A stretch of 64,000 bases of DNA from Diabrotica undecimpunctata (Eukaryota; Arthropoda; Insecta; Coleoptera; Chrysomelidae), in assembly GCF_040954645.1 (NCBI RefSeq), contig NC_092803.1, forward strand, positions 14,819,230-14,883,229. Reading direction: 5' to 3'. The notes below the pieces were generated by a model, which did not search any database, had not been told where the DNA came from, and worked only from the letters and a program-made list of their open reading frames with translations. The position numbers were made by a program, and so were the translations under genes. This document shows, piece by piece, positions 1 through 64,000 of the stretch (position 1 is its first letter; each line of letters begins with the position of its first letter).

Positions 1-2602
1 AAAGCAATATTTGAGCTGCATTTGTCGCAGTTCGAACTAGTGTGTACAAACCTACGTTTATTGTAATTTTAAATAATCGGTGATCGCGACGCGCCGACTG
101 TTAAAATAAGTTGTCCTGCACGTAATTCGGTATTTTTATTAAGTATATGAGAATAAAAGTGCTGTTCAGGATGGATGTTATTTATAATTTGATTAATGTT
201 AAGAGATTCTTTAAATATTCTTATGACGAAAAACTAGAATTAAAATGCAAAGGACGTCCTTTGCCGGATATTAAAATCGTAAAAGAAGGATCAAGCCGAG
301 GGAAAAATTACAAACGACAATTTAATTGCGATATTTATACAAGAAATAGTTGGATATGTGGCTGCAACAGAAAAAACGCTCTTTTCTGTTTTCCTTGTGT
401 ACTCTTTGGAGGTGATAAGTCATGGACGCAAGTTGGTGTAACAGACTTAGTACATTTAAGTGATAAAATAAAAAAGCACGAAACTTCTAAGCATCATTTG
501 CACAATCAAATGGAATATGCTTTATTAGGCTCCGTGAATATTAAAGAACAGTTAGATTCTGCATACTGGATAAATATTCAAAAATTCAATGAAGCTGTAA
601 CAAAAAATAGGTATGTTCTCTCAAAAATTATAGACTGCATAAAATTTTGTAGTGTTTTCGAATTGGTGCTTCGGGGACACGACGAGACACAAACATCCGA
701 CAATCCTGGAATTTTTCGCGGCCTCATAAATTTTACTGCTGAATTGGATAAAACTTTAGCACAACACTTGGAAGAATCGACGATTTTTAAGGGCATTTCT
801 AAAGAAATTCAAAATGATATTTTGGACTGCATGTTGGAATTATGCCAGGATAAAATTTTGGAGGAAATTCGGGAATCTCCATATCTAGCTGTCATGGCCG
901 ACGAGACTACAGACATTTCAGCAAAATCACAAATGGTTGTAGTATTTAGATATTGTCGAAATGGAGCACCGGTAGAACGATTTTGGACATATTTGGTACC
1001 TTCAAAATTAAATGCAGATACTTTAAGCAAAAACATTTTCAGTGTTTTGGATCCTATCCTGGAAAACTCAAATAATAAACTAATTGCTCAGAGTTATGAT
1101 GGGGCAGCGGTCATGTGTGGACAGCACGCAGGAGTTCAAGCCAGAATCAAAGAAAAATATCCATTTGCTCATTTTGTACACTGTTACGCGCATCAATTAA
1201 ATTTAATAATGTCTAAGGCTTGTTCCGAAAACTCTCAAGTTAGACTTTTTTTGGAAATTTAAATGAAATCCCTACCTTTTTTAAAAATTCGCCACAACGA
1301 GTGGCAGTTTTAGATAAAATCGTCCAAAAGAAAATTCCTCATGGTGCTCCAACTCGCTGGAACTTCAATATTCGAACTGTTAATGTTGTGTTTGAACATC
1401 GATCTTCTTTTATCGAATGTATGGAAGAAATAGAAGAATTGTTTGATAAGGCAGCTGTCTGTAGTTCAGCGTCTTCCATTCGAAGAATACTAGTGGATCA
1501 AAATTTTGTTTTTTGGTTAACATTTTTCCATCGCATAATGCCACAAGTAGACGTTTTGTATAATGCCCTTCAAAAGACTAAAACGGATCCTTTGGAAATC
1601 AATAAAAAGGTGACAGATTTCGAAAGATACATGAATTCAGTTAGAAATTCAATAGATGATACCATTGACCAAGGTTCTAGTTTATGCGTTGAACCATTAC
1701 CAACTAAAAGGTTATGGAAGGATAACAGTCCAGTAGGTCATCGGAGAGCATCTATCGAAGTTTGTGATATAATCATAAATTGTGCAAATGATAGATTTGC
1801 TTTTAAAAATCACCTACTTGCAACTTCATTGCTTTATCCTGAGCAATTTGATAATTATTGTGATAATTTCCCAGATGATAATTTAAGCCTGACTTGCGCG
1901 TCATATCCAAATTTAGATAGGGAGCGCTTGAAGACTGAATTATCTGTTATTTATTTTAGAAGAGACTGTAGAGACATTAATGGGGCAATACCTGTTTTAA
2001 AATTTTTAATTGAAAATAATTTAACAGAGCCTTTTCAAGAAACTGTAAAACTGCTTCAAATTCTAATTACAGTGCCCATGAGTACGGCAGAAGCTGAAAG
2101 GTGCTTTTCGAGTTTAAAACGGATTAAAACATTCTTGAGAAATTCCATGACTGAAGACGTTTGCTTTAAAAAAAAATCGACGAATCGAGCTTATTTATAA
2201 AAAAAAATAATATATTTGGCTCTGTGTGTAGTTAGTTCGTAAGACCCTATAATGCAATTATTGTTGTGGCGATTTTGTTTGTAGTGTTTTTTCGTTTGCA
2301 TTCCTTAGTTTCACGTATTTATCGATAAAATTCTACTAAAAACATAAACTATAAAACAATTACTAGTGTGCCATAATGTACCATTGCTATTTTTGATATA
2401 ATTGGATTTATCTTCAATTTGAAAAGAAGAAAATCGGTAAGTTCTTTATTATTTTTTAATAGATATATAATGAATAAATATATGGTGTAAAATATCAAAC
2501 TAAAAGCCTCGTTGTAAAATACAACGATTAAAAGATATTGAATTAAAAAAAACCAAAAAATACTGCAAAACTACCAAATTTTTGAGTCACCAGCCGCCAC
2601 TG
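1..2602 (+). mobile_element. hAT transposon (ZMYM1 / 52K-repressor type), 3' part
   Basis: The segment runs from the left window edge to a hAT-like terminus. Its right end, on the complementary strand, reads CAGTGGCGGCTGGTGACTC, a typical hAT terminal inverted repeat beginning CAGTGGCGG. It ends at 2602 and is followed by a candidate 8-bp target site, catctaaa. The left terminus is outside the window, so the TSD cannot be confirmed. The interior encodes a hAT transposase (147-2200). The 400 bp after the coding region is AT-rich and non-coding. Confidence 0.8.
147..2200 (+). pseudogene. hAT transposase, TTF zinc finger plus DUF4371 plus dimerisation domain, frameshifted
   Basis: This is the cut-and-paste transposase of a ZMYM1-like hAT element. 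A TTF-type zinc finger lies at about residues 70-120 (CGCNRK, CFPCVLFGG, then a KKHETSKHH histidine region). The RNase H-like core follows, with a candidate first catalytic Asp in VMADETTDIS, a second in QSYDGAAVMCG, and the HCYAHQLNL motif. After one frame change the protein continues to the C-terminal hAT dimerisation block MSTAEAERCFSSLKR. The frame break is at the T-run near 1248-1254, where one missing base accounts for the stop at 1260; reading resumes upstream of 1301. At the far C-terminus the reading jumps from NSMTED to a lysine-rich tail in another frame, so a block is also missing there. It is therefore non-functional but only lightly damaged, which suggests a fairly young copy. 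Confidence 0.85.
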
Positions 2603-3390
2603 CATCTAAACATTTTGTTTTTTTTTTTTCACTTCCCAGCATTTTATACTGTACGTCATATTTGTCTTATGAATTTTATAGACACACCGTTGATTTAAAT
2701 ACACTGCTTTCCTTAATTTTTAACTGAATTAAAAGAAACATTTTTCTATGCTAAGTAAGATTTCATGCCTCCTAGTTTTAAATATAGCCTTTGATTGAGT
2801 AATCCGTCAAAATATACGCTAACCATTCTTTATAGAGAATTAATGTCCACATCCGTAACGAAGCCTTTGGCTAGCAAAACTCGGGAGCTTTTAAGTTGCC
2901 ACGAAACGGGCCAACACTATTTCCGCTGACCGGAATCGCTCGCCAATAAAACTGTTAAAATATGTAGAGGCCAGTTTTGCTGGATGTTTATGCGGCGACC
3001 TTTCTGCTAATCAGTTTTAAAAGAGCTTTTAGTAGAAGAAACGAATGTCAACTAACTTGACAAATGGGTGGAAAATGGAAAGCGGTTTTAAAGATATACG
3101 AGTATATAGACGATGAATAGTAAAATGCATAATAGAAAACGCAGTGGAAAATACTATACTATTGAATTACTGCATCAATACTCCGTAAAAACTATTTTTA
3201 AAGACCGAAATCTGTATTTAAAACAATTGTTAAAACTACTCTCCTATTTATATGAATTTTAATTCAGTAGATTTTATACACTAGTCTTTATTATTTACAA
3301 AATGATCAATTTATTTATAATATTTTTTGCATTATCAGATCCTGAATATGTGGCCCTTTCGCTACTTTTGTTGTTATTAAAAATTTTAAA
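2603..3390. other. Non-coding, AT-rich stretch
   Basis: I see no convincing gene. A less AT-rich patch at about 2840-3060 has no open frame of note and no recognisable repeat termini. It presumably lies in an rdgC intron if the gene extends to the left, but no further rdgC exon was found here. Confidence 0.4.
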
Positions 3391-3399
3391 TTAACACCC

Positions 3400-4024
3400 A
3401 GATGGGATTTGAAGTAGAGTCTCTTCATAAAATTAGGGAGAATCAGACTCCCCAGAAACCCCTCTATGACTGTCCCAGCTATTAGAAGAGAGCTCCAGCA
3501 AGCTCATAATATGGTAATTTACAATGCAAAATTAGCATTTGGAGGAACCCAAATCGACAGGATAGACTCAACCAAGCTGTCCAAAGAGTCCCATATCAAC
3601 GTGGCTCCATAATGTTTTGGGGCGGCATCATGCTAAATAATAAAACTCCTTTAATTCCTATTGTTGGTAATATGAATGAACAAATTTATATTGATACCAT
3701 TCTTAGGCCTGTTGTACGCTTGTGGCTAGGAGCTGTTGGTCCAGAATTTATTTTTATGGACGACAATGCGCCTCCCCATCGTACGAGACATGTGGCAGAT
3801 TTTTTAGGGACAGAAAATATCGTCAGATTACAATGGCCACCTTGCTCACCTGACCTCAGTCCCATTGAGTACCAAGCCACCCCCAAGTACACACCAAGAC
3901 CTTAGACTAGCAGCGATTGAAGAATGGGGCACCATGGACCAGAACTACATTAATACACTTATAAGAAGCATGGGACATCGCATTCAGTCTTGCATTGATG
4001 CAAAAGGTGTAAATACGGCATATT
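3400..4024 (+). pseudogene. Tc1-like transposase relic (DD34E)
   Basis: This is the C-terminal two thirds of a Tc1-family transposase. The recognisable core starts at MFWGGIM (3612). The second catalytic Asp is in FIFMDDNAPPH and the Glu in CSPDLSPIE, with exactly 34 residues between them, giving the DD34E signature. After SPIE the frame breaks near 3880 and continues in another frame (LAAIEEWGTMDQNYINTLI... to 4024). Upstream, 3400-3600 shows degenerate helix-turn-helix-end sequence with stops. No TIRs were identified. It is a dead copy. Confidence 0.8.
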
Positions 4025-4223
4025 AAGTATTAGTTCGTATATCTGTACAAATTTAAAAAAGTATATTTATAATACTAAATTGTTAATCCTTAAAATTTTG
4101 TTTATTGTTTTTTTTTAAACATACAATTTTATATATATAATAAAGAATTTTGTTAAAAAAAATAGATTTCACCAGATTTGGTGGATAATTTTGAAAATAT
4201 TACATTATTCAAAACATCTTTGA

Positions 4224-4226
<3 letters not shown>

Positions 4227-4302
<76 letters not shown>
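4227..4302. repeat. (TA)n microsatellite
   Basis: An uninterrupted TA run of about 38 units. It is one of four long TA tracts in the window. Confidence 0.95.
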
Positions 4303-4306
<4 letters not shown>

Positions 4307-4571
4307 ACAAGTAGAACTAAAGTAAATTAAAATCGTAGACTAATTTTCGAAACCAAATTCAGAATTTCGCTTTAATCTGTGCCTTCTAAGAATTGCAAGG
4401 CAAAACAGACGTTGATAAAGGTGTTATGAAAGACATGGGGAATCTAAAAATTGCATTCCACAACATATCTCCTCAACTAAGCAAAGTTCTTAGCGAATTG
4501 GTTTCTAGTACCCGTACAGAGTATATCGAAATAAAAAGGAAAAAACAGTTAAGATTTGATTTCACGTACAG

Positions 4572-4639
4572 GGCGCATGCGCATCCGCTTATACGTATTT
4601 CGGCCTAATAGGCCTCATCAGAACGGCTTTCGCAATCGC
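4572..4639 (-). ncRNA. Type I hammerhead ribozyme, left arm
   Basis: Read on the minus strand, the conserved core CUGAUGA is followed by stem II (GGCC / UAUUA loop / GGCC), then GAA, then a minimal stem III (AU-ACGU-AU). The cleavage triplet is AUA, with cleavage predicted between 4590 and 4589. Stem I pairs CCGUU with AGCGG, then after an internal loop UUGCG with CGCAU (one mismatch), then GCG with CGC. All invariant core positions are present. It differs from the right-arm copy by about one base in the paired region. Confidence 0.85.
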
Positions 4640-4670
4640 TCTAATTCATCTATATTCTTCGCCTCATCAG

Positions 4671-4739
4671 GGCGATTGCGAAAGCCGTTCTGATGAGGCC
4701 TATTAGGCCGAAATACGTATAAGCGGATGCGCAAGCGCC
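4671..4739 (+). ncRNA. Type I hammerhead ribozyme, right arm
   Basis: The core CTGATGA is at 4690-4696. Stem II is GGCC (4697-4700) with GGCC (4706-4709) closed by a TATTA loop. GAA is at 4710-4712, and a very short stem III is formed by the palindrome ATACGTAT (4713-4720). H17 is A4721, so cleavage is predicted after 4721 (triplet AUA). Stem I pairs CCGUU (4685-4689) with AGCGG (4722-4726), then UUGCG with CGCAA (5 bp), then GGCG with CGCC (4736-4739), with internal loops between. A tiny stem III and an internal loop in stem I are typical of the hammerheads known from Penelope-like elements and retrozymes. Activity is inferred, not shown. Confidence 0.88.
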
Positions 4740-4780
4740 CTGTACGTGAAATCAAATCTTAATTGTCTTTTCCTTTTTAA

Positions 4781-5211
4781 AGTAAATTAATTGAATCATA
4801 TTTAGAGTATTGCTTCACAATCGTTAGTGTTGCTCAGTATAGTGTTTATAAATATTTCGCTTACCATATGTGATTATAAACAAAAGTTAACAATAAGTTA
4901 ATTTAGTTATAATAATCATATAATGAAATAAAATATATTTTTATATAACGTTATTTGCGGAGTAAACCCAAAAAGCACATCAACATATCACCAATTTATT
5001 ATTACATGGATCATTTACTATTACAATCTGTATTTATATATTCCGCGCATATTTTATTCACGTTTAGTACAAAACTCGCCGATCTTATTAGGTTTTTTTA
5101 CAAAAAAAAAACATCGATCCTAAAAGAATCGACGATCATTACTTCAATAACTTTTTAAATCACTACTTCCATTCTTTCAACCCTCTTTCTATCTATTTTT
5201 ATTTCTTTCAG
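4781..5211. other. Intron sequence upstream of the first visible rdgC exon
   Basis: AT-rich, with no gene seen. A polypyrimidine tract (about 5165-5209) leads into the CAG acceptor at 5209-5211. Confidence 0.6.
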
Positions 5212-5369
5212 GACACATATCAATAACTCAGTGGTGCGTTGCACTGGAAGAAATTACTGGACTTCAGTTACCCTGGAGGATGCTCAAAGACAAACTAGTT
5301 ACAGTAGATGCTGACACAAATAAAGTGAAATATCAGACGACATTCGACGTCAAGAATGAAAAACTTAAC
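5212..5369 (+). CDS. rdgC: rdgC/PPEF serine/threonine phosphatase, internal exon (C-terminal region)
   Basis: The exon of 158 bp is bounded by a TTTCAG acceptor and a GTGAGT donor. It opens in phase (two bases complete a split Gly/other codon) and ends on a codon boundary. It encodes HISITQWCVALEEITGL, then QLPWRMLKDKLV, then a linker ending KNEKLN. The TQWC...LPWRMLKDKL block is characteristic of the region between the phosphatase core and the EF-hands in the PPEF/rdgC family of calcium-regulated, light-pathway protein phosphatases. The catalytic domain is not in the window and must lie upstream to the left. The exon phases join perfectly to the next three exons (13709, 14735, 21296). Confidence 0.88.
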
Positions 5370-5810
5370 GTGAGTTTAAAAATCATTTATATAAGTTTAT
5401 TATGTTTCTGTAGATTATAGGTAGGTACATTAAAGATAATATTTATTGATGGTTTTTTTTAAGCGAAGTTTATATACTGGTATTTGTGGTATTACTTTTT
5501 TCTCTATAGTAAAATGATAAGCAGGTTTAATAAAAACTACATAAAAAATAACTAACAGAATACAGACATTAAATCAGAAGTGAAAATTAAAAGAATATCT
5601 TTCAATAAAAGATTCAATTTATAATGATTGTCAAAGTTCATATGAATACAATTTACACAATTCACATAAAATGTGGAAATCATAGTATAAAGCCTCGCGC
5701 TAGTCTACAATACCGCCTACTGTACCATTTTTTACTATTTTTGAATAAATAGGTTTTTCACCGATCGTAAAAACCTATGATTTTTGATGATGTGACTATA
5801 ATATACTCTT
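5370..5810. other. rdgC intron, plain sequence
   Basis: AT-rich intronic sequence between the exon donor and the TSD of the RTE copy. No feature was recognised. Confidence 0.6.
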
Positions 5811-5822
5811 ATCGTCTAGAGC

Positions 5823-7108
5823 CATCCTTATGGTATGTGCCACCCTTTAAAGATTCTCTTGAAAATTTGTTCAAAACCGAATTTATAAGAAATGTGAGGA
5901 GCAGATAGATGAAACTCAGTTTGGCTTCAGAGGAGGCATGGGTACAAGAGAAGCATTATTTGCGTTGACGGTACTCTTGCAGAAATGTCGGGAATATAAC
6001 AAGAGTGCATATGTATGCTTCATAGACTTTAGGAAGGCCTTTGACCGAGTGCAGCATATGAAGTTAATAGATGAATTAAAAAACATCAATTTAGACAAAA
6101 AAGACATTGAGTTTATTAAGGCTATATACTGGAACCAGAAAGCAGTAGTAAAGGTGAACGATATAGAAACAAATAACATACCGATTGCGAGAGGGGTTAG
6201 GCAAGGTTGCGTCTTGTCTCCGACGCTTTTCAACGTGTACTCACAGGTCATATTCAGAAAAGCCTTATGGGAAAGAAAAGAGGGAATAAGAATTGGTGGA
6301 GAAATCATAAACACCATGAGATTTGCAGATGACACGGTAATTATGGCTGAGAGTATAGAAGAACTACAGACTTTACTAGATGCAATAAATAGTGAATGCA
6401 TTCAAATGGGACTTGACATCAACACAGATAAGACCAAATTTATGATAGTATCAAGGAGTCCAATAAATAATGAACAACTAACTCTTGGTGGACAGCAAAT
6501 AGAGAGAGTGACAAAATATAAATATCTGGGAGCTTACATCAACACAGAATTAGATCCAGACCAAGAGATCCGGGTACGAATAGAAATGGCAAGGGCAGCC
6601 TTCTTAAAATTCAAACAATTGTTCTGTGACAAAAATCTGAATACTGCGCTGAGACTGAGGTTTGTTGAATGTTACGTCTTTTCGCAACTATTGTACGGGG
6701 TAGAAACATGGACACTAAAAGCGCAAATAGTTAAAAAGATTGAAGCCTTTGAACTTTGGATATACCGGAGAATGTTAAGAATTCCATGGACTGCCAGGGT
6801 CACCAATGAGGAAGTGCTGAGAAGGATGGGTCGAGAAAAAAAATTGTTGAGAACGATAAAAGTACGCAAGACTGCATACCTTGGACACATACTAAGAAAT
6901 AATAAATATAGTCTTCTGCAGGTCATCATGCAGGGTAGAGTCGATGGCAAAAAGGGAATAGGTAGAAAGGGGAAGTCATGGCTGCGAAATATTCGAGACT
7001 GGACAAACATGACTGTAGACGAATTATTCCACGTTGCAAAAGACAGAGAAGCTTTTAAAAATGTGGTCGCCAACCTCCGTTAATGGGGACGGCATAGGAA
7101 AAAGAAGA
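5823..7108 (+). mobile_element. RTE-type LINE, 5'-truncated, with 12-bp TSD
   Basis: The insertion is flanked by a perfect 12-bp duplication atcgtctagagc (5811-5822 and 7109-7120). It ends in a short AAGAAGAA tail rather than poly(A), the ending shared by at least seven other copies in this window. The 5' end is truncated inside the reverse transcriptase (RT). It lies in the 8.3-kb rdgC intron, in the gene's own orientation. Assignment to the RTE clade rests on RT and C-terminal motifs and the simple-repeat tail; the exact clade is tentative. Confidence 0.88.
5872..7083 (+). CDS. LINE reverse transcriptase, C-terminal part (open)
   Basis: This partial open frame runs without a stop from before the first Met (5938), because the frame is already open through QIDETQFGFRGG upstream. 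RT motifs in order: GTREAL; CFIDFRKAFDRV (first catalytic Asp); GVRQGCVLSPTLFNVY; MRFADDTVIMAE (the YADD-equivalent box); then the thumb/C-terminal block with LLYGVETWTL, ELWIYRRMLRIPW, TNEEVLRRMGRE, YLGHIL and a C-terminus ending VVANLR. It is about 400 codons long and undamaged, so this is the best RT reading frame in the window. The endonuclease and N-terminal RT parts are missing through 5' truncation, so it cannot move autonomously. Confidence 0.9.
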   Translation, partial: QNRIYKKCEEQIDETQFGFRGGMGTREALFALTVLLQKCREYNKSAYVCFIDFRKAFDRVQHMKLIDELKNINLDKKDIEFIKAIYWNQKAVVKVNDIETNNIPIARGVRQGCVLSPTLFNVYSQVIFRKALWERKEGIRIGGEIINTMRFADDTVIMAESIEELQTLLDAINSECIQMGLDINTDKTKFMIVSRSPINNEQLTLGGQQIERVTKYKYLGAYINTELDPDQEIRVRIEMARAAFLKFKQLFCDKNLNTALRLRFVECYVFSQLLYGVETWTLKAQIVKKIEAFELWIYRRMLRIPWTARVTNEEVLRRMGREKKLLRTIKVRKTAYLGHILRNNKYSLLQVIMQGRVDGKKGIGRKGKSWLRNIRDWTNMTVDELFHVAKDREAFKNVVANLR

Positions 7109-7119
7109 ATCGTCTAGAG

Positions 7120-8862
7120 CAGTACTTCTCAACCTGGGGGGCATGAGAAAATTTAAGGGGAGGCGTGAGGGTACAAAGAAAAAAAAAATTAAAATTAAAA
7201 AATATATGTATTTTGTATTTTTATTTTGTTTAGAAATATATCTTTATTTAAACGTAATTAAAATCGTTTTACTCAAACACTCAACCTGAGTTAAGCACTC
7301 CTGGCTCCAGTTTAGGGACTCCGTCTCACGCGTCAATCTTAGTCGACAGCGTCTGTGTGCTGTTGGTAGAAATCAGTGTAATCCTTATTTAATAACAGAA
7401 TGATTGTTTGTGAATTATTTAATAGTGTTGTGTAACAGCTTTGAAAATGCCTAAGTCACTTCCAAAGAACAGATTGTATTCAGACGATTATATCAAGTAT
7501 GGTTTTACCTTTATGGAGAAAAACGGCAGTCATTTACCTCAGTGTGTCAACTGCTATGCTGTTCTTAGTAATGATGCAATGCGCCCCAGACGTTTGGAAC
7601 GGCATCTAATTACAAACCATTCTTCTTTGAAAGACAAAGGTCCAGAATTTTTTATTGCCAAAAAAAGCAGCCTAAAACATATGATACTTGACTCTACTGC
7701 AAATTTTCGTGTTGAAAATGAGAAAACTGTGGAAGCATCATACAAAATAGCACTTTTGATAGTTAAAGACAAGAAACCACATACTATTGATGAGTCACTA
7801 ATTAAACCTTGTTTACATACTGCTTGTAGTACCGTACTTGTACGTGAAGACAGTTGTAAGAAAGTAGAAAAAATTTCTGTCTCAAACGACACAGTAAAAC
7901 GTAGAATTGATGACATGGCTCTGGATTTGAAAAATCAACTATTGCAAAAATTAAAAGATTCACTGTTTTTTTCTTTGCAGTGTGACGAAACAACTGATAT
8001 TTCAAAGCATGCACAGTTATTGTTTTACTGTCGATTTATTGACAGAAAACGGTTCCTGGAGGAAATATTGTTTTCAACATCTCTTGAAACAACAACTAAA
8101 GCCATTGACATATTTTCTGCTCTTGAAGTTTTTGTCGTAATCAATGAACTTCCATGGGAGAAAATAATTGGCATATGTACTGATGGGACCCAAGCCATGA
8201 CAGGATGTCGATCTGGATTTATGGAATTGGCAAAAAAGAAGAACCCTAGGATAATTGGTCCTCACTGCATTATTCACAGACAAGCTTTATCTAGTCAGAC
8301 TTTACCTGAACCTCTCAACGTCACTTTAAACTTAGCAATTAAAATAGTTAACCACATCAAATTCAGCGCATAAACACTAGGCTCTTTCAGGCACTATGTC
8401 AAGAACTGAATAGTGATCAGGAAACCCTCCTGTTTCACACAGAAGTCCGGTGGTTATCCAAAGGAAATGCTTGCAAAATTATTTAATTTAAAGTCAGAAG
8501 TTGAAATTTTGTTAATGACTTCAAAACAAGAAGATCTTCACAGAAGATTTACAGATGATAAAAATATCTTTTACTTGGCTTATTTGTCTGACTTTTTTGA
8601 GACACTTAATGTCCTGAATATGAAGCTTCAAGGCCGTACAAACCTCTTAAACACTTATGATGCAATTAAGCGGTTTATAGAAAAAATATTGCTTTGACAA
8701 CGCCGCCTTCTCAGTTCCAAGCCAAACTTTTCCTCTTTTCCTAAACTGAACGACCTCCTCGATGATATTAAAACCCTTCCACTACATCTGAAAAATCAAA
8801 TTCGAAAGTACTTTCCAGATGTTAGCTCGGAAAACTGGGAATTTAAGTTGACAAGAGATCTT
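7120..8862 (+). pseudogene. hAT transposase, ZBED5 / SCAND3 type, broken
   Basis: The element begins with a Charlie-like terminus CAGTACTTCTCAACCTGGGG (7120) directly against the TSD of the RTE copy. The coding frame starts at ATG 7447. A BED zinc finger occupies about residues 30-60 (CVNCYAVL ... RHLITNH). The catalytic-core blocks are SLQCDETTDIS and ICTDGTQAMTG, followed by PHCIIHRQAL. The frame stops at 8373, continues in other frames (VRWLSKGNA; then 8470-8697 with YLSDFFETLNVLN), and reaches FPDVSSENWEFKLTRDLFN near 8862. The C-terminal dimerisation domain and the 3' terminus are missing; the sequence passes directly into piggyBac coding sequence. At least two frame breaks make it dead. 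Confidence 0.82.
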
Positions 8863-9770
8863 TTTAACAAGAGAGGATGTGTTTGTATTGATAAAATGTT
8901 GGTCGGCTTTAGGGGAAGGTGTAGGTTCAAAATGTATATGCCTAATAAGCCTGTGGAATATGGCATTAAAATAATGTGCCTGACTGATGCACGAACGAGT
9001 TACTTATACAATGCCTGTATATATGGAGGCAAGGACATTGATGGAACAGGGTTATCTGAGGAAGAAAAGAAGATGAATAAACTAACTCAATCTGTTCTTC
9101 GGCTTGCTAAACATATTTATGGAACCAACTGTAATATTACAGCCGATAATTGGCTTAGTTCTATAGAATTAGTACAGCAGTTAGAAGTAAAGAAGTTAAC
9201 CTATGTGGGAACCCTTAAGAAAAATAAACGGGAAATCCCTCTGGAATTCCAGTTACACCGATGCAGGGAAGTAAATTCGACTTTTTTACGGATTTACGAA
9301 AAGTTTAACCCTAATTTCACATGTGCCGAAAAAATCGAAGGTTGTTTTACTTATTTCTTCGATGCACGAAAACCAGAGATTATAGCTCATTAAATTCTTA
9401 CGAAAGGAGGTGTCGCTACGTTAGATGCCAAGTATGCCAAATATGCTGGTAAACGTTGTTCTCGCCGATGGCCACTTACTGTTTTTTACCGCATCATTGG
9501 TATAGCTGCTGTTAATTCGCATGTTGTGTACCAATCACTACAGGAAAAAAATACAGAGAAGTTAAAATACACAAAGGAGTTGGCGAAGAAATTAGTTTTA
9601 CCACATCTTCAGAGAAGACTGGAAAATCCCAGAATCTCGAAAAAATTGGTATGTTGTATTGAACGAATACTAGGAAAAAAACGCCAAAAAGAAGCAGATT
9701 TTGAAGTAAGGCTTGAGCTTGACCTTTTATGCGTGCTTTTCTTGTGGAAAACCAGTGTGCTTACAGTGTA

Positions 9771-11486
9771 CCGGGTGGTCCAATAAGCCGATCTCTCGGC
9801 TATATATCAGAAACTATTCATGTTATAACTTTAGGACAAAAAATTCCTTAGTAAAAGTGGCTAAGAGAAATCGCTGGAAATTACTTTTAAGTTTCTGGGT
9901 TAACCGCTAGGGGGCGTAACCTATGAAGAAAACATTGAAAACCAGTTTTTTGTGAAATATGCCCAATTATACCAAGTGTTAAATAAGTAAACTAGAAAGA
10001 GGCCTAAATTCTGCACAAAGTTGTTTAAGTACTTTTTTTTTATTTTTTTCAAATAAAGGGTGTGGGAGAGTGGGAAAGTATTTGTGGATAAATACCTATA
10101 ACTTTGGTTTGGATCAACCATTTTAACGAAATTAGTGTCATTAGAAAGAGTGTGGATGAATTAATTTACATCTACTATAAAGTAATTGCATTTAGTTTTA
10201 ATTGTGGTAGGTAGAGGGTACTTTCGAATAGAAAAAATTAATTTGTTTTTCTTCAAAATGTTTAAGGGAAACACCTATTTATTGTAAATTATAATGAAAT
10301 TGGATTAAATTCGTAACAAAATGGTCTAAACTGCATGTTAATAGCTTTTGTCGAACTCGAGATATAAATAAAAACGCCTAAACATAAGTAAGTATAGTAT
10401 TGACTTACCCTGTATTATAAATTATATTAAAAAATAAGTCCTTACAAACAAGAAGAGATATGATATTACAACGTGACGGGTCTCCTGCGCACTTTTCCAA
10501 ACCAGTTCGAGATTATTTGTATGCAAGTTATCCAAATAAATGGATTGGAAGGGGAAGTATATTTTCATGGCCAGCTAGATCTCCAGACTTAACATGTCTG
10601 GACTTTTATCTGTGGGGAAGATGAAAGGACTTGGTGTACCAAATTCGACTAACCACGTGAGAGGACATGAAACAGCGCATTATAAACGCAATAAATAGTA
10701 TATCAACAGCTGAGATTGAAGCAGCTGTTATGTCTACGCGCCAAAGATTACATCTTTGTGTGGACAACGATGGAAAACAATTTTAACACTTAATTGGACA
10801 TTAAATTTTAATGATCGAGATATTTGTATGATCTTTCATATATTTAATTTTAAGTTATAATAAAGGGTAAGTCAATACTCTACTTATGTTTATGCGTTTT
10901 TATTCATATCTTGAGTTCGACAAAAGCTATAAACATGCGGTTTGCGCCATTTTGTTACGAATTTAATCTAGTTCCATTATAATTTACAATAAATAGGTGT
11001 TTCCGTTAAACATTTTAAAGAAAAACAAACTTCAATTTTTTCTATTCGAAATACCCTCTACCCATGACAATTAAAACTAAATGCAATTGTTTTATAGTAG
11101 ATGTAAATTAAATCATCCACACTGTTTCTAATGACACTAATTTTGTTAAAATCGGTTGATCCAAACCAAAGTTATAGGTATTTATCCACAAATACTTTCC
11201 CACTCTCCCCCACCCTTTATTTGAAAAAATAAAAAAAAGTACTTTGTGCGGAATTTAGGTCTCTTTCTAGTTTACTTATTTAACACTTGGTATAATTGGG
11301 CATATTTCACAAAAAACTGGTTTTCAAATTTTTCTTCACAGGTTACGCCCCCTGTGGTTAACCCAGAAACTTGAAATTTCCACCGATTTCTCTTGGCCAC
11401 TTTTACTAAGGAATTTTTTCTCCTAAAGTTATAACATGAATAGTTTCTGATATATAGCCGAGAGATCGGCTTATTGGACCATTCGG
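9771..11486. mobile_element. mariner-type element with very long inverted repeats and TA target duplication
   Basis: The 1.7-kb element is flanked by TA on both sides (9769-9770 and 11487-11488). Its termini are CCGGGTGGTCCAATAAGCC on the left and its near-complement on the right. The inverted arms are about 645 bp each (9771 to about 10418, and about 10864 to 11486) and enclose about 440 bp with a transposase fragment. Removing the element plus one TA rejoins the piggyBac zinc-finger coding sequence. The inner ends of both arms read outward as ACAGGGTAAGTCAATAC-like sequence, which looks like a transposon terminus facing inward; see findings. Confidence 0.85.
10440..10785 (+). pseudogene. 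mariner transposase C-terminal fragment, DD41D (rosa-like)
   Basis: Translation gives ILQRDGSPAHFSKPVRDYL, then YPNKWIGRGSIFSWPARSPD, then LTCLDFYLWGR. There are 41 residues between the Asp of RDG and the Asp of CLD, the DD41D spacing known from rosa-type mariners. A stop follows LWGR, but the family tail (TTREDMKQRIINAINSIS...DNDGKQF) continues in frame afterwards. The N-terminal two thirds, with the DNA-binding domain and first Asp, are absent. It lies between the two long arms of the element above and may be the last remnant of its own transposase. Confidence 0.75.
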
Positions 11487-11989
11487 TACAAAGAAAATTT
11501 GCGGACCTTGCGCTCAAAATGACTATTTATTTTATTGTAATTTTTAGTTATTGTCAGTATTTTGTATTTTATTTTTTGTTTATTTATATTATTAGTCTGT
11601 GCCGTTCAACATTGTTTTACCATTTTTTAGTTACCAATACCTACTCAAGTTTTTTTTGTAATTCAATTTATAAAGGATTTTGTATAACGTCCACCATTTT
11701 TTTAATATTATGCATGCGTTCATAATTTTCTTGAAAAAATACATTTTATTTTATTTGGAGCAGTATTTTATTCTACAGGAGTGTCAAGATTTATTTCGTA
11801 GTTGATTTAAAAAACAAATACAGCGATATGAGACAAATTCATATTGAAAACAAAGGAGCATAGGGTATGACATACCGCATGTCAGTGTCTACGTCCTGAA
11901 ACATCCACGTCAGTAGTTAAGGGTTAATATACTAGTATATAGGATGGCTGAATAAAAACAAAACAGATACATTAAATGGTGGCCATATT

Positions 11990-12450
11990 TGATAGTAATG
12001 TAATCCAATAGAACATGTATTGTTTTCTGATGAGTGTACCCTTGCAGGGGTGAAAACTATAAATATCAACTTATATTCTAATCCATCAAACACACAAGTT
12101 CAAGCCAATATGATATACACTTTTAGCGAGATAGAACACCACCCCATTACCAAATCAATGTTCGGCAGTATCTACGCCGAATATTTTCAAATCTGTGGTT
12201 GGAGAGGCGAGGATCGATGGAATGGCCACAAAGATCTCCTGATGTGACGCCACTAGACTTCTTCTTATAGGGATATGTGAAAAATATTGTACACAAAACT
12301 AAACCCCTCGACTTAGCTGACTTAAAAAGACGAATAACGCTTGCAATTGGATCGGTCACGCCTGAGGTGTCGAGTAGCGTTCAAAGAAATTTCTATTTAA
12401 GATTGGGATGTTGCCATGACATTCACAGCGAGCATTTTGAACATCTTCTA
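11990..12450 (+). pseudogene. Second mariner transposase relic (rosa-like)
   Basis: Begins EHVLFSDECTLAG (the FSDE block of mariner transposases, with the second acidic residue), then degenerates. The C-terminal block is readable across frames: RRGSMEWPQRSPD, VTPLDFFL, GYVKNIVHKTKPLDLADLKRRI, ending in DIHSEHFEHLL. It has several frame changes and stops. It starts just after the TTAA that ends the piggyBac. No TIRs were assigned. Confidence 0.7.
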
Positions 12451-12693
12451 CATTCATATCAACGTATTTTTTTTTTTTTTTGTTTTTTTACATTATCAAG
12501 AAATAAACAGTGTATTGTAGCAAATCTACAGTATTAATCTAAAAACGCTTAATATTTCCAAAACAATTAAAGACAGGCATAGGACATTACACCTGAGATA
12601 TATCTAAAATATTCTGGGGAATCCAAAAATTTAATAATGTACAGGGTTTTGTATTTGAAATAAAGAAGTTGACGTTGGCCACTGTTACATGAC

Positions 12694-13419
12694 TTCTTCT
12701 TCTTCTTCTGGTTCCTATCCGTTTCGGATGTTGGAAATCATATTGGCAATCATGACCTTGCTCGCTGCGGCTCGAAACAGCTCCGTTGAGGTTTTCTTAA
12801 ACCATGTTCTAAAATTCAGCAGCCATAGCATTCTTCTATAAAGCCACATCTCAAATGCTTCAAGTTTTTTAATAGTGGTGTCTGTAAGCGTCCGTGCTTC
12901 CGCCCCGTACAACAACACAGAGAAAACATAGCATCTCAAATGTCTCATTTTTGTATCTAGGGATATGTTGTGACTTTTGAAGATGGCGCTCATTTTGTTA
13001 AAGACCGTTCTTGCTTTTCCTATGCGATACTTTATTTCCTGTACATTGCTCCACTGTTCGTTTATAATAGTTTCCAGGTAGCAATACTGTTTTACTCGCT
13101 CTATCTGCGTCCCATTAATGTATAGATGAACCCCATTTATATTCTCCTTGCTGATAATCATTTGTTTCGTTTTGTGGGTATTAATGTTTAGTCCGTACTG
13201 TTGACTATACTCGTTTATTCTGTCCATTAGCCTCTGAAGTCCCTCTAAACTATCTGCTATCACCATGGTGTCGTCGGCATATCTAACATTGTTTACTCTT
13301 TCACCATTTAGAAGGATGCCTTCGTCTATTCCGTAAAGAGCCTCGTTAAAAATTTTCTCTGAGTACATATTAAATATCAACGGCGATAGGATACATCCCT
13401 GTCTAACAGGGATGTATTG
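12694..13419 (-). mobile_element. RTE-type LINE, 5'-truncated, 11-bp TSD, with internal deletion and 5' hairpin
   Basis: Flanked by a perfect 11-bp duplication tgttacatgac (12683-12693 and 13420-13430). The 3' tail is (GAA)n, seen as cttcttcttcttct on the plus strand. The RT frame (minus strand, 13380 down to 12715) has RYADDTMVIAD and YVFSVLLYGAEARTL. It then jumps from YRRML straight to LLNFRTWFKKTSTELFRAA, so about 80 residues between them are deleted. At the 5' (right) end the reading GCILSPLIFNMY is followed by a perfect 12-bp hairpin (about 13390-13416). Confidence 0.88.
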
Positions 13420-13708
13420 TGTTACATGACACAGTCCGTTATTTTTATTGCAAACTATGATTAAAATTTAAAATACCAATCAACGGGTCCAAACGTTTTT
13501 TTGAACACGTCCCCATTTATTAATTATCGAATTGATTCCATTTAGCAGTTCCACCCTGTATATCTATAACAGATCGAGTATGATGTTTATGTACGTTTGT
13601 TAGAAGTGTTCTCATCTTGGCTTAGACTGGAGAATATCATTAAAATTATTGAGTGTACATATTTTATAATTATGTGATTAGATTATTAATGTTTTTTATT
13701 TCTTCCAG

Positions 13709-13802
13709 TCTGTACAAGGTGCTCATTCTGTGGTAGAAACTTTATACAGAAATAAAAGTAGTTTAGAAGCCATATTCCACATTATCGATAAGGATAAATC
13801 AG
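13709..13802 (+). CDS. rdgC: rdgC exon: first EF-hand begins
   Basis: The exon of 94 bp has acceptor CTTCCAG and donor GTAAGA. It starts on a codon boundary (matching the previous exon) and ends with one base of a Gly codon. It encodes SVQGAHSVVETLYRNKSSLE, then AIFHIIDKDKSG. The DKDKSG stretch is the start of an EF-hand calcium loop that continues in the next exon; ETLYRNKSSLEAIF is a family hallmark of rdgC/PPEF. Confidence 0.92.
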
Positions 13803-14734
13803 GTAAGACAAAGATAACAATATTGATAAACCAAAGTAAAGAAGGCTTTTACTCTTTAGATGTCTCTCTATTGTCGGTACTAGAACCAAAAATATTCATT
13901 GTTATTTAAAAAAAAGTTATAAACAATTAAAAGTTCAAAAAAGGGGTCAAAAAATTTAAAAGTCCGCCATTTTATTTTTTTCAGTGAAAATGTTTCATTC
14001 TAGTACCGACCATAGCCAATTCGATATAGAATATGAAATTATTTTGATTTTTTGCATTCGGATGATTTATTTCCAAGAAATGATAACATCCACCAACAAA
14101 TTTAACGAGTTTGGGCTGCCAAAGTTCACCATTTTGAAAGAAAAATAAATTTTAAGGTGCTTAATGTATAAACTTCACCTGTAAAAATTTGATGTTCAAA
14201 TATCTTTTGTACTACGAATAACATTTATTTAAAAAATCGCGGTTTTTTGAGAAACCTGGCCTTAAGGTTAGAACACTAAATAGCATTAAAGCATTCGAAA
14301 TGTGGCATCTATGCTCTTATGAGTGCCATGGACCGCACAGGCCATGAATGAGGGCATTTTAAGAACTACAGACTGTAAATGAGAACTACTCAATATCGTA
14401 TCAAGGAAGAAAAGTTTCCTACTCCGGCTATATCCTTAGGAGGATACATTCCCGAGGATAGTAATTTTTGATATTAATTTTGCGAGAAAATATACAAGGA
14501 CGCCGAGGCCAAGTAAGAAAACAACGTTCCTGACTAAGAATCATAACATCAAGTAGTAAGGACTGACGTAACATCAAAGACAAAACCGCCATATTTCGAA
14601 CGACACTCTAAAAATGGTTTGAAGATTATAGACAACTCCCAACGTGCGGATAAGCATCAGATACAAGAATAACAATTTTTATATTCATTGCTGTATGTTT
14701 TTTTTGTTTTCACTATCTATTTCACTAATTTTAG
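13803..14734. other. rdgC intron with a possible decayed LINE
   Basis: The intron is 932 bp. At about 14270-14640 a short reading resembles the RTE thumb region (KAFEMWHL..., then fragments), but it is too decayed to assign with confidence. The rest is AT-rich, with nothing recognised. Confidence 0.45.
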
Positions 14735-15007
14735 GTTACATCAGCCTAGACGAATTCTCGGACGCCTGCAATCTGATCAAGAGATTCATGCCTTGCCCGA
14801 TGAATCAGGAGCAGCTGCAGGAAATCTGCAAGCTGATGGATCTTAACAAAGACGGCCAAGTGGATCTCAACGAATTCTTAGAATCTTTTAGGATGGTCGA
14901 TCCGCAGTCGAGACAAAAATACTCCACTGAATCGCCAGAGGCTAACCACGAAACTCCCAAGAACGATGCCAAAGTTAAAGTAGTAGAAAACGCTGTAAAC
15001 CAAAAAG
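14735..15007 (+). CDS. rdgC: rdgC exon: two EF-hands and linker
   Basis: The exon of 273 bp has acceptor TTTTAG and donor GTAAGT. Two bases complete the Gly codon split from the previous exon. It finishes the first EF-hand (DKDKSG|YISLDEF) and contains a second canonical loop, DLNKDGQVDLNEF, with Asp/Asn/Asp and the terminal Glu at the expected calcium-ligand positions. After SFRMVDPQSRQKYS the sequence is polar and low in conservation. Ends in phase 1, matching the terminal exon. Calcium regulation of the phosphatase is known for the family and is inferred here. Confidence 0.93.
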
Positions 15008-15850
15008 GTAAGTACTAAATGTTTTATACTTATCAAGAAAAATAGGCTATACTTAAAAAGAAATACTAATAATCCCTTCCCTGACCATTAGGTATTTTTT
15101 GGTTTCCTTTCGTGTATTAGCTATCGTAACTTATACTCTTATATTTCGATATGAATTGGTGTCACATCCAGTAATTCCAATCATTCATCAAAATATTTCT
15201 ATTTATGCAATATTAATATATTGTTTTTTTCTTAAACTGCCCAATTATGGTACGCAGATACTAAGGTATGGCAATTGTAACTTATATAATTTCCGAGCCA
15301 ACTTATTTTCATATCTCCTATCACTGTATAATACAGTACAAACCAAAATCCTTACTTTAAGGGTTGCATTTTTAGTTAGGGCATTTTTGTTCATATCCAA
15401 ATTTTATTACGTTATTTAAAAAACATTATTTTAAAAACACAAACAAGAACTAAACAAGGAAGATTAGCTTGCTAAGTCCGTAATAAGGACCGAGAAGAAA
15501 TACAAAACAAAGATATACCAGGCGAAAAAGGGGAATTACAAATAAATACAGTAAAAAGAGTTAACGAACCAAGAAATATCGTGATAGAATTGATAAACGT
15601 TGGATCTGAGAGGTTAAGAAGATGCTCATCAACCTATTTTATGAATGCATTGATATGGTCAAAACACCAGAGGAATAAAAAATAGATATAAGAATTAATT
15701 TAACGATAATCCATAAAAACAAAGTTTGAATAACATGCAATCATATGAGAATCATCTATTTGCTTTAAAACAAGTAATTAAAAGAAAGTAAATGCAGGAA
15801 AAACTCTCCACCTAATATTTATAGACAGACCTATTTATCTGGATTGTCTT
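15008..15850. other. rdgC intron, plain sequence
   Basis: AT-rich, with no gene or repeat recognised. An open stretch at 15099-15419 has no family resemblance and is hydrophobic-biased, as expected of AT-rich DNA. Confidence 0.5.
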
Positions 15851-15854
15851 ATAG

Positions 15855-15975
15855 GGGTCCCGGATAATTGCCCGAAAACAGTTTTCCGAAAGACAATTCC
15901 CCGAAAGCAATTCCCCGAATGGACAATTCTCCGAATGGACAATTCCCCGAATGAGCAATTGACCGAAAAATATAT
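15855..15975. repeat. Degenerate short tandem repeat (CCGAATGGACAATT type)
   Basis: Seven or so imperfect copies of a unit of about 15-17 bp built around CCGAA(tgga)CAATT(cc). The most regular copies are at 15910-15960. On the minus strand they translate as repeating ENC-FGE units, but this is a repeat artefact. Confidence 0.75.
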
Positions 15976-16200
15976 TTAAATAGTTATTGCTTGATATGTA
16001 TTTCCTATAAACTAATACAGTAACGTACGTGCTATTTAAATAGTTATTACTGCTTAGATTCGACCTAGCTACCTCGGTAATTAATTTATTATTATAATAT
16101 ATATTTTTTAAAATCATGAATGTGTTGCTTGTGTGAGTCCATTTCAAAAGGTAAAAGAAATAATAAGTTAGACTTACTCGCAATCAATTTAATTTAACTA

Positions 16201-16254
16201 ATCGGACGACCGGTTTCGCTTTCTATAATATGCAAAGCATCTTCAGGTCACGAT
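16201..16254 (-). ncRNA. Hammerhead-like motif, left arm
   Basis: This is the reverse complement of the right-arm motif, with no visible difference over 54 nt. The structural reading is given there. Predicted cleavage lies between 16208 and 16207 (minus strand). Confidence 0.6.
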
Positions 16255-17413
16255 ACAAAGTTAAAATGCTGAAAATAATAATCCCATATTAGGGTGTTGT
16301 CTAATAAAGATAAAACATAGGTAGGTGATATAAATTATATAAATTACAGTAATTATGCCAATATTACATGTCTGTGGTTTTATAAATGAATAAAATGTTT
16401 AAGCAGGCAAGGTAAGATCCACAAAATGGTAACATAGTCTATTAAACTGTAATGAATTAATAAATAAACAAATAAATAAACATTACTTACATGCTGTACT
16501 CTATTAATTGATGGTTGAAAAAACATGGTTCAAACTATCTTGTATTGTTGATTGGAGAACTCAGGTCAAGTATTGTAATTGTTTAACAGTAAACGGGGAA
16601 GTTCTTGAGGAGACAGATTTTATCCAATGAATTAGAGATAGGTGAAATGTATTGTTTGTTTGATGAAAGTAATGTTCTATACTATTAAGTTCTTTAAAGT
16701 TATTTATATTTATTCTGGAGATATATTTATGAAATGTGTGTTATTTATTGAGATTTTATGTTTTGTTTTGGAAGGTGACAGTTGAAAGACAATGAATAAG
16801 AATGGATGTACAAATTGTGTGGGTGTGCAATTATATAAGCTTGTAGTTATCAAATTTCTTTGATAAAGTTGTTGCAATATCTGGCAAATTTTGTAAAGTC
16901 AAAAAAATTTTTATGTTAAAATTAAATTAAGACACTTTTACACACACAGAAACACACAGAAAACACTTAAAAAAACGGGGGACGAAACAGACATTTAATT
17001 TAAAAGGGGGAGTATTTTAAAAAGAACTACATTTCTTACTAGGAGACAATGAGTTTTTTTATGCTATATGTCAGATTTTACAGGTAAACTTGACAAATGT
17101 AGGTTAAAGTGTGACAGTTCTTCTTCTATTTTTAAATGCTGTAAGTTAAGTTATCTAGTTTATGAAATAAGCTGATATTAATAAATGTCTAAAATTTTTA
17201 ATTTTAGATATCAAAGTTATTTGATGTGTTAATATTGGCATACTTTAACAAACTTTAAATAATTGATTTCAATGTAACAATATAAATAATTGTAATACTT
17301 ATTCTATGATAACTAACTCAGCTTAGTCAAAGTTACAGAACAAACACTTATGTTTTATCTTTATTAGACAACACCCTAATATGGGATTATTATTTTCAGC
17401 ATTTTAACTTTGT

Positions 17414-17467
17414 ATCGTGACCTGAAGATGCTTTGCATATTATAGAAAGCGAAACCGGTCGTCCGAT
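17414..17467 (+). ncRNA. Hammerhead-like motif, right arm
   Basis: The core CTGAAGA (17422-17428) fits the hammerhead consensus CUGANGA. One extra T (17429) precedes stem II, GCTTT (17430-17434) with AAAGC (17446-17450), an 11-nt loop between. GAA follows at 17451-17453, and ACCGGT (17454-17459) gives a minimal stem III. The triplet GUC ends at C17460, the predicted cleavage site. Stem I pairs GAC (17419-17421) with GTC (17461-17463) and, past an internal loop, ATC with GAT. The extra base next to stem II is the main departure from a canonical ribozyme, so activity is uncertain; ancestry from a hammerhead is likely. Confidence 0.62.
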
Positions 17468-17520
17468 TAGTTAAATTAAATTGATTGTGAGTAAGTCTAA
17501 CTTATTATTTCTTTTACCTT

Positions 17521-17797
17521 ATATATTTTTTATTCCATGTTCCCTTCACACTTTACTCAGGCTTAGGACTGGCAGCGTACTGCTGGCGTGTTTAGAACTT
17601 GGACTAAACACACAATTTGTCATTTTTTTGAGATTTTTTATTTTTTTGAATTTTTTTTACAGTTCATTTTATTTTTTATTAATTTTTTTTTTTTAATTTT
17701 AATTTTTTTTAAATTGTTTTACAGTTTATTTTAATTTTTATTAATTTTTTTTTAAATTTATTTATGCATATGATCTTTATTTGTATTTAATATATAT
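17521..17797. other. T-rich low-complexity sequence
   Basis: Long T runs with scattered A at about 17620-17760. No gene seen. Confidence 0.7.
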
Positions 17798-18447
17798 GTC
17801 GTAGGCAAGTATGAAATGCAGGCATTCTCGCAAAAGCCTAGTCATTTTCGTAATGACTTGGCAATTTGTATAACGTTTTCATTTTTACGAAATGACTTCA
17901 ACCTTTTAGGCATTTGCGAAACTACCGGAAACGGTAATTCTATTTTGAAACAGTGTTGCAATTTAGGCACAGATCATATAATATAAAAAAATGTTTTCCT
18001 TTCTTAAATGAATTATTAAAAGCTCTTCCAAAATCATATTCTTTTGGTGAATAAAAATTTAAAGTCAGTGCAAATGTCCTTGATTCTAGAGAATATTTGG
18101 CACCTTTTAAAAACCATCGAAAGAATGCTTTGGGTGATTTTCGTAAAGAGGCCTAAAACAATAAAAATGCAGAAATAATTATACAAAAATACAAGTATAT
18201 ACCTAATAATAATTTAATTCATTTTCTCTTCCCTTTTTTATATTATGATATGTGCCTAACTTGCAACACTGTTTCAAAATAGAATTATTACCCATGATAT
18301 CATGAAATTATCGTTTCCGGTAGTTTCGCAAATGCCTAAAAGGTTGAAGTCATTTCGTAAAAATGAAAACGTTATACAAACTGCCCAGTCATTACGAAAA
18401 TGACTAGGCTCTTCCGAGAATGCCTGCATTTCATACTTGCCTACGAC
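17798..18447. repeat. 650-bp foldback MITE
   Basis: The termini GTCGTAGGCAAGTATGAAAT and its complement start inverted arms of about 190-220 bp (17798 to about 17990, and about 18230 to 18447). Flanks read atatatat on both sides, an 8-bp TSD candidate but in low-complexity sequence. No coding capacity. It abuts the C-terminal coding end of a MULE transposase relic. The 8-9 bp TSD size would fit MULE or hAT mobilisation. Confidence 0.8.
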
Positions 18448-18455
18448 ATATATAT

Positions 18456-19480
18456 TATGTGCTATTCCCCGCAAGAATTCGTGTTCGACGTGGTTCACGT
18501 GTTCGAAACACGTGAAAGTCTTCGCAAGGTCGTAATTGTTTACTAGACTTGCAATCCGCTCTTCACAATCTCTGTATTTTTTACGCGTAGGAGAGCCTTC
18601 CAAGCCTCCTATAAACTGTTCAATTTGAAGTTCATGTAAGCTGTACTCCAGCTGAATGCCTTTAGTAAATCTCCAAATGTTTGAATGATCTGCGGAAATC
18701 TGTTGTTCAGACCCTCGATGCCGTCCTTCTATGGAATTGTTTGTTTTTGGTAAACTTTTTTGGACCCCATTATAACAATTCCACAGATTATGTGAAAATA
18801 AGGCCAAACAACATTGTCTACCTCTTTGTGAACGCCCGATCTAGGTATCTTCAAAATAATCAATTACTGACTGGGCCTCTGCTGGAAACACATCTTGCTC
18901 GCAAATCGTTTCAAATGCCTTCACTACGTCTGCAGTAGGAACGAATGCTGAGGATGCCAATAATCGGAGCGTTAAAGCAAAATCTGAATCAGTTTCATAT
19001 CTTCTTTTTAAACCGTCTGACTGGATTCGTCTAAAGAGACATTGAGTGAAATGGAAAAATCACCCACGATGTCTTGAGTTGGCCATATTCTTGTCTTATA
19101 GCACTTATCATACCGCTTTCAAAATCTGTTAATATGGTTGCAGGCGAAGCTCCAGGCAAAAGTTCTTTTAATTTTGAAAGTAGCCGAACATAAGTTTCTT
19201 CTGTCTTGTTAGGTGGTCTATATACAATCCGTGGATTGTATATAGTTGATAAAAAAGATGAGGTACAGTTTTGAAAGTTCCATCGGCAAACCAGTTTTGT
19301 AACCTTGCCAGAAGAAGCAGATTTTGTCTTGTTGAAAAAATTCACAACCGATAATCGTGTGGGCCTAAATCAAATAGTAAAAATTGTTTTCCATTTTGTG
19401 TTAGTTTATACTCTTCTGGAAAAACAACGTCTCTTCTGTGAAGAGTAAAGACCAAGATGAACAAATGCAGTGGATATTAT
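18456..19480 (-). pseudogene. MULE (Mutator-like) transposase relic
   Basis: On the minus strand the first catalytic Asp is in NWFADGTFKTVPHLFYQLYT (about 19290-19240). It is followed by a frame change to LLPGASPATILTDFESG (second Asp, about 19155-19105). The C-terminal part has NLWNCYNGVQKSLPKTNNSIE and GRHRGSEQQ (18790-18710), typical of insect MULE transposases. At least three frame changes are needed. The coding sequence ends against the MITE (18447). No MULE TIRs were recognised; the copy is dead. Confidence 0.8.
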
Positions 19481-19807
19481 ATGATGTGGCCCATCTTGGG
19501 TTTGTGTAGCGTTTTTACGTATTCCATTGAAAAAAAAAATTAATATTGGCTATGAGTACGTGTGCTTGGTTGTATAGTAATTTCCAGCCACTTCTAGTCT
19601 GTCAAAAAGTAACTAACATCGCAAAAAAATAATTACTAAATTCACTAGACAGTTCGGACTGGGAATATCGAACCGACTATAACAGTAGAATATATTTAGT
19701 TTTGACGCTACTGCAACACGGTAAACTAAATTAAAAACCGTTGGAATACAATATTATATATTCTTAATTCTTTAACTTACCTCTTTTGGAGTATTTAATG
19801 GTAAAAA

Positions 19808-20449
19808 TTTGGTACCTGACCAGAACATCAGTATTGGTGGGAAAGAAATAGAACTCGTAGATAGATATAAATACCTGAGACATGAAATTATGATTGGCAG
19901 GGATAACCAGACTCATGAACTGAAGAGAAGAATCGGCCTTGGGTGGGCAGCATTTGGAAAACTGAGAGAAACTTTTAAAAGTGAGCTGTCCACATACCTA
20001 AAGAGAAAGGTATTTGATCAATGCGTCCTCCCAGTCTTGACGTACGGAGCAGAACCACTTACCTTAACAAAAGCAGCAGCTACCAAACTGAGAGTCACGC
20101 AGAGAAGAATGGAGCGGTCCATGTTAGGAATAACTCTGCGAGACAGAATAACCAACGAAGACATCAGGAGAAGAAGCGGAGTGACTGACATCATCGAGAA
20201 GATAGCCAGACTAAAATGGAGATAGGCAGGACACATAGCCAGAATGACAGATGGGCGATGGACAAAGAGGTTATTGGAATGGAGGCCAAGGGAAGACAAG
20301 AGAAGCGTCGGTCGACCACTTACAAGATGGACTGACGATTTAAGAAGACTCAATAAAAACTGGATAAGAGCGGCGCAAGATAGACGGGGTTGGAAACACG
20401 GGGAGGAGGCCTATGTTCAGCAGTGGACTCTTGAGGCTGGATGATGATG
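19808..20449 (+). mobile_element. RTE-type LINE, second subfamily, (ATG)n tail, 11-bp TSD
   Basis: Flanked by a perfect 11-bp duplication aatggtaaaaa (19797-19807 and 20450-20460) and ending ATGATGATG. Only the C-terminal RT region remains: DRYKYLRHEI, LPVLTYGAEPLTLTK, RMERSMLGITLRDRI, then, after one in-frame stop (TAG at 20222), AGHIARMTDGRWTKRLLEW, RPLTRWTDDLRR and a QQWTLEAG end. It differs clearly from the GAA-tailed subfamily (MERSMLG versus FEMWxYRRML). It inserted near the upstream end of the MULE relic. Confidence 0.88.
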
Positions 20450-20460
20450 AATGGTAAAAA

Positions 20461-21295
20461 CGACCAGGCATTATTTCGTTTTTGTTCAAAATAATCTATT
20501 AAATAAGCAATCACCTCTCTACAGCGACTATTTGGTTGTTTTTGGCATAGTACTAATACACAACAATAATTAGTTTTTAAAGCATTAAGCTAAATTTAAT
20601 ATGTATTTATAAATATAATTTATTAGAACTATATATTGTGAATTAAATTGTGTAAGCAATCTAAACAAAATTTTAACTATGAATTGTAGGCACCACTGTA
20701 GACATTTTTGCCAAACGCTAAACTGTCATTGAAGTTTTAAGTATTCACGTATCAGTGGCGTACGATTGTCTTATCTATTTAATTTAAATTATTATTTTGT
20801 GGATTATTAAATTTGAACCGTTATTTCATAAAATGTATACTTATTATTAATAATAAAAAATGTTTTTGGGTATTTAATTAATTTAATTCTAAAATTCTCA
20901 TTGTAATTGTAATCATGATTATATTTATCTTACTATTATATCATGTTGACACCAATGAAAGATCGAGCAGGTGCGTATGGGTGTCGTAATTATTAGCTGG
21001 GTTGGGGAAATTTTAACTCTGGGATTGATGTTATGGACATTTTAAATCCAAGTGACGTCAGTTTGTATAAATCGTCGGGTTATTTAAAATTCTAGAATTA
21101 TCATCCTGTTTTGTTTGCAATTCTTAAGGAATTCCGTTTTTAATTTGTAATGGTTAAATGTTTGTTTTTTATTTATCTCTCAATTTTTATTCATTTTAAA
21201 TTTTTTATCGGCAAAATATTTTGCGAAAATTGCGCCATATTCAAATCTTGCCATGATTTTTAAAACCTTTTACTAAATAAAAATCCTTTTTTCAG
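20461..21295. other. rdgC intron, plain sequence
   Basis: AT-rich, with nothing recognised up to the polypyrimidine tract and CAG acceptor at 21293-21295. Confidence 0.6.
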
Positions 21296-21468
21296 TAAAT
21301 GGTACAGCGAAACCCAACGAAGATACAAATAATGACATTAGAGTACAAGTCGACATCCACCCGAAGATAGAAATCAACGGCAGCGACCGCCAGGAGTCGC
21401 TCACCGTTCAAAAAACCAACGTCCAGATGTCGCCAGTGTTGAGCAGTCGTAGGGGTTCACAAATATAG
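21296..21468 (+). CDS. rdgC: rdgC terminal exon
   Basis: Acceptor TTTTTTCAG. Two bases complete a Val codon split from the previous exon, then the frame is open for 57 codons to TAG at 21466-21468. It encodes NGTAKPNEDTNND, IRVQVDIHPKIEING and a C-terminus ending LSSRRGSQI. No domain is recognised in this tail. Phase continuity and the position after the EF-hand exon support it as the 3' coding end of rdgC. The four exons together span 16.3 kb, most of it transposon-filled intron. Confidence 0.88.
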
Positions 21469-21487
21469 TTCGTCTTTCATATCTTTG

Positions 21488-21493
21488 AATAAA
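21488..21493 (+). promoter_or_regulatory. Candidate rdgC polyadenylation signal
   Basis: AATAAA 20 bp after the stop codon. A second AATAAA lies near 21530. Either could serve; the second gives a more usual 3' UTR length. Confidence 0.5.
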
Positions 21494-21956
21494 TATGGGA
21501 TCAATACAACCCCTACGAGGAGCTCGTTAAATAAATATTATCATAGCATTTAAAGATGATGTACTTATTCTTTTGAATATGAATGTATCATGGTTGTCAA
21601 TTTTCTTATACGCTTATTAAGATATTTATATCGAATCCAGTGAAACATATGAGGCTATAGAATACCTAAAATATCTTGTCGTAATTTAACGCTTTTTTAC
21701 AGACACAAAACAACAGCTGAATGACACTGCATGTGACATAGTATGACATGTGATTCACAATACAAAAAAATGACGTTTAACGTGTTAATATATAGTTGGT
21801 ACAGTATAAACTACGATGCACGTCGTTATCTACGTCAGAGATCTAAGTTGACATTGTTGCCAAATTACAAAAAAAAAATTAGTGAATTCATTTTGCATTA
21901 AATATACTTATCACATAATTATTGCGGAAGTAAATTATACAACAAAGCTAATTAAT

Positions 21957-22080
21957 CTTCTTCTTCTTCTTGTGCCACTCCTATCGGAGATTGGGAATCA
22001 TCAAGGCTATCCTGACCTTGTTTATAGCTGACCTAAAGAGTTCATTAGTGGTACAGCCAAACCACTCTCTCAAATGATGA
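21957..22080 (-). mobile_element. Short RTE-type LINE 3' fragment
   Basis: Begins with a (GAA)n tail (cttcttcttcttctt on the plus strand). On the minus strand it reads FGCTTNELFRSAINKVRIALMI, the extreme C-terminus of the GAA-tailed RTE family. The flanks share aattaat, a possible short TSD. It is about 125 bp long. Confidence 0.8.
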
Positions 22081-23589
22081 ATGCTCAAATGAGCAAATTA
22101 ATATTTAATGTAAATAAATAAAAAATTAGAACTATAAAACAAGAATTAAGTAATAACCTTAAAAAGTTGAAATATGTAAATTTAAAGATGCAGCTACATG
22201 CTAAAACAAGAATGTGTATTATAAGTATTTACAGAAACATATAAAAAATACATTAAGTATTTAACAGCAATAAGTCCCTAACAGCAGTCAACGGTAGAAT
22301 GGGGCCGTTATTATTACGTTTCTGTTCAAAATAATAAATCGAAGAAGCTACTCGTGATCCAGATAAGTGTGCTTCATAAAAAGGCTTTATAATCGACTTC
22401 TACAAATTTAATAAAACAAGTTATGGTGTATTTCTGTAAGTTTACATTTGGAGGGCTCAGAAGCCAAGTCATTTTTCACTAAAAATTCAGTTAGGTATTA
22501 AAGATTCCTTCTAACAGGTAAACCTTTCTACAGGCAAAACGTCTAAGGCAATACTTCACAGGAAAACCAACAGATGGCAGTACTTTAGCGTCAGAAATAA
22601 ACTAAAAAATGTTCTGAAGTCATTTAGTGTAAGTCATCTTGGCGTGTCACAGTGTTATTTAAATTTTATTTCACCCCTTTATCGGATATAATGAGTTAAA
22701 ATACAATTGATTTACTATTAGAAATATATTCATTCACGATTTAAAATAATTCATCTGATTCAAGTAAGTAACTCTTAACCTAAAAAGTGGGAAATAATTT
22801 CTTACGAAAATATGTTTGATGCTTTTTACTGTTAACAATAGATAATATGTTATATTAATTATTAGTAAAGATAAACAAAAAACATATTATTGTGACTGAA
22901 ATTACATCATATTCATAGAAAAAAATTTTTACTTACACACTTTGACCACTGAAATTTGTTTCAGATGTTTCCAATTTACCTGCAGATGATCTTATGGCAG
23001 AAAATAATGTGATTGAAAATGAAGGGGGCGAAATGGTATAATCACCGAAAAAATCGGTTGCCTGTAAAGTCGGTTTTACGGGCGAAAATTTTACGTGACG
23101 TCTTTTTCTCGGTAGAATATTTATTGATATGAATATTATTAAATTGCACAATAGGAACAAGGAATTGAATGAAAATAAGAATTGCACAAATTTTAACTAT
23201 AGAAATATATTTTGTTTACTAAAACATTGTACATGTAAACTTAAACTTAACTAATTTCTATTTGAGTGATTTTGTTGAGGATAGGACGATGATAGGAGAA
23301 ATATGAAATGAAAGGAAGTGTTTCTGCTGTAATGTGTCTTGAACGCCAAGAACGCTCGAGAAAGACAGAGACACAAGCACGGAAGCACGCACCGATTCAA
23401 CGCGCCTAATTCTCTAGTGCTGCGCGCGCAGCGGACCGATCATGTTTGAGTGGGAGAGAGACGCAAGGCATTCGCCGGTCCGGCGGGCCTCTCTCTCGTT
23501 CGGTGACTCACTGTAACAGACGTGAGCGGGCGTTACACTTTTTCATTAATGACTCCGAGCCACAACCTAATTTAAGACGTTGTCACGTC

Positions 23590-25800
23590 AAAAAGAAAGA
23601 AAGCGCAAAAGGAATCCAACAGAATGGACACAAACAGTTAACGTAGTTTGACGGTATGGTGGAAAAGCTTATGTGAACAGAAACCGGAAGAATATCCCTA
23701 CAAATCGTTTCAAAATGTTGATTGTAAAATATGTAGACCACTTTGTTTTTCCAATATAACACTCGAAGAACGACAACTCATTTTTGACTCATTTTATAAG
23801 TTATCTGACAATACAAAGCAGAACATTTATCTTCGTGGACTGATTCATAATAGCTCTGTTCAAAAACGTAGCGTCAGAAATTGATCAAGAGCGCCAAGAT
23901 TAAAATCAATAAAGTATTACTTAACTACTAAAGTCATGTTCATTCGCGTATGTAAGAAATTTTTTAAAGATATCTTTCAAGTGAGTGAGCGGCGTATCTA
24001 TAAACTGTCTTGTAGTACGAGGTCAGCTTCTTGCATAGTTCACAAAGAACCAACCAATAAAATTGATGTCACGAAAGTCAAGGAACACATCAAGTCATTT
24101 TCTTGCTATAAGAGCCATTATACAGTTTGTGATGCTAAAGATAGAAAATATTTAAATCCAGATTTAAATATTAGAAAGATGTATCAACTTCATCAAGGAA
24201 GGTTCAGAACCAGTCAAAGAAAAATGTACTATCATGTATGCTCATCAAATTTTAATACTCCCTTCAAACCCTAATCTAAAGATACCTGTCAATTATGCGA
24301 TTATTTGCAAAATACCATCAGATTTGGGAATAACGACAAAGATATACAGAAAGCAAAAACCGATAAAGAAATTCATCTCTTCTTCTTATGGTGCCTATCC
24401 GTTACGGATGTTGGACACTAACGTGGCTATTCTGACTTTGTTGACTGCTGCCCTGAAAAGTCCGGTAATGGTTAAGTTAAACCATTTTCGCAGGTTATGC
24501 AGCCAGGATATTCTTCTTCTTCTTCGTCCTGGACCTCTTTTCCCATGCACTTTACCTTGCAGTATGGTCCAAAGCAGGTTGTATCGTTGTTCATTGCGCA
24601 TTATATGGCCCAGGTATTCTAGTTTGCGACGTTTTATGGTTATGACTAGTTCGCGCTCTTTACCCATTCTATGTAGTACTTCTTCGTTGGTAACTCTGTC
24701 TATCCAAGAAATCCTCAACATGCGTCTATAGCACCACATCTCAAATGCTTCGAGTCTCTTTAGTGATGCTTCATGTCCATGACTCCACTCCATATAAAAG
24801 AACGGAGAAATTCATCTCAGAAAGGCAAAACTAGTGAGAGATTCGCTTAACAAAGATAAAAATTTAGCTAATACAAGCATTTATGTTATTACATTCGATC
24901 TACAAAAAGCTTTGCCTTTTCCCAAACTAAGCACGTCTGTTGCTTACTATAAGATGAACCTATATGTTTACAATTTGGGAATTTATAGTTGCAATGACAA
25001 CAAGGGATACATGTTTATGTGGGACGAAACAGGGGGATTTCGAGGTTCACAAGAAGTTGCCTCCTGCCTGACAAAACATTTAAAAATGAATGCAGGAAAT
25101 TGTAATATCATTTTATATTAGGACTGTTGTACAAGCCAGAACCGAAATATTAAACCAAGTCTATCACTGCTGAAACTCGTACAAGACTTTGAAATGAACA
25201 CTACTTCAATCGACCCATAAATTTCTCACCTGAGGTCATAGCTACCTTCCGAATGATGTAGATTTTGGAGTTATTGAGTCAAAGGCAAAGAATAAAGAGT
25301 TTATTTATGGTCCTGAAGATTGGATCAATTTAGTTTTCACTACTAAGAAAACTAATCCATTTTAAATAACTGAAATAAAACGTAAAGAATTTCTTTTGAC
25401 AAGAATGTTGGAAAACAGCATCATTAATAGAAAATCGATAATACAGGGGGAAAAGTTAACTGGTTGAACATAAAATGGCTCAGATATTCCAAAAATAAAC
25501 CGGAATCTATTTTCTTTAAAGAAACACTGCAAGAATATTTTCCATTTTACGAGATCAGCATTGCAAAAAAGTTCGTATAGGGAAGACCACCTAAGTTCTT
25601 TAGTATTGTTCAAGATCAACTCTACCCAAATCGTAGACCTGTTAAAGAAACATGTTTGATTTGCTTTCTTACATTCCACAGCACTACCACAATTTTTATA
25701 AAGATTTACCAGTAATAGAAAGGACTAAAACTCGAGCTTCAACTTGTGAGATCGGCCTCAATGATGGACTTGAGTCTAATAATGACAGTGACGATTCGGA
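23590..25800 (+). pseudogene. Transposase-like protein of an insect multicopy family (KRKRNP...RGSQE type), broken
   Basis: The readable pieces in order are: RKRKRNPTEWTQTVN (about 23590); KSFQNVDCKICRPLCFSNIT and ERQLIFDSFYKLSD (23648-23884); VCKKFFKDIF (about 23950); HIKSFSCYKSHYTV and KYLNPDLNIRKMYQLH (to about 24200); then, after an RTE insertion, VITFDLQKALPFPKLST, AYYKMNLYVYNLGIY and MWDETGGFRGSQEV (24890-25060). Further decayed parts run to about 25800. Cysteine pairs in the N-terminal part suggest a zinc-binding region. I recognise this as a repeated arthropod protein pattern but cannot name its domain; candidate catalytic acids include the Asp of TFDLQK. It has several frameshifts and one large insertion. 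Confidence 0.65.
24380..24805 (-). mobile_element. RTE-type LINE fragment inside the transposase, 13-bp TSD
   Basis: A perfect 13-bp duplication agaaattcatctc lies at 24367-24379 and 24806-24818. The tail on the plus strand reads ttcttctta. The minus-strand frame gives EAFEMWCYRRMLRISW, NEEVLHRMGKE, YLGHIMRNEQRYNLL and an end at LVSNIRNG, the GAA-tailed family. Removing it rejoins the host frame through DKEIHLRKAKLVRDS, so it landed in an existing open coding sequence. Confidence 0.9.
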
Positions 25801-26283
25801 TAATTACATAGACTAACTTCTTTCCCGTTATTTTATTTATTAATTCAGTAGACACTTAGCATTTTTCATTTTTCCTTCTCTATATGTATCAAAAAAGAAA
25901 AACGCTTTATATTTTTATTAACTTTTCTTATATTTAAGTTTATCAGTATGCTACGTTTCAATAAAAATTATTATTAGCACTTATACCTGAGTCGTTATTT
26001 TATTACAACAAGTTTTGAAACAAAGTCAATTTTCTCAGTTTTTATATTTAGTGACTTACACTGATTGGCTTCTGAGCCCTCCATTTATAGAAATCTTCAA
26101 ATACCTATTATTTCTACACGTACACAATAAAATTTATGTCCATTGGCTGTAATACCAGTGTACTTGGCTAAAGATTCTAAGAAGGAACAGACCTACGACT
26201 TAAATATTTTGTGTTGGTATCATTTGACGTCGCTTCCTATGACACGGATGACGTAAATTTTGATTTATACTGTACCAACTGTA

Positions 26284-26900
26284 AAATAAACGTATTTTTA
26301 ATTAAAATTATGATTAATTAGCATGAAATCTAGTAAATGTTTGGCAGTTTGAATTTTTTAACAACGTTCCACCAATGTTTGTAATAATTATTTTATTTCT
26401 AGCAAAAGTGAAAGATGTTTTAGGTAAAGGGATGTCTTGAATTAGCAGTTAAAGAGATTTTGGAAATAAAATTGATTGGTTCACTCTATATCGGCTTAAA
26501 ACTAAGATATATACATATATTATATAAAATATCCGTTGCGTAGGATTGTAGAATCTTTAAATAAAATTTATATTTGCGTACAGGGTCTGTGGAATTATGT
26601 AAACTTTGTAGATTAAACTAAAAATTTTTAATAGCATAATGACAATTTTGTTTTATTTTATAGGATTAACATTTCTTTTTAATAATCTGATTTTCAAGTA
26701 AAAATTTTCATAATACCGAATCTATTTCCCTACTATCTAACTCTTTAGTGTTTCACTTTTACTTGTGCCTCTCTTTTCTATAATTTAGATAATTTTCACT
26801 TTTCTTCTCACAATCTCCTTTAATTAAAACAAAGTAATATTCTTTTAATTAATATAAATAATTATAATAAATTTAATTTCCTTTAAAATTTAATAAAAAC
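26284..26900. other. Non-coding, AT-rich stretch
   Basis: Nothing recognised. Confidence 0.6.
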
Positions 26901-28153
26901 AAAACACATTCAGAAGGAAACATGGGTAGACTACTTTCAATCCCTATTTGCTAAAAGTGACAATAATGAACTACCAACACCAGAGGTGACGACAAACGAA
27001 GAAATAAATATTGAGGAGGAAGAGGTAAAGGAAGCATTAAGAAAATTAGAAAATAGAAAATCACCAGGAGAGGACAGAATACCGAACGAACTCCTAAAGT
27101 ACGGACTACCAGATCTGACCAAACAACTATTAAAACTAATCCAAAAAATATTAGAACAAAACAGAATGCCTCAAAAATGGAGATCGAGTATTCTAATACC
27201 TCTCTTCAAAAAGAGTAACAAAACGGACCCGGAAAATTACAGAGGAATTATTTATTAAACACAACACAAAAATTAACAACTAAAGTGATAACAAGTAAGG
27301 CAAGTGCAAGAGAAATCGATAGAATACATCAAACCGACATATCTATGTTTCGTGAACCTTAAGAAGGCATTTGACCGGGTCAAATTAAAGGACGTTATCT
27401 GCTTTTTGTACGCAAGAGAGATACCTCTAGGAATAATCAAAGCGATCGCAAATATCTACCAAAACAACACAATAAAAGTAAAAATGGAGATAACACAGGG
27501 AGACTCCTTGAGTCCTCTATTGTTCAACCTGATTATAAATGAAATAATAAAAAAATAAAGAGATCTAAAAAAGGATACCAAATGGGAGAAAAATAACTTA
27601 AAATAATCTGCTTTGCAGACTACGCAATATTACTCTCTCAAAGTGAAGATGACTTACAACGTATGCTGCACCAATTTAATATAAGCGCCAGAAAATTTAA
27701 CATGTCAATTTCCCCAAAAAAGACAAAATAACTGCAAATTTACTAAGATGTAAATTGTGAGTAGAGCAAACAAAGCTGCAGGCTGCCTGAATGAAACAAT
27801 ATGGAGAAATAAAAATATCGGGAAAGAAAGAAAAGGCAGAATTTACAAAACAGTCATCAGACCAATAATGACATACGCGGCAGAAACACGACCTGACAGA
27901 AAGGACAAAAAGGATGTTATAAACAGAAGAGATAAGAACACTTAGAAAAATTGATGGCAAGACACTATGGGACAGATCATATATAGGGACAGATCATAGA
28001 TGAAACGATTATATAAGCCGAATGACATCAAATACGTCTTCCAATAGGAAGACGATCAGTAGGAAGACCACGAAAACTATGAAACGACAATTTACTGGAG
28101 GCACGTTGGAAAACAGACAGAGTCATGTTTACATAAAAACAAGAAGAAGAAGA
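26900..28153 (+). mobile_element. RTE-type LINE, another lineage, frameshifted, (AAG)n tail
   Basis: RT pieces: ALRKLENRKSPGEDRIPNEL, WRSSILIPLFKK, ENYRGI (26986-27258); LCFVNLKKAFDRVKLKDV (27340-27400); TQGDSLSPLLFNLIINE (27490-27540); the catalytic box is altered to FADYA (about 27616). The C-terminal part has AAGCLNETIWRNKNIG and RPIMTYAAETR. It ends with AAGAAGAAGAAG at 28141-28152. Asp-to-Tyr in the FADD box, plus several frameshifts, make it dead. Confidence 0.78.
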
Positions 28154-28364
28154 ACTTCCTTTAATATTCTTTGCGATTGCATGACTTTGTTTTGTACTTG
28201 TCTTTTTTACTCCGGCTTAAGGAACTCATTTTTGACTCATCTTGTAATTGGAATAAATAATAGAAACCAATAGATTCACAGTTATTATTTTAGAAATGAA
28301 ACAGAGATAAAATGAAAAAGCACAACATAAGTTTTTAATAGAAAAATAGTTCAAAAAAGACAAG

Positions 28365-28665
28365 AGTTAAACTTGTAAAAATGTAAGAATACCAACAGTA
28401 ACAGACGCTAGATACCTTGGCCTCCATCTTGACCAACGCCTTACTTGAAAGAAACATATCCAGACTAAAAGAAGACAGCTCGACTTCTCGAATTCCGGCA
28501 AATGTACTGGCTTCTTGGACGTAAATCAAAACATCCAAAATAAAATTCTTCTTTTACAAAGTCATACTCAAACCTATCTGGTTCTACGGACTACACCTAT
28601 GGAGCTGTGCAAAGCCAACGTCGCTGAATATCTTTCAAAGATTCCTTAGTACGAAAGTAATCAAA
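28365..28665 (+). mobile_element. Jockey-type LINE fragment
   Basis: Across frames the sequence reads RYLGLHLDQRLTWKKHIQTK, then NKILLYKVILKPIWFYGLHL and WSCAKPTSLNIFQRF, the RT C-terminal region of jockey-clade elements. It runs straight into the next LINE at about 28665 without a visible boundary. Confidence 0.7.
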
Positions 28666-28669
28666 CACT

Positions 28670-29684
28670 TCAAAAGGAATGGATGACAAACGAAATTTTG
28701 CATCTCATGGAGAAAAGGCGAAGAAATAAAACCAACAAGACAAAATACAAAGAAGTGAACCGTGAAATTAAGAGAAGCCAAAGAGAACTGGGTTCTGGAC
28801 AACTGCAAGGAAATAGAAGAATATGATAGAAAGTACGATAGCTTTAACATGCATAAAAAGATCAAGGAAATAACAGGTAAAAAAGTGAAACAAGCATCCA
28901 TAGTAAAGGACAAAAAAGGTAAAATAATTACAGATTTAAATGAAAAACTGGCAAGATGGATCGAATACATTGAAGAACTTTTTGCAGACGAAAGACCAGA
29001 AATAGCAGTGGCAGAACCTACAGACGACACAACAGGGCCTGAAATCCTAAAAAGCGAGATAGAATATGCTATAAGGAACACAAAAGGGGGTAAAGCTGCA
29101 GGACCAGATGAAATTCCTGTAGAATTGTTGAAACTAATAGACGACGATGCACTTGAAATAATGGTGAACTTCTTTAACACAATTTATAGAACAGGCACCA
29201 TACCAAAGAAATGGCTCTCATCTGCTTTTGTCACAATCCCGAAGACGAATAACGCCAGAGAGTGTTCAGACCACAGAACTATAGCATTGATGAGCCACAC
29301 ACTAAAAGTATTTTTAAAAATAATTCACAAAAGAATATTTAATAAATTAGAAGAGGACATAAGCGCCATACAGTTTGGATTCAGAGGTGGACTGGGAACA
29401 CGGGAAGCTTTGCTTGGTCTGAGTGTGTTAATGCAAAGATGTTTGGATGTAAACCAAGACCTCTACGTAGGTTTCATAGATTTTGAGAAGGCCTTCGATA
29501 AAGTCAGACACCAAAAACTGTATGAAATCCTAAGAAGCAAAAACATCGACAGTCGCGACATTAACATCATATCCAGGTTGTACTGGGGACAAACAGCAAA
29601 AATCAAAGTTGATAATAAGTTAACCGAAGATATTGAGATTCGTCGAGGTGTGCGTCGGGGTTGTGTGCTTTCTCCACTAATATT

Positions 29685-29782
<98 letters not shown>

Positions 29783-30572
29783 CGAAACAATATGTCAGGA
29801 AGCGCTCCTAGAGCAAAACATTGGTATGAACATGAACGGAGAGTTACAGTTACAGTTTTTGATGGAAGACATAAACACCCACACCAATAAGTATGGTCTA
29901 AAACTGAACATCAAAAAGACTAAATTCATGATTGTTATAAAGAAGCTATACACCAATGTGAATTTAACCATAAATAATCAGCCAGTTGAAAGAGTTACGT
30001 CCTACAAATATTTAGGGGTTTGCTTCACTGATACTAATGACCAGACAAGAGAAATCAAGAGGCGAATAGAGATAGCGAGACAATCGTTTGTCAAAATGAA
30101 AAAGTTCCTATGCAGCCGGGACATAAATATAAACTTAAGAACGAGAATGTTAAGGTGCTATGTTTTCTCCATTCTGCTGTACGGCATGGAAGCCTGGACA
30201 CTTAAAAAGATAAACATCAAAAACATTGAGGCATTCGAGATGTGGTATTACAGGAGAATGTGGAAAATACCATGGACAGAAAGAGTAACAAATCAAGATG
30301 TTCTGCTGAAGATGGAGAAGGAATGCGAAGTCATAAAAACCATACAAACGAAAAAACTGGAATATCTGGGCCACATAATGAGAAAAGTACTCTCTGCTTA
30401 GACTCATAATCCAAGGAAAAATCTCGGGAAAGAGAAATGTGGGACGTAGGAGGATTTTCTGGTTTCAAAATTTAAGGGAGTGGTATGGGTGCAGATACAG
30501 TTCAGCCACCAAAGTAAAGATTGCTGTGATGGTAGCCAACCTCCGATAGGAGACGGTACTGCAAGAAGAAGA
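28670..30572 (+). mobile_element. RTE-type LINE, nearly full RT, split by a TA expansion and lacking the FADD box
   Basis: The N-terminal linker (KEWMTNEILHLMEKRRR) leads to a 310-codon frame from 28762: GGKAAGPDEIPVELLK, WLSSAFVTIPK, AIQFGFRGGLGTREALLG, GFIDFEKAFDKVRHQKL and RRGCVLSPLIFNIY. There a 95-bp TA tract interrupts the reading. After it, in another frame, SETICQEALLE follows, then MNGELQLQFLMEDINTHTNK, where the FADD motif and its flanks are deleted. The C-terminal thumb region is intact to about 30401 (LLYGMEAWTLKK, EMWYYRRMWKIPWTE). The end is GCAAGAAGAAGA near 30572. Confidence 0.88.
29687..29781. repeat. (AT)n microsatellite inside a LINE coding region
   Basis: About 47 AT units occupy the place where family members encode FN-(I/L)-Y-S-E. 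Expansion from an original ATATAT pair of Ile-Tyr codons is the simplest reading. Confidence 0.95.
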
Positions 30573-31277
30573 GGTCCACCCACAAGAAGATTAGATAGAA
30601 CCTGGCCCCAAGACCTACTTCAAAACTAAAACAAAATAGAATAAAGTGAGACATCATTGGATGTCTCTGTTTCACGTCCAAAACTTGTAACACATTTACT
30701 TAATACTCTGAAATGATGTAGATTGTAAATAAAAACATAATTATAAAAAAATCTGATATAGCTCCAAATGATGGTAGTCTTCCGATGTATTTCTCTCCTG
30801 ATTGAGATTATGCACCTATTCATTTTTTTTCTTATTTTTAAAGCACTGTTCTCAAGTAATACTGGAATAATAGGATTGAAACGTAACAACATAAATGTTG
30901 GGATGGCAAAAAGTTAACTACTTCCTCGAATGTAATAAATAGTAATATTAATACAGTATTAGACACCGCTTTGAAAGTCGCAGCTCTTTGCGCTTCGCTG
31001 AGAAATGCAAACTTAGCCTTAGCTTCAAATACATATGACAGTGTGTCATCAAAATCAGGCATTTTTATAAATATAAAAATGTATATATTTTTCAATTGTT
31101 TATGTCTACTTCAAAGTCATATGTCTTCTAATCATGGTGATTATTACAAGTATCAAATGTCAGCTATCACGACATGACGTTCTATATGATTATATGACCA
31201 TTTTACAAGATGTGTAACAAATGTTTTGAATAATAAAGTAAACAAGATAATTAAAAGACATAGAAATAACAGTTCTT
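30573..31277. other. Intergenic sequence upstream of the trypsin gene
   Basis: AT-rich. Open stretches on both strands at 30626-31177 have no family resemblance. I see no gene. Confidence 0.5.
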
Positions 31278-31284
31278 TATAAAG
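31278..31284 (+). promoter_or_regulatory. TATA box of the trypsin gene (candidate)
   Basis: TATAAAG lies 24 bp before the first ATG (31302) and 48 bp before the second in-frame ATG (31326). Normal TATA-to-start spacing would place transcription at about 31308, downstream of the first ATG. That favours the second Met as the real start if this box is used. Confidence 0.5.
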
Positions 31285-31301
31285 TGAGGTCATAAGTATA
31301 T

Positions 31302-32132
31302 ATGTCAACCCATTTTATTCTTGAAATGCTGGTATGTAACGCTTTTCTTATTAATATTTTATGGTTTCAATTAGTCAGAACTCAACCACGAATTGTTGGG
31401 GGTGAAGAATGTAGCGAAAACTACCCTTTCATGGTATCTATACGGGTAAATAACAGGCACTACTGCGGAGGAACTCTGGTAACCCGTTGGTGGGTTCTAA
31501 CAGCAGCCCATTGTAATGACGATCCTAAGAATAAAGATTACGTTGCTCAGTTTGGAACTAAATACATGGAACCACCAGCTGGTACAAACTACACAAGAAT
31601 AAAAATCACGAAGATAAGAAATCATCCATATTATAGCTTTGTGAGGTTGGTCAACGATATAGCTATGGCAAAGTTGGAACGACCGGTATATAACTACGAA
31701 TTTGTAAAGCTGCCAAAGTCATTTACGAGAAAACAGATGCCTTCGTTTTGCAAGGAAGCACTAGTAATGGGTTGGGGAGATAAGGTGGAGGGAACTCGAG
31801 TAGGCAGCCAGGAACTGATGTGTGTTTATATTGAGACCATTGATCTCTATAAGTGTGATCGAGATCATTATGAGCAATACTTTCACAGCAGAATCTGTAC
31901 ATATACACCAGGTAAAGATGCCTGCCATGGTGATTCCGGTGGTCCTTTAATATGCGATGATATTCAATATGGTATAGTTTCATTTGGGAGAGGTTGTGGG
32001 TCTCATCCCGGAGTATATACTCGAGTTGATAACTACTTGTATTTTATAAATAGGGTATTAAGCGGCGGGAGCAGAAGTGACGGAGCTCTAGAAGTAATAA
32101 TTTTTTGCATATTGTTGTTGGTTCATCAATAA
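31302..32132 (+). CDS. Trypsin-like serine protease, single exon, intact
   Basis: A secreted S1-family endopeptidase. The frame is 276 codons from ATG 31302, or 268 from ATG 31326. A hydrophobic signal segment (LVCNAFLINILWFQL) precedes a very short propeptide ending QPR, with activation at R|IVGGEEC. Catalytic residues: His in TAAHC, Asp in NDIAMAKL, Ser in GDSGGP. Asp at the S1 base (KDACHGDSGGP) plus Gly in SFGRGC and HPGVYT predict trypsin specificity, for Arg/Lys. Ten cysteines fit five disulphides, including a 22-157 type pair. After the protease domain a short hydrophobic tail (LEVIIFCILLLVHQ) could be a GPI-anchor signal or a membrane anchor. No introns and no damage are seen. A digestive, developmental or immune role cannot be told from sequence. 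Confidence 0.93.
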   Translation: MSTHFILEMLVCNAFLINILWFQLVRTQPRIVGGEECSENYPFMVSIRVNNRHYCGGTLVTRWWVLTAAHCNDDPKNKDYVAQFGTKYMEPPAGTNYTRIKITKIRNHPYYSFVRLVNDIAMAKLERPVYNYEFVKLPKSFTRKQMPSFCKEALVMGWGDKVEGTRVGSQELMCVYIETIDLYKCDRDHYEQYFHSRICTYTPGKDACHGDSGGPLICDDIQYGIVSFGRGCGSHPGVYTRVDNYLYFINRVLSGGSRSDGALEVIIFCILLLVHQ

Positions 32133-32133
32133 A
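32128..32133 (+). promoter_or_regulatory. AATAAA overlapping the trypsin stop codon
   Basis: The TAA stop (32130-32132) lies inside AATAAA. It is probably too close to serve well as the signal, and no later AATAAA was noted in the next 150 bp, so the true signal may be a variant. Confidence 0.35.
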
Positions 32134-32469
32134 TCTACATATTGTAAGTATCATCTCGTATTATCATTCTAATTCAACTCAAAGCATTCACCTTAAAGGT
32201 ATATTAAATTTTAAATCATTTATAAGAACTCTAGGCATAGCTCAGAAGGAGGGAGAGAGCAATAACAAGAATAGTTGTTTCTTTTCAAACAAAAAATTTT
32301 GTCGATAAATTATATTTTTTCTCTATTGATTGAAATATATTTCTGATCGAATTTGTAACAATATAGTAATGTTATTATTATATATGATAATCTATAGGGA
32401 CTTAGATTTTAAGTACTGAGCTGTAGATATGTAAGCTATACGCTTCCGAAGAAGCTGAAGCTGTTTTCA

Positions 32470-32880
32470 CTTGAAGATCCTTTTTGTGTGGGGGATCATG
32501 CCATTCTGGGTTTGGTTTTACAGTTTCTGGTGTGACTTCGCTGTTTCCACTACTTTTCTCCATTCTTCTCTCTCTTTGATTGTCCTTTCTATATTACTTA
32601 TTTCTATACTCCTTAAGTCTTCTTCTACTTTGTCCCCATCTGAGTTTAGGTCTGCCTCTGGTTCTTTTACCTGGTGGTATTTATTCTGTTATAGCTCTTA
32701 CTGAATTGCTCTTCTCTCTTCTTTTTATGTGTCCAAACCATCTAATTCTTTGTGCTTTTATTCCATTCTATTCCATCCATTCTTGTATTTCGTGATTCAT
32801 CCATTGTCCTGCATCCTCTTCATTTTCCCTCTGTGGTCCCAGTATTTTTATGATAATTTTCCTCTGTGCTAAACTGTAGA
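32470..32880 (-). mobile_element. RTE-type LINE C-terminal fragment
   Basis: Minus-strand reading: RRKIIIKILGPQRENEEDA, HEIQEWME, GHIKRREESNSVRAITEYI and PPGKRTRGRPKLRWGQ, with a tail KEREEWRKVVETAKS. This is the basic C-terminus common to RTE-type LINEs. It abuts the next fragment in opposite orientation. Confidence 0.75.
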
Positions 32881-32904
32881 AAAGAAAAAAGTATGGTAAA
32901 CATA

Positions 32905-33655
32905 TGAATGTTTATGTTATCACAATTAAATGCAGTTTCAGGAGCGGTAGGCTTAAAAATGAACTACAGTAAAACAAAAATACTGAGCCGAGACCAGACA
33001 AATATAACAACACAAAATCATACCATGGAAAATGTTGAACATTATGTATATCTAGGTCATATCATCAAACTAGGAAAACCAAATCAAGATGCTGAAATTA
33101 AAAGAAAAACACAACTGGCAGGGGGCGCTTTCGGCAAACTAGCATATATCTTGAAAAACACCTTCATTCCTGTAAACTTAAAGAAAAAGGTGTATAACAC
33201 ATGCATACTACCAGTTTGTACCTACGGCTTGGAGACAGTAGCTCTTACCAAAAAAATATGCTAAAAAATTAGAAACAACGCAAAGAGCGATGGAACGAAT
33301 CATGCTTGGAATATCACTGAGAGACAAGATTAGAAACACTGAGATAAGACGTAGAACGAAGATTAGGGATATTGTGGAAGAAATTACAAAAATGAAATGG
33401 CGCTGGGCAGGCCACGTAGTCCAATATAATAACAATAACAACAGGTGGACACAGAGAATTTCTAGAATGGAGACCAAGGACGATAACAAGAAGCATGGAC
33501 AGACCTCAATAAAGGTGGGTAGATGACATAAGAGCAGTGGCAGGTAAACAGAGTGGATTAGATTGGCGCAAGATAGAGAAAGATGGAAGCAATTCATTGG
33601 GAGAGACCTACATTCAAGAGTGGATGGAAAATGGTTGACAAAAAAGAACATATGA
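32905..33655 (+). mobile_element. RTE-type LINE, second subfamily, C-terminal part
   Basis: Frame 32908-33264: GLKMNYSKTKILSRDQ, HYVYLGHIIKLGKPNQD, LAGGAFGKLAYILK and LPVCTYGLETVALTK. Then in a new frame RAMERIMLGISLRDKIRNTEI and MKWRWAGHVVQ follow. The rest is decayed, ending in SLGETYIQEWMENG. It is the same subfamily as 19808-20449 but more damaged. Confidence 0.8.
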
Positions 33656-34593
33656 ATGACGAAACAAGCGTAAATTTGTAGACAAAATGTAAAAAAGTAA
33701 TTAGAAGTAAATGCGTTGAATATCAGATGAAAGTCAGATCCAAATCAGCTTCGACAATGTATGGACAATAAATAGAGTAATTTATTTTTTGTTTTCATCA
33801 AACAAGTGTTAAAAATGTATGGTTTCTTTCATTTTCTAAGAGATATTTCTGATATAGAAATTTTGAGAAAATTTCTCACACCTAGTCTAAACCAGATTGC
33901 ATACGCCACATAGCGCCATCTACATTGAATGGCAGAAAGTAGACACCATTATTTGTAACTTAACGCAGCATCAGCTAAAATTTTTAGAAATCTATTTGTA
34001 GTCTTTTTAGAAAGCAGATGGGAACAACTTAAAGAAATATATATGTAGCAACTGATGTAGTATTATCAAGATATAGACAGAGAGGTTTTAAAAGGAAAGG
34101 TAAATACCATATCAAGATACTATAGAACGAACAGGGAAATTTATTAGGTGGAATTGATAAAAAATTGACAGATGGGCCAAACATTACGAAAATATATTAA
34201 ATGCCAACAATCAATATCACAGCCCAAAAAATTAACTATTAGATGAAGAAAGAAATTGTAACTATAATAAAAACTTAAAAAAAAAACATGGCATATACGA
34301 CATATGACATACGACATATGACTTGGCATACGACATATATCACATCGACATTGATTATACGACGCACGATACATAACATATGAACTCTACATATGAATCA
34401 TTGCATATAATTTTCTTTCAAATCCCTATATTTATAGAAAGAAGTCTAGACGATGAAGCTCTCTATTAAAAAAATGACACTCCACTTAGTCGGTTATTCC
34501 ATTTCTTTAAAATATGCCGGAAAATTTAGATTTAGAAAATATTTGTCAATCGATGCAAAAGTCTTAACAGAGAACCCAAGTTTTGATTTACAG
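33656..34593. other. Non-coding stretch with a short CATACGACATATGA repeat
   Basis: Mostly AT-rich with nothing recognised. At 34268-34345 a motif close to CATA(T/C)GACATA(C/T)GA occurs about five times in tandem with variation. Confidence 0.6.
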
Positions 34594-34738
34594 AAATAGT
34601 TACTGACAAAGAAAGCAAATCTAACTTTACTGCAGATGAAGAATGTGGCACTGACCAAGATAAAGAAATTTTACATTCATCATTGGAAAATATGAATGAA
34701 GTTTGTAAGAAACTGAAAGTCGTTCATATTTTTTATTG
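34594..34738 (+). other. Possible orphan terminal exon (low confidence)
   Basis: A good acceptor (TTTGATTTACAG) is followed by 47 open codons to a TGA. They encode EIVTDKESKSNFTADEECGT, then QDKEILHSSLENMNEVCKK. The stretch is acidic and polar, unlike random AT-rich DNA. No partner exon or family is recognised; it may belong to a decayed transposase N-terminus. Confidence 0.2.
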
Positions 34739-35200
34739 ATTCAGAGCAACGGCGTTTTGGCTTTTAATATTTTCCACATTGAATGAAATATAGAAATGAG
34801 GTGGCAAAAATCAAAATAAAAAATGTAAAATAAACTTCTATTAAAATTTTTTACTCACAATGTTTCGATATTGTCATATTGCTGTAAGGAAAGTATTGAT
34901 ATGTATGTATACTCCTATAAAACAGCCTTAACTCTAAATAGTCAAGGTTTTATGAAGTTTTCGTTGACCTTTAATTAAAATAATTTTAATACAAAGTACA
35001 CATAATTCCACAGATATTGTGTGTCAAAACTAAGTGTATGGATTTGCTAGCAAATCTGCTTAAAATCGGTTTTTAATATCTATAACATATCCATTTAAAA
35101 AGATAAATATTGTAGCTTTAAAATTCTCTATTTATAAAAATTTTTCTCTATCTGTCTTCTGAATCCTTTCAAATATCTATCACTGTTATTCTATATGTAT
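34739..35200. other. Non-coding, AT-rich stretch
   Basis: Nothing recognised. Confidence 0.6.
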
Positions 35201-35640
35201 TTAATTAAGACCTTTACGACCTATATCAGAGGGTATTACAAGTTTTTTCTCCGTTTCACAGTTTACCATAGTTAAACAATCTAATGACTTCAAAGCTTCG
35301 TCGACATTTCTAGAAGCTATGGTCTCTAGAATATTTGTCAGAGCTTCAACAGAAGAAAAAGCAGCAGAATTGGAACACAATAAAGCCATTGAAACACAAT
35401 GGCTTAAAGATTGGTGGTCTATTTCTTTGATCCTATGGATTTTTCCTGTAATACCTCTTCGTCTCCACTTAAAAGTTTCCGCGTTTTTCCAATTTTAACC
35501 TCAGTTTATCATAGAGACTTTACGCATGTCCTGTGTAACCATTTAGAACATTTTGAATAAGTTCAAAGCTTCATCGGTACCTTTAGAAGCGATGGTCTCT
35601 GGAGTATTTTTCAAAGCTTCAACAGAAGCAGTAATCGCAA
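35201..35640 (-). pseudogene. Two tandem, related coding-like segments of unknown family
   Basis: On the minus strand, SSVEALTNILETIASRNVDE (35389-35201 frame) is mirrored about 270 bp away by ASVEALKNTPETIASKGTDE (about 35625-35530). DNA identity is high around the shared EALKS/EALNL and TMVN/MVTQ positions. The first copy opens through HQSLSHCVSMALLCSNSAAF and ends at 35201; the second has an early stop. The protein is unrecognised. A tandem exon duplication or part of a repeat-containing gene family are the options. Confidence 0.4.
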
Positions 35641-35649
35641 GAAAATAAG

Positions 35650-35800
35650 TCCAACTTGAAGATCGGTGATCTACTTCTTAGACGTGATCCTAAGAAGCGT
35701 TCGCAATTTCATCTTGATCCCTATGATGTACCTAGAGTTACTACTATTCGAACTTCGAAGGGTGATATAAGGTACCATTATTTAGGTGCTGCTTATGGAA
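35650..35800 (+). pseudogene. Possible LTR-retrotransposon integrase C-terminus
   Basis: The frame reads NLKIGDLLLRRDPKKRSQFH, then LDPYDVPRVTTIRTSKGDIR. K(V/I)GDLVL-RDPKxRSKF followed by a P(F/Y)-V block is the pattern of the SH3-like C-terminal domain of Gypsy-type integrases. The fragment is about 50 codons with no LTR nearby. Confidence 0.4.
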
Positions 35801-36379
35801 GGTTGTGTTTACTTTGGTGTGTATCGTGTGTGAAAGTTACGTGATTTCTCAATAATTTTAATCAACTAACAAAAAAATTGGACCATCCCCAATAATGTGC
35901 AGTTCAAGAGCAAATCTAAGGGCGGTTTTATAATTACTTTAGAGAATAAATAATAAAAAGTATGACAGAAAGAAAAAAAATTCTTTCAGTTCAACTAACT
36001 TTAAACTTTTCCTATCCGTTTAACTGTTTTCGTATTGTTATTGATGAAGTCACTTCAATATTTCCTAGGGTGTAATTGACATTTCCAATATATATTCAGT
36101 AGGATCTGAGATACGGGCTGTAAAATATTTATGTATATAGCAAACTGTTGAACTGTGAGAAATATGGAAATACCCTCTAACTGTAAAATAATTATATTAT
36201 TAATATTTAAACAAACTGCCTGTTATGAAATTTAAAACGCTTATTATTGTACGGCTTCCTGTTGAAGTATCATTTAATTGTTTTAAAGATTGATATTTAC
36301 TAAAATAATAAAAAAATTTATCAGTTAATAATTATGATGCGCCACTGACGTCACGACGGTGTTTTTTTTTTAAAGCGTA
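35801..36379. other. Non-coding, AT-rich stretch
   Basis: Nothing recognised. Confidence 0.6.
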
Positions 36380-37136
36380 GATATCAGCAGAGATAGAATT
36401 CATTCCTATCTGACGCCTCTTGGATGTAACATTCGTCGGTTAATCTTTCATCCACTCGAACAACTGCTTTCTCCTTCCGATATAAGTTTTCTATGATACG
36501 TAGGTCTCTACCATCAATGCATTTAGTTCTTAATATGTCCAAAAGCGTTCCTTGCTGTACCCTATCAAAAGCCGTAATCGATGAAAGCCACGACAACATT
36601 TGTGGAGAAGTACATTTAAGCCAAAAATTGCCTTACAGGTCCTCAGTAAATGCAAACTGAGTTTCATCCATGTCTCTTTCTCAATGACTTCTTATTCTTC
36701 CGTGAATAATGCGAAGAAAACTTTTCAATGTGTGGCTTATCAGACCAATTTGACTGTATTCGTCGCATCGTTTTGTCCGCTGCTTCTTCGGAATTGTTGT
36801 AAAAACAAACTTAAGCCATTCCTCGGATATGTCACCAGTAGTATACACGTCATTAATAGCTCTTGTATCATTCTTAAGAGTTCATCTTAGATGAGCTGCT
36901 TTCTTGGTTTTGACTGATTATATTGCAGAAAGAACTTCAGATTTTAGCATTTGAGGTTCTTTTTCATTTGTATTCCTCTGTATGTTTGGCCTGTCATCTT
37001 GGAACAATTCAGTTATATAGTTACTCCATATTTTTAGTATTTCTCAATCATTGGTAATAACCACATTATCTACTAGAGTATTAATGTTTTTCTTATTATA
37101 GAAGCCAGTCACTTCACGAACTTTGTTATTCGTATT
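36380..37136 (-). mobile_element. RTE-type LINE, 5'/middle part, decayed
   Basis: Minus-strand pieces in order from the right: GFYNKKNINTLVDNVVITND, EILKIWSNYITELFQDDRPN, LKSEVLSAI, EEWLKFVFTTIPKKQR, LISHTLKSFLRIIHGRI, then FDRVQQGTLLDILRTKCIDG, RIIENLYRKEKAVVRVDERL and TDECYIQ. This is the linker plus the first RT motifs of the GAA-tailed family. It stops at about 36380, before the GVRQGC motif completes. Another LINE (37149-38246) inserted at its right side. Confidence 0.78.
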
Positions 37137-37148
37137 GAACAAGGTAGT

Positions 37149-38246
37149 CATCATCATCATCACTGGCTCGACAACCCTTTTTGGGTCTTGGCCTGTTCCA
37201 GGATTCTTCTTCATTCGATCTGTTGCGCGCTTTTTTCTCCAGTGTTTTATTTTTAAGGTTGTTATATCATTTTCTATTTGTTCTAAGTATCTCAGTTTCG
37301 GTCTTCCTCTTGTTCTTTTTCCTACTGGCATCTGTTTGAATATTTTGTTTGGTATTTCGCCTTCTTCCATTCTTTCTACATGTCCTATCCAACGCAGCCG
37401 TCCTATTTTAATGAATGTTATAATATCCGGATCCTGGTATATTTTGTATAGTTCAGAGTTGTATCTTCTTCGCCATATTCCCTTTTTCCGTTTTCTTTTG
37501 TGCCCTTATATATGTGTCGCAAGATTTTTCTTTCGAAGGTGGCTAACAACGTTTCCTCTCTTTTAGTGAGTGTCCAGGTTTCTGAGCCATATGTGAGTAC
37601 CGGTCTTATTAGGGTTTTATATATTTGGCATTTTGTTTTTCTTGCGACGTTATCTGATCTTAGTTGCCTCATTAAGCCATGGTAACATTTATTTGCAATA
37701 AGTATTCGCCTCTTCACTTCCTCCGTAACGTTATTATCAGACGTGACTAGGAATCCCAAGTATAAAAAGTTTTTTACCCCCTCTATGTTGTATTCTCCTA
37801 TTGTTATATTTTGTGGCTGCCTTATTTCTGCGTTTTTACTTACCTGCATATATTTTGTATTTTGTTTTGGTCTGATTGATTTTAAGACCACTATTTTGTG
37901 CAGCTCGTTCTATTTGGTTGTATGCCTCTATCATTTCTCTTCTTGATCTTGCGATTATGTCAACATCATCTGCAAATGCTAGTATTTGCACGCTTTTAAT
38001 AATGATTGTTCCTCGTGTATTGACTGTTGTGTCTCTCAGTATTTTCTCGAGTACGATATTGAACAAGATGCATCATAGAGCGTCTCCCTGGCGTAGTCCC
38101 TTTTTCACATCTATTGTTTCCGTTAATTCATTTTGTATCTGGATTCTACTTTCTACTTTTAGAGATTCTTTTATCAGTTCTATTAGTTGTGTTGGTATAT
38201 TAAATTCTTCCATTGCTTTTATTAAGAATTCTCGGTTTATATTGTC
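37149..38246 (-). mobile_element. RTE-type LINE, third subfamily, (ATG)n tail, 12-bp TSD
   Basis: A duplication gaacaag(g/a)tagt (37137-37148 and 38247-38258, 11 of 12 match) flanks it, and the 3' tail reads as catcatcatcatca on the plus strand. Minus-strand motifs: LIELIKESLKVESRIQIQNE, ILFNIVLEKILRD, ILAFADDVDIIARSRREM (FADD box intact), GLKINQTKTKYK, KNFLYLGFLVTSDNN, LIRPVLTYGSETWTLTKREE, GKRTRGRPKLRYLEQIE, and an end coding VEPVMMMM from the tail. There are two or three frame changes. Confidence 0.85.
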
Positions 38247-38258
38247 GAACAAGATAGT

Positions 38259-39269
38259 ATTAGATAGAAAAAATCAAAAAAGGAAGACGAATATGCAAGA
38301 TCGAAAATATTATTAACTAGGTAATAAAAATTAAAAAAAAAGTGGAATAGATATATTAAAAATATAAAGGAAAAGTCGTGACATAAGCACGAAGGAGACA
38401 GATGTAGGCAATTTGTCTAAAATCAACAAGGAAGATGGAGAATGAGTGTTTTAATTACCATTAATACCAATACCAATACCAATAATAATAATGTTAGAAT
38501 TATTTTATTAATATTGTTCAAAGCAGAAAAATTATCAATATAGATAGCTTCTTGTCTTAGTGAACGATCTTCCACAAAAATTATTATCTAGAACGTGACT
38601 CAAATGTTATGTCTAAGCAACGTAATTTGTAGTAATAAAAAGAAAATAATCGTCGTGGCGTCTTTAATTTGGCGTATTGATGAAATATCTTAAGCAATAA
38701 TGAAAAATTCTAACTCTATATACAAAAATATGTTTGTATATGTTAAAATGTATATGTTATTATTTTTGTATTATTTATACAGAGTGTCTGGCAACGATTT
38801 TAATGAAAACGTATTTTTTAGAAGACAAAAGATATAGGTGGCATATTGTTTAACAAGAATTCACAATTAAATTAAATTGTTAATAAATCTTTTTTCCATC
38901 TTTTTTTTAATTTTAATACTATTATAATAAAATAAATATTTTAATAAGTAATCTTGCAGAATAAAGAAAATATAAAATCATCATTGATATCAACAATATG
39001 TGTTAAGAAAGATAGTTTTAAGGCTATTAAAAAATATGTCGTCTTTGTTAAGTCATCTTAGAGGATCCATATTCCTCCTCTCTTCTTAAAGCAGTCAAAA
39101 CATTTCATGTCTGTGGCACTTCATCGTGGAATCTTTGTATCAAACCTGGTCTTTTCTACAAGAATTTTTGTGCTCTTGTGATGATAAAATTCAGCAACAT
39201 TCTTACAAAAAGGTTAAGTGTTTTTCTGGGCTCAATACTTATTTTACTGCGTATACCAAGTTTATTTTC
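38259..39269. other. Non-coding stretch
   Basis: AT-rich. A short TACCAATACCAATACC repeat occurs at about 38458-38485. No gene seen. Confidence 0.6.
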
Positions 39270-39660
39270 CTTCTTCTTCTTCATGTGCCTTGTCCGTTCC
39301 GAACGTTGGCAATCAACATGGCTATTCTGACTTTGTTTACGGCAGATCTGAATAGTTCAGCAGATGACAATCCGAACCATTGCCGCAAGTTTTGGAGCCA
39401 CGAGTGTCTTCTCCTCCCTGGGCCCCTTCTGCTGTCTATTTTCCCTTGAATGATCAGTTGTAGTACTCTATATTTATTATGTCTCATAACGTGACCCAAG
39501 TATTCCAACTTTCTTTTCTTTATACTTATTCCTACCTCTCTCTCTTTACCTATCCGGCGTAGTACCTCTTCGTTGGTCACGTGCTCAGTCCAGGATATAC
39601 GTAATATACGTCGGTAAGCCCACATTTCGAAGGCCTCTACTTTTTTCATCATTATTTCCT
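39270..39660 (-). mobile_element. RTE-type LINE 3' fragment, GAA tail
   Basis: The minus-strand frame from 39652 reads KKVEAFEMWAYRRILRISWT, NEEVLRRIGKE, YLGHVMRHNKYRVL and SWLQNLRQWFGLSSAELFR, ending IANVRNGQGT followed by the (GAA)n tail (cttcttcttcttcat on the plus strand at 39270). The frame is open throughout. The flanks share ttatt(t)tcc, a weak TSD candidate. Confidence 0.85.
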
Positions 39661-39960
39661 AAGTTTCTTAAATTCACATTCTTGTACCAGAGTATATAAG
39701 TTACCTATCTTGTTAATGTGTTTACTTAGTTCAGTGGTCATATATGTGAATGTCTTGATAAAACAGTCAATCCAATCTATGTTTTTCTTGGACTAAAACG
39801 TATCATTTTTTTAAAAAGTGTTTACAAAATTCAATTAAGAAGGGTTTATCTAAAACTTTTAGACGAGATGGTCAGCCATTATAAAAAGTAGCAACCAGTG
39901 GCCATTATACCTGTTATTTGACAAAGAATATGCCTTAGTGGTAACCTTTATGACATTTTT
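39661..39960. other. Non-coding stretch
   Basis: Nothing recognised before the TSD at 39961. Confidence 0.6.
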
Positions 39961-39966
39961 AAAGGT

Positions 39967-39972
<6 letters not shown>

Positions 39973-40025
<53 letters not shown>
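39973..40025. repeat. (AT)n microsatellite forming the tail of a LINE
   Basis: About 26 AT units directly after (on the minus strand) the 3' end of the LINE below, and bordered on the outside by its TSD. Confidence 0.9.
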
Positions 40026-40026
<1 letters not shown>

Positions 40027-41967
40027 GGTTTTTTATAACGTCTTACGACGTTGTCCGACTCCCAAACGCCACTGTATTCTGTCTTGAGTTAGGTCTTCGT
40101 CCAGATTTCGAGCGCTAATCGCTTTCCTAACTCCCAGGTTCCAGCTCTGTGGTGGTCTTCCTCGTTTCCTCTTCTTTGGGGGTTGCCACATCATCGTTTT
40201 TTTTAGGCAATCTTTCGTCCCCCATTCGGCTCACATGCCCATACCATATGAGCTGTTTTCTCTCAATATCCTCAACTAGCCCTCTATACCCATTTGTTGT
40301 TTTATCACTTCATTCCGTATTCTGTCGGCTCTTGATATTCTCATCGATCTTCTGATGGCATCCATTTCCGTGGCTTCGACCTTTTTCTTATATTTTTCGG
40401 TTATTCTCCATGTCTCAGCTCCATAAAGTAGGCTAGTTTTAACCATTGTCTCATAGATGTTCCATTTTCTTTTCTTTGATATTTCTTTACTCCATAGAAT
40501 TCCGTTCAAACATGCTATAGCTCTTCGTGCTTGTATAATTCGATGTTCTATTTCTCGTTCGTCTTTTCCACTACGGTCGAAGATGACGCCCAGGTATTTA
40601 TATTCGTTGCATGGATTTATTTTTTGATTGTCATCGATATCGAGTTGTTCTGCTTCAGCTCCAATTGAGAGGTATTTTGTCTTTTCTAAATTGATATTTA
40701 ATCCCCATTTCTGGTATTCTTCAATTAGTTTTCTAAGAATGTATTCCATGTCATCTTTGTCATTTGAGATTACCACCTGATCATCTGCAAACTGTAAAGT
40801 ATATATGTAATCCTGATCGTTCAATTGTATACTCATTCCTTTGACTTTCCTTTTCCATAGCTGCAGAGATATAAATCTTAAATAGAGTCGGAGAGATACA
40901 ACATCCTTGTCTGAGACCCTTAGTAATTGCAAATTTTTCAGCTAAGAGGTCTCTATTTGTCACAATTTTCTTTTCTATAATTTGTTTAAGACAGAAGATG
41001 TTATCTGTACATGAACGACCTGCTCTAAATCCTCCTTGTTCTTCGTCTTCAGACGATTGATAATCTTCCTCTATCAGGTCCCGTAGTATTCGACCGTATA
41101 GTCGACTCATTGAACTTGTGACCGATATCCCTCTATAGTTTTTATAATTTCTCCTGTCATCTTTTTTATATATTGGGGTCATATATGCTGTTTTCCATTC
41201 ATCTGGTGTTGGATGTCCATTAATATATTCGTTAAATATCACCGTGATCATTCTGTGTAATTTCTCTGAGCCATTCTTTATTAATTCCGTAGTTACTCCC
41301 TCTGGTCCACTTGCTTTCCCATTCTTCATCCCTGCTATAGCTTTTTGAACTATGTTGATATCTATGGTAATATGCTCTCCCAGAATTTCGATTCTTGATA
41401 AATTCATATCTTCTTTAAATTCGTCTCTGTTCTCATTTAATAGATGTTTGTAATAATGTGTCCAATCCTCGGGATTTATGGGATTTAGAATCACTTTCTC
41501 GTTAGTCGGCTTCTTAACAGAGTTTATAAACTTCCACGCCTCAGTGCATTGTCGTCCTCCAATATAAGATTCTATCTCTCTGCACCTTCTATCCCATATC
41601 TCATTTTTGGAGGTCATAATTATCTTTCTAGTTTTCTTCTTCATTTCATTGCATCGGTCTTTGTCTGCGTCATCTTTTGTATTTAACCACTTATGGTATA
41701 ATCTTTTCTTTTCTGTTACCGCATTTTCGACGTCTTCATTCCACCAAAGCTTGTTACTAATTTTATTTTGTTTGATTCCTAAGACCTCCTGTGCTGTTTG
41801 ATGAATACTTGATATTATGTTCTCATATATGCATTTGGTATTTGTTAGTGTTTCGTCAAGTTTGGAGTCCATTCGAGTCTTATATAGTGTGCGGGTGCTC
41901 TCATGAATTAAACTGGACAGATTGTATTGAGGAAGATCAATTCTTTCTAAAAGTATTATAAGGTGCT
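39975..41967 (-). mobile_element. RTE-type LINE, fifth lineage, TA tail, perfect 14-bp TSD
   Basis: A perfect 14-bp duplication aaaggtattataat lies at 39961-39974 and 41968-41981. The minus-strand frame 41872-40781 covers WWNEDVENAVTEKKRLYHKW, NGKASGPEGVTTELIKNG, PDEWKTAYMTPIYKKD, YRGISVTSSMSRLYGRIL, EQGGFRAGRSCTDNIFCLKQ and KGLRQGCCISPTLFKIY. The FDxxKAFD motif is missing: TNRDLL passes directly to AEKFAITKG. In the second frame (40932-40276) come YTLQFADDQVVISNDKDD, KYLGVIFDRSGKDEREIEHR and LLYGAETWRITEKYKKKVEA. The 3' end joins the TA tract. Truncated at the 5' end. Confidence 0.9.
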
Positions 41968-41981
41968 AAAGGTATTATAAT

Positions 41982-43700
41982 CCTATAAATATTATTTTAA
42001 ATTTTTTTACCAAAATGTTATGTATATTAATAATACGAAAGGGTAGTTTAAAAAGCAATAATAAAACGTCATTTTTATAGACACAATTCCAATTAAACTT
42101 CAAAAATGTTTGAAATATTCCCAGTCAAATAAAATTAATAAAATAACTACCAACCTAGCAAACCTCTCCTCCACTCTTCTTACATAGAGAACATTGTACA
42201 GAATTAATTGTCTCAAAATTGCCTTGAATTTACTTTTCTTTTCTAGGACATCTAGTCATATACACTTTTTTCACTTTTAGTGAACTCTATTTGATCCTTA
42301 TATATACATAAGTTTCGTTTCCTAGTTAATTTTTGCACGTTAATTTAATCGTGTTAATTCTTTCAGTGATAAAGAGCAAAAAATACCAATTTTAGCAAAA
42401 AATGTTAATAGATATAGATGTGAAGCTCAAAAGCGGGGTAGGCATGAAAAATGTTGAGCCACTTGCTCATTTCGATAGCCCAGAAGACAGAAAATGATAT
42501 TTGTAAATCGTTTTCGTTCATAGTCATCAAAGTAGATCTGTACGCTAACGACTGAAGTGAAAAATATTTTATTAGTCGGACCTTTCTAGTTTGAATTTGT
42601 ATCAGCCCGAGTTGTCTGTTGAGGCAGGGATGCTGATATAACCGTTATAACACACTATTGATACCGATTCAATCGCGGAAGATTTGACTAATTTGTGCTA
42701 CAATGCCATATATTTCGCTGATTTTTAATTCATCGGAACAATAGCAGTTTTTTTGTATTTGCAAATATAAGTACCAAAGGGAATAACAAAAACACACGAA
42801 ATATCAAAAATTTATCAACATCATGTATCAACATAAGATTAATATACCTGCTATATAAAAACATAAAATTGTCTAACAAAACAAAGTTATACCATAAATT
42901 TTCAACATCTACAACACACAGATAATATGTTCCTAACTTGCTCTCCGGTTCTAGGTATTAATGAGAAAACTCTTTCTATCCAATCACCGATAAAATATTT
43001 TTAAGCACTCTAAACTCCCTGTGAATGTCTTTTGAAAATAAAAAAAAAATTAATTTATAATTTAAAATTGCTTCTTCTTAGGCTCCAACTTCTCCTCCTG
43101 GTTCAGGTACTCTCCTTCTCTTAAGTTAATCTTTGCCCAAAGAAATTATTTCTTATCGAAAATAAATTTAACAATCTGCTGCTGCTTCTAACTCATCGAA
43201 TATGGTGCCCTCTCAAGAAAGACATAGACAGCCCATCCTCAAATAATTTTTATTTAAAGAAACTTACAATTGTGAGCTTCGGAAATCTCTGCTTGCACTG
43301 CTTGGCTGCCACTACAAAACTTAACAAACCCTTTTCCACTTGTCACTTTCTATCACGGGAAAAAAACAACAATATCTATTTTTCTTTTATAATTTAACGA
43401 AGAAACCTAAAACACCTTTTCTCTTTCAAACCTCGTACCGAACACCTTGACTTCTGTTTCTTTTTTCTAAATCCAAACCTCGGTTTTCTTTTCTACTTCT
43501 TTAAAATCTCTTCCATGACCAATCACAATACTCCAAGACAAGACATATCTTGATCCCTTCTTCCTTTGTCCAATTCTATTTTCAAGCAAGTTCATCTTTT
43601 TAAAGGATTTCGAAAATTATTTTGCGGTGACGACCTTAAAAAAAATAAAAATTCAGCTACTTTAAAGCTATGTTTTTGCACACTATACAGCGCCAAAACG
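41982..43700. other. Long stretch without a recognised gene
   Basis: AT-rich throughout. The part at 43060-43640 is pyrimidine-rich on the plus strand and could be the long terminal repeat or UTR of an LTR element in minus orientation, but I found no paired repeat or coding sequence to support that. Confidence 0.4.
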
Positions 43701-43721
43701 TAAACCTTTGGCCCTACAAAT

Positions 43722-43860
43722 GATCAAAAAATTGAGGGCTTTTGAAATGTGAATGTATAGATGATTTCCTGGAATAATCATACATCCAAAAACGAAATAC
43801 TAAGAAAACTACATAAAAATATATACATATGCCAATATCTGGATATATTTCTTAAATAGT
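43722..43860 (+). mobile_element. Strongly decayed LINE fragment
   Basis: The reading IKKLRAFEM-MYR and the following PKTKY/YLQYLDIF-like remnants match the IKKLEAFEMWxYRR block of the GAA-tailed family. It is very short and low in certainty. Confidence 0.4.
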
Positions 43861-45113
43861 TTACCTCGGTTGTTCAGTTCTACATCCCTTATCTCCATAT
43901 TGTTTTTATAAATTTAAAACTAGAATTTTCTAGTTTCAAAAAAAACTACTATTGCCTTTAAGGCGATATTGTATTTTCTATATTTTTTATTAAGTTTTAT
44001 GTTAAACAGAAGTATTTCGTTATATTTTGTGTAATTGATAAGATAGTTGGATTTTATATTAGTGCCATTAGATATAAATATTTGAATATTAATTGTACAT
44101 TTAAAAAAACTTTAAATTATATCGTTATTATTCTTAATAAATATAATTATGTTTTGTATTTTTTATATTATTTATTTATATTTTTATTATTCAGAGAAAT
44201 TTAAGATATTTCCTTAATATCTTTTCTGAATCCACAATCCGATTAGAATCTGATTGATTTATATCAATGATTATAGAATCTGATTCATTTTTCTGGTGTA
44301 ACCTTAAATTTAACTACAATTATTCTATAATTATTATCTAGAAATTTAGTTCTCCTAAATTACCTGTTGTAATGCTTCTTTCCAAATACTTAATACAGTA
44401 CTTTCCTTCACAGTATCTGCAGGTTTTGAAGGTTCTTTTTATTAATGGCATTTTAATTCTCTTAAAGATAGTCGTTTTGCTTTAGTTGTGAATACTATCA
44501 ATATCCAGATGATTTTCATAAACTTCGTAACTTTTCCTTATTCCTTGAATTAAAATAAACATCTGAGCAGTATCTCGAAGATACGTTGACATCCAAGGCC
44601 AAAGAAAACTGCCCAAGATGTCCATTTTTGTGAATAAGCTCTTTATACAATGCTCTTAATTATACACTTGTTCTCGATATCCAAAATGGCCAAAACACAA
44701 TCATTGAATGAATATATGATACGTGCAAATATATAGGAGTAAAGCAAGCTCTAAAAATTGATCATAAACAAGTGAAAAAATAAATCAATATTGTTTATGT
44801 GTATTGCTAGATATCTCTATTATGCGAGGAAACTTTTAAAACACAAAAAATTGTGAAAACTGCGTTTAAAAGTTCAAAATACCTAAAAGTTTAACTAATA
44901 AGCCTTGCACCTTCGCCAATATTGCAAAAAAATTACGTTTTTTTACTAAAAATTTTAATATCAAATTAAAAATATGACATTTTACTTAAGTTTAAAAAGC
45001 ATATAACAAATAGTTCTTCATTGTAAATTATTTTTTGTCCTTATTAAATTTTTTGGAATATTTTGCCATATTTTTTGAAAGACGAAGGATTTCCTTGTTA
45101 ACTGAACTTTTTC
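43861..45113. other. Non-coding, AT-rich stretch
   Basis: Nothing recognised. Confidence 0.55.
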
Positions 45114-45221
45114 ATCATCATCAGTTGGCGCTACATCCCTTCGTGAGCCTTGGCCTGACTTAAATCATTCTACCATTCCTTCCTGTCGAATGACAACTCA
45201 CTCCAATCTCCCTTAAATCTA

Positions 45222-46543
45222 CACTGCGCGTCATTAAAAAGAAGCCACCTAAAATTTTGGGCATTTCCTAATTTTTAAGAAAAGCCCTCCACTCTTACAC
45301 GAGCGCCAATCGAAGCTGCTCACGATTTATTGGAGCAGATATTCTATTTCTTACTCTTCGTTTGAGTTGGTCCTAAACATGCTCAATCGTGTTCAAATCT
45401 GGGCTTTGAGCCAGCCAATTCATTTTTGGCACACCGACGGTTTCCAGGTACTACATTACCATCCTGGCTACGTGTGGCTGCACGTTGTCATGCATGAAAA
45501 TAAAGTTTTCGCCCACAAACCCAGCAAAAGGCATTGCATGCTCGTTTAGAATTTCAGTAATGTATCGGTGAGCATTCAACGCTCCTCTATTAATAAATAC
45601 GAGATCAGTACGGCCTTCGAATGGAATGCCAAAACATTACAGAACCTCCTCCAAAAACAACACGTGCAAATAAAACATTTACTTTAATCTTCTATCATCC
45701 AATTCTCGTGGTCTCTAGCAAACTCAAGTCGGCGTTGTCGATGTGCAGCTGTTAACAAAGGTCCCGCTGCTGGGCAATGTATTGTTTGAAAGACTTAAAT
45801 ATTTTACCGAGGATATTATTGGTCAATATCAATGCCGACTTCCTACTGGAATGTCAAATACACATCAAATTCAAGCACATAGGCAGATTCTAGAAAAGTC
45901 ACTAGAACATAACATAGATACACACCATCTCTTCGTCGACCTAGCGAACCCTTAGTTCTCACTGTAGAAGGGCTTAATGTTCAGCCGTGAGCATTTTAAA
46001 AACGGATTTGGATTGCTCTAGCCGTAAAGAATCGATTTTGCAAAGAAGTTCGTTGTAAAGAACGGTCTTCTCTGGCCGTCGTAATTCTTCTCGTGCCTGA
46101 TCCTGGTCGTCGTTTGTTAGATCGACGAACGACGAACCCCAAGCTGTGTGACCACTTCTCTTTGACTCATTCTATTATCAATCAAAGTATCAATTTGAAC
46201 AGATCTAGCAAATCTCTCAGCCATAGTTTTATATTTAAAAATTACACAAGTTCACTCTTTCAACAACAGTACATTAATAAAAGATTTTTGAAAAACAGAA
46301 CAACCGTATTCCAAGAAAAACAACGTACAAACAACACGTGCATTCTCCGAAGTCGTAAAACTGATATCAATTTCGCGACCTTATTCCCCTTAATTGACCT
46401 GTCGGCATCCAGTGGCGGTGCCTATAAGTGTTTCTGCATTGTAGGAGTTTATTTACAATAGAATTGTATAAATTGCATAAACTTCAAATTATTGAAAAAT
46501 TCTTATAAAATTCTAGGTGGTCTCTTTTTAATGACGCGCAGTG
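45222..46543 (-). mobile_element. Tc1-like transposon, complete ends, dead transposase (DD34E)
   Basis: A 1,322-bp element flanked by TA (45220-45221 and 46544-46545). Its TIRs begin CACTGCGCGTCATTAAAAAG on both sides. The transposase lies on the minus strand: FIFMHDNVQPHVARMVM, then a stop, YLETVGVPKMNWLAQSPDLN and TIEHV, with 34 residues between Asp and Glu (counting the stop). A second stop follows HV, then DQLKRRVRNR. The N-terminal HTH region is around 46200-46050 (AERFARSVQIDTLIDNR, SQREVVTQLG). Several stops and frame changes are present, but the terminal repeats are well kept. Confidence 0.88.
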
Positions 46544-46754
46544 TATCTGCACATCGTCCAGATATCAGAGTTTAAGTCGCCCACCATTTCTTCTTCAGAT
46601 CGGCCTATTTAGTATAGCCATTTTAGTAGGATCACTTTGATCCATCACTTTGATCCGTCGTCATTTCCCATGTTTCCGACCCGTAAATGAGCCCTTGGCG
46701 GATTATTGTTTAATAAAGTTGGCACTTTGTTGCTCTTGACGTATTTTGAACGTA

Positions 46755-47110
46755 AGAGCGTAGGCGCAAAATTTCGGGCTAATGCTTTTTAAATGCATTC
46801 TTTTTTTTTCGAATCCTGAGAAAACTAATAAATATTTTTGAAGAATTTAAACGCAGAATGAAAGAATGCATTATTACCGAGGACCGAAAGTCCCTGAAAA
46901 AAAAAATAGAAAATTTAGTGTGATTTTGAATTTCAAATATCTCATTCAAAAAAACTTTTTGTTTATTCTAAGGGACTTTCGGCCCTCGGTAATAATGTAA
47001 TCTTTCATTCTGCGTTTAAATTTTTCAAAAATATTTGTTAGTTTCCTCAGGATTCGAAAAAAATGAATGCATTTAAAAAGCATTGGCCCGAAATTTTGCG
47101 CCTAAGCTCT
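46755..47110. repeat. Foldback MITE at a TA site
   Basis: The arms of about 155-165 bp (starting AAGAGCGTAGGCGCAAAATT at 46755, and its complement ending at 47110) are close reverse complements around a loop of about 40 bp. TA lies at both borders. No coding capacity. It is inserted in the LINE at 45114-47160. Confidence 0.85.
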
Positions 47111-47160
47111 TAAAAGTTGATTGAACTTTTTCTGGTACGTGAAATCTATCTTTTTTAATT

Positions 47161-47885
47161 TGATAATATTTTTGCTGAAATTTCCTTTAAATATTTACTT
47201 CCAATTATTCTAAATCTTTATATTGATAGAGTAAGCTTACCAACAGCCCTTATTAACTCATCTTTTGACAGGTATAATATATCATATATGTCACAAAAAA
47301 GGATTATCAAGGAAATTTTTAAAAGCTCTAGAAACGCTGCGAAATTGCCAGGCGCACTATCGAATCCTTAAGGATGAAAAATATTCGACATGACAAGAAA
47401 AATTGACGAGCCCTAGCTATCAAGGAGTATCTAAAAGCTGTGTAAATCTAAGAGCTGTGAAATAAAATTTCATTCGAAAATAAAGATATCTAAATATCCT
47501 AGCAAAAATTCTAGTAGTAGTCCCTAATATTGTATCATATATAATTTTATCAGACTTGCAAAAATGGTTTTTACTTTTAAAATCGTTGTCAGGCATCATA
47601 TTTCAAATATAAAATATACCTATATGTCATAAAAGTGTGATACTGTGCCATGTAAAAGAACAGGTCTTGATTATAAACAAGTTAAAGTTCGTATCATAAG
47701 ACAAATTGACAGCGGGACTCTTTTTCTTTAAAAAACTTTTCGATAAAACGTTCTAATAAAGTTACTTCTAAAAAGCATTAAAATTAAACTACTTCTTCAA
47801 TAAAAAAGAACATTTGGTTTGTGAATAATCGAGAACTTGGTCTAGTTTAATAAAAAAAAATAACGGCATGAGATCACCAAATATA
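47161..47885. other. Non-coding, AT-rich stretch
   Basis: Nothing recognised. Confidence 0.55.
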
Positions 47886-48129
47886 TACAGGGTGTCCATA
47901 TACGCTCTTCACAAAAGAAAACTATAAAATCTGGAAGTCATTTTATGTCGAAAACTTTTTCATTTTTAGTTTTATGAAAAAAAAAGTTTTTCTTTATAAA
48001 AAGTTTCGCATGTTCTTAAACTTAAAATATAATCATCAAGTATTAAATTTTTACAGTCATATATGCGGTTTGTCAAAAAATATAAATTGTATATATTGTT
48101 AACCGCAGAATTTGCACTGCCAACAGATG

Positions 48130-48608
48130 CTATTTTGGGCTCAATCTCCTCCTGAAATCCACAATTATATCGAGAAATACGAAAATAAAACTCAACAAAA
48201 CAATAATACGCCCAGTCCTAACATACGGTCTAGTGACCTGGACTCTAACAAAAAATAATGAAAACATGTTAGGATGTTACAAAAGAAAAGTACTAAGGCG
48301 AATCTATGGAGCAGTGAATGACAATGGAGTGTGGAGAAGACGATACAACTTCGAATTTTATAGAATATATCAGGAACCTGATATCGTAAAACATATTAAG
48401 ATAGGACGTCTGAGGTGGATAGGGCATGTAATACGAATGGAACAAAATAACCCAGCTAAAAAAACGTTCCTTAATAATATCGATGAAGACATGAGAAATA
48501 TGGGAATACCTGCTTGGCGTAGAAAGGCGGTGGATAGGGACAACTGGAGAAAAATCCTTGAGAAGGCTAGGACCACGCAGGGTTGTAAAGCTAGAATGAT
48601 GATGATGA
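48130..48608 (+). mobile_element. RTE-type LINE C-terminal fragment, (ATG)n tail
   Basis: Begins near RPVLTYGLVTWTLTKNNENM, then CYKRKVLRRIYGAVNDNGVW, HIKIGRLRWIGHVIRMEQNN, WRRKAVDRDNWRKILEKART and a tail of four to five ATG units (48597-48608). It is the same subfamily as 37149-38246. The coding frame is open from 48233. Confidence 0.85.
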
Positions 48609-48624
48609 TAGATAACTCTTACAT

Positions 48625-49165
48625 AAAGAGCAGGTGCAGCGTAAATTTTTTAAAATTTTGTCTTTCAAAATTAACGGCATATATCCCAAGAGGGGCATCA
48701 GCAATAGTGAGTTGTGTAGCGGTTTGGACGTAGTATCATTAGATTCTAGACGAATTAATGCCTCCCTAATATTCCTGTACAAGCTACTACACAATCTCAT
48801 TGACTGCCCTGATATTTTTCGACAAATAAATTTTAACGTTCCATCTTATCCAGTGAGAAATTCGATTACGTTCAGAAATACACAAGATAGAACTAATTTT
48901 ATGTTAAATTCTCCTCTATTTCTCATGTGCAACTATTATTCCGTAAGTGCTTACTGCGATATATTTCACTGCAGTTTAAAGCAGCTTACTAGGATGGCTG
49001 AGATCTACCTAGGTGATTGAGTAGTTTCTTTATGTTAAGGTAAAATACTAGAAAAATGTGTTATTTAGTTAGTACCTATGAATTAATTATATTTCATTTA
49101 ACTTTAGTATTGTATTTTGTCCTATAAATGGATTTTGTTGGACAATAAACGCTATTATTATAAAA
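48625..49165 (+). mobile_element. Jockey-type LINE 3' fragment
   Basis: The frame 48634-49020 reads QRKFFKILSFKINGIYPKRG, SLDSRRINASLIFLYKLLHN, IDCPDIFRQINFNVPSYPVR and SPLFLMCNYYS, the extreme C-terminus of jockey-clade RT proteins. A 3' UTR of about 130 bp ends with AATAAACG and a short TTATTATAAA tail. Confidence 0.78.
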
Positions 49166-49295
49166 TTCATATTTTTTGACGAACCGCGTTTATGACTGAA
49201 AAAATTTAATAGGTATTAGATCATTCAAAATTTTTGTAAAAAGTAACTTTTTTCACAAAACAAAAAATAAAAAAGTTTTCCATATGGTTGTCTGT

Positions 49296-49800
<505 letters not shown>

Positions 49801-50081
49801 AAAAAATTATATTTTAGTCTGTTTTGTAGTATATTTTTTGCAGCCAATATTACACGTATATTAATGATTTTTCTGAGGTTTCTCCATAACACTAAAATAT
49901 TATATAAGATTAGCTCAAACACCTTCAACTTTAGAAAGTTTAATAATGTCTTAATTTAGCAATTCATCTTCAAAATTGTCTTTATTTTAACCTCTCGCTA
50001 GGTTATGGAATGTTGCTGTAGGTTAGAATCTTTTTAACTCTACCGCCACTTCCATTGAATAAAATAGTACCCAAACATTCT

Positions 50082-50440
50082 CTTCTTCTTCTTCTTTGTG
50101 TGCCGTGCTTGTATTCAAGTGTTGGCTATCGTCATATTGACAAGCTGATGAAATGATTCTCGGTCGGCAGCTAGATGAAACAGTTCCTCGACCGTTCGAC
50201 CTGTCCATTGTCTAATGTTACGCAGCCAGGACAGTTGTTTTCTTCCGACCCAACGTTTTCCTTCGATTTTGCCCTGAATGATTAACCGGAGTAAGCGATA
50301 TTTAGGTCCACATTCTCTTCCATACATAAAAAGTTCTTTTACATATCTGGTTTTAATATGGAATTTATTATAGAAAATTTTCTTCATGGATTGTTTAGTG
50401 GACTCCCTAAAAATGGCTTTAGTGTACAATCAGAATCTCC
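50082..50440 (-). mobile_element. RTE-type LINE 3' fragment, GAA tail
   Basis: (GAA)n tail at 50082-50097 (cttcttcttcttc on the plus strand). The minus strand reads GPKYRLLRLIIQGKIEGKR, WVGRKQLSWLRNIRQWTGRT, VEELFHLAADRESFHQLVN and an end at MTIANT. It is slightly longer in its tail region than other copies and open over about 100 codons. Confidence 0.85.
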
Positions 50441-50929
50441 AAGTAAAAACCCATTTCTATTATCTCCGTTTAAACTTTTTTTAAATATCAAGATTATGAA
50501 AACATTTAATGACTAAACTAAGTGAAGAAAAAGAGGTAGAATACATACTTTTATATTTTTTTATTAAAAACTATTACCAATATATTCTCAGAATATAGAT
50601 CACACTGTCGATTTACTTAATCTAAAGATCTTAAAAAAATCTCTATCATTATAAAAATTAAAATGGCCGATTCTGCTGCAATCAGTATATTCTTGCACCA
50701 AGTTTATAAACATTAAACATCACACTTTTCAATTTCATTAAAACTTCTACGCCCACAATAAACAACAATATTTAGGTTATATTTTTGATTTAGCGATAAC
50801 CTACAACATAATAACAGACTATAATAAATACAATTTATTTTCCTGATACCTTCTTATTCGGTAATTTATTTGGCAAATAAAAATATTTAACATTTTATCT
50901 GTCAGATTAGTTTATTCACGTCAGTTAGT
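50441..50929. other. Non-coding, AT-rich stretch
   Basis: Nothing recognised. Confidence 0.55.
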
Positions 50930-51345
50930 AGTTCAGGTTTTTTTCCTAGGTGGCGGTGGTGGTGCTTTTTCGAAATCTATTTTGTGACCTATCTGAATTT
51001 GATATTATGCTTGAGCTGAAGTAGTATTGAAATATTTTACAGATATAGAATGTTCGTAAATACGGTTGTGTATTCGTCGGCTTGTCTGTCCTATGTATGT
51101 ACGTATGTACTGGAACAAGATATCTCGTAAACAATATAGTCTTCATTGATTATTTGGTCTTTTACGGATCTGACGATATTGAATAACTTGGAGTTGATGA
51201 TGAAGATGGTTTTGATGTTTAAAGAGTTGAGAGTTCTACTGATCTTTGATACGTCAGTGACACCTTTGATAAAAGGTAGAGAGATTTTGGGTTGATCAGG
51301 AGGCAAGGTTTCTTTTTGGGATGGAATGATGTTTAGATGGTTAGT
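50930..51345 (-). mobile_element. Penelope-like element, C-terminal (GIY-YIG) part
   Basis: The minus-strand frame reads ISLPFIKGVTDVSKISRTLN, SLNIKTIFIINSKLFNIVRS, VKDQIINEDYIVYEISCSS, then, after a small frame change, YIGQTSRRIHNRIYEH and ending IGHKIDFEKAPPPPPRK. This is the linker and GIY-YIG endonuclease of Penelope-like retroelements. It runs 5' to 5' against the plus-strand copy at 51337. Confidence 0.85.
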
Positions 51346-52125
51346 CAAAATATTCTAGTTAGTTTTGACATTGTTTCTTTATTCACCAACATTCCTATTG
51401 ATGAAACTATTTCCATCTTGAATATATCTCTTATAAAACACTGCATGTCTAATACACACTTTTCATTCCAAAATCATTTCTATCGTCAAATCAAAGGTGC
51501 CCCAATGGAATCCCCCTCTCTTGCGTAATAGCTGATATATACATGGAACATTTCTAAACAACAGCCCTGTCCTTATCAAATCTCAAACCTACCTGCAGGT
51601 TACACCTTTGTCATTTCGTCCCATAGTAAAGACATATTAGATCTCTTCCTCTCCCACCGGAAAGGAATACATCCCAGTATTCAATTCACAATGGAAATTG
51701 AGTCTGAAGCGTCTTTGCCATTCCTTGATGTTCTTATTTATAAACACTCACCCCACAATTTTTCCTATTTCGTGTACCAAAAACCCACCCATACAAAGCG
51801 TTATCTCAATGCTCAGTCGCATTATCACCTCGCCCAACTCAATTCAGGTATCAACACTCTTGTTTCCCGTTCCATAAAACTTAACGACGACAATCACAGA
51901 TCATCAGAAATCAATTCAATAAGGCAAACACTCTTACAAAACGGCTACCACTAAATCCAAATCAATAGGAGCCTTCAAAAACATCTAAATCACATTCCAA
52001 CCAAAAAAGATACCTTGCTTCCTGGTCAACAAAAATCTTTTTACCTTTTATCAAAGACCTTATCATCGACAAGATCAGTAGAACTCTCAATACTGTACAC
52101 ATTAAAACCATCTTCATTTAATTTT
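51337..52125 (+). mobile_element. Penelope-like element, reverse transcriptase part
   Basis: Plus-strand reading: NILVSFDIVSLFTNIPIDET (RT motif with catalytic Asp), YRQIKGAPMESPSLA (normally GVAMGSPLSP; altered), IYMEHF-like remnant, MEIESEASLPFLDVLIYKHS, YFVYQKPTHTKRYLNAQSHY, NTLVSRSIKLNDDN, then PTKKDTLLPGQQKSFYLL, which overlaps in content with the start of the minus-strand copy. It has several stops; the RT YxDD box was not found. No GIY-YIG follows. Confidence 0.85.
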
Positions 52126-52690
52126 TTTAAATTTGAATTTGATATTTGTGGTTAAATTGGAATAAAATATAAATAATTCCATGTTTTTGGATGTAAATAA
52201 TTTAGATAATTATCCAAAAATGCTTAGTAAATAGTACTCAATTCTAGATTGAGGTAGCTTTTGTATCAACAATTTAACTCCGTAATAAAAAGAATAAATA
52301 GTAAACGATTGTCTATGGCCATTGTTATTAACAAAAAGTTATTCTTTAGGAAATAAAATATGTATATAGATAATATATGAAATATGTGTATTTTAAATCA
52401 TTATCAATAAAATATTACTATAAAATATAATCAGTTTCTATAACATTAATAACGAAGTAGAGAAATCTCTTATTCTAGCCTTTGTTTTAAAATTTTTTGT
52501 TGATCAGGGAGATCTAGAGTCACTTTTGAAAAAGTATGTAAACTAGTTGAAAAAGTAGATTGTTCTGTCTCTTTAAAGGCTAAAAAGATACCTGTAATCT
52601 TGTCCCAACAAAGCCCAAATTTGGGGTTTACAATTTTGATAAACTTGTCGCCTTTGATTTTGTAATTAAATACTTACTTTAAACAAAAAC
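52126..52690. other. Non-coding, AT-rich stretch
   Basis: Nothing recognised. Confidence 0.55.
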
Positions 52691-52747
52691 TTGTCGAGGC
52701 AAGGCGAGATAGCACAAGACATAGCGAATCTACTGCCTTTCTATAGA

Positions 52748-52795
52748 AGAAAACTTACCTATCTTAACGGTCATCCGCAGATAGGTAAGTTTTCT
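52748..52795. repeat. Perfect 17-bp hairpin in a LINE fragment
   Basis: AGAAAACTTACCTATCT and its exact complement are separated by 14 bp. It lies near the 5' part of the LINE above. Confidence 0.85.
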
Positions 52796-53142
52796 ATTTA
52801 TCATGTGCATTATATTTCATTACGACTAGATCAGAAGTTCTCAAACCAATTCAAGACCGAGAAAGGTGTAAGACAAGGAAAAACTCCAGTTTAAGATTTG
52901 CTGATGACACTACACTTATAGCAGCAAATGAGCAAGAAATATTTAATTTTCTGCGAAGAGTTATGTACGACAGCCATAAAGTTGGTCTGAAAATCAATAA
53001 AGCTAAGACAAAAATAATGGTGGCCGACAGATTCCACACTATTCAACTGACTAACATATTACAGGAATACCAGATAGTGAACAGTTTTGTCTATCTTGGG
53101 TCTAGTATAACTAACAATGGTAACTGTGAAGCAGAAGTTCGG

Positions 53143-53347
53143 AGACATCCTCCTCCTCCTCTATCCTTTCTCCTTCGTATGGTATTTGACAAATGGTTGC
53201 TATCCATTCTTCTCTCTCCTGGGCGCGGTGTACTGCCTCAGACAGAGAGTAACCGGTAGCGCACTTTATTTGGTCTGACCATCGGAGTGGCGACCTTCCT
53301 CGAGTTCTTTTACCATCTACCTTGCCTTCAACTACCAAACTTCAACC
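53143..53347 (-). mobile_element. RTE-type LINE 3' fragment nested in the previous LINE
   Basis: The minus-strand frame reads MVVEGKVDGKRTRGRSPLRW, SDQIKCATGYSLSEAVHRAQ, EREEWIATI, ending in a (GAG)n tail, seen as cctcctcctcct on the plus strand. Flanks share a (g/a)gagac motif, a weak TSD. It splits the plus-strand LINE between EAEVRR and its continuation. Confidence 0.8.
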
Positions 53348-53799
53348 ACCACTTCAGAGACGTAGTGGTGTGGCAAAAAATGCGATGAGTCGCCTAACTA
53401 ATGTTTCGAAAGGCAGATCTATCTCTCAAAATATCAAGATGAGACCTCATAGGATAAACGTTTCCATTTTTAACCAATTTGAGATTTAAAAAGGCTGTCC
53501 ACAATATGTCTTTAACGTATTCTGCAATTTTCCGGTCACGTGGTTCGCAGAGGTGACGATAGTGTGAATAGATTAATTGTTTCTGAAAACGTTCCAGGGA
53601 GAAGATCAAGAGGACGATCACCAACATTGTCCGACCAAATTAGGAATTCAGCTGGAAACTGATTCTGTGAAACTTTCAGAGCAGCTGAAGATAAAAACCA
53701 ATGGAGAAAAATTGTTTGATGAGATTAAATGAGAGAGAGAGATATTTCATCCAATAACAAATTTTTTAAATATTTTTTTTAAATTGTTTGTCATAATCA

Positions 53800-55250
53800 T
53801 CATTATCTTTGCCTTTATCCCTACGCAGGATCGGCTTCTCCAGTTTCATATCTCCGTATTTCTTCTGTATTTCTATATTTCTCATGTCCCTATACCTCCC
53901 AGGAACGTGCAAATCCGCAATTGTTCATATTGAGTTATTAACGTCTCTAGACTTCATCTAATATACTCTTTCTTAATTGTATCCCTTTTTTGCTAATCCA
54001 CTCATTTCTACCACATGCATTTGTTGTTCCTCTTTCTTTTAACTCTCTAAAATTCAGTTGCCCACATCATATCTGGCCTTATGGCAGTTTTATAAAATTT
54101 TCTCTTCGGTTCATTGAAATATTTTAATCACACAACGCACCACTCACTTCCTTCGACTTCATCCATCCCTCTCTAACTCCACTGCATGTCTCTCTATTTA
54201 TCTGTCTAGTACAATAGCGATCCTAGATACTCAAAAATAGTAGTCCAATTATTATAATATTATTTCCAAGTTTTGTTCTAAATCCCCTTCAATATTTCCT
54301 ACCAACACTACATCATGAGCATATAGTAGGCACCAGGGAAGGTTACCTGCTATGTTCCTGTTATATGAGCCAACACTAATGAGAATACGTAAGGACTAAG
54401 CACCGAGCTTCTGTGCAATCCTACCTTCACTTAAAACTTATTAATCCCTTCTACACCTGCCCTAACACTACATTCGTCATCTTCGTCGTACATTTCTCTC
54501 ACAATCTTCACATATTCACTAGTAACTCCTTTCTTATTGAGAGTGCAGCACAGAATCTCCCGAGAAACTGTATCATGACCAATGAACATCATTTGAGCGT
54601 TTGTTTCTTTATTCTTGTATTTTTGCATCTGTTGTTGATTTGCCTTACATAAAGCCAAACTGATTATTGGATATTTGGGTTTCTTCACGTATCCGTCTAT
54701 CAATTACTCTCTCCCATATTTTTATGGTGTGGTTAAGTAGTTTTATGGCTCTATAGTTGATGCATTATTATATATCTTCCTTGTTTTTGTAAACAGGTAC
54801 TAATATACAGCTTTATCATTCGTCTGGCATTTGTCCCACTTCCATAAGTGCTTCCGTTTGTCCCACTTCCACATTTTCCACTTCTTACATTCTTTCAGTA
54901 TATCATCTATTATATTTATAGAGTACTGCCTTAAATTGCCTTCTTGTCTTATTCTCTTTGTTGTTTAAAATGGTTCTGATATTTTGCTTTCTTACGGTGT
55001 TTATTATTGTCTTGTATATACTTTTTATCACTTCGATCAGCTCTTCGTTATCTGGTTTTCCTTTAGATTATCCCATATTGTTTGTTTTTTTATTGAGTCT
55101 GAAACTGTATTCATGTCTATATAACTAGCATCTATTTCTCTATTTTTTTATGGATTTCCCTATTATTTGCTATATGATGAATAAATGTTCTTGTTTTATG
55201 TCCTTTCCTAAATTCGCTTTTGTGTATATAAAGGTTATATGGGAAAGTAT
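53800..55250 (-). mobile_element. RTE-type LINE, BovB-like lineage, decayed
   Basis: Minus-strand pieces: RERVIDGYVKK-like start, GHDTVSREILCCTLNKKGVT, SEYVKIVREMYDEDDECSV, RAGVEGINKFXVKVGLH-type GxRQG region, then decayed FADD and thumb, with RPDMMW, NNCGFARSWEV and a terminal GEADPA. The last motif and the aatcatcatta end resemble BovB-type RTE 3' ends. Many stops. Confidence 0.65.
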
Positions 55251-55683
55251 TTTCATTTACAAATTATAACAAATGCTCTACTGAAAGGGAGCTAAAAACG
55301 AAGAGGGTAGATCAATATTTTCAAAACAAGGAGCAAGTAAAGTAATATCAAAAAATAAGAAAGTAAGACTCAAATATGTTAAAGAAAAATAACACTTCTT
55401 GTAGGAATATTAGAATACTATTATTAATTATTATAGCAAGAAATATAATAAAACTGGTTCAGTGGAGATGACAACTAGACTAAATAGCATTTGAATAGTA
55501 AAATTTATACAGTTAAACATATATAATTTAAAATCTATTGAAGATAGCGTCCATCCTAGTGCTCTCCCTGTTGTTTGTTATTTATTTGAATTTAATATAT
55601 AACTGTGTTAAATAATTATATAATTACATACAGAGTTTTCAGGTAGACGTCACATTAAACTTATCTCTGTAAATAATCGGAAT
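55251..55683. other. Non-coding, AT-rich stretch
   Basis: Nothing recognised. Confidence 0.55.
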
Positions 55684-55764
55684 GGACGACCTAAGCTCTG
55701 ACGTCACAATGGGCGGGGTTTTTAAAAACCTCTCCAAACTTTTTTAATTTGTTTGTATTTGTTC

Positions 55765-56798
55765 TAGCGGTGTGCGATGTTCATCGATGATTGGAAAATA
55801 TCGATGTTGAACGCTAGATGGCCGATGTTTTGCCATCGATATTTAGGTATTCGTTAACATCGACGATAACATAGATGTTAAATGGAAACATCGAACACCA
55901 TTTAACTATAGATTACTGGCTTTCACTGGCTGGTATTCACTGGCTTATTTTTACAAGATATTAATAATCATTATGGGGACTTATAATTTTAATATATTAC
56001 TTATTTGTTTTTTTTTTTTTCTAATAATTTGGTTGTGTTTAAGATATCTATCGAGAAATAATTTTTAATGTTTTAATATTAGGTTAAGGCTGCACAGTTA
56101 CACCACGATTTTCGCATAGACGCATATGTTAACATAGGCTCAGCTGGCTGTAGAGCTTAGTAACGACACCATCTTTTTTTATTGTTCGTTGTGTCTCTGT
56201 CTTACATCATGTAAGTACAGCAGCGTCTCTTTTGGAGAGGAAAAGAGATAGTGAAGAGTTGCAATGTGCTAGAAAGGGACAGATCGAACAACGCCAAGAG
56301 ATATTGTGGTCAGTAGGCGCGGACGGTATGCTCGGTCTATGTTAATATATACCATCGAGTTAGAATCTATAACTCGATGATATATACGTATATGGTTTTT
56401 AATCAATTAAATCTTCTTCAAGTTCCGCTCCTATTGGAGATTGGAAATCATTCTGGCAATTTTAATTTTGTTGGTTACGCGCCTGAATAGTTCAATTGAA
56501 CTGCATCCAAACCATTCACGGAGATTGCGTAGCCACGAGATTTTACGTCTTCCTACGCTTCTTCTGCCTTTGATTTTACCCTGCATTATATTCCTTAGTT
56601 TTTTTTATTTGGCAATTAAATCATGTTTATATAATACTTATTTAATTTATTATTTTAGCATTATTCAACATTTGTAAAAACATCGATATTTCTATAACAT
56701 CGATGTTTTATGTTCGATATATCGTTACTATCGATGTTCAGGTTCGATGTTACCATCGATGCTCAACATCGATGTTTTTACCGACGTCGAATCCCTAA
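55765..56798. mobile_element. hAT-type MITE rich in ATCGATGTT motifs
   Basis: The ends are TAGCGGTGTGCGATGTT and, as complement, TTAGGGATTCGACG. The flanks atttgttc (55757-55764) and atttgtcc (56799-56806) form an 8-bp TSD with one mismatch, as expected for hAT. Both subterminal regions (55775-55900 and 56680-56790) are full of repeated (C)ATCGATG(TT) motifs in both orientations. No transposase. It carries one small LINE insertion. Confidence 0.78.
56414..56622 (-). mobile_element. RTE-type LINE 3' fragment, 10-bp TSD
   Basis: The duplication caattaaatc is at 56404-56413 and 56623-56632. The minus strand reads RRNLRKFGCSSIELFRRVTN-like C-terminus (SWLRNLREWFGCSSIELFR pattern) with a tail read as ttcttcaag on the plus strand. 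It is about 210 bp long, nested in the hAT MITE. Confidence 0.85.
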
Positions 56799-57708
56799 AT
56801 TTGTCCCATCAGAAATTGGAAATATTGGTTTTTTAATGGTTTGAAGAATAACTAAGGACTTTTGGTTATGAACATTTATTCTTTGCCATTGGTATTATTT
56901 GTTGTTCGTGAATTTGTAAGTTACGAATATCAAAGTATTAAGATATTTACTATGAATGTTTAGAAATCTTTAAATATTTTTTGACTGTATTTCAAGATAT
57001 TTTGTTGTTGTTTTTATCAGGTTAATTTCAAAATAGATCAATAAATCGTTCAATTTATTTAAGAAGTTGAAAAATATTTAAATTAATGTTTTATTCTTTT
57101 TTCTTTGCCAGTGATTTTATCATTTTAATAACTAAACATATTCGAATTTTTGTAGTTTTGTTGTAACATAACATTAATTATGTGGAAACTTTTCTATTAA
57201 ATTGCCATAATAAATGTTAAAAAATTTATTTTTTGAGTGCTGTTTGAGAATAGTTTTTGATTTTATTTTTTAGATCTGGGCATATAGTGGCTAGTAAACA
57301 TGTGTTGAAGATATCCAGCATTACTGCATTTTTCAGTAATGACAACAAAACTACTATTACCTATTAAAACTACGAGAAAACAAATATATTTAGTCTTTTA
57401 GGTGATAAAATCACCAGCAGTTAAAAAAGAATAAAACACTAATTTAAATATTTTTGTATAAAATGCAGAAAAAAATAATTTTTAATCAGAAAATAGCATA
57501 ACCTTAAAATATTAACAATCATAGTAAATATCTTAATACGTTGATATAATAAACGTTTATAACCAAAAGTCTTTACTTATTCTTCAAACAATTAAAAAAA
57601 CCAATATTTACAACTTGTTATAGGACAAATACACAGAAATTAAAAATGTTTAGAAAGGTTTTTAAATGTTTCAGAGCCATTGTGACGTCAGAGCTTAGGT
57701 AGTCCCTT

Positions 57709-59354
57709 GGAATCTGAAAATTGTCACTTCTGCTTAAATATATATCAAAAACTTCTATAATAAAATAAAACAGAAAAATGTCATCAACTTTATATTTCGC
57801 TGTCACATCTATTACCTTAAAGTAGAAATTTTAAAGAAACTATTTTAATGTATTTCATAGACACCGAATCTCAATGAGCAATAAGAACATCTGTGATTAG
57901 ATTTGCGAAGTGATTAGAAGATTCGGACAAGCCAGAGGTTTATCGGCTATGATTTACATAAAGCCCAATACAGAGGATTGAAAACAATAATCCGAGCAAT
58001 CGAGATATGATATCACTACTCTTTCGAGAGTCAACAAACGAAAGAAGAAGGCTTATTGTTTTTCATGAATCGGTATACTTGTTAAGTATTCATTTCTTAT
58101 GTATGTGTTTAGTATTTTTTTCATACTCTTCAGATAGAAGATAGAAGAAGGTTAGGCTAATAGGTTTATATAACTTTGGTTCATATGATCGGCATTTGTC
58201 ACTCTTACGAATAAAGCAGCTCTAGCATGTCGCCACTTTTAAGTCTAACCTATAATAAAAAAATGATTTATTCTATGTGTGTAGGTACATGTTACGAGAA
58301 ATGCATGAAATTGGATAATTCTAGCATTGTACTTATTGTTCATATCGATTTTTACGATTATTCCCCATTTATTATTTAAGACAAACAAACATCAATAGGG
58401 TAATACATTCATAATTATTCAGGGTTTCTGGCTTCTGGATTGTAGGAATAACTTATTTTAAATTATCATGCACATCTCTTGAAAATTTGAAATGTTTCAC
58501 AAACATATTTCCGGTTTTATAGTGATGTATCTATTTCTTGGAGCTTTTAAATGTTTCACTAACATTATCACTTTATTATAGAACAATTTTATCGGCATTT
58601 TACCATATTATGGATTCGAAGAAGAACAACTCTATATAAATATAATAAATAAAAAATATAAAAATGTCAAATAATTAACAACAAATGTTCGATTTTTGAT
58701 TTGTTGTGTCGCTTGTCAATAATAATCGATTCGAATCGATGGTCGTTTCGATAATCGTTTTGAAGTTTGATCATTTTGGACATGTTAGAAGTGGAGAATA
58801 ATTTCTGTACAATGCTAGAACTGTCCAATTTCGGGCTTTGCTCGTAACATACACATTTTTAAGAGATAGTCTTTAAATGTTTAAAAGCCTATATCTTCCT
58901 GTCAAAAGTTTTGAAAAAAATAAATAATATTTTATCGTAAATAATAGCGATCTGTAAATATTTTAAATAGCTATAGTTGTGTGTATAGTGCAAACTTTCA
59001 GAGTTAAAATTGAATTATTTTCAGAGATATATCTGATATGCCGCTTACATGAAACACTCAGTATATTTTATATTTAAGACTGAATATGTTAATTTAAACT
59101 GAATAAATTTGGTGATTGTCCTTCTTAATTGTATATTCTAGTTTTTGGGGACCATAGACTATGTTCTATTTCTGAATATGTTACTAAACGTAAACAAAAT
59201 AACAAATTTTATATTGTATTAGGTGATAATAAAGCTGTTTAACAATTGATGTGAAAACATGCGTTTTATTTTGTCGTTGCTTTATTTATTACGTAAAATA
59301 TTACGACTCGTTAATAGAGTTGCTAACAACAAGTCCTCCTAGACACTTTGTCTC
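57709..59354. other. Long non-coding stretch
   Basis: AT-rich, with no gene recognised. A perfect 16-bp palindrome ATCGATTCGAATCGAT lies at about 58727. Confidence 0.5.
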
Positions 59355-59383
59355 AGGACTAGCAACCTCGGGTTGCTAGTCCT
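59355..59383. repeat. Perfect 13-bp hairpin with a 3-nt loop
   Basis: AGGACTAGCAACC, TCG, and the exact complement. It is isolated and not tied to a recognised element. Confidence 0.85.
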
Positions 59384-59554
59384 AGTAAGTATTTATTGGC
59401 TCAAAACATGTACATCCAGATAGCACTGACGATGGAACGTTCTGTGATGTAGCCCAATAGGTCTTTTAATATATACCTTTTATAAAGGAATTCCTTGTGG
59501 ACTTATAGATTCACCAACTTAGAAGTTTCTAACTATTTAAAAAAAAAATATTAA

Positions 59555-59625
59555 CACGGCTCATAAAGTAAACAGATACGCTGATGATACTGCACTGATA
59601 GTACTGATGAAAGAACAAAATATGG
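59555..59625 (+). mobile_element. Tiny RT fragment
   Basis: Reads AHKVNRYADDTALIVLMKEQ, the YADD catalytic box of a LINE RT, with no other recognisable motif around it. Confidence 0.6.
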
Positions 59626-60845
59626 CCCCACGTTGGACGCCAAAATAAATTGTAACAACTACGGAATTTAGCTCACAATATTGTGACAATTAAATTACAA
59701 CAGGCTCGCCACCAATGTCATAGCCCTCATCACTGCTATTCTAATTTTTGACACTACAGCCCGAAAGAGTTCAGTTGAACTGCATCCAAACCATTCTTTA
59801 AGGTTTCTCAGTCAGGACATTCTTCTTCTACTTATGCTGCGCTTTCCTTTAATCTTTCCCTGCATTATTAGTTTTAGGAATTCGTATACGTCACCACGTG
59901 TTATATGAGATATTGTAGTTTTCTTATTTTAATGGAATCCAGTATCTCCCTGCTGTCCTCTAGTACTTCTTCATTGATTTATCGATATGTCCACGAGATT
60001 CTCAGCATTCTTAGATATGTCCACATTTTAAATGCTTCCAATTTATTGAGACATTGTTTATTTAAAGTCCATGTCTCCACACCATACAAAAGAACGGGAA
60101 ATACATAACACTTTAGTACTGGTTTTCTAAGATTTAGGCTGAGGTCTCTACAACATATTATTTGTTTCATAATATTAAATGCAGTTCTAGCCTTTTCTAT
60201 TCTAACTCTAATGTTTTTGGTATAATCGTTTGTTTCATTAATGTTTGCCCCTAAATAGTTATAATTCTGAACTCGTTCTATCGTCTTATTATTTACATGT
60301 AGATTGATGTATCTAATATTTTTTTTTATATAACCGTGAATTTTGTTTTCTTTATGTTTAGTGACAGACCAAATTCTTCACTCGCTGCAACAACCTTATC
60401 TAAAATTCTTTGTAGATCTGTAATATTTTCTGCTATTAGTATTGTAACAGTATCATCAGCATATCTGTATTTATGTTTATACCTGCTACTTCATGTTCTA
60501 ATGATTTTCTGAATATTTCCTCTGAGTATGCATTAAACAGAGATGGAGAAAAGAGACAGCCCTATCTAACACCTCTTTTAAATTTTTTTTTGCTGGTTTT
60601 TAAATTATTTATTCTTATGTCAGCTTCTTGTTCATAATACAGATTATTTATTATTCTTATGTCTGTGTGTCGATGTTCTTTGTTCTCAGAAGTTTTATTA
60701 ACGGATTATGTTTCACTGTGTCGAATGCCTTGTTATAATCTAGAAAGCAGACATAGATGTCCTGGTTTACATCTAAAATCTCTGTATTAACACATTTACT
60801 GCATATAGTACTTCCCTGATTTCTTGAGCATTTCTAAATCCGAAC

Positions 60846-60928
60846 TGACTTTGTCCAGTTGACTAATGTTTGTATTTTGAGAACGATTTCCGAAGTGGAA
60901 ATTGAAACGTCAATAAATGATTTTGTCC
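60846..60928. repeat. 72-bp insertion bounded by 11-bp direct repeats inside the LINE
   Basis: tgactttgtcc (60846-60856) and tgattttgtcc (60918-60928) flank 61 bp that interrupts the LINE reading between the IHRRIY and QFGFR blocks. The inserted piece contains TTTCCGAAGTGGAAATTG and GAAACGTCAATAAA and can fold into a small hairpin. See findings. Confidence 0.55.
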
Positions 60929-60954
60929 AATGCCTTGTTTTAACTTTTTATATA

Positions 60955-61706
60955 CAGTATACTCCCTTTATAACGAACACGGTTATTACGAGGTTTCGCT
61001 TATAACGAGGTACATTAGATGTCCCGTGAAATTTCTATTGAACTATAACCCTTTATAGCGAGGTAAATTTGCTTATAACGAGAAAAAATAAGATTTCAAA
61101 ACGTGTTTTTTACGTTTTGGCCCTGCCGTAGCTATAAATAAATACCCTTTTTAACTGCGGGCCGCCCGCAATAAACTTCTTACAATTTATGATTCTTAGT
61201 CGGAAATGTAAAATTTATGATTCACAAGTGTCATTGTATTGGGTTGACCATTCACACCTTATAATATGGGTCCTAATAGACAAGATGTGGAAAGTGTTTT
61301 AAAGGTTGTCAGAAACTTTATCCAAGGACAAAACGCAAATGAAGAAGCATAAAACTGTTTCACATCTTTAGAAAATATGATAGATAGAATACTGGACAAT
61401 TTAAAGCAGTCAAAAATGACAAAATAACTTTATACGCTTTATACATATTTACAGAATACAAATTTTTTGTTTTAACATATATCAATGACAGTAAAAGTAA
61501 ACAACTTTGTTTTAAAAACGCCATTCAAACAATATTTATTAGCATCTTATATTGCTCCGAATGGCTTCACTATAGAAAGTTAATGTTTTAGAAAACTACA
61601 TATTCATATGTATGCACAATATTATTGTTGTTGGATATAACGAGATCCGCTTATAACGAGGTCATTAGTCTGCCATTTCAGTTCTCGTTATAGAGGGAGT
61701 CTACTG
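60955..61706 (+). mobile_element. pogo-like element, internally deleted
   Basis: TIRs CAGTATACTCCCTTTATAACG on the left and its near-complement on the right, flanked by TA (60953-60954 and 61707-61708). About 750 bp remain. The only coding remnant (61262-61430) reads DVESVLKVVRNFIQGQNANE, then FTSLENMIDRILDNLKQSKM, like the C-terminus of pogo/jerky-type transposases. Non-autonomous. Confidence 0.8.
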
Positions 61707-62499
61707 TATATTCTACGATGAATAATCTTTAGGAATACTTTTAGTATGTGGCACTTTAGACTGATGGTACGGTGATCTTAACATTGTCTGGCGTTTTTCT
61801 TTTTCGGTATAGTCACGAATGTTGATAGAAGCCATTCTTTAGATAATATACCTGTTCTGTATATGATATTAAATAATTCGACAATAACAGGTATATTGCA
61901 GTTAAGTTGCAATATTTCTTTCTATTCGTTATCTATTTTGTCTCGTTTGTCGTTAAACAGCTGTTTTATATAATTTGCCCATACCATCAATTTGTTTTCT
62001 CTATCCATTACGGTGTCTCCCTTTTCATCAACTAGTATATTTTGTTTGTTTTCTGGTCTTCTAAGTTAATTCTTTTATTTTTCGGTATTAATTAAAGATG
62101 TCATGTTTATTTTGTAGCATGTGTATGTCATCCCATTTTTCTTTTAATTTTCTTTTGCTATTCGAATTTGTCGCCATATTTCGTATTGTGTTTGCTGGTA
62201 TGATTTATTTTTGTTCTTATATACTCTTCTTTTGTTCATCAAGTTTAGTATTTCGTCCGTCATCCAATCTTTTTTCTTTTCTTTGGTTTTGCGTAGATAC
62301 TTTATTGAAGGTTCTATTAAGTCAACCTTTATTTTTTCCCAGTTTTTGTTGATGTTTTCTTCATTTCTCTTCAATCTGTACGGTGTTTAGACGTTCATTA
62401 GTTTTTTCTTTGATATTTTTTCTCATTTCTGGATCTCTTGGTGCATTTATATCAGTTATTTCTTCTTTTGCTGTCTAATTCAATGATAACTCTTTATTG

Positions 62500-63456
62500 G
62501 ATTTTGGGTGAACCGTCACAATGGAAAACCTTCGTTGGAAATAGGGTGTCGGAAATACAAAGGCTTTCTAATGGATATAGCTAGCATCATGTTGACTCGC
62601 ATGATAACCCAGCCGACATAATTACGCGCGGATATGAACCAAAGTTATTAAACACTTCAAAATTGTGGTGGAATGGGCCACCATGGTTAGCTTCTCATTT
62701 AAATTCATTTAAATGTTTCATTGCTAGAAGAGGTCTATGTAAAAATATGTATTCTGATAATGGAACTTCGTTGGGGCAAATAATCATTTGCAGGAGTTAT
62801 ATTCATTTATGAATGATGCAACGGTAAAATCAAATTTTTTAGATTATTTTTCGGAACATAAGATTCATTGGCATTTTATTCCAGCTCACTCACCACATTT
62901 TGGTGGCATCTGGGAATCAACTGTAAAATCGGTAAAGTTTCATATACGAAGGGTAATGTGTAATAATAAATTTACATATGACGAAATGTATACTTTGTTG
63001 ACGCAAATTGAGTCTCTCCTAAATTCCCGTCCTTTATTACCTCTGTCGGAAAGTCCAGAAGACCTTGGTGTACTCACCCCTGGACATTTTCTAATTGGAG
63101 CACCACTTGTAGCACTGCCACAAGAAGAGCTAACTAAAATAATTCCGAATAAGTTGAAACGGTATCATCACCTGACTCAGATAATTCAGAGTTTTTGGGT
63201 ACGCTGGTCACGTGAGTACCTCTCTTCACTTCAGCAGCGAACCAAATGGAGAACAGCAGCTGACAACGTGAAAATTGGATCATTGGTTATTATTCAAGAG
63301 GATGGTCTTCCTCCTACTAAATGGGAATTGGGTAGAATATTGCAACTACATGCTGGGACAGATAATGTTGTGCGGGTTGTGACTGTGCGCACTTCTAAAG
63401 GTGAATTCAAAAGGCCTTGTGTAAAGTTAGCCGTCCTGCCAATGGATGAACAATAA
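62500..63456 (+). pseudogene. BEL/Pao integrase with C-terminal DUF5641 domain, truncated
   Basis: The N-terminal remnant [32 protein letters not shown] and LWWNGPPWLASHLNSF comes from the RNase H/integrase junction of BEL pol. It jumps to the integrase core: MYSDNGTSFVGANNHLQEL (second catalytic Asp), IHWHFIPAHSPHFGGIWEST (catalytic Glu), then LLTQIESLLNSRPLLPLSES, and the DUF5641 end FWVRWSREYLSSLQQRTKW, ELGRILQLHAGTDNVVRVVT and a stop after PMDEQ. The zinc finger and first catalytic Asp are lost in the internal deletion. There are one stop (about 62583) and one frameshift (about 62772). The 222-codon stretch from 62788 is intact. Confidence 0.9.
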
Positions 63457-63520
63457 TGGTTATGGTTTACAAGAAGCGTTGTTTGAAAGGCATCACTTAA
63501 GCCTTTCAAGGGGGGCGGCA

Positions 63521-63765
63521 TGTTCAGCAGTCAACAGTGCAAGAGCCGTCCCTGCACGGACCACAGGGCGCATGCATCGAACACTAGCGACAACGACGCC
63601 ACGCGTAGCTGTCAAGCAATAAGAAGACATTCTTTTTTGGTTTTGTTAATTTTAAGTTTTTATAAAATTATTATAATAAAAGTGTTAAAGTCAGAATAAA
63701 TATTTTTTATACAAAGAATACAGTCCACAATACTTCTGAAGGCTCAGAAATAAAAACTTTATTCA
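63521..63765 (+). repeat. BEL/Pao 3' LTR
   Basis: Starts TGTTCAGCAGTCAACAG right after the purine tract. It contains a GC-richer 5' part and AATAAA/AATAAAAG signals (about 63675-63705). Likely ends ...TTTATTCA at 63765, where the RTE endonuclease sequence resumes. The exact end is uncertain by some bases. Confidence 0.7.
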
Positions 63766-64000
63766 GTGCTATATCTGCTCCAAATTGTGTTTTGACTGCA
63801 GTAATACTATTCCGATATTTTCTTTGATCATTATGTAATCTATTTGATTTCTCATTATCTGATGTTCATTATCTTTTTTTCAACGTCTTTTAGGTAATTC
63901 AAAGAACGTGTTTGTAACAATCGTTTTATTATCTTGGCAGAATTGTATCAACCTATCTCCTCTTTGATTTCTATTACCTAATCGAAAATTTCTCACTACG

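Follow-up and report, generated by a model that had tools for sequence, protein, structure and literature searches.

In LINE-1 twin priming, two primers on one RNA produce an insert with an inverted 5′ part. Inverted ends are likewise known for Penelope elements (PMC3846280): in Adineta, as far as the available text of that paper goes, the copies have an inverted pLTR, target duplications of 8–10 bp and palindromes where the inverted parts meet, and one of the inverted ends bears a 31-bp tail; the authors inferred self-priming. According to the available text of PMC11167929, the Anolis Penelope protein cleaves AT-rich DNA on both strands in vitro and extends each of them, starting from two sites within the RNA, and hammerhead mutants of the element still insert in vitro.

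Here, we analyzed a 64,000-nt stretch of the genome of the beetle Diabrotica undecimpunctata, referred to as the window, in which two hammerhead ribozyme cores lie in a palindrome. We consider it quite likely that this palindrome arose when a 397-nt non-coding retroelement with a hammerhead, of the retrozyme type, inserted in a single event via two-sided target-primed reverse transcription. Compared with LINE-1 twin priming, the second start in the beetle is fixed (termed B below, the other being A) and the ends have no poly(A) tail. The beetle element and the inverted-pLTR Penelope described in the available part of PMC3846280 share head-to-head terminal parts, short duplications, junction palindromes and asymmetric ends, whereas neither an RT nor an endonuclease ORF is present in the beetle unit, in which the two ends are 192 nt apart. 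The two Anolis start sites are adjacent and show no strand difference in the available text of PMC11167929, whereas A and B are paired across the DNA ends in the beetle. Finally, the beetle element differs from the animal non-LTR retrozymes with type I hammerheads in PMC7229834, as far as the available text goes, in forming inverted inserts whose two 3′ ends are fixed; the main text of that paper contains none of the words inverted, inverse or opposite.

The hammerhead palindrome and its insert

The first-pass annotation, made from the letters of the window, had described two hammerheads back to back in a palindrome at 4535..4780, and this was borne out by a structural descriptor and by alignment of the arms, with the cores intact in both. 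The palindrome occupies 4532–4779, and its 114-nt arms (4532–4645 and 4666–4779) are 96% complementary, are separated by a 20-nt spacer and differ at 5 positions, 0 of which are inside the ribozyme core; the insert, on the other hand, extends farther left than the annotated interval, to 4328. In both arms, the type I hammerhead core is intact and has stems I–III in type I order, namely CTGATGA, stem II (GGCC-TATTA-GGCC), GAA, ATACGTAT, A17 and a proximal stem I of 5 bp. When the hammerhead descriptor was run over the whole window, it matched only at the two arms (with three listings per arm, one for each stem II option), and 60 simulated windows with matched dinucleotide make-up gave 0 matches. 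The predicted cuts (Table 1), obtained by base counting on the sequence, fall at the positions claimed earlier. As for the segmented stem I claimed alongside them, the pairing of the proximal 5 bp holds, whereas the distal GGCG/CGCC pairing is found in the right arm only; the left arm has GAGCG plus an A-to-T change there instead. The palindrome loop contains a second anti-core stretch, GCCTCATCAG at 4660–4669, upstream of the right ribozyme.

The first-pass annotation had also named, beforehand, a missing covariance-model match as grounds against the hammerheads, and the Rfam scan of the window returned no family at the gathering cut-off. Under lax settings, the best hammerhead match in the window was to a type III family, with 16.2 bits against a cut-off of 48.5, and six other loci, four of them with copies of the element, gave no hammerhead match at E ≤ 10. 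Rfam matches to bantam and other microRNAs were below cut-off and were rejected as reflecting hairpins or low complexity.

As shown in Table 1, the insert lies between identical 13-mers, indicating one integration event. The insert flanks have 19–21% GC, as against 33% for the window. An exon-like stretch with splice signals was found at 5214–5372; its 53 residues had no match in Pfam, and we presume from its translation a resemblance to retinal degeneration C/PPEF phosphatase. If this stretch is an exon, the insert would be in an intron. The window further contains a trypsin ORF (31302–32132), identical to one known from D. undecimpunctata, as well as remains of hAT-type, RT-bearing, piggyBac-type (DDE_Tnp_1_7) and DUF5641 elements, as detected with Pfam (147–2200, 5938–7083, 8848–9393, 28762–29811, 40781–41872 and 62788–63456).

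Table 1. Parts of the insert and its borders, in window positions.
Feature	Positions	Strand	Remarks
Target-site duplication, left copy TAAAGTAAATTAA	4318..4330	+	overlaps element end by 3 nt
Element unit 205 to 1 (sense on minus)	4328..4531	-	outer end = start site B
Element unit 397 to 287, left hammerhead	4532..4642	-	core from 4621 downwards; cleavage predicted after 4590
Filler, 24 bp, at inverted junction	4643..4666		unlike centres of 14 other inverted loci compared
Element unit 285 to 397, right hammerhead	4667..4779	+	core from 4690 upwards; cleavage predicted after 4721; start site A at the outer end
Target-site duplication, right copy TAAAGTAAATTAA	4778..4790	+	overlaps element end by 2 nt

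The 397-bp unit and its copies

Each palindrome arm corresponds to the end of a 397-bp tandem-repeat unit, five of which are present, for example, in locus L009. The unit has 38% GC and no long ORF, the longest open stretch being 93 codons across the unit border, and it folds with the hammerhead within a long segmented stem I (z −4.0). The antisense strand of the unit (L009 2230–2626) has a 73-codon open stretch that is partly kept in the window. Copying from a dimer circle was tried as an explanation for the L009 array and rejected, since the unit identities (93.5–96.7%) do not single out alternate units.

A 33-nt core pattern had 459 exact matches in the genome compared with 0 for a reversed control, and a genome similarity search gave at least 154 matches, with 40 of 1623 candidates scored. 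Pattern scans of viral contigs and prokaryote genome contigs gave no matches. The copies studied below come from 54 loci, i.e., the window, 20 loci from the similarity list (L009–L028), which are biased in favour of palindromes, and the 33 loci L029–L061, which come from the pattern list ordered by position. Note that 100 listed places of the 459, corresponding to 81 loci, make up the latter list; 33 of these loci were fetched, and eight outside the 33 are the window and seven of the 20 similarity loci, some of them inverted. The other genomic copies, which the first-pass annotation had proposed to count, comprise direct as well as inverted repeats.

We next compared the stems across 44 copies (37 distinct), with 8 incomplete ones of 52 omitted. 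Stem cells were paired in 96.2% of cases; two-sided changes were found in 10 cells against 1.5 expected, and the covariation score was higher than in 500/500 shuffles. Pairs with double changes numbered three, which 55/500 shuffles reached, and the number of pair types was not raised. These double changes belong to the L016 and L019 subfamilies and may represent few events. Despite the missing Rfam match, the RNA fold is favoured at the level of sequence by the compensation seen between copies in stems I and II.

The element is best filed with animal retrozymes. It has the small tandem repeats, type I hammerheads and low GC of animal non-LTR retrozymes, and like them it has no long ORF and makes target duplications of more than 4 bp (at least 8 nt in 26/51 loci). 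Regarding the features of Penelope-like elements, the 397-bp unit contains no RT plus GIY-YIG ORF, and inverted terminal parts with short target duplications are present, so that by insert structure the element works like a Penelope-like element. The earlier assignment to type I hammerheads of the retrozyme or Penelope sort is supported.

Orientation and outer ends of inverted copies

Inverted copies were found at 10 of the 33 loci from the position-ordered list, a fraction that is, if anything, low because the eight overlapping loci of that list include inverted ones. All 10 had the sense 3′ ends outward, with one end at A (unit 391–397) and the other at B (191–208), and the remaining 23 loci ended at A (18 loci), at B (4 loci) or at 103 (L060). 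The probability of A/B ends in 10/10 loci is 5e-6 if ends are independent at single-ended frequencies, and 0.001 at 50:50. When all 54 loci were considered, 25 were inverted, with the sense 3′ ends outward in 25/25 and A/B ends in 23/25; the latter include L011 and L013, in which A is shifted to 389 and 380, respectively, and the exceptions are L015 (333/190) and L022 (397/289). Neighbouring cores among the 100 listed places were in -/+ order seven times and in +/- order 0 times. Duplications of at least 8 nt were present in 18/25 inverted loci as compared with 2.3% of re-paired flanks, the other 7/25 having no 8-nt duplication, and in 8/26 single-ended loci as compared with 3.9% of re-paired ones (L041, L043 and L058 omitted). 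Together with the target-site duplication and the 397-bp unit, the A/B end rule indicates that the inversion is a product of integration; the first-pass annotation had picked up none of the three.

Junction centres differed among the 15 inverted loci compared, indicating separate events. A palindromic form with a flanking duplication could also belong to a DNA transposon of the snap-back kind (a MITE) that has long inverted ends and has captured a hammerhead; we rejected this explanation as extremely improbable, given that centres are not shared, that the two outer ends differ, and that the same sequence is found in direct tandem arrays and in single-ended inserts with variable 5′ ends.

A further explanation is that one cDNA, or an antisense-RNA copy, folds back with the help of the self-complementary stem I and serves as its own template, a route put forward for Adineta Penelope by the authors of PMC3846280, who, in the available text, inferred it from the palindromes at inverted junctions. 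Such self-priming would be in line with the 38-nt junction overlap of L026, which lies inside the stem I inverted repeat, and with a stem I fold-back piece in L011. In addition, arms within a locus are slightly more alike than those between loci: mean identity was 94.0% between loci and 96.6% in 12 within-locus opposite-strand pairs, with 98.5% (66 columns) for the window arms. Given these values, family resemblance suffices for the window arms, and the recent formation or gene conversion suggested in the first-pass annotation finds no support. Self-priming, however, leaves unexplained both the fixed second outer end B in 23/25 inverted loci and the target duplication at both outer ends, and arms within a locus often differ by hundreds of nt in length. 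We regard it as unlikely; two-sided priming fits the beetle data better because the second end is fixed and paired with the first.

Whether both primers used one RNA was judged from where the cDNAs stop. Of 23 A parts, 5 (those of L024, L035, L037, L038 and L039) end at 200–206, which is the start of B, and in L037 the parts are 174–205 and 206–396. These stops near the B start (p = 4e-4, for a 198–208 interval picked after viewing the data) suggest one RNA shared by both primers, although many A parts extend past B, which counts against it. Starts at 198–208 were not enriched across all 90 blocks (p = 0.105), a set including some split or older pieces (L043, L058), and the contrast of A-part stops with single-ended loci (0/18) gave p = 0.056. 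B stubs of 31–33 nt recur in L024, L037, L040 and L051. Of the 90 blocks, 0 have a start or an end 3 nt or less from the predicted ribozyme cut and 78 cross it, indicating that the templates were uncut or religated. The 5′ ends of inserts cluster at unit 277–306, just upstream of the ribozyme, in 27/90 blocks.

Predicted folding, proposed insertion route and Penelope elements

The predicted fold of the right arm alone (−31.3 kcal/mol, z −3.4) contains stems I and II of the hammerhead, and the left arm alone is predicted to prefer another fold; the hammerhead state, in a model without tertiary contacts, makes up 3.5% and 0.2% of the predicted ensemble of the right and left arms, respectively. 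In a read-through transcript of either strand, the antisense arm is made first and the core is predicted to pair with it on appearing, the whole hairpins having predicted energies of −199.9 and −201.5 kcal/mol. Loop-started transcripts are likewise predicted to prefer non-hammerhead folds. In the inverted copy, the hairpin would mask both ribozymes, and little cleavage would be expected from this copy, because the antisense arm comes first and captures the core. The strand-specific regulation raised in the first-pass annotation is not supported by these predicted folds, in which each core would pair with the antisense arm at once. Could the palindrome nevertheless be a functional unit, i.e., a two-strand ribozyme pair or a source of hairpin RNA for regulation or small RNAs? 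The two intact cores, the long hairpin that a transcript would form and the extra anti-core stretch in the loop are what such a unit might have, but inverted loci are common and have different centres, arm divergence is at the family level, and both cores are hidden by the predicted folding, making this explanation very improbable. In the light of the predicted folds, we take the back-to-back arrangement of the ribozymes to be a by-product of insertion; judging by analogy with retrozymes, the ribozymes presumably process the RNA of intact tandem copies.

Insertion by two-sided target-primed reverse transcription would proceed as follows. A multi-unit sense RNA would be made first; the left part of the insert in the window crosses the unit border, so that the template either spanned several units or was a circle. 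An endonuclease, most likely of the Penelope GIY-YIG type, would then cut both strands of AT-rich DNA approximately 8–13 bp apart, a step whose trace is the duplications observed. One DNA 3′ end would prime at unit ~397 (A) and the other at ~205 (B), probably on the same RNA molecule; the pairing of the two ends is observed. The two cDNAs, each shortened at its 5′ end, would finally be joined by short overlaps or filler, yielding back-to-back hammerheads with the sense 3′ ends outward.

The genome has RT plus GIY-YIG ORFs in L062 and L063, the RT match of L062 being just under cut-off. The L062 Penelope (RT, GIY-YIG) has an inverted 0.5-kb end (1017–1536/3497–4009, 96%) that is absent in L063. 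We examined the L062/L063 Penelope family as a partner of the element and rejected it, since its end sequences had only chance-level matches to the 397-bp unit. Several other features of these loci were observed. Penelope pieces of L014 (2297–2965/3764–4386) are inverted with 87% identity, and the outer ends of the L062 and L014 elements run into TA repeats. A 32-nt stretch (L063 3172–3203/L014 2872–2841) that adjoins the end of the Penelope ORF matches the B-end region (unit 186–214) at 78%, possibly by chance at E 0.75. CTGAAGA followed by a hairpin and GAAA is found in the Penelope 3′ region at L062 1295 (-), L062 3738 (+) and L063 3577 (+); these motifs are hammerhead-like, without a clear stem I.

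In the part of the literature that our search covered, we met no report of inverted ends in retrozymes, nor any of A/B pairing. For Penelope inverted repeats with a one-sided tail, the origin has so far been inferred, not shown, as far as the available text of PMC3846280 goes. We tentatively propose, as a possibility with slightly less than an even chance, that a single RNA has two built-in RT start sites, one per strand of a staggered break, and that a dimeric Penelope-type enzyme would load one DNA end with A and its partner with B, giving inverted A/B inserts; in Penelope elements at large, the inverted ends together with the one-sided tail could have arisen in this way. The insert structure, beyond co-occurrence, ties retrozymes to Penelope-style insertion, and the 397-nt non-coding family, with its 459 core matches, two fixed starts and clear duplications, represents a small testable system in which a single enzyme acts on an RNA and a target that are both short.
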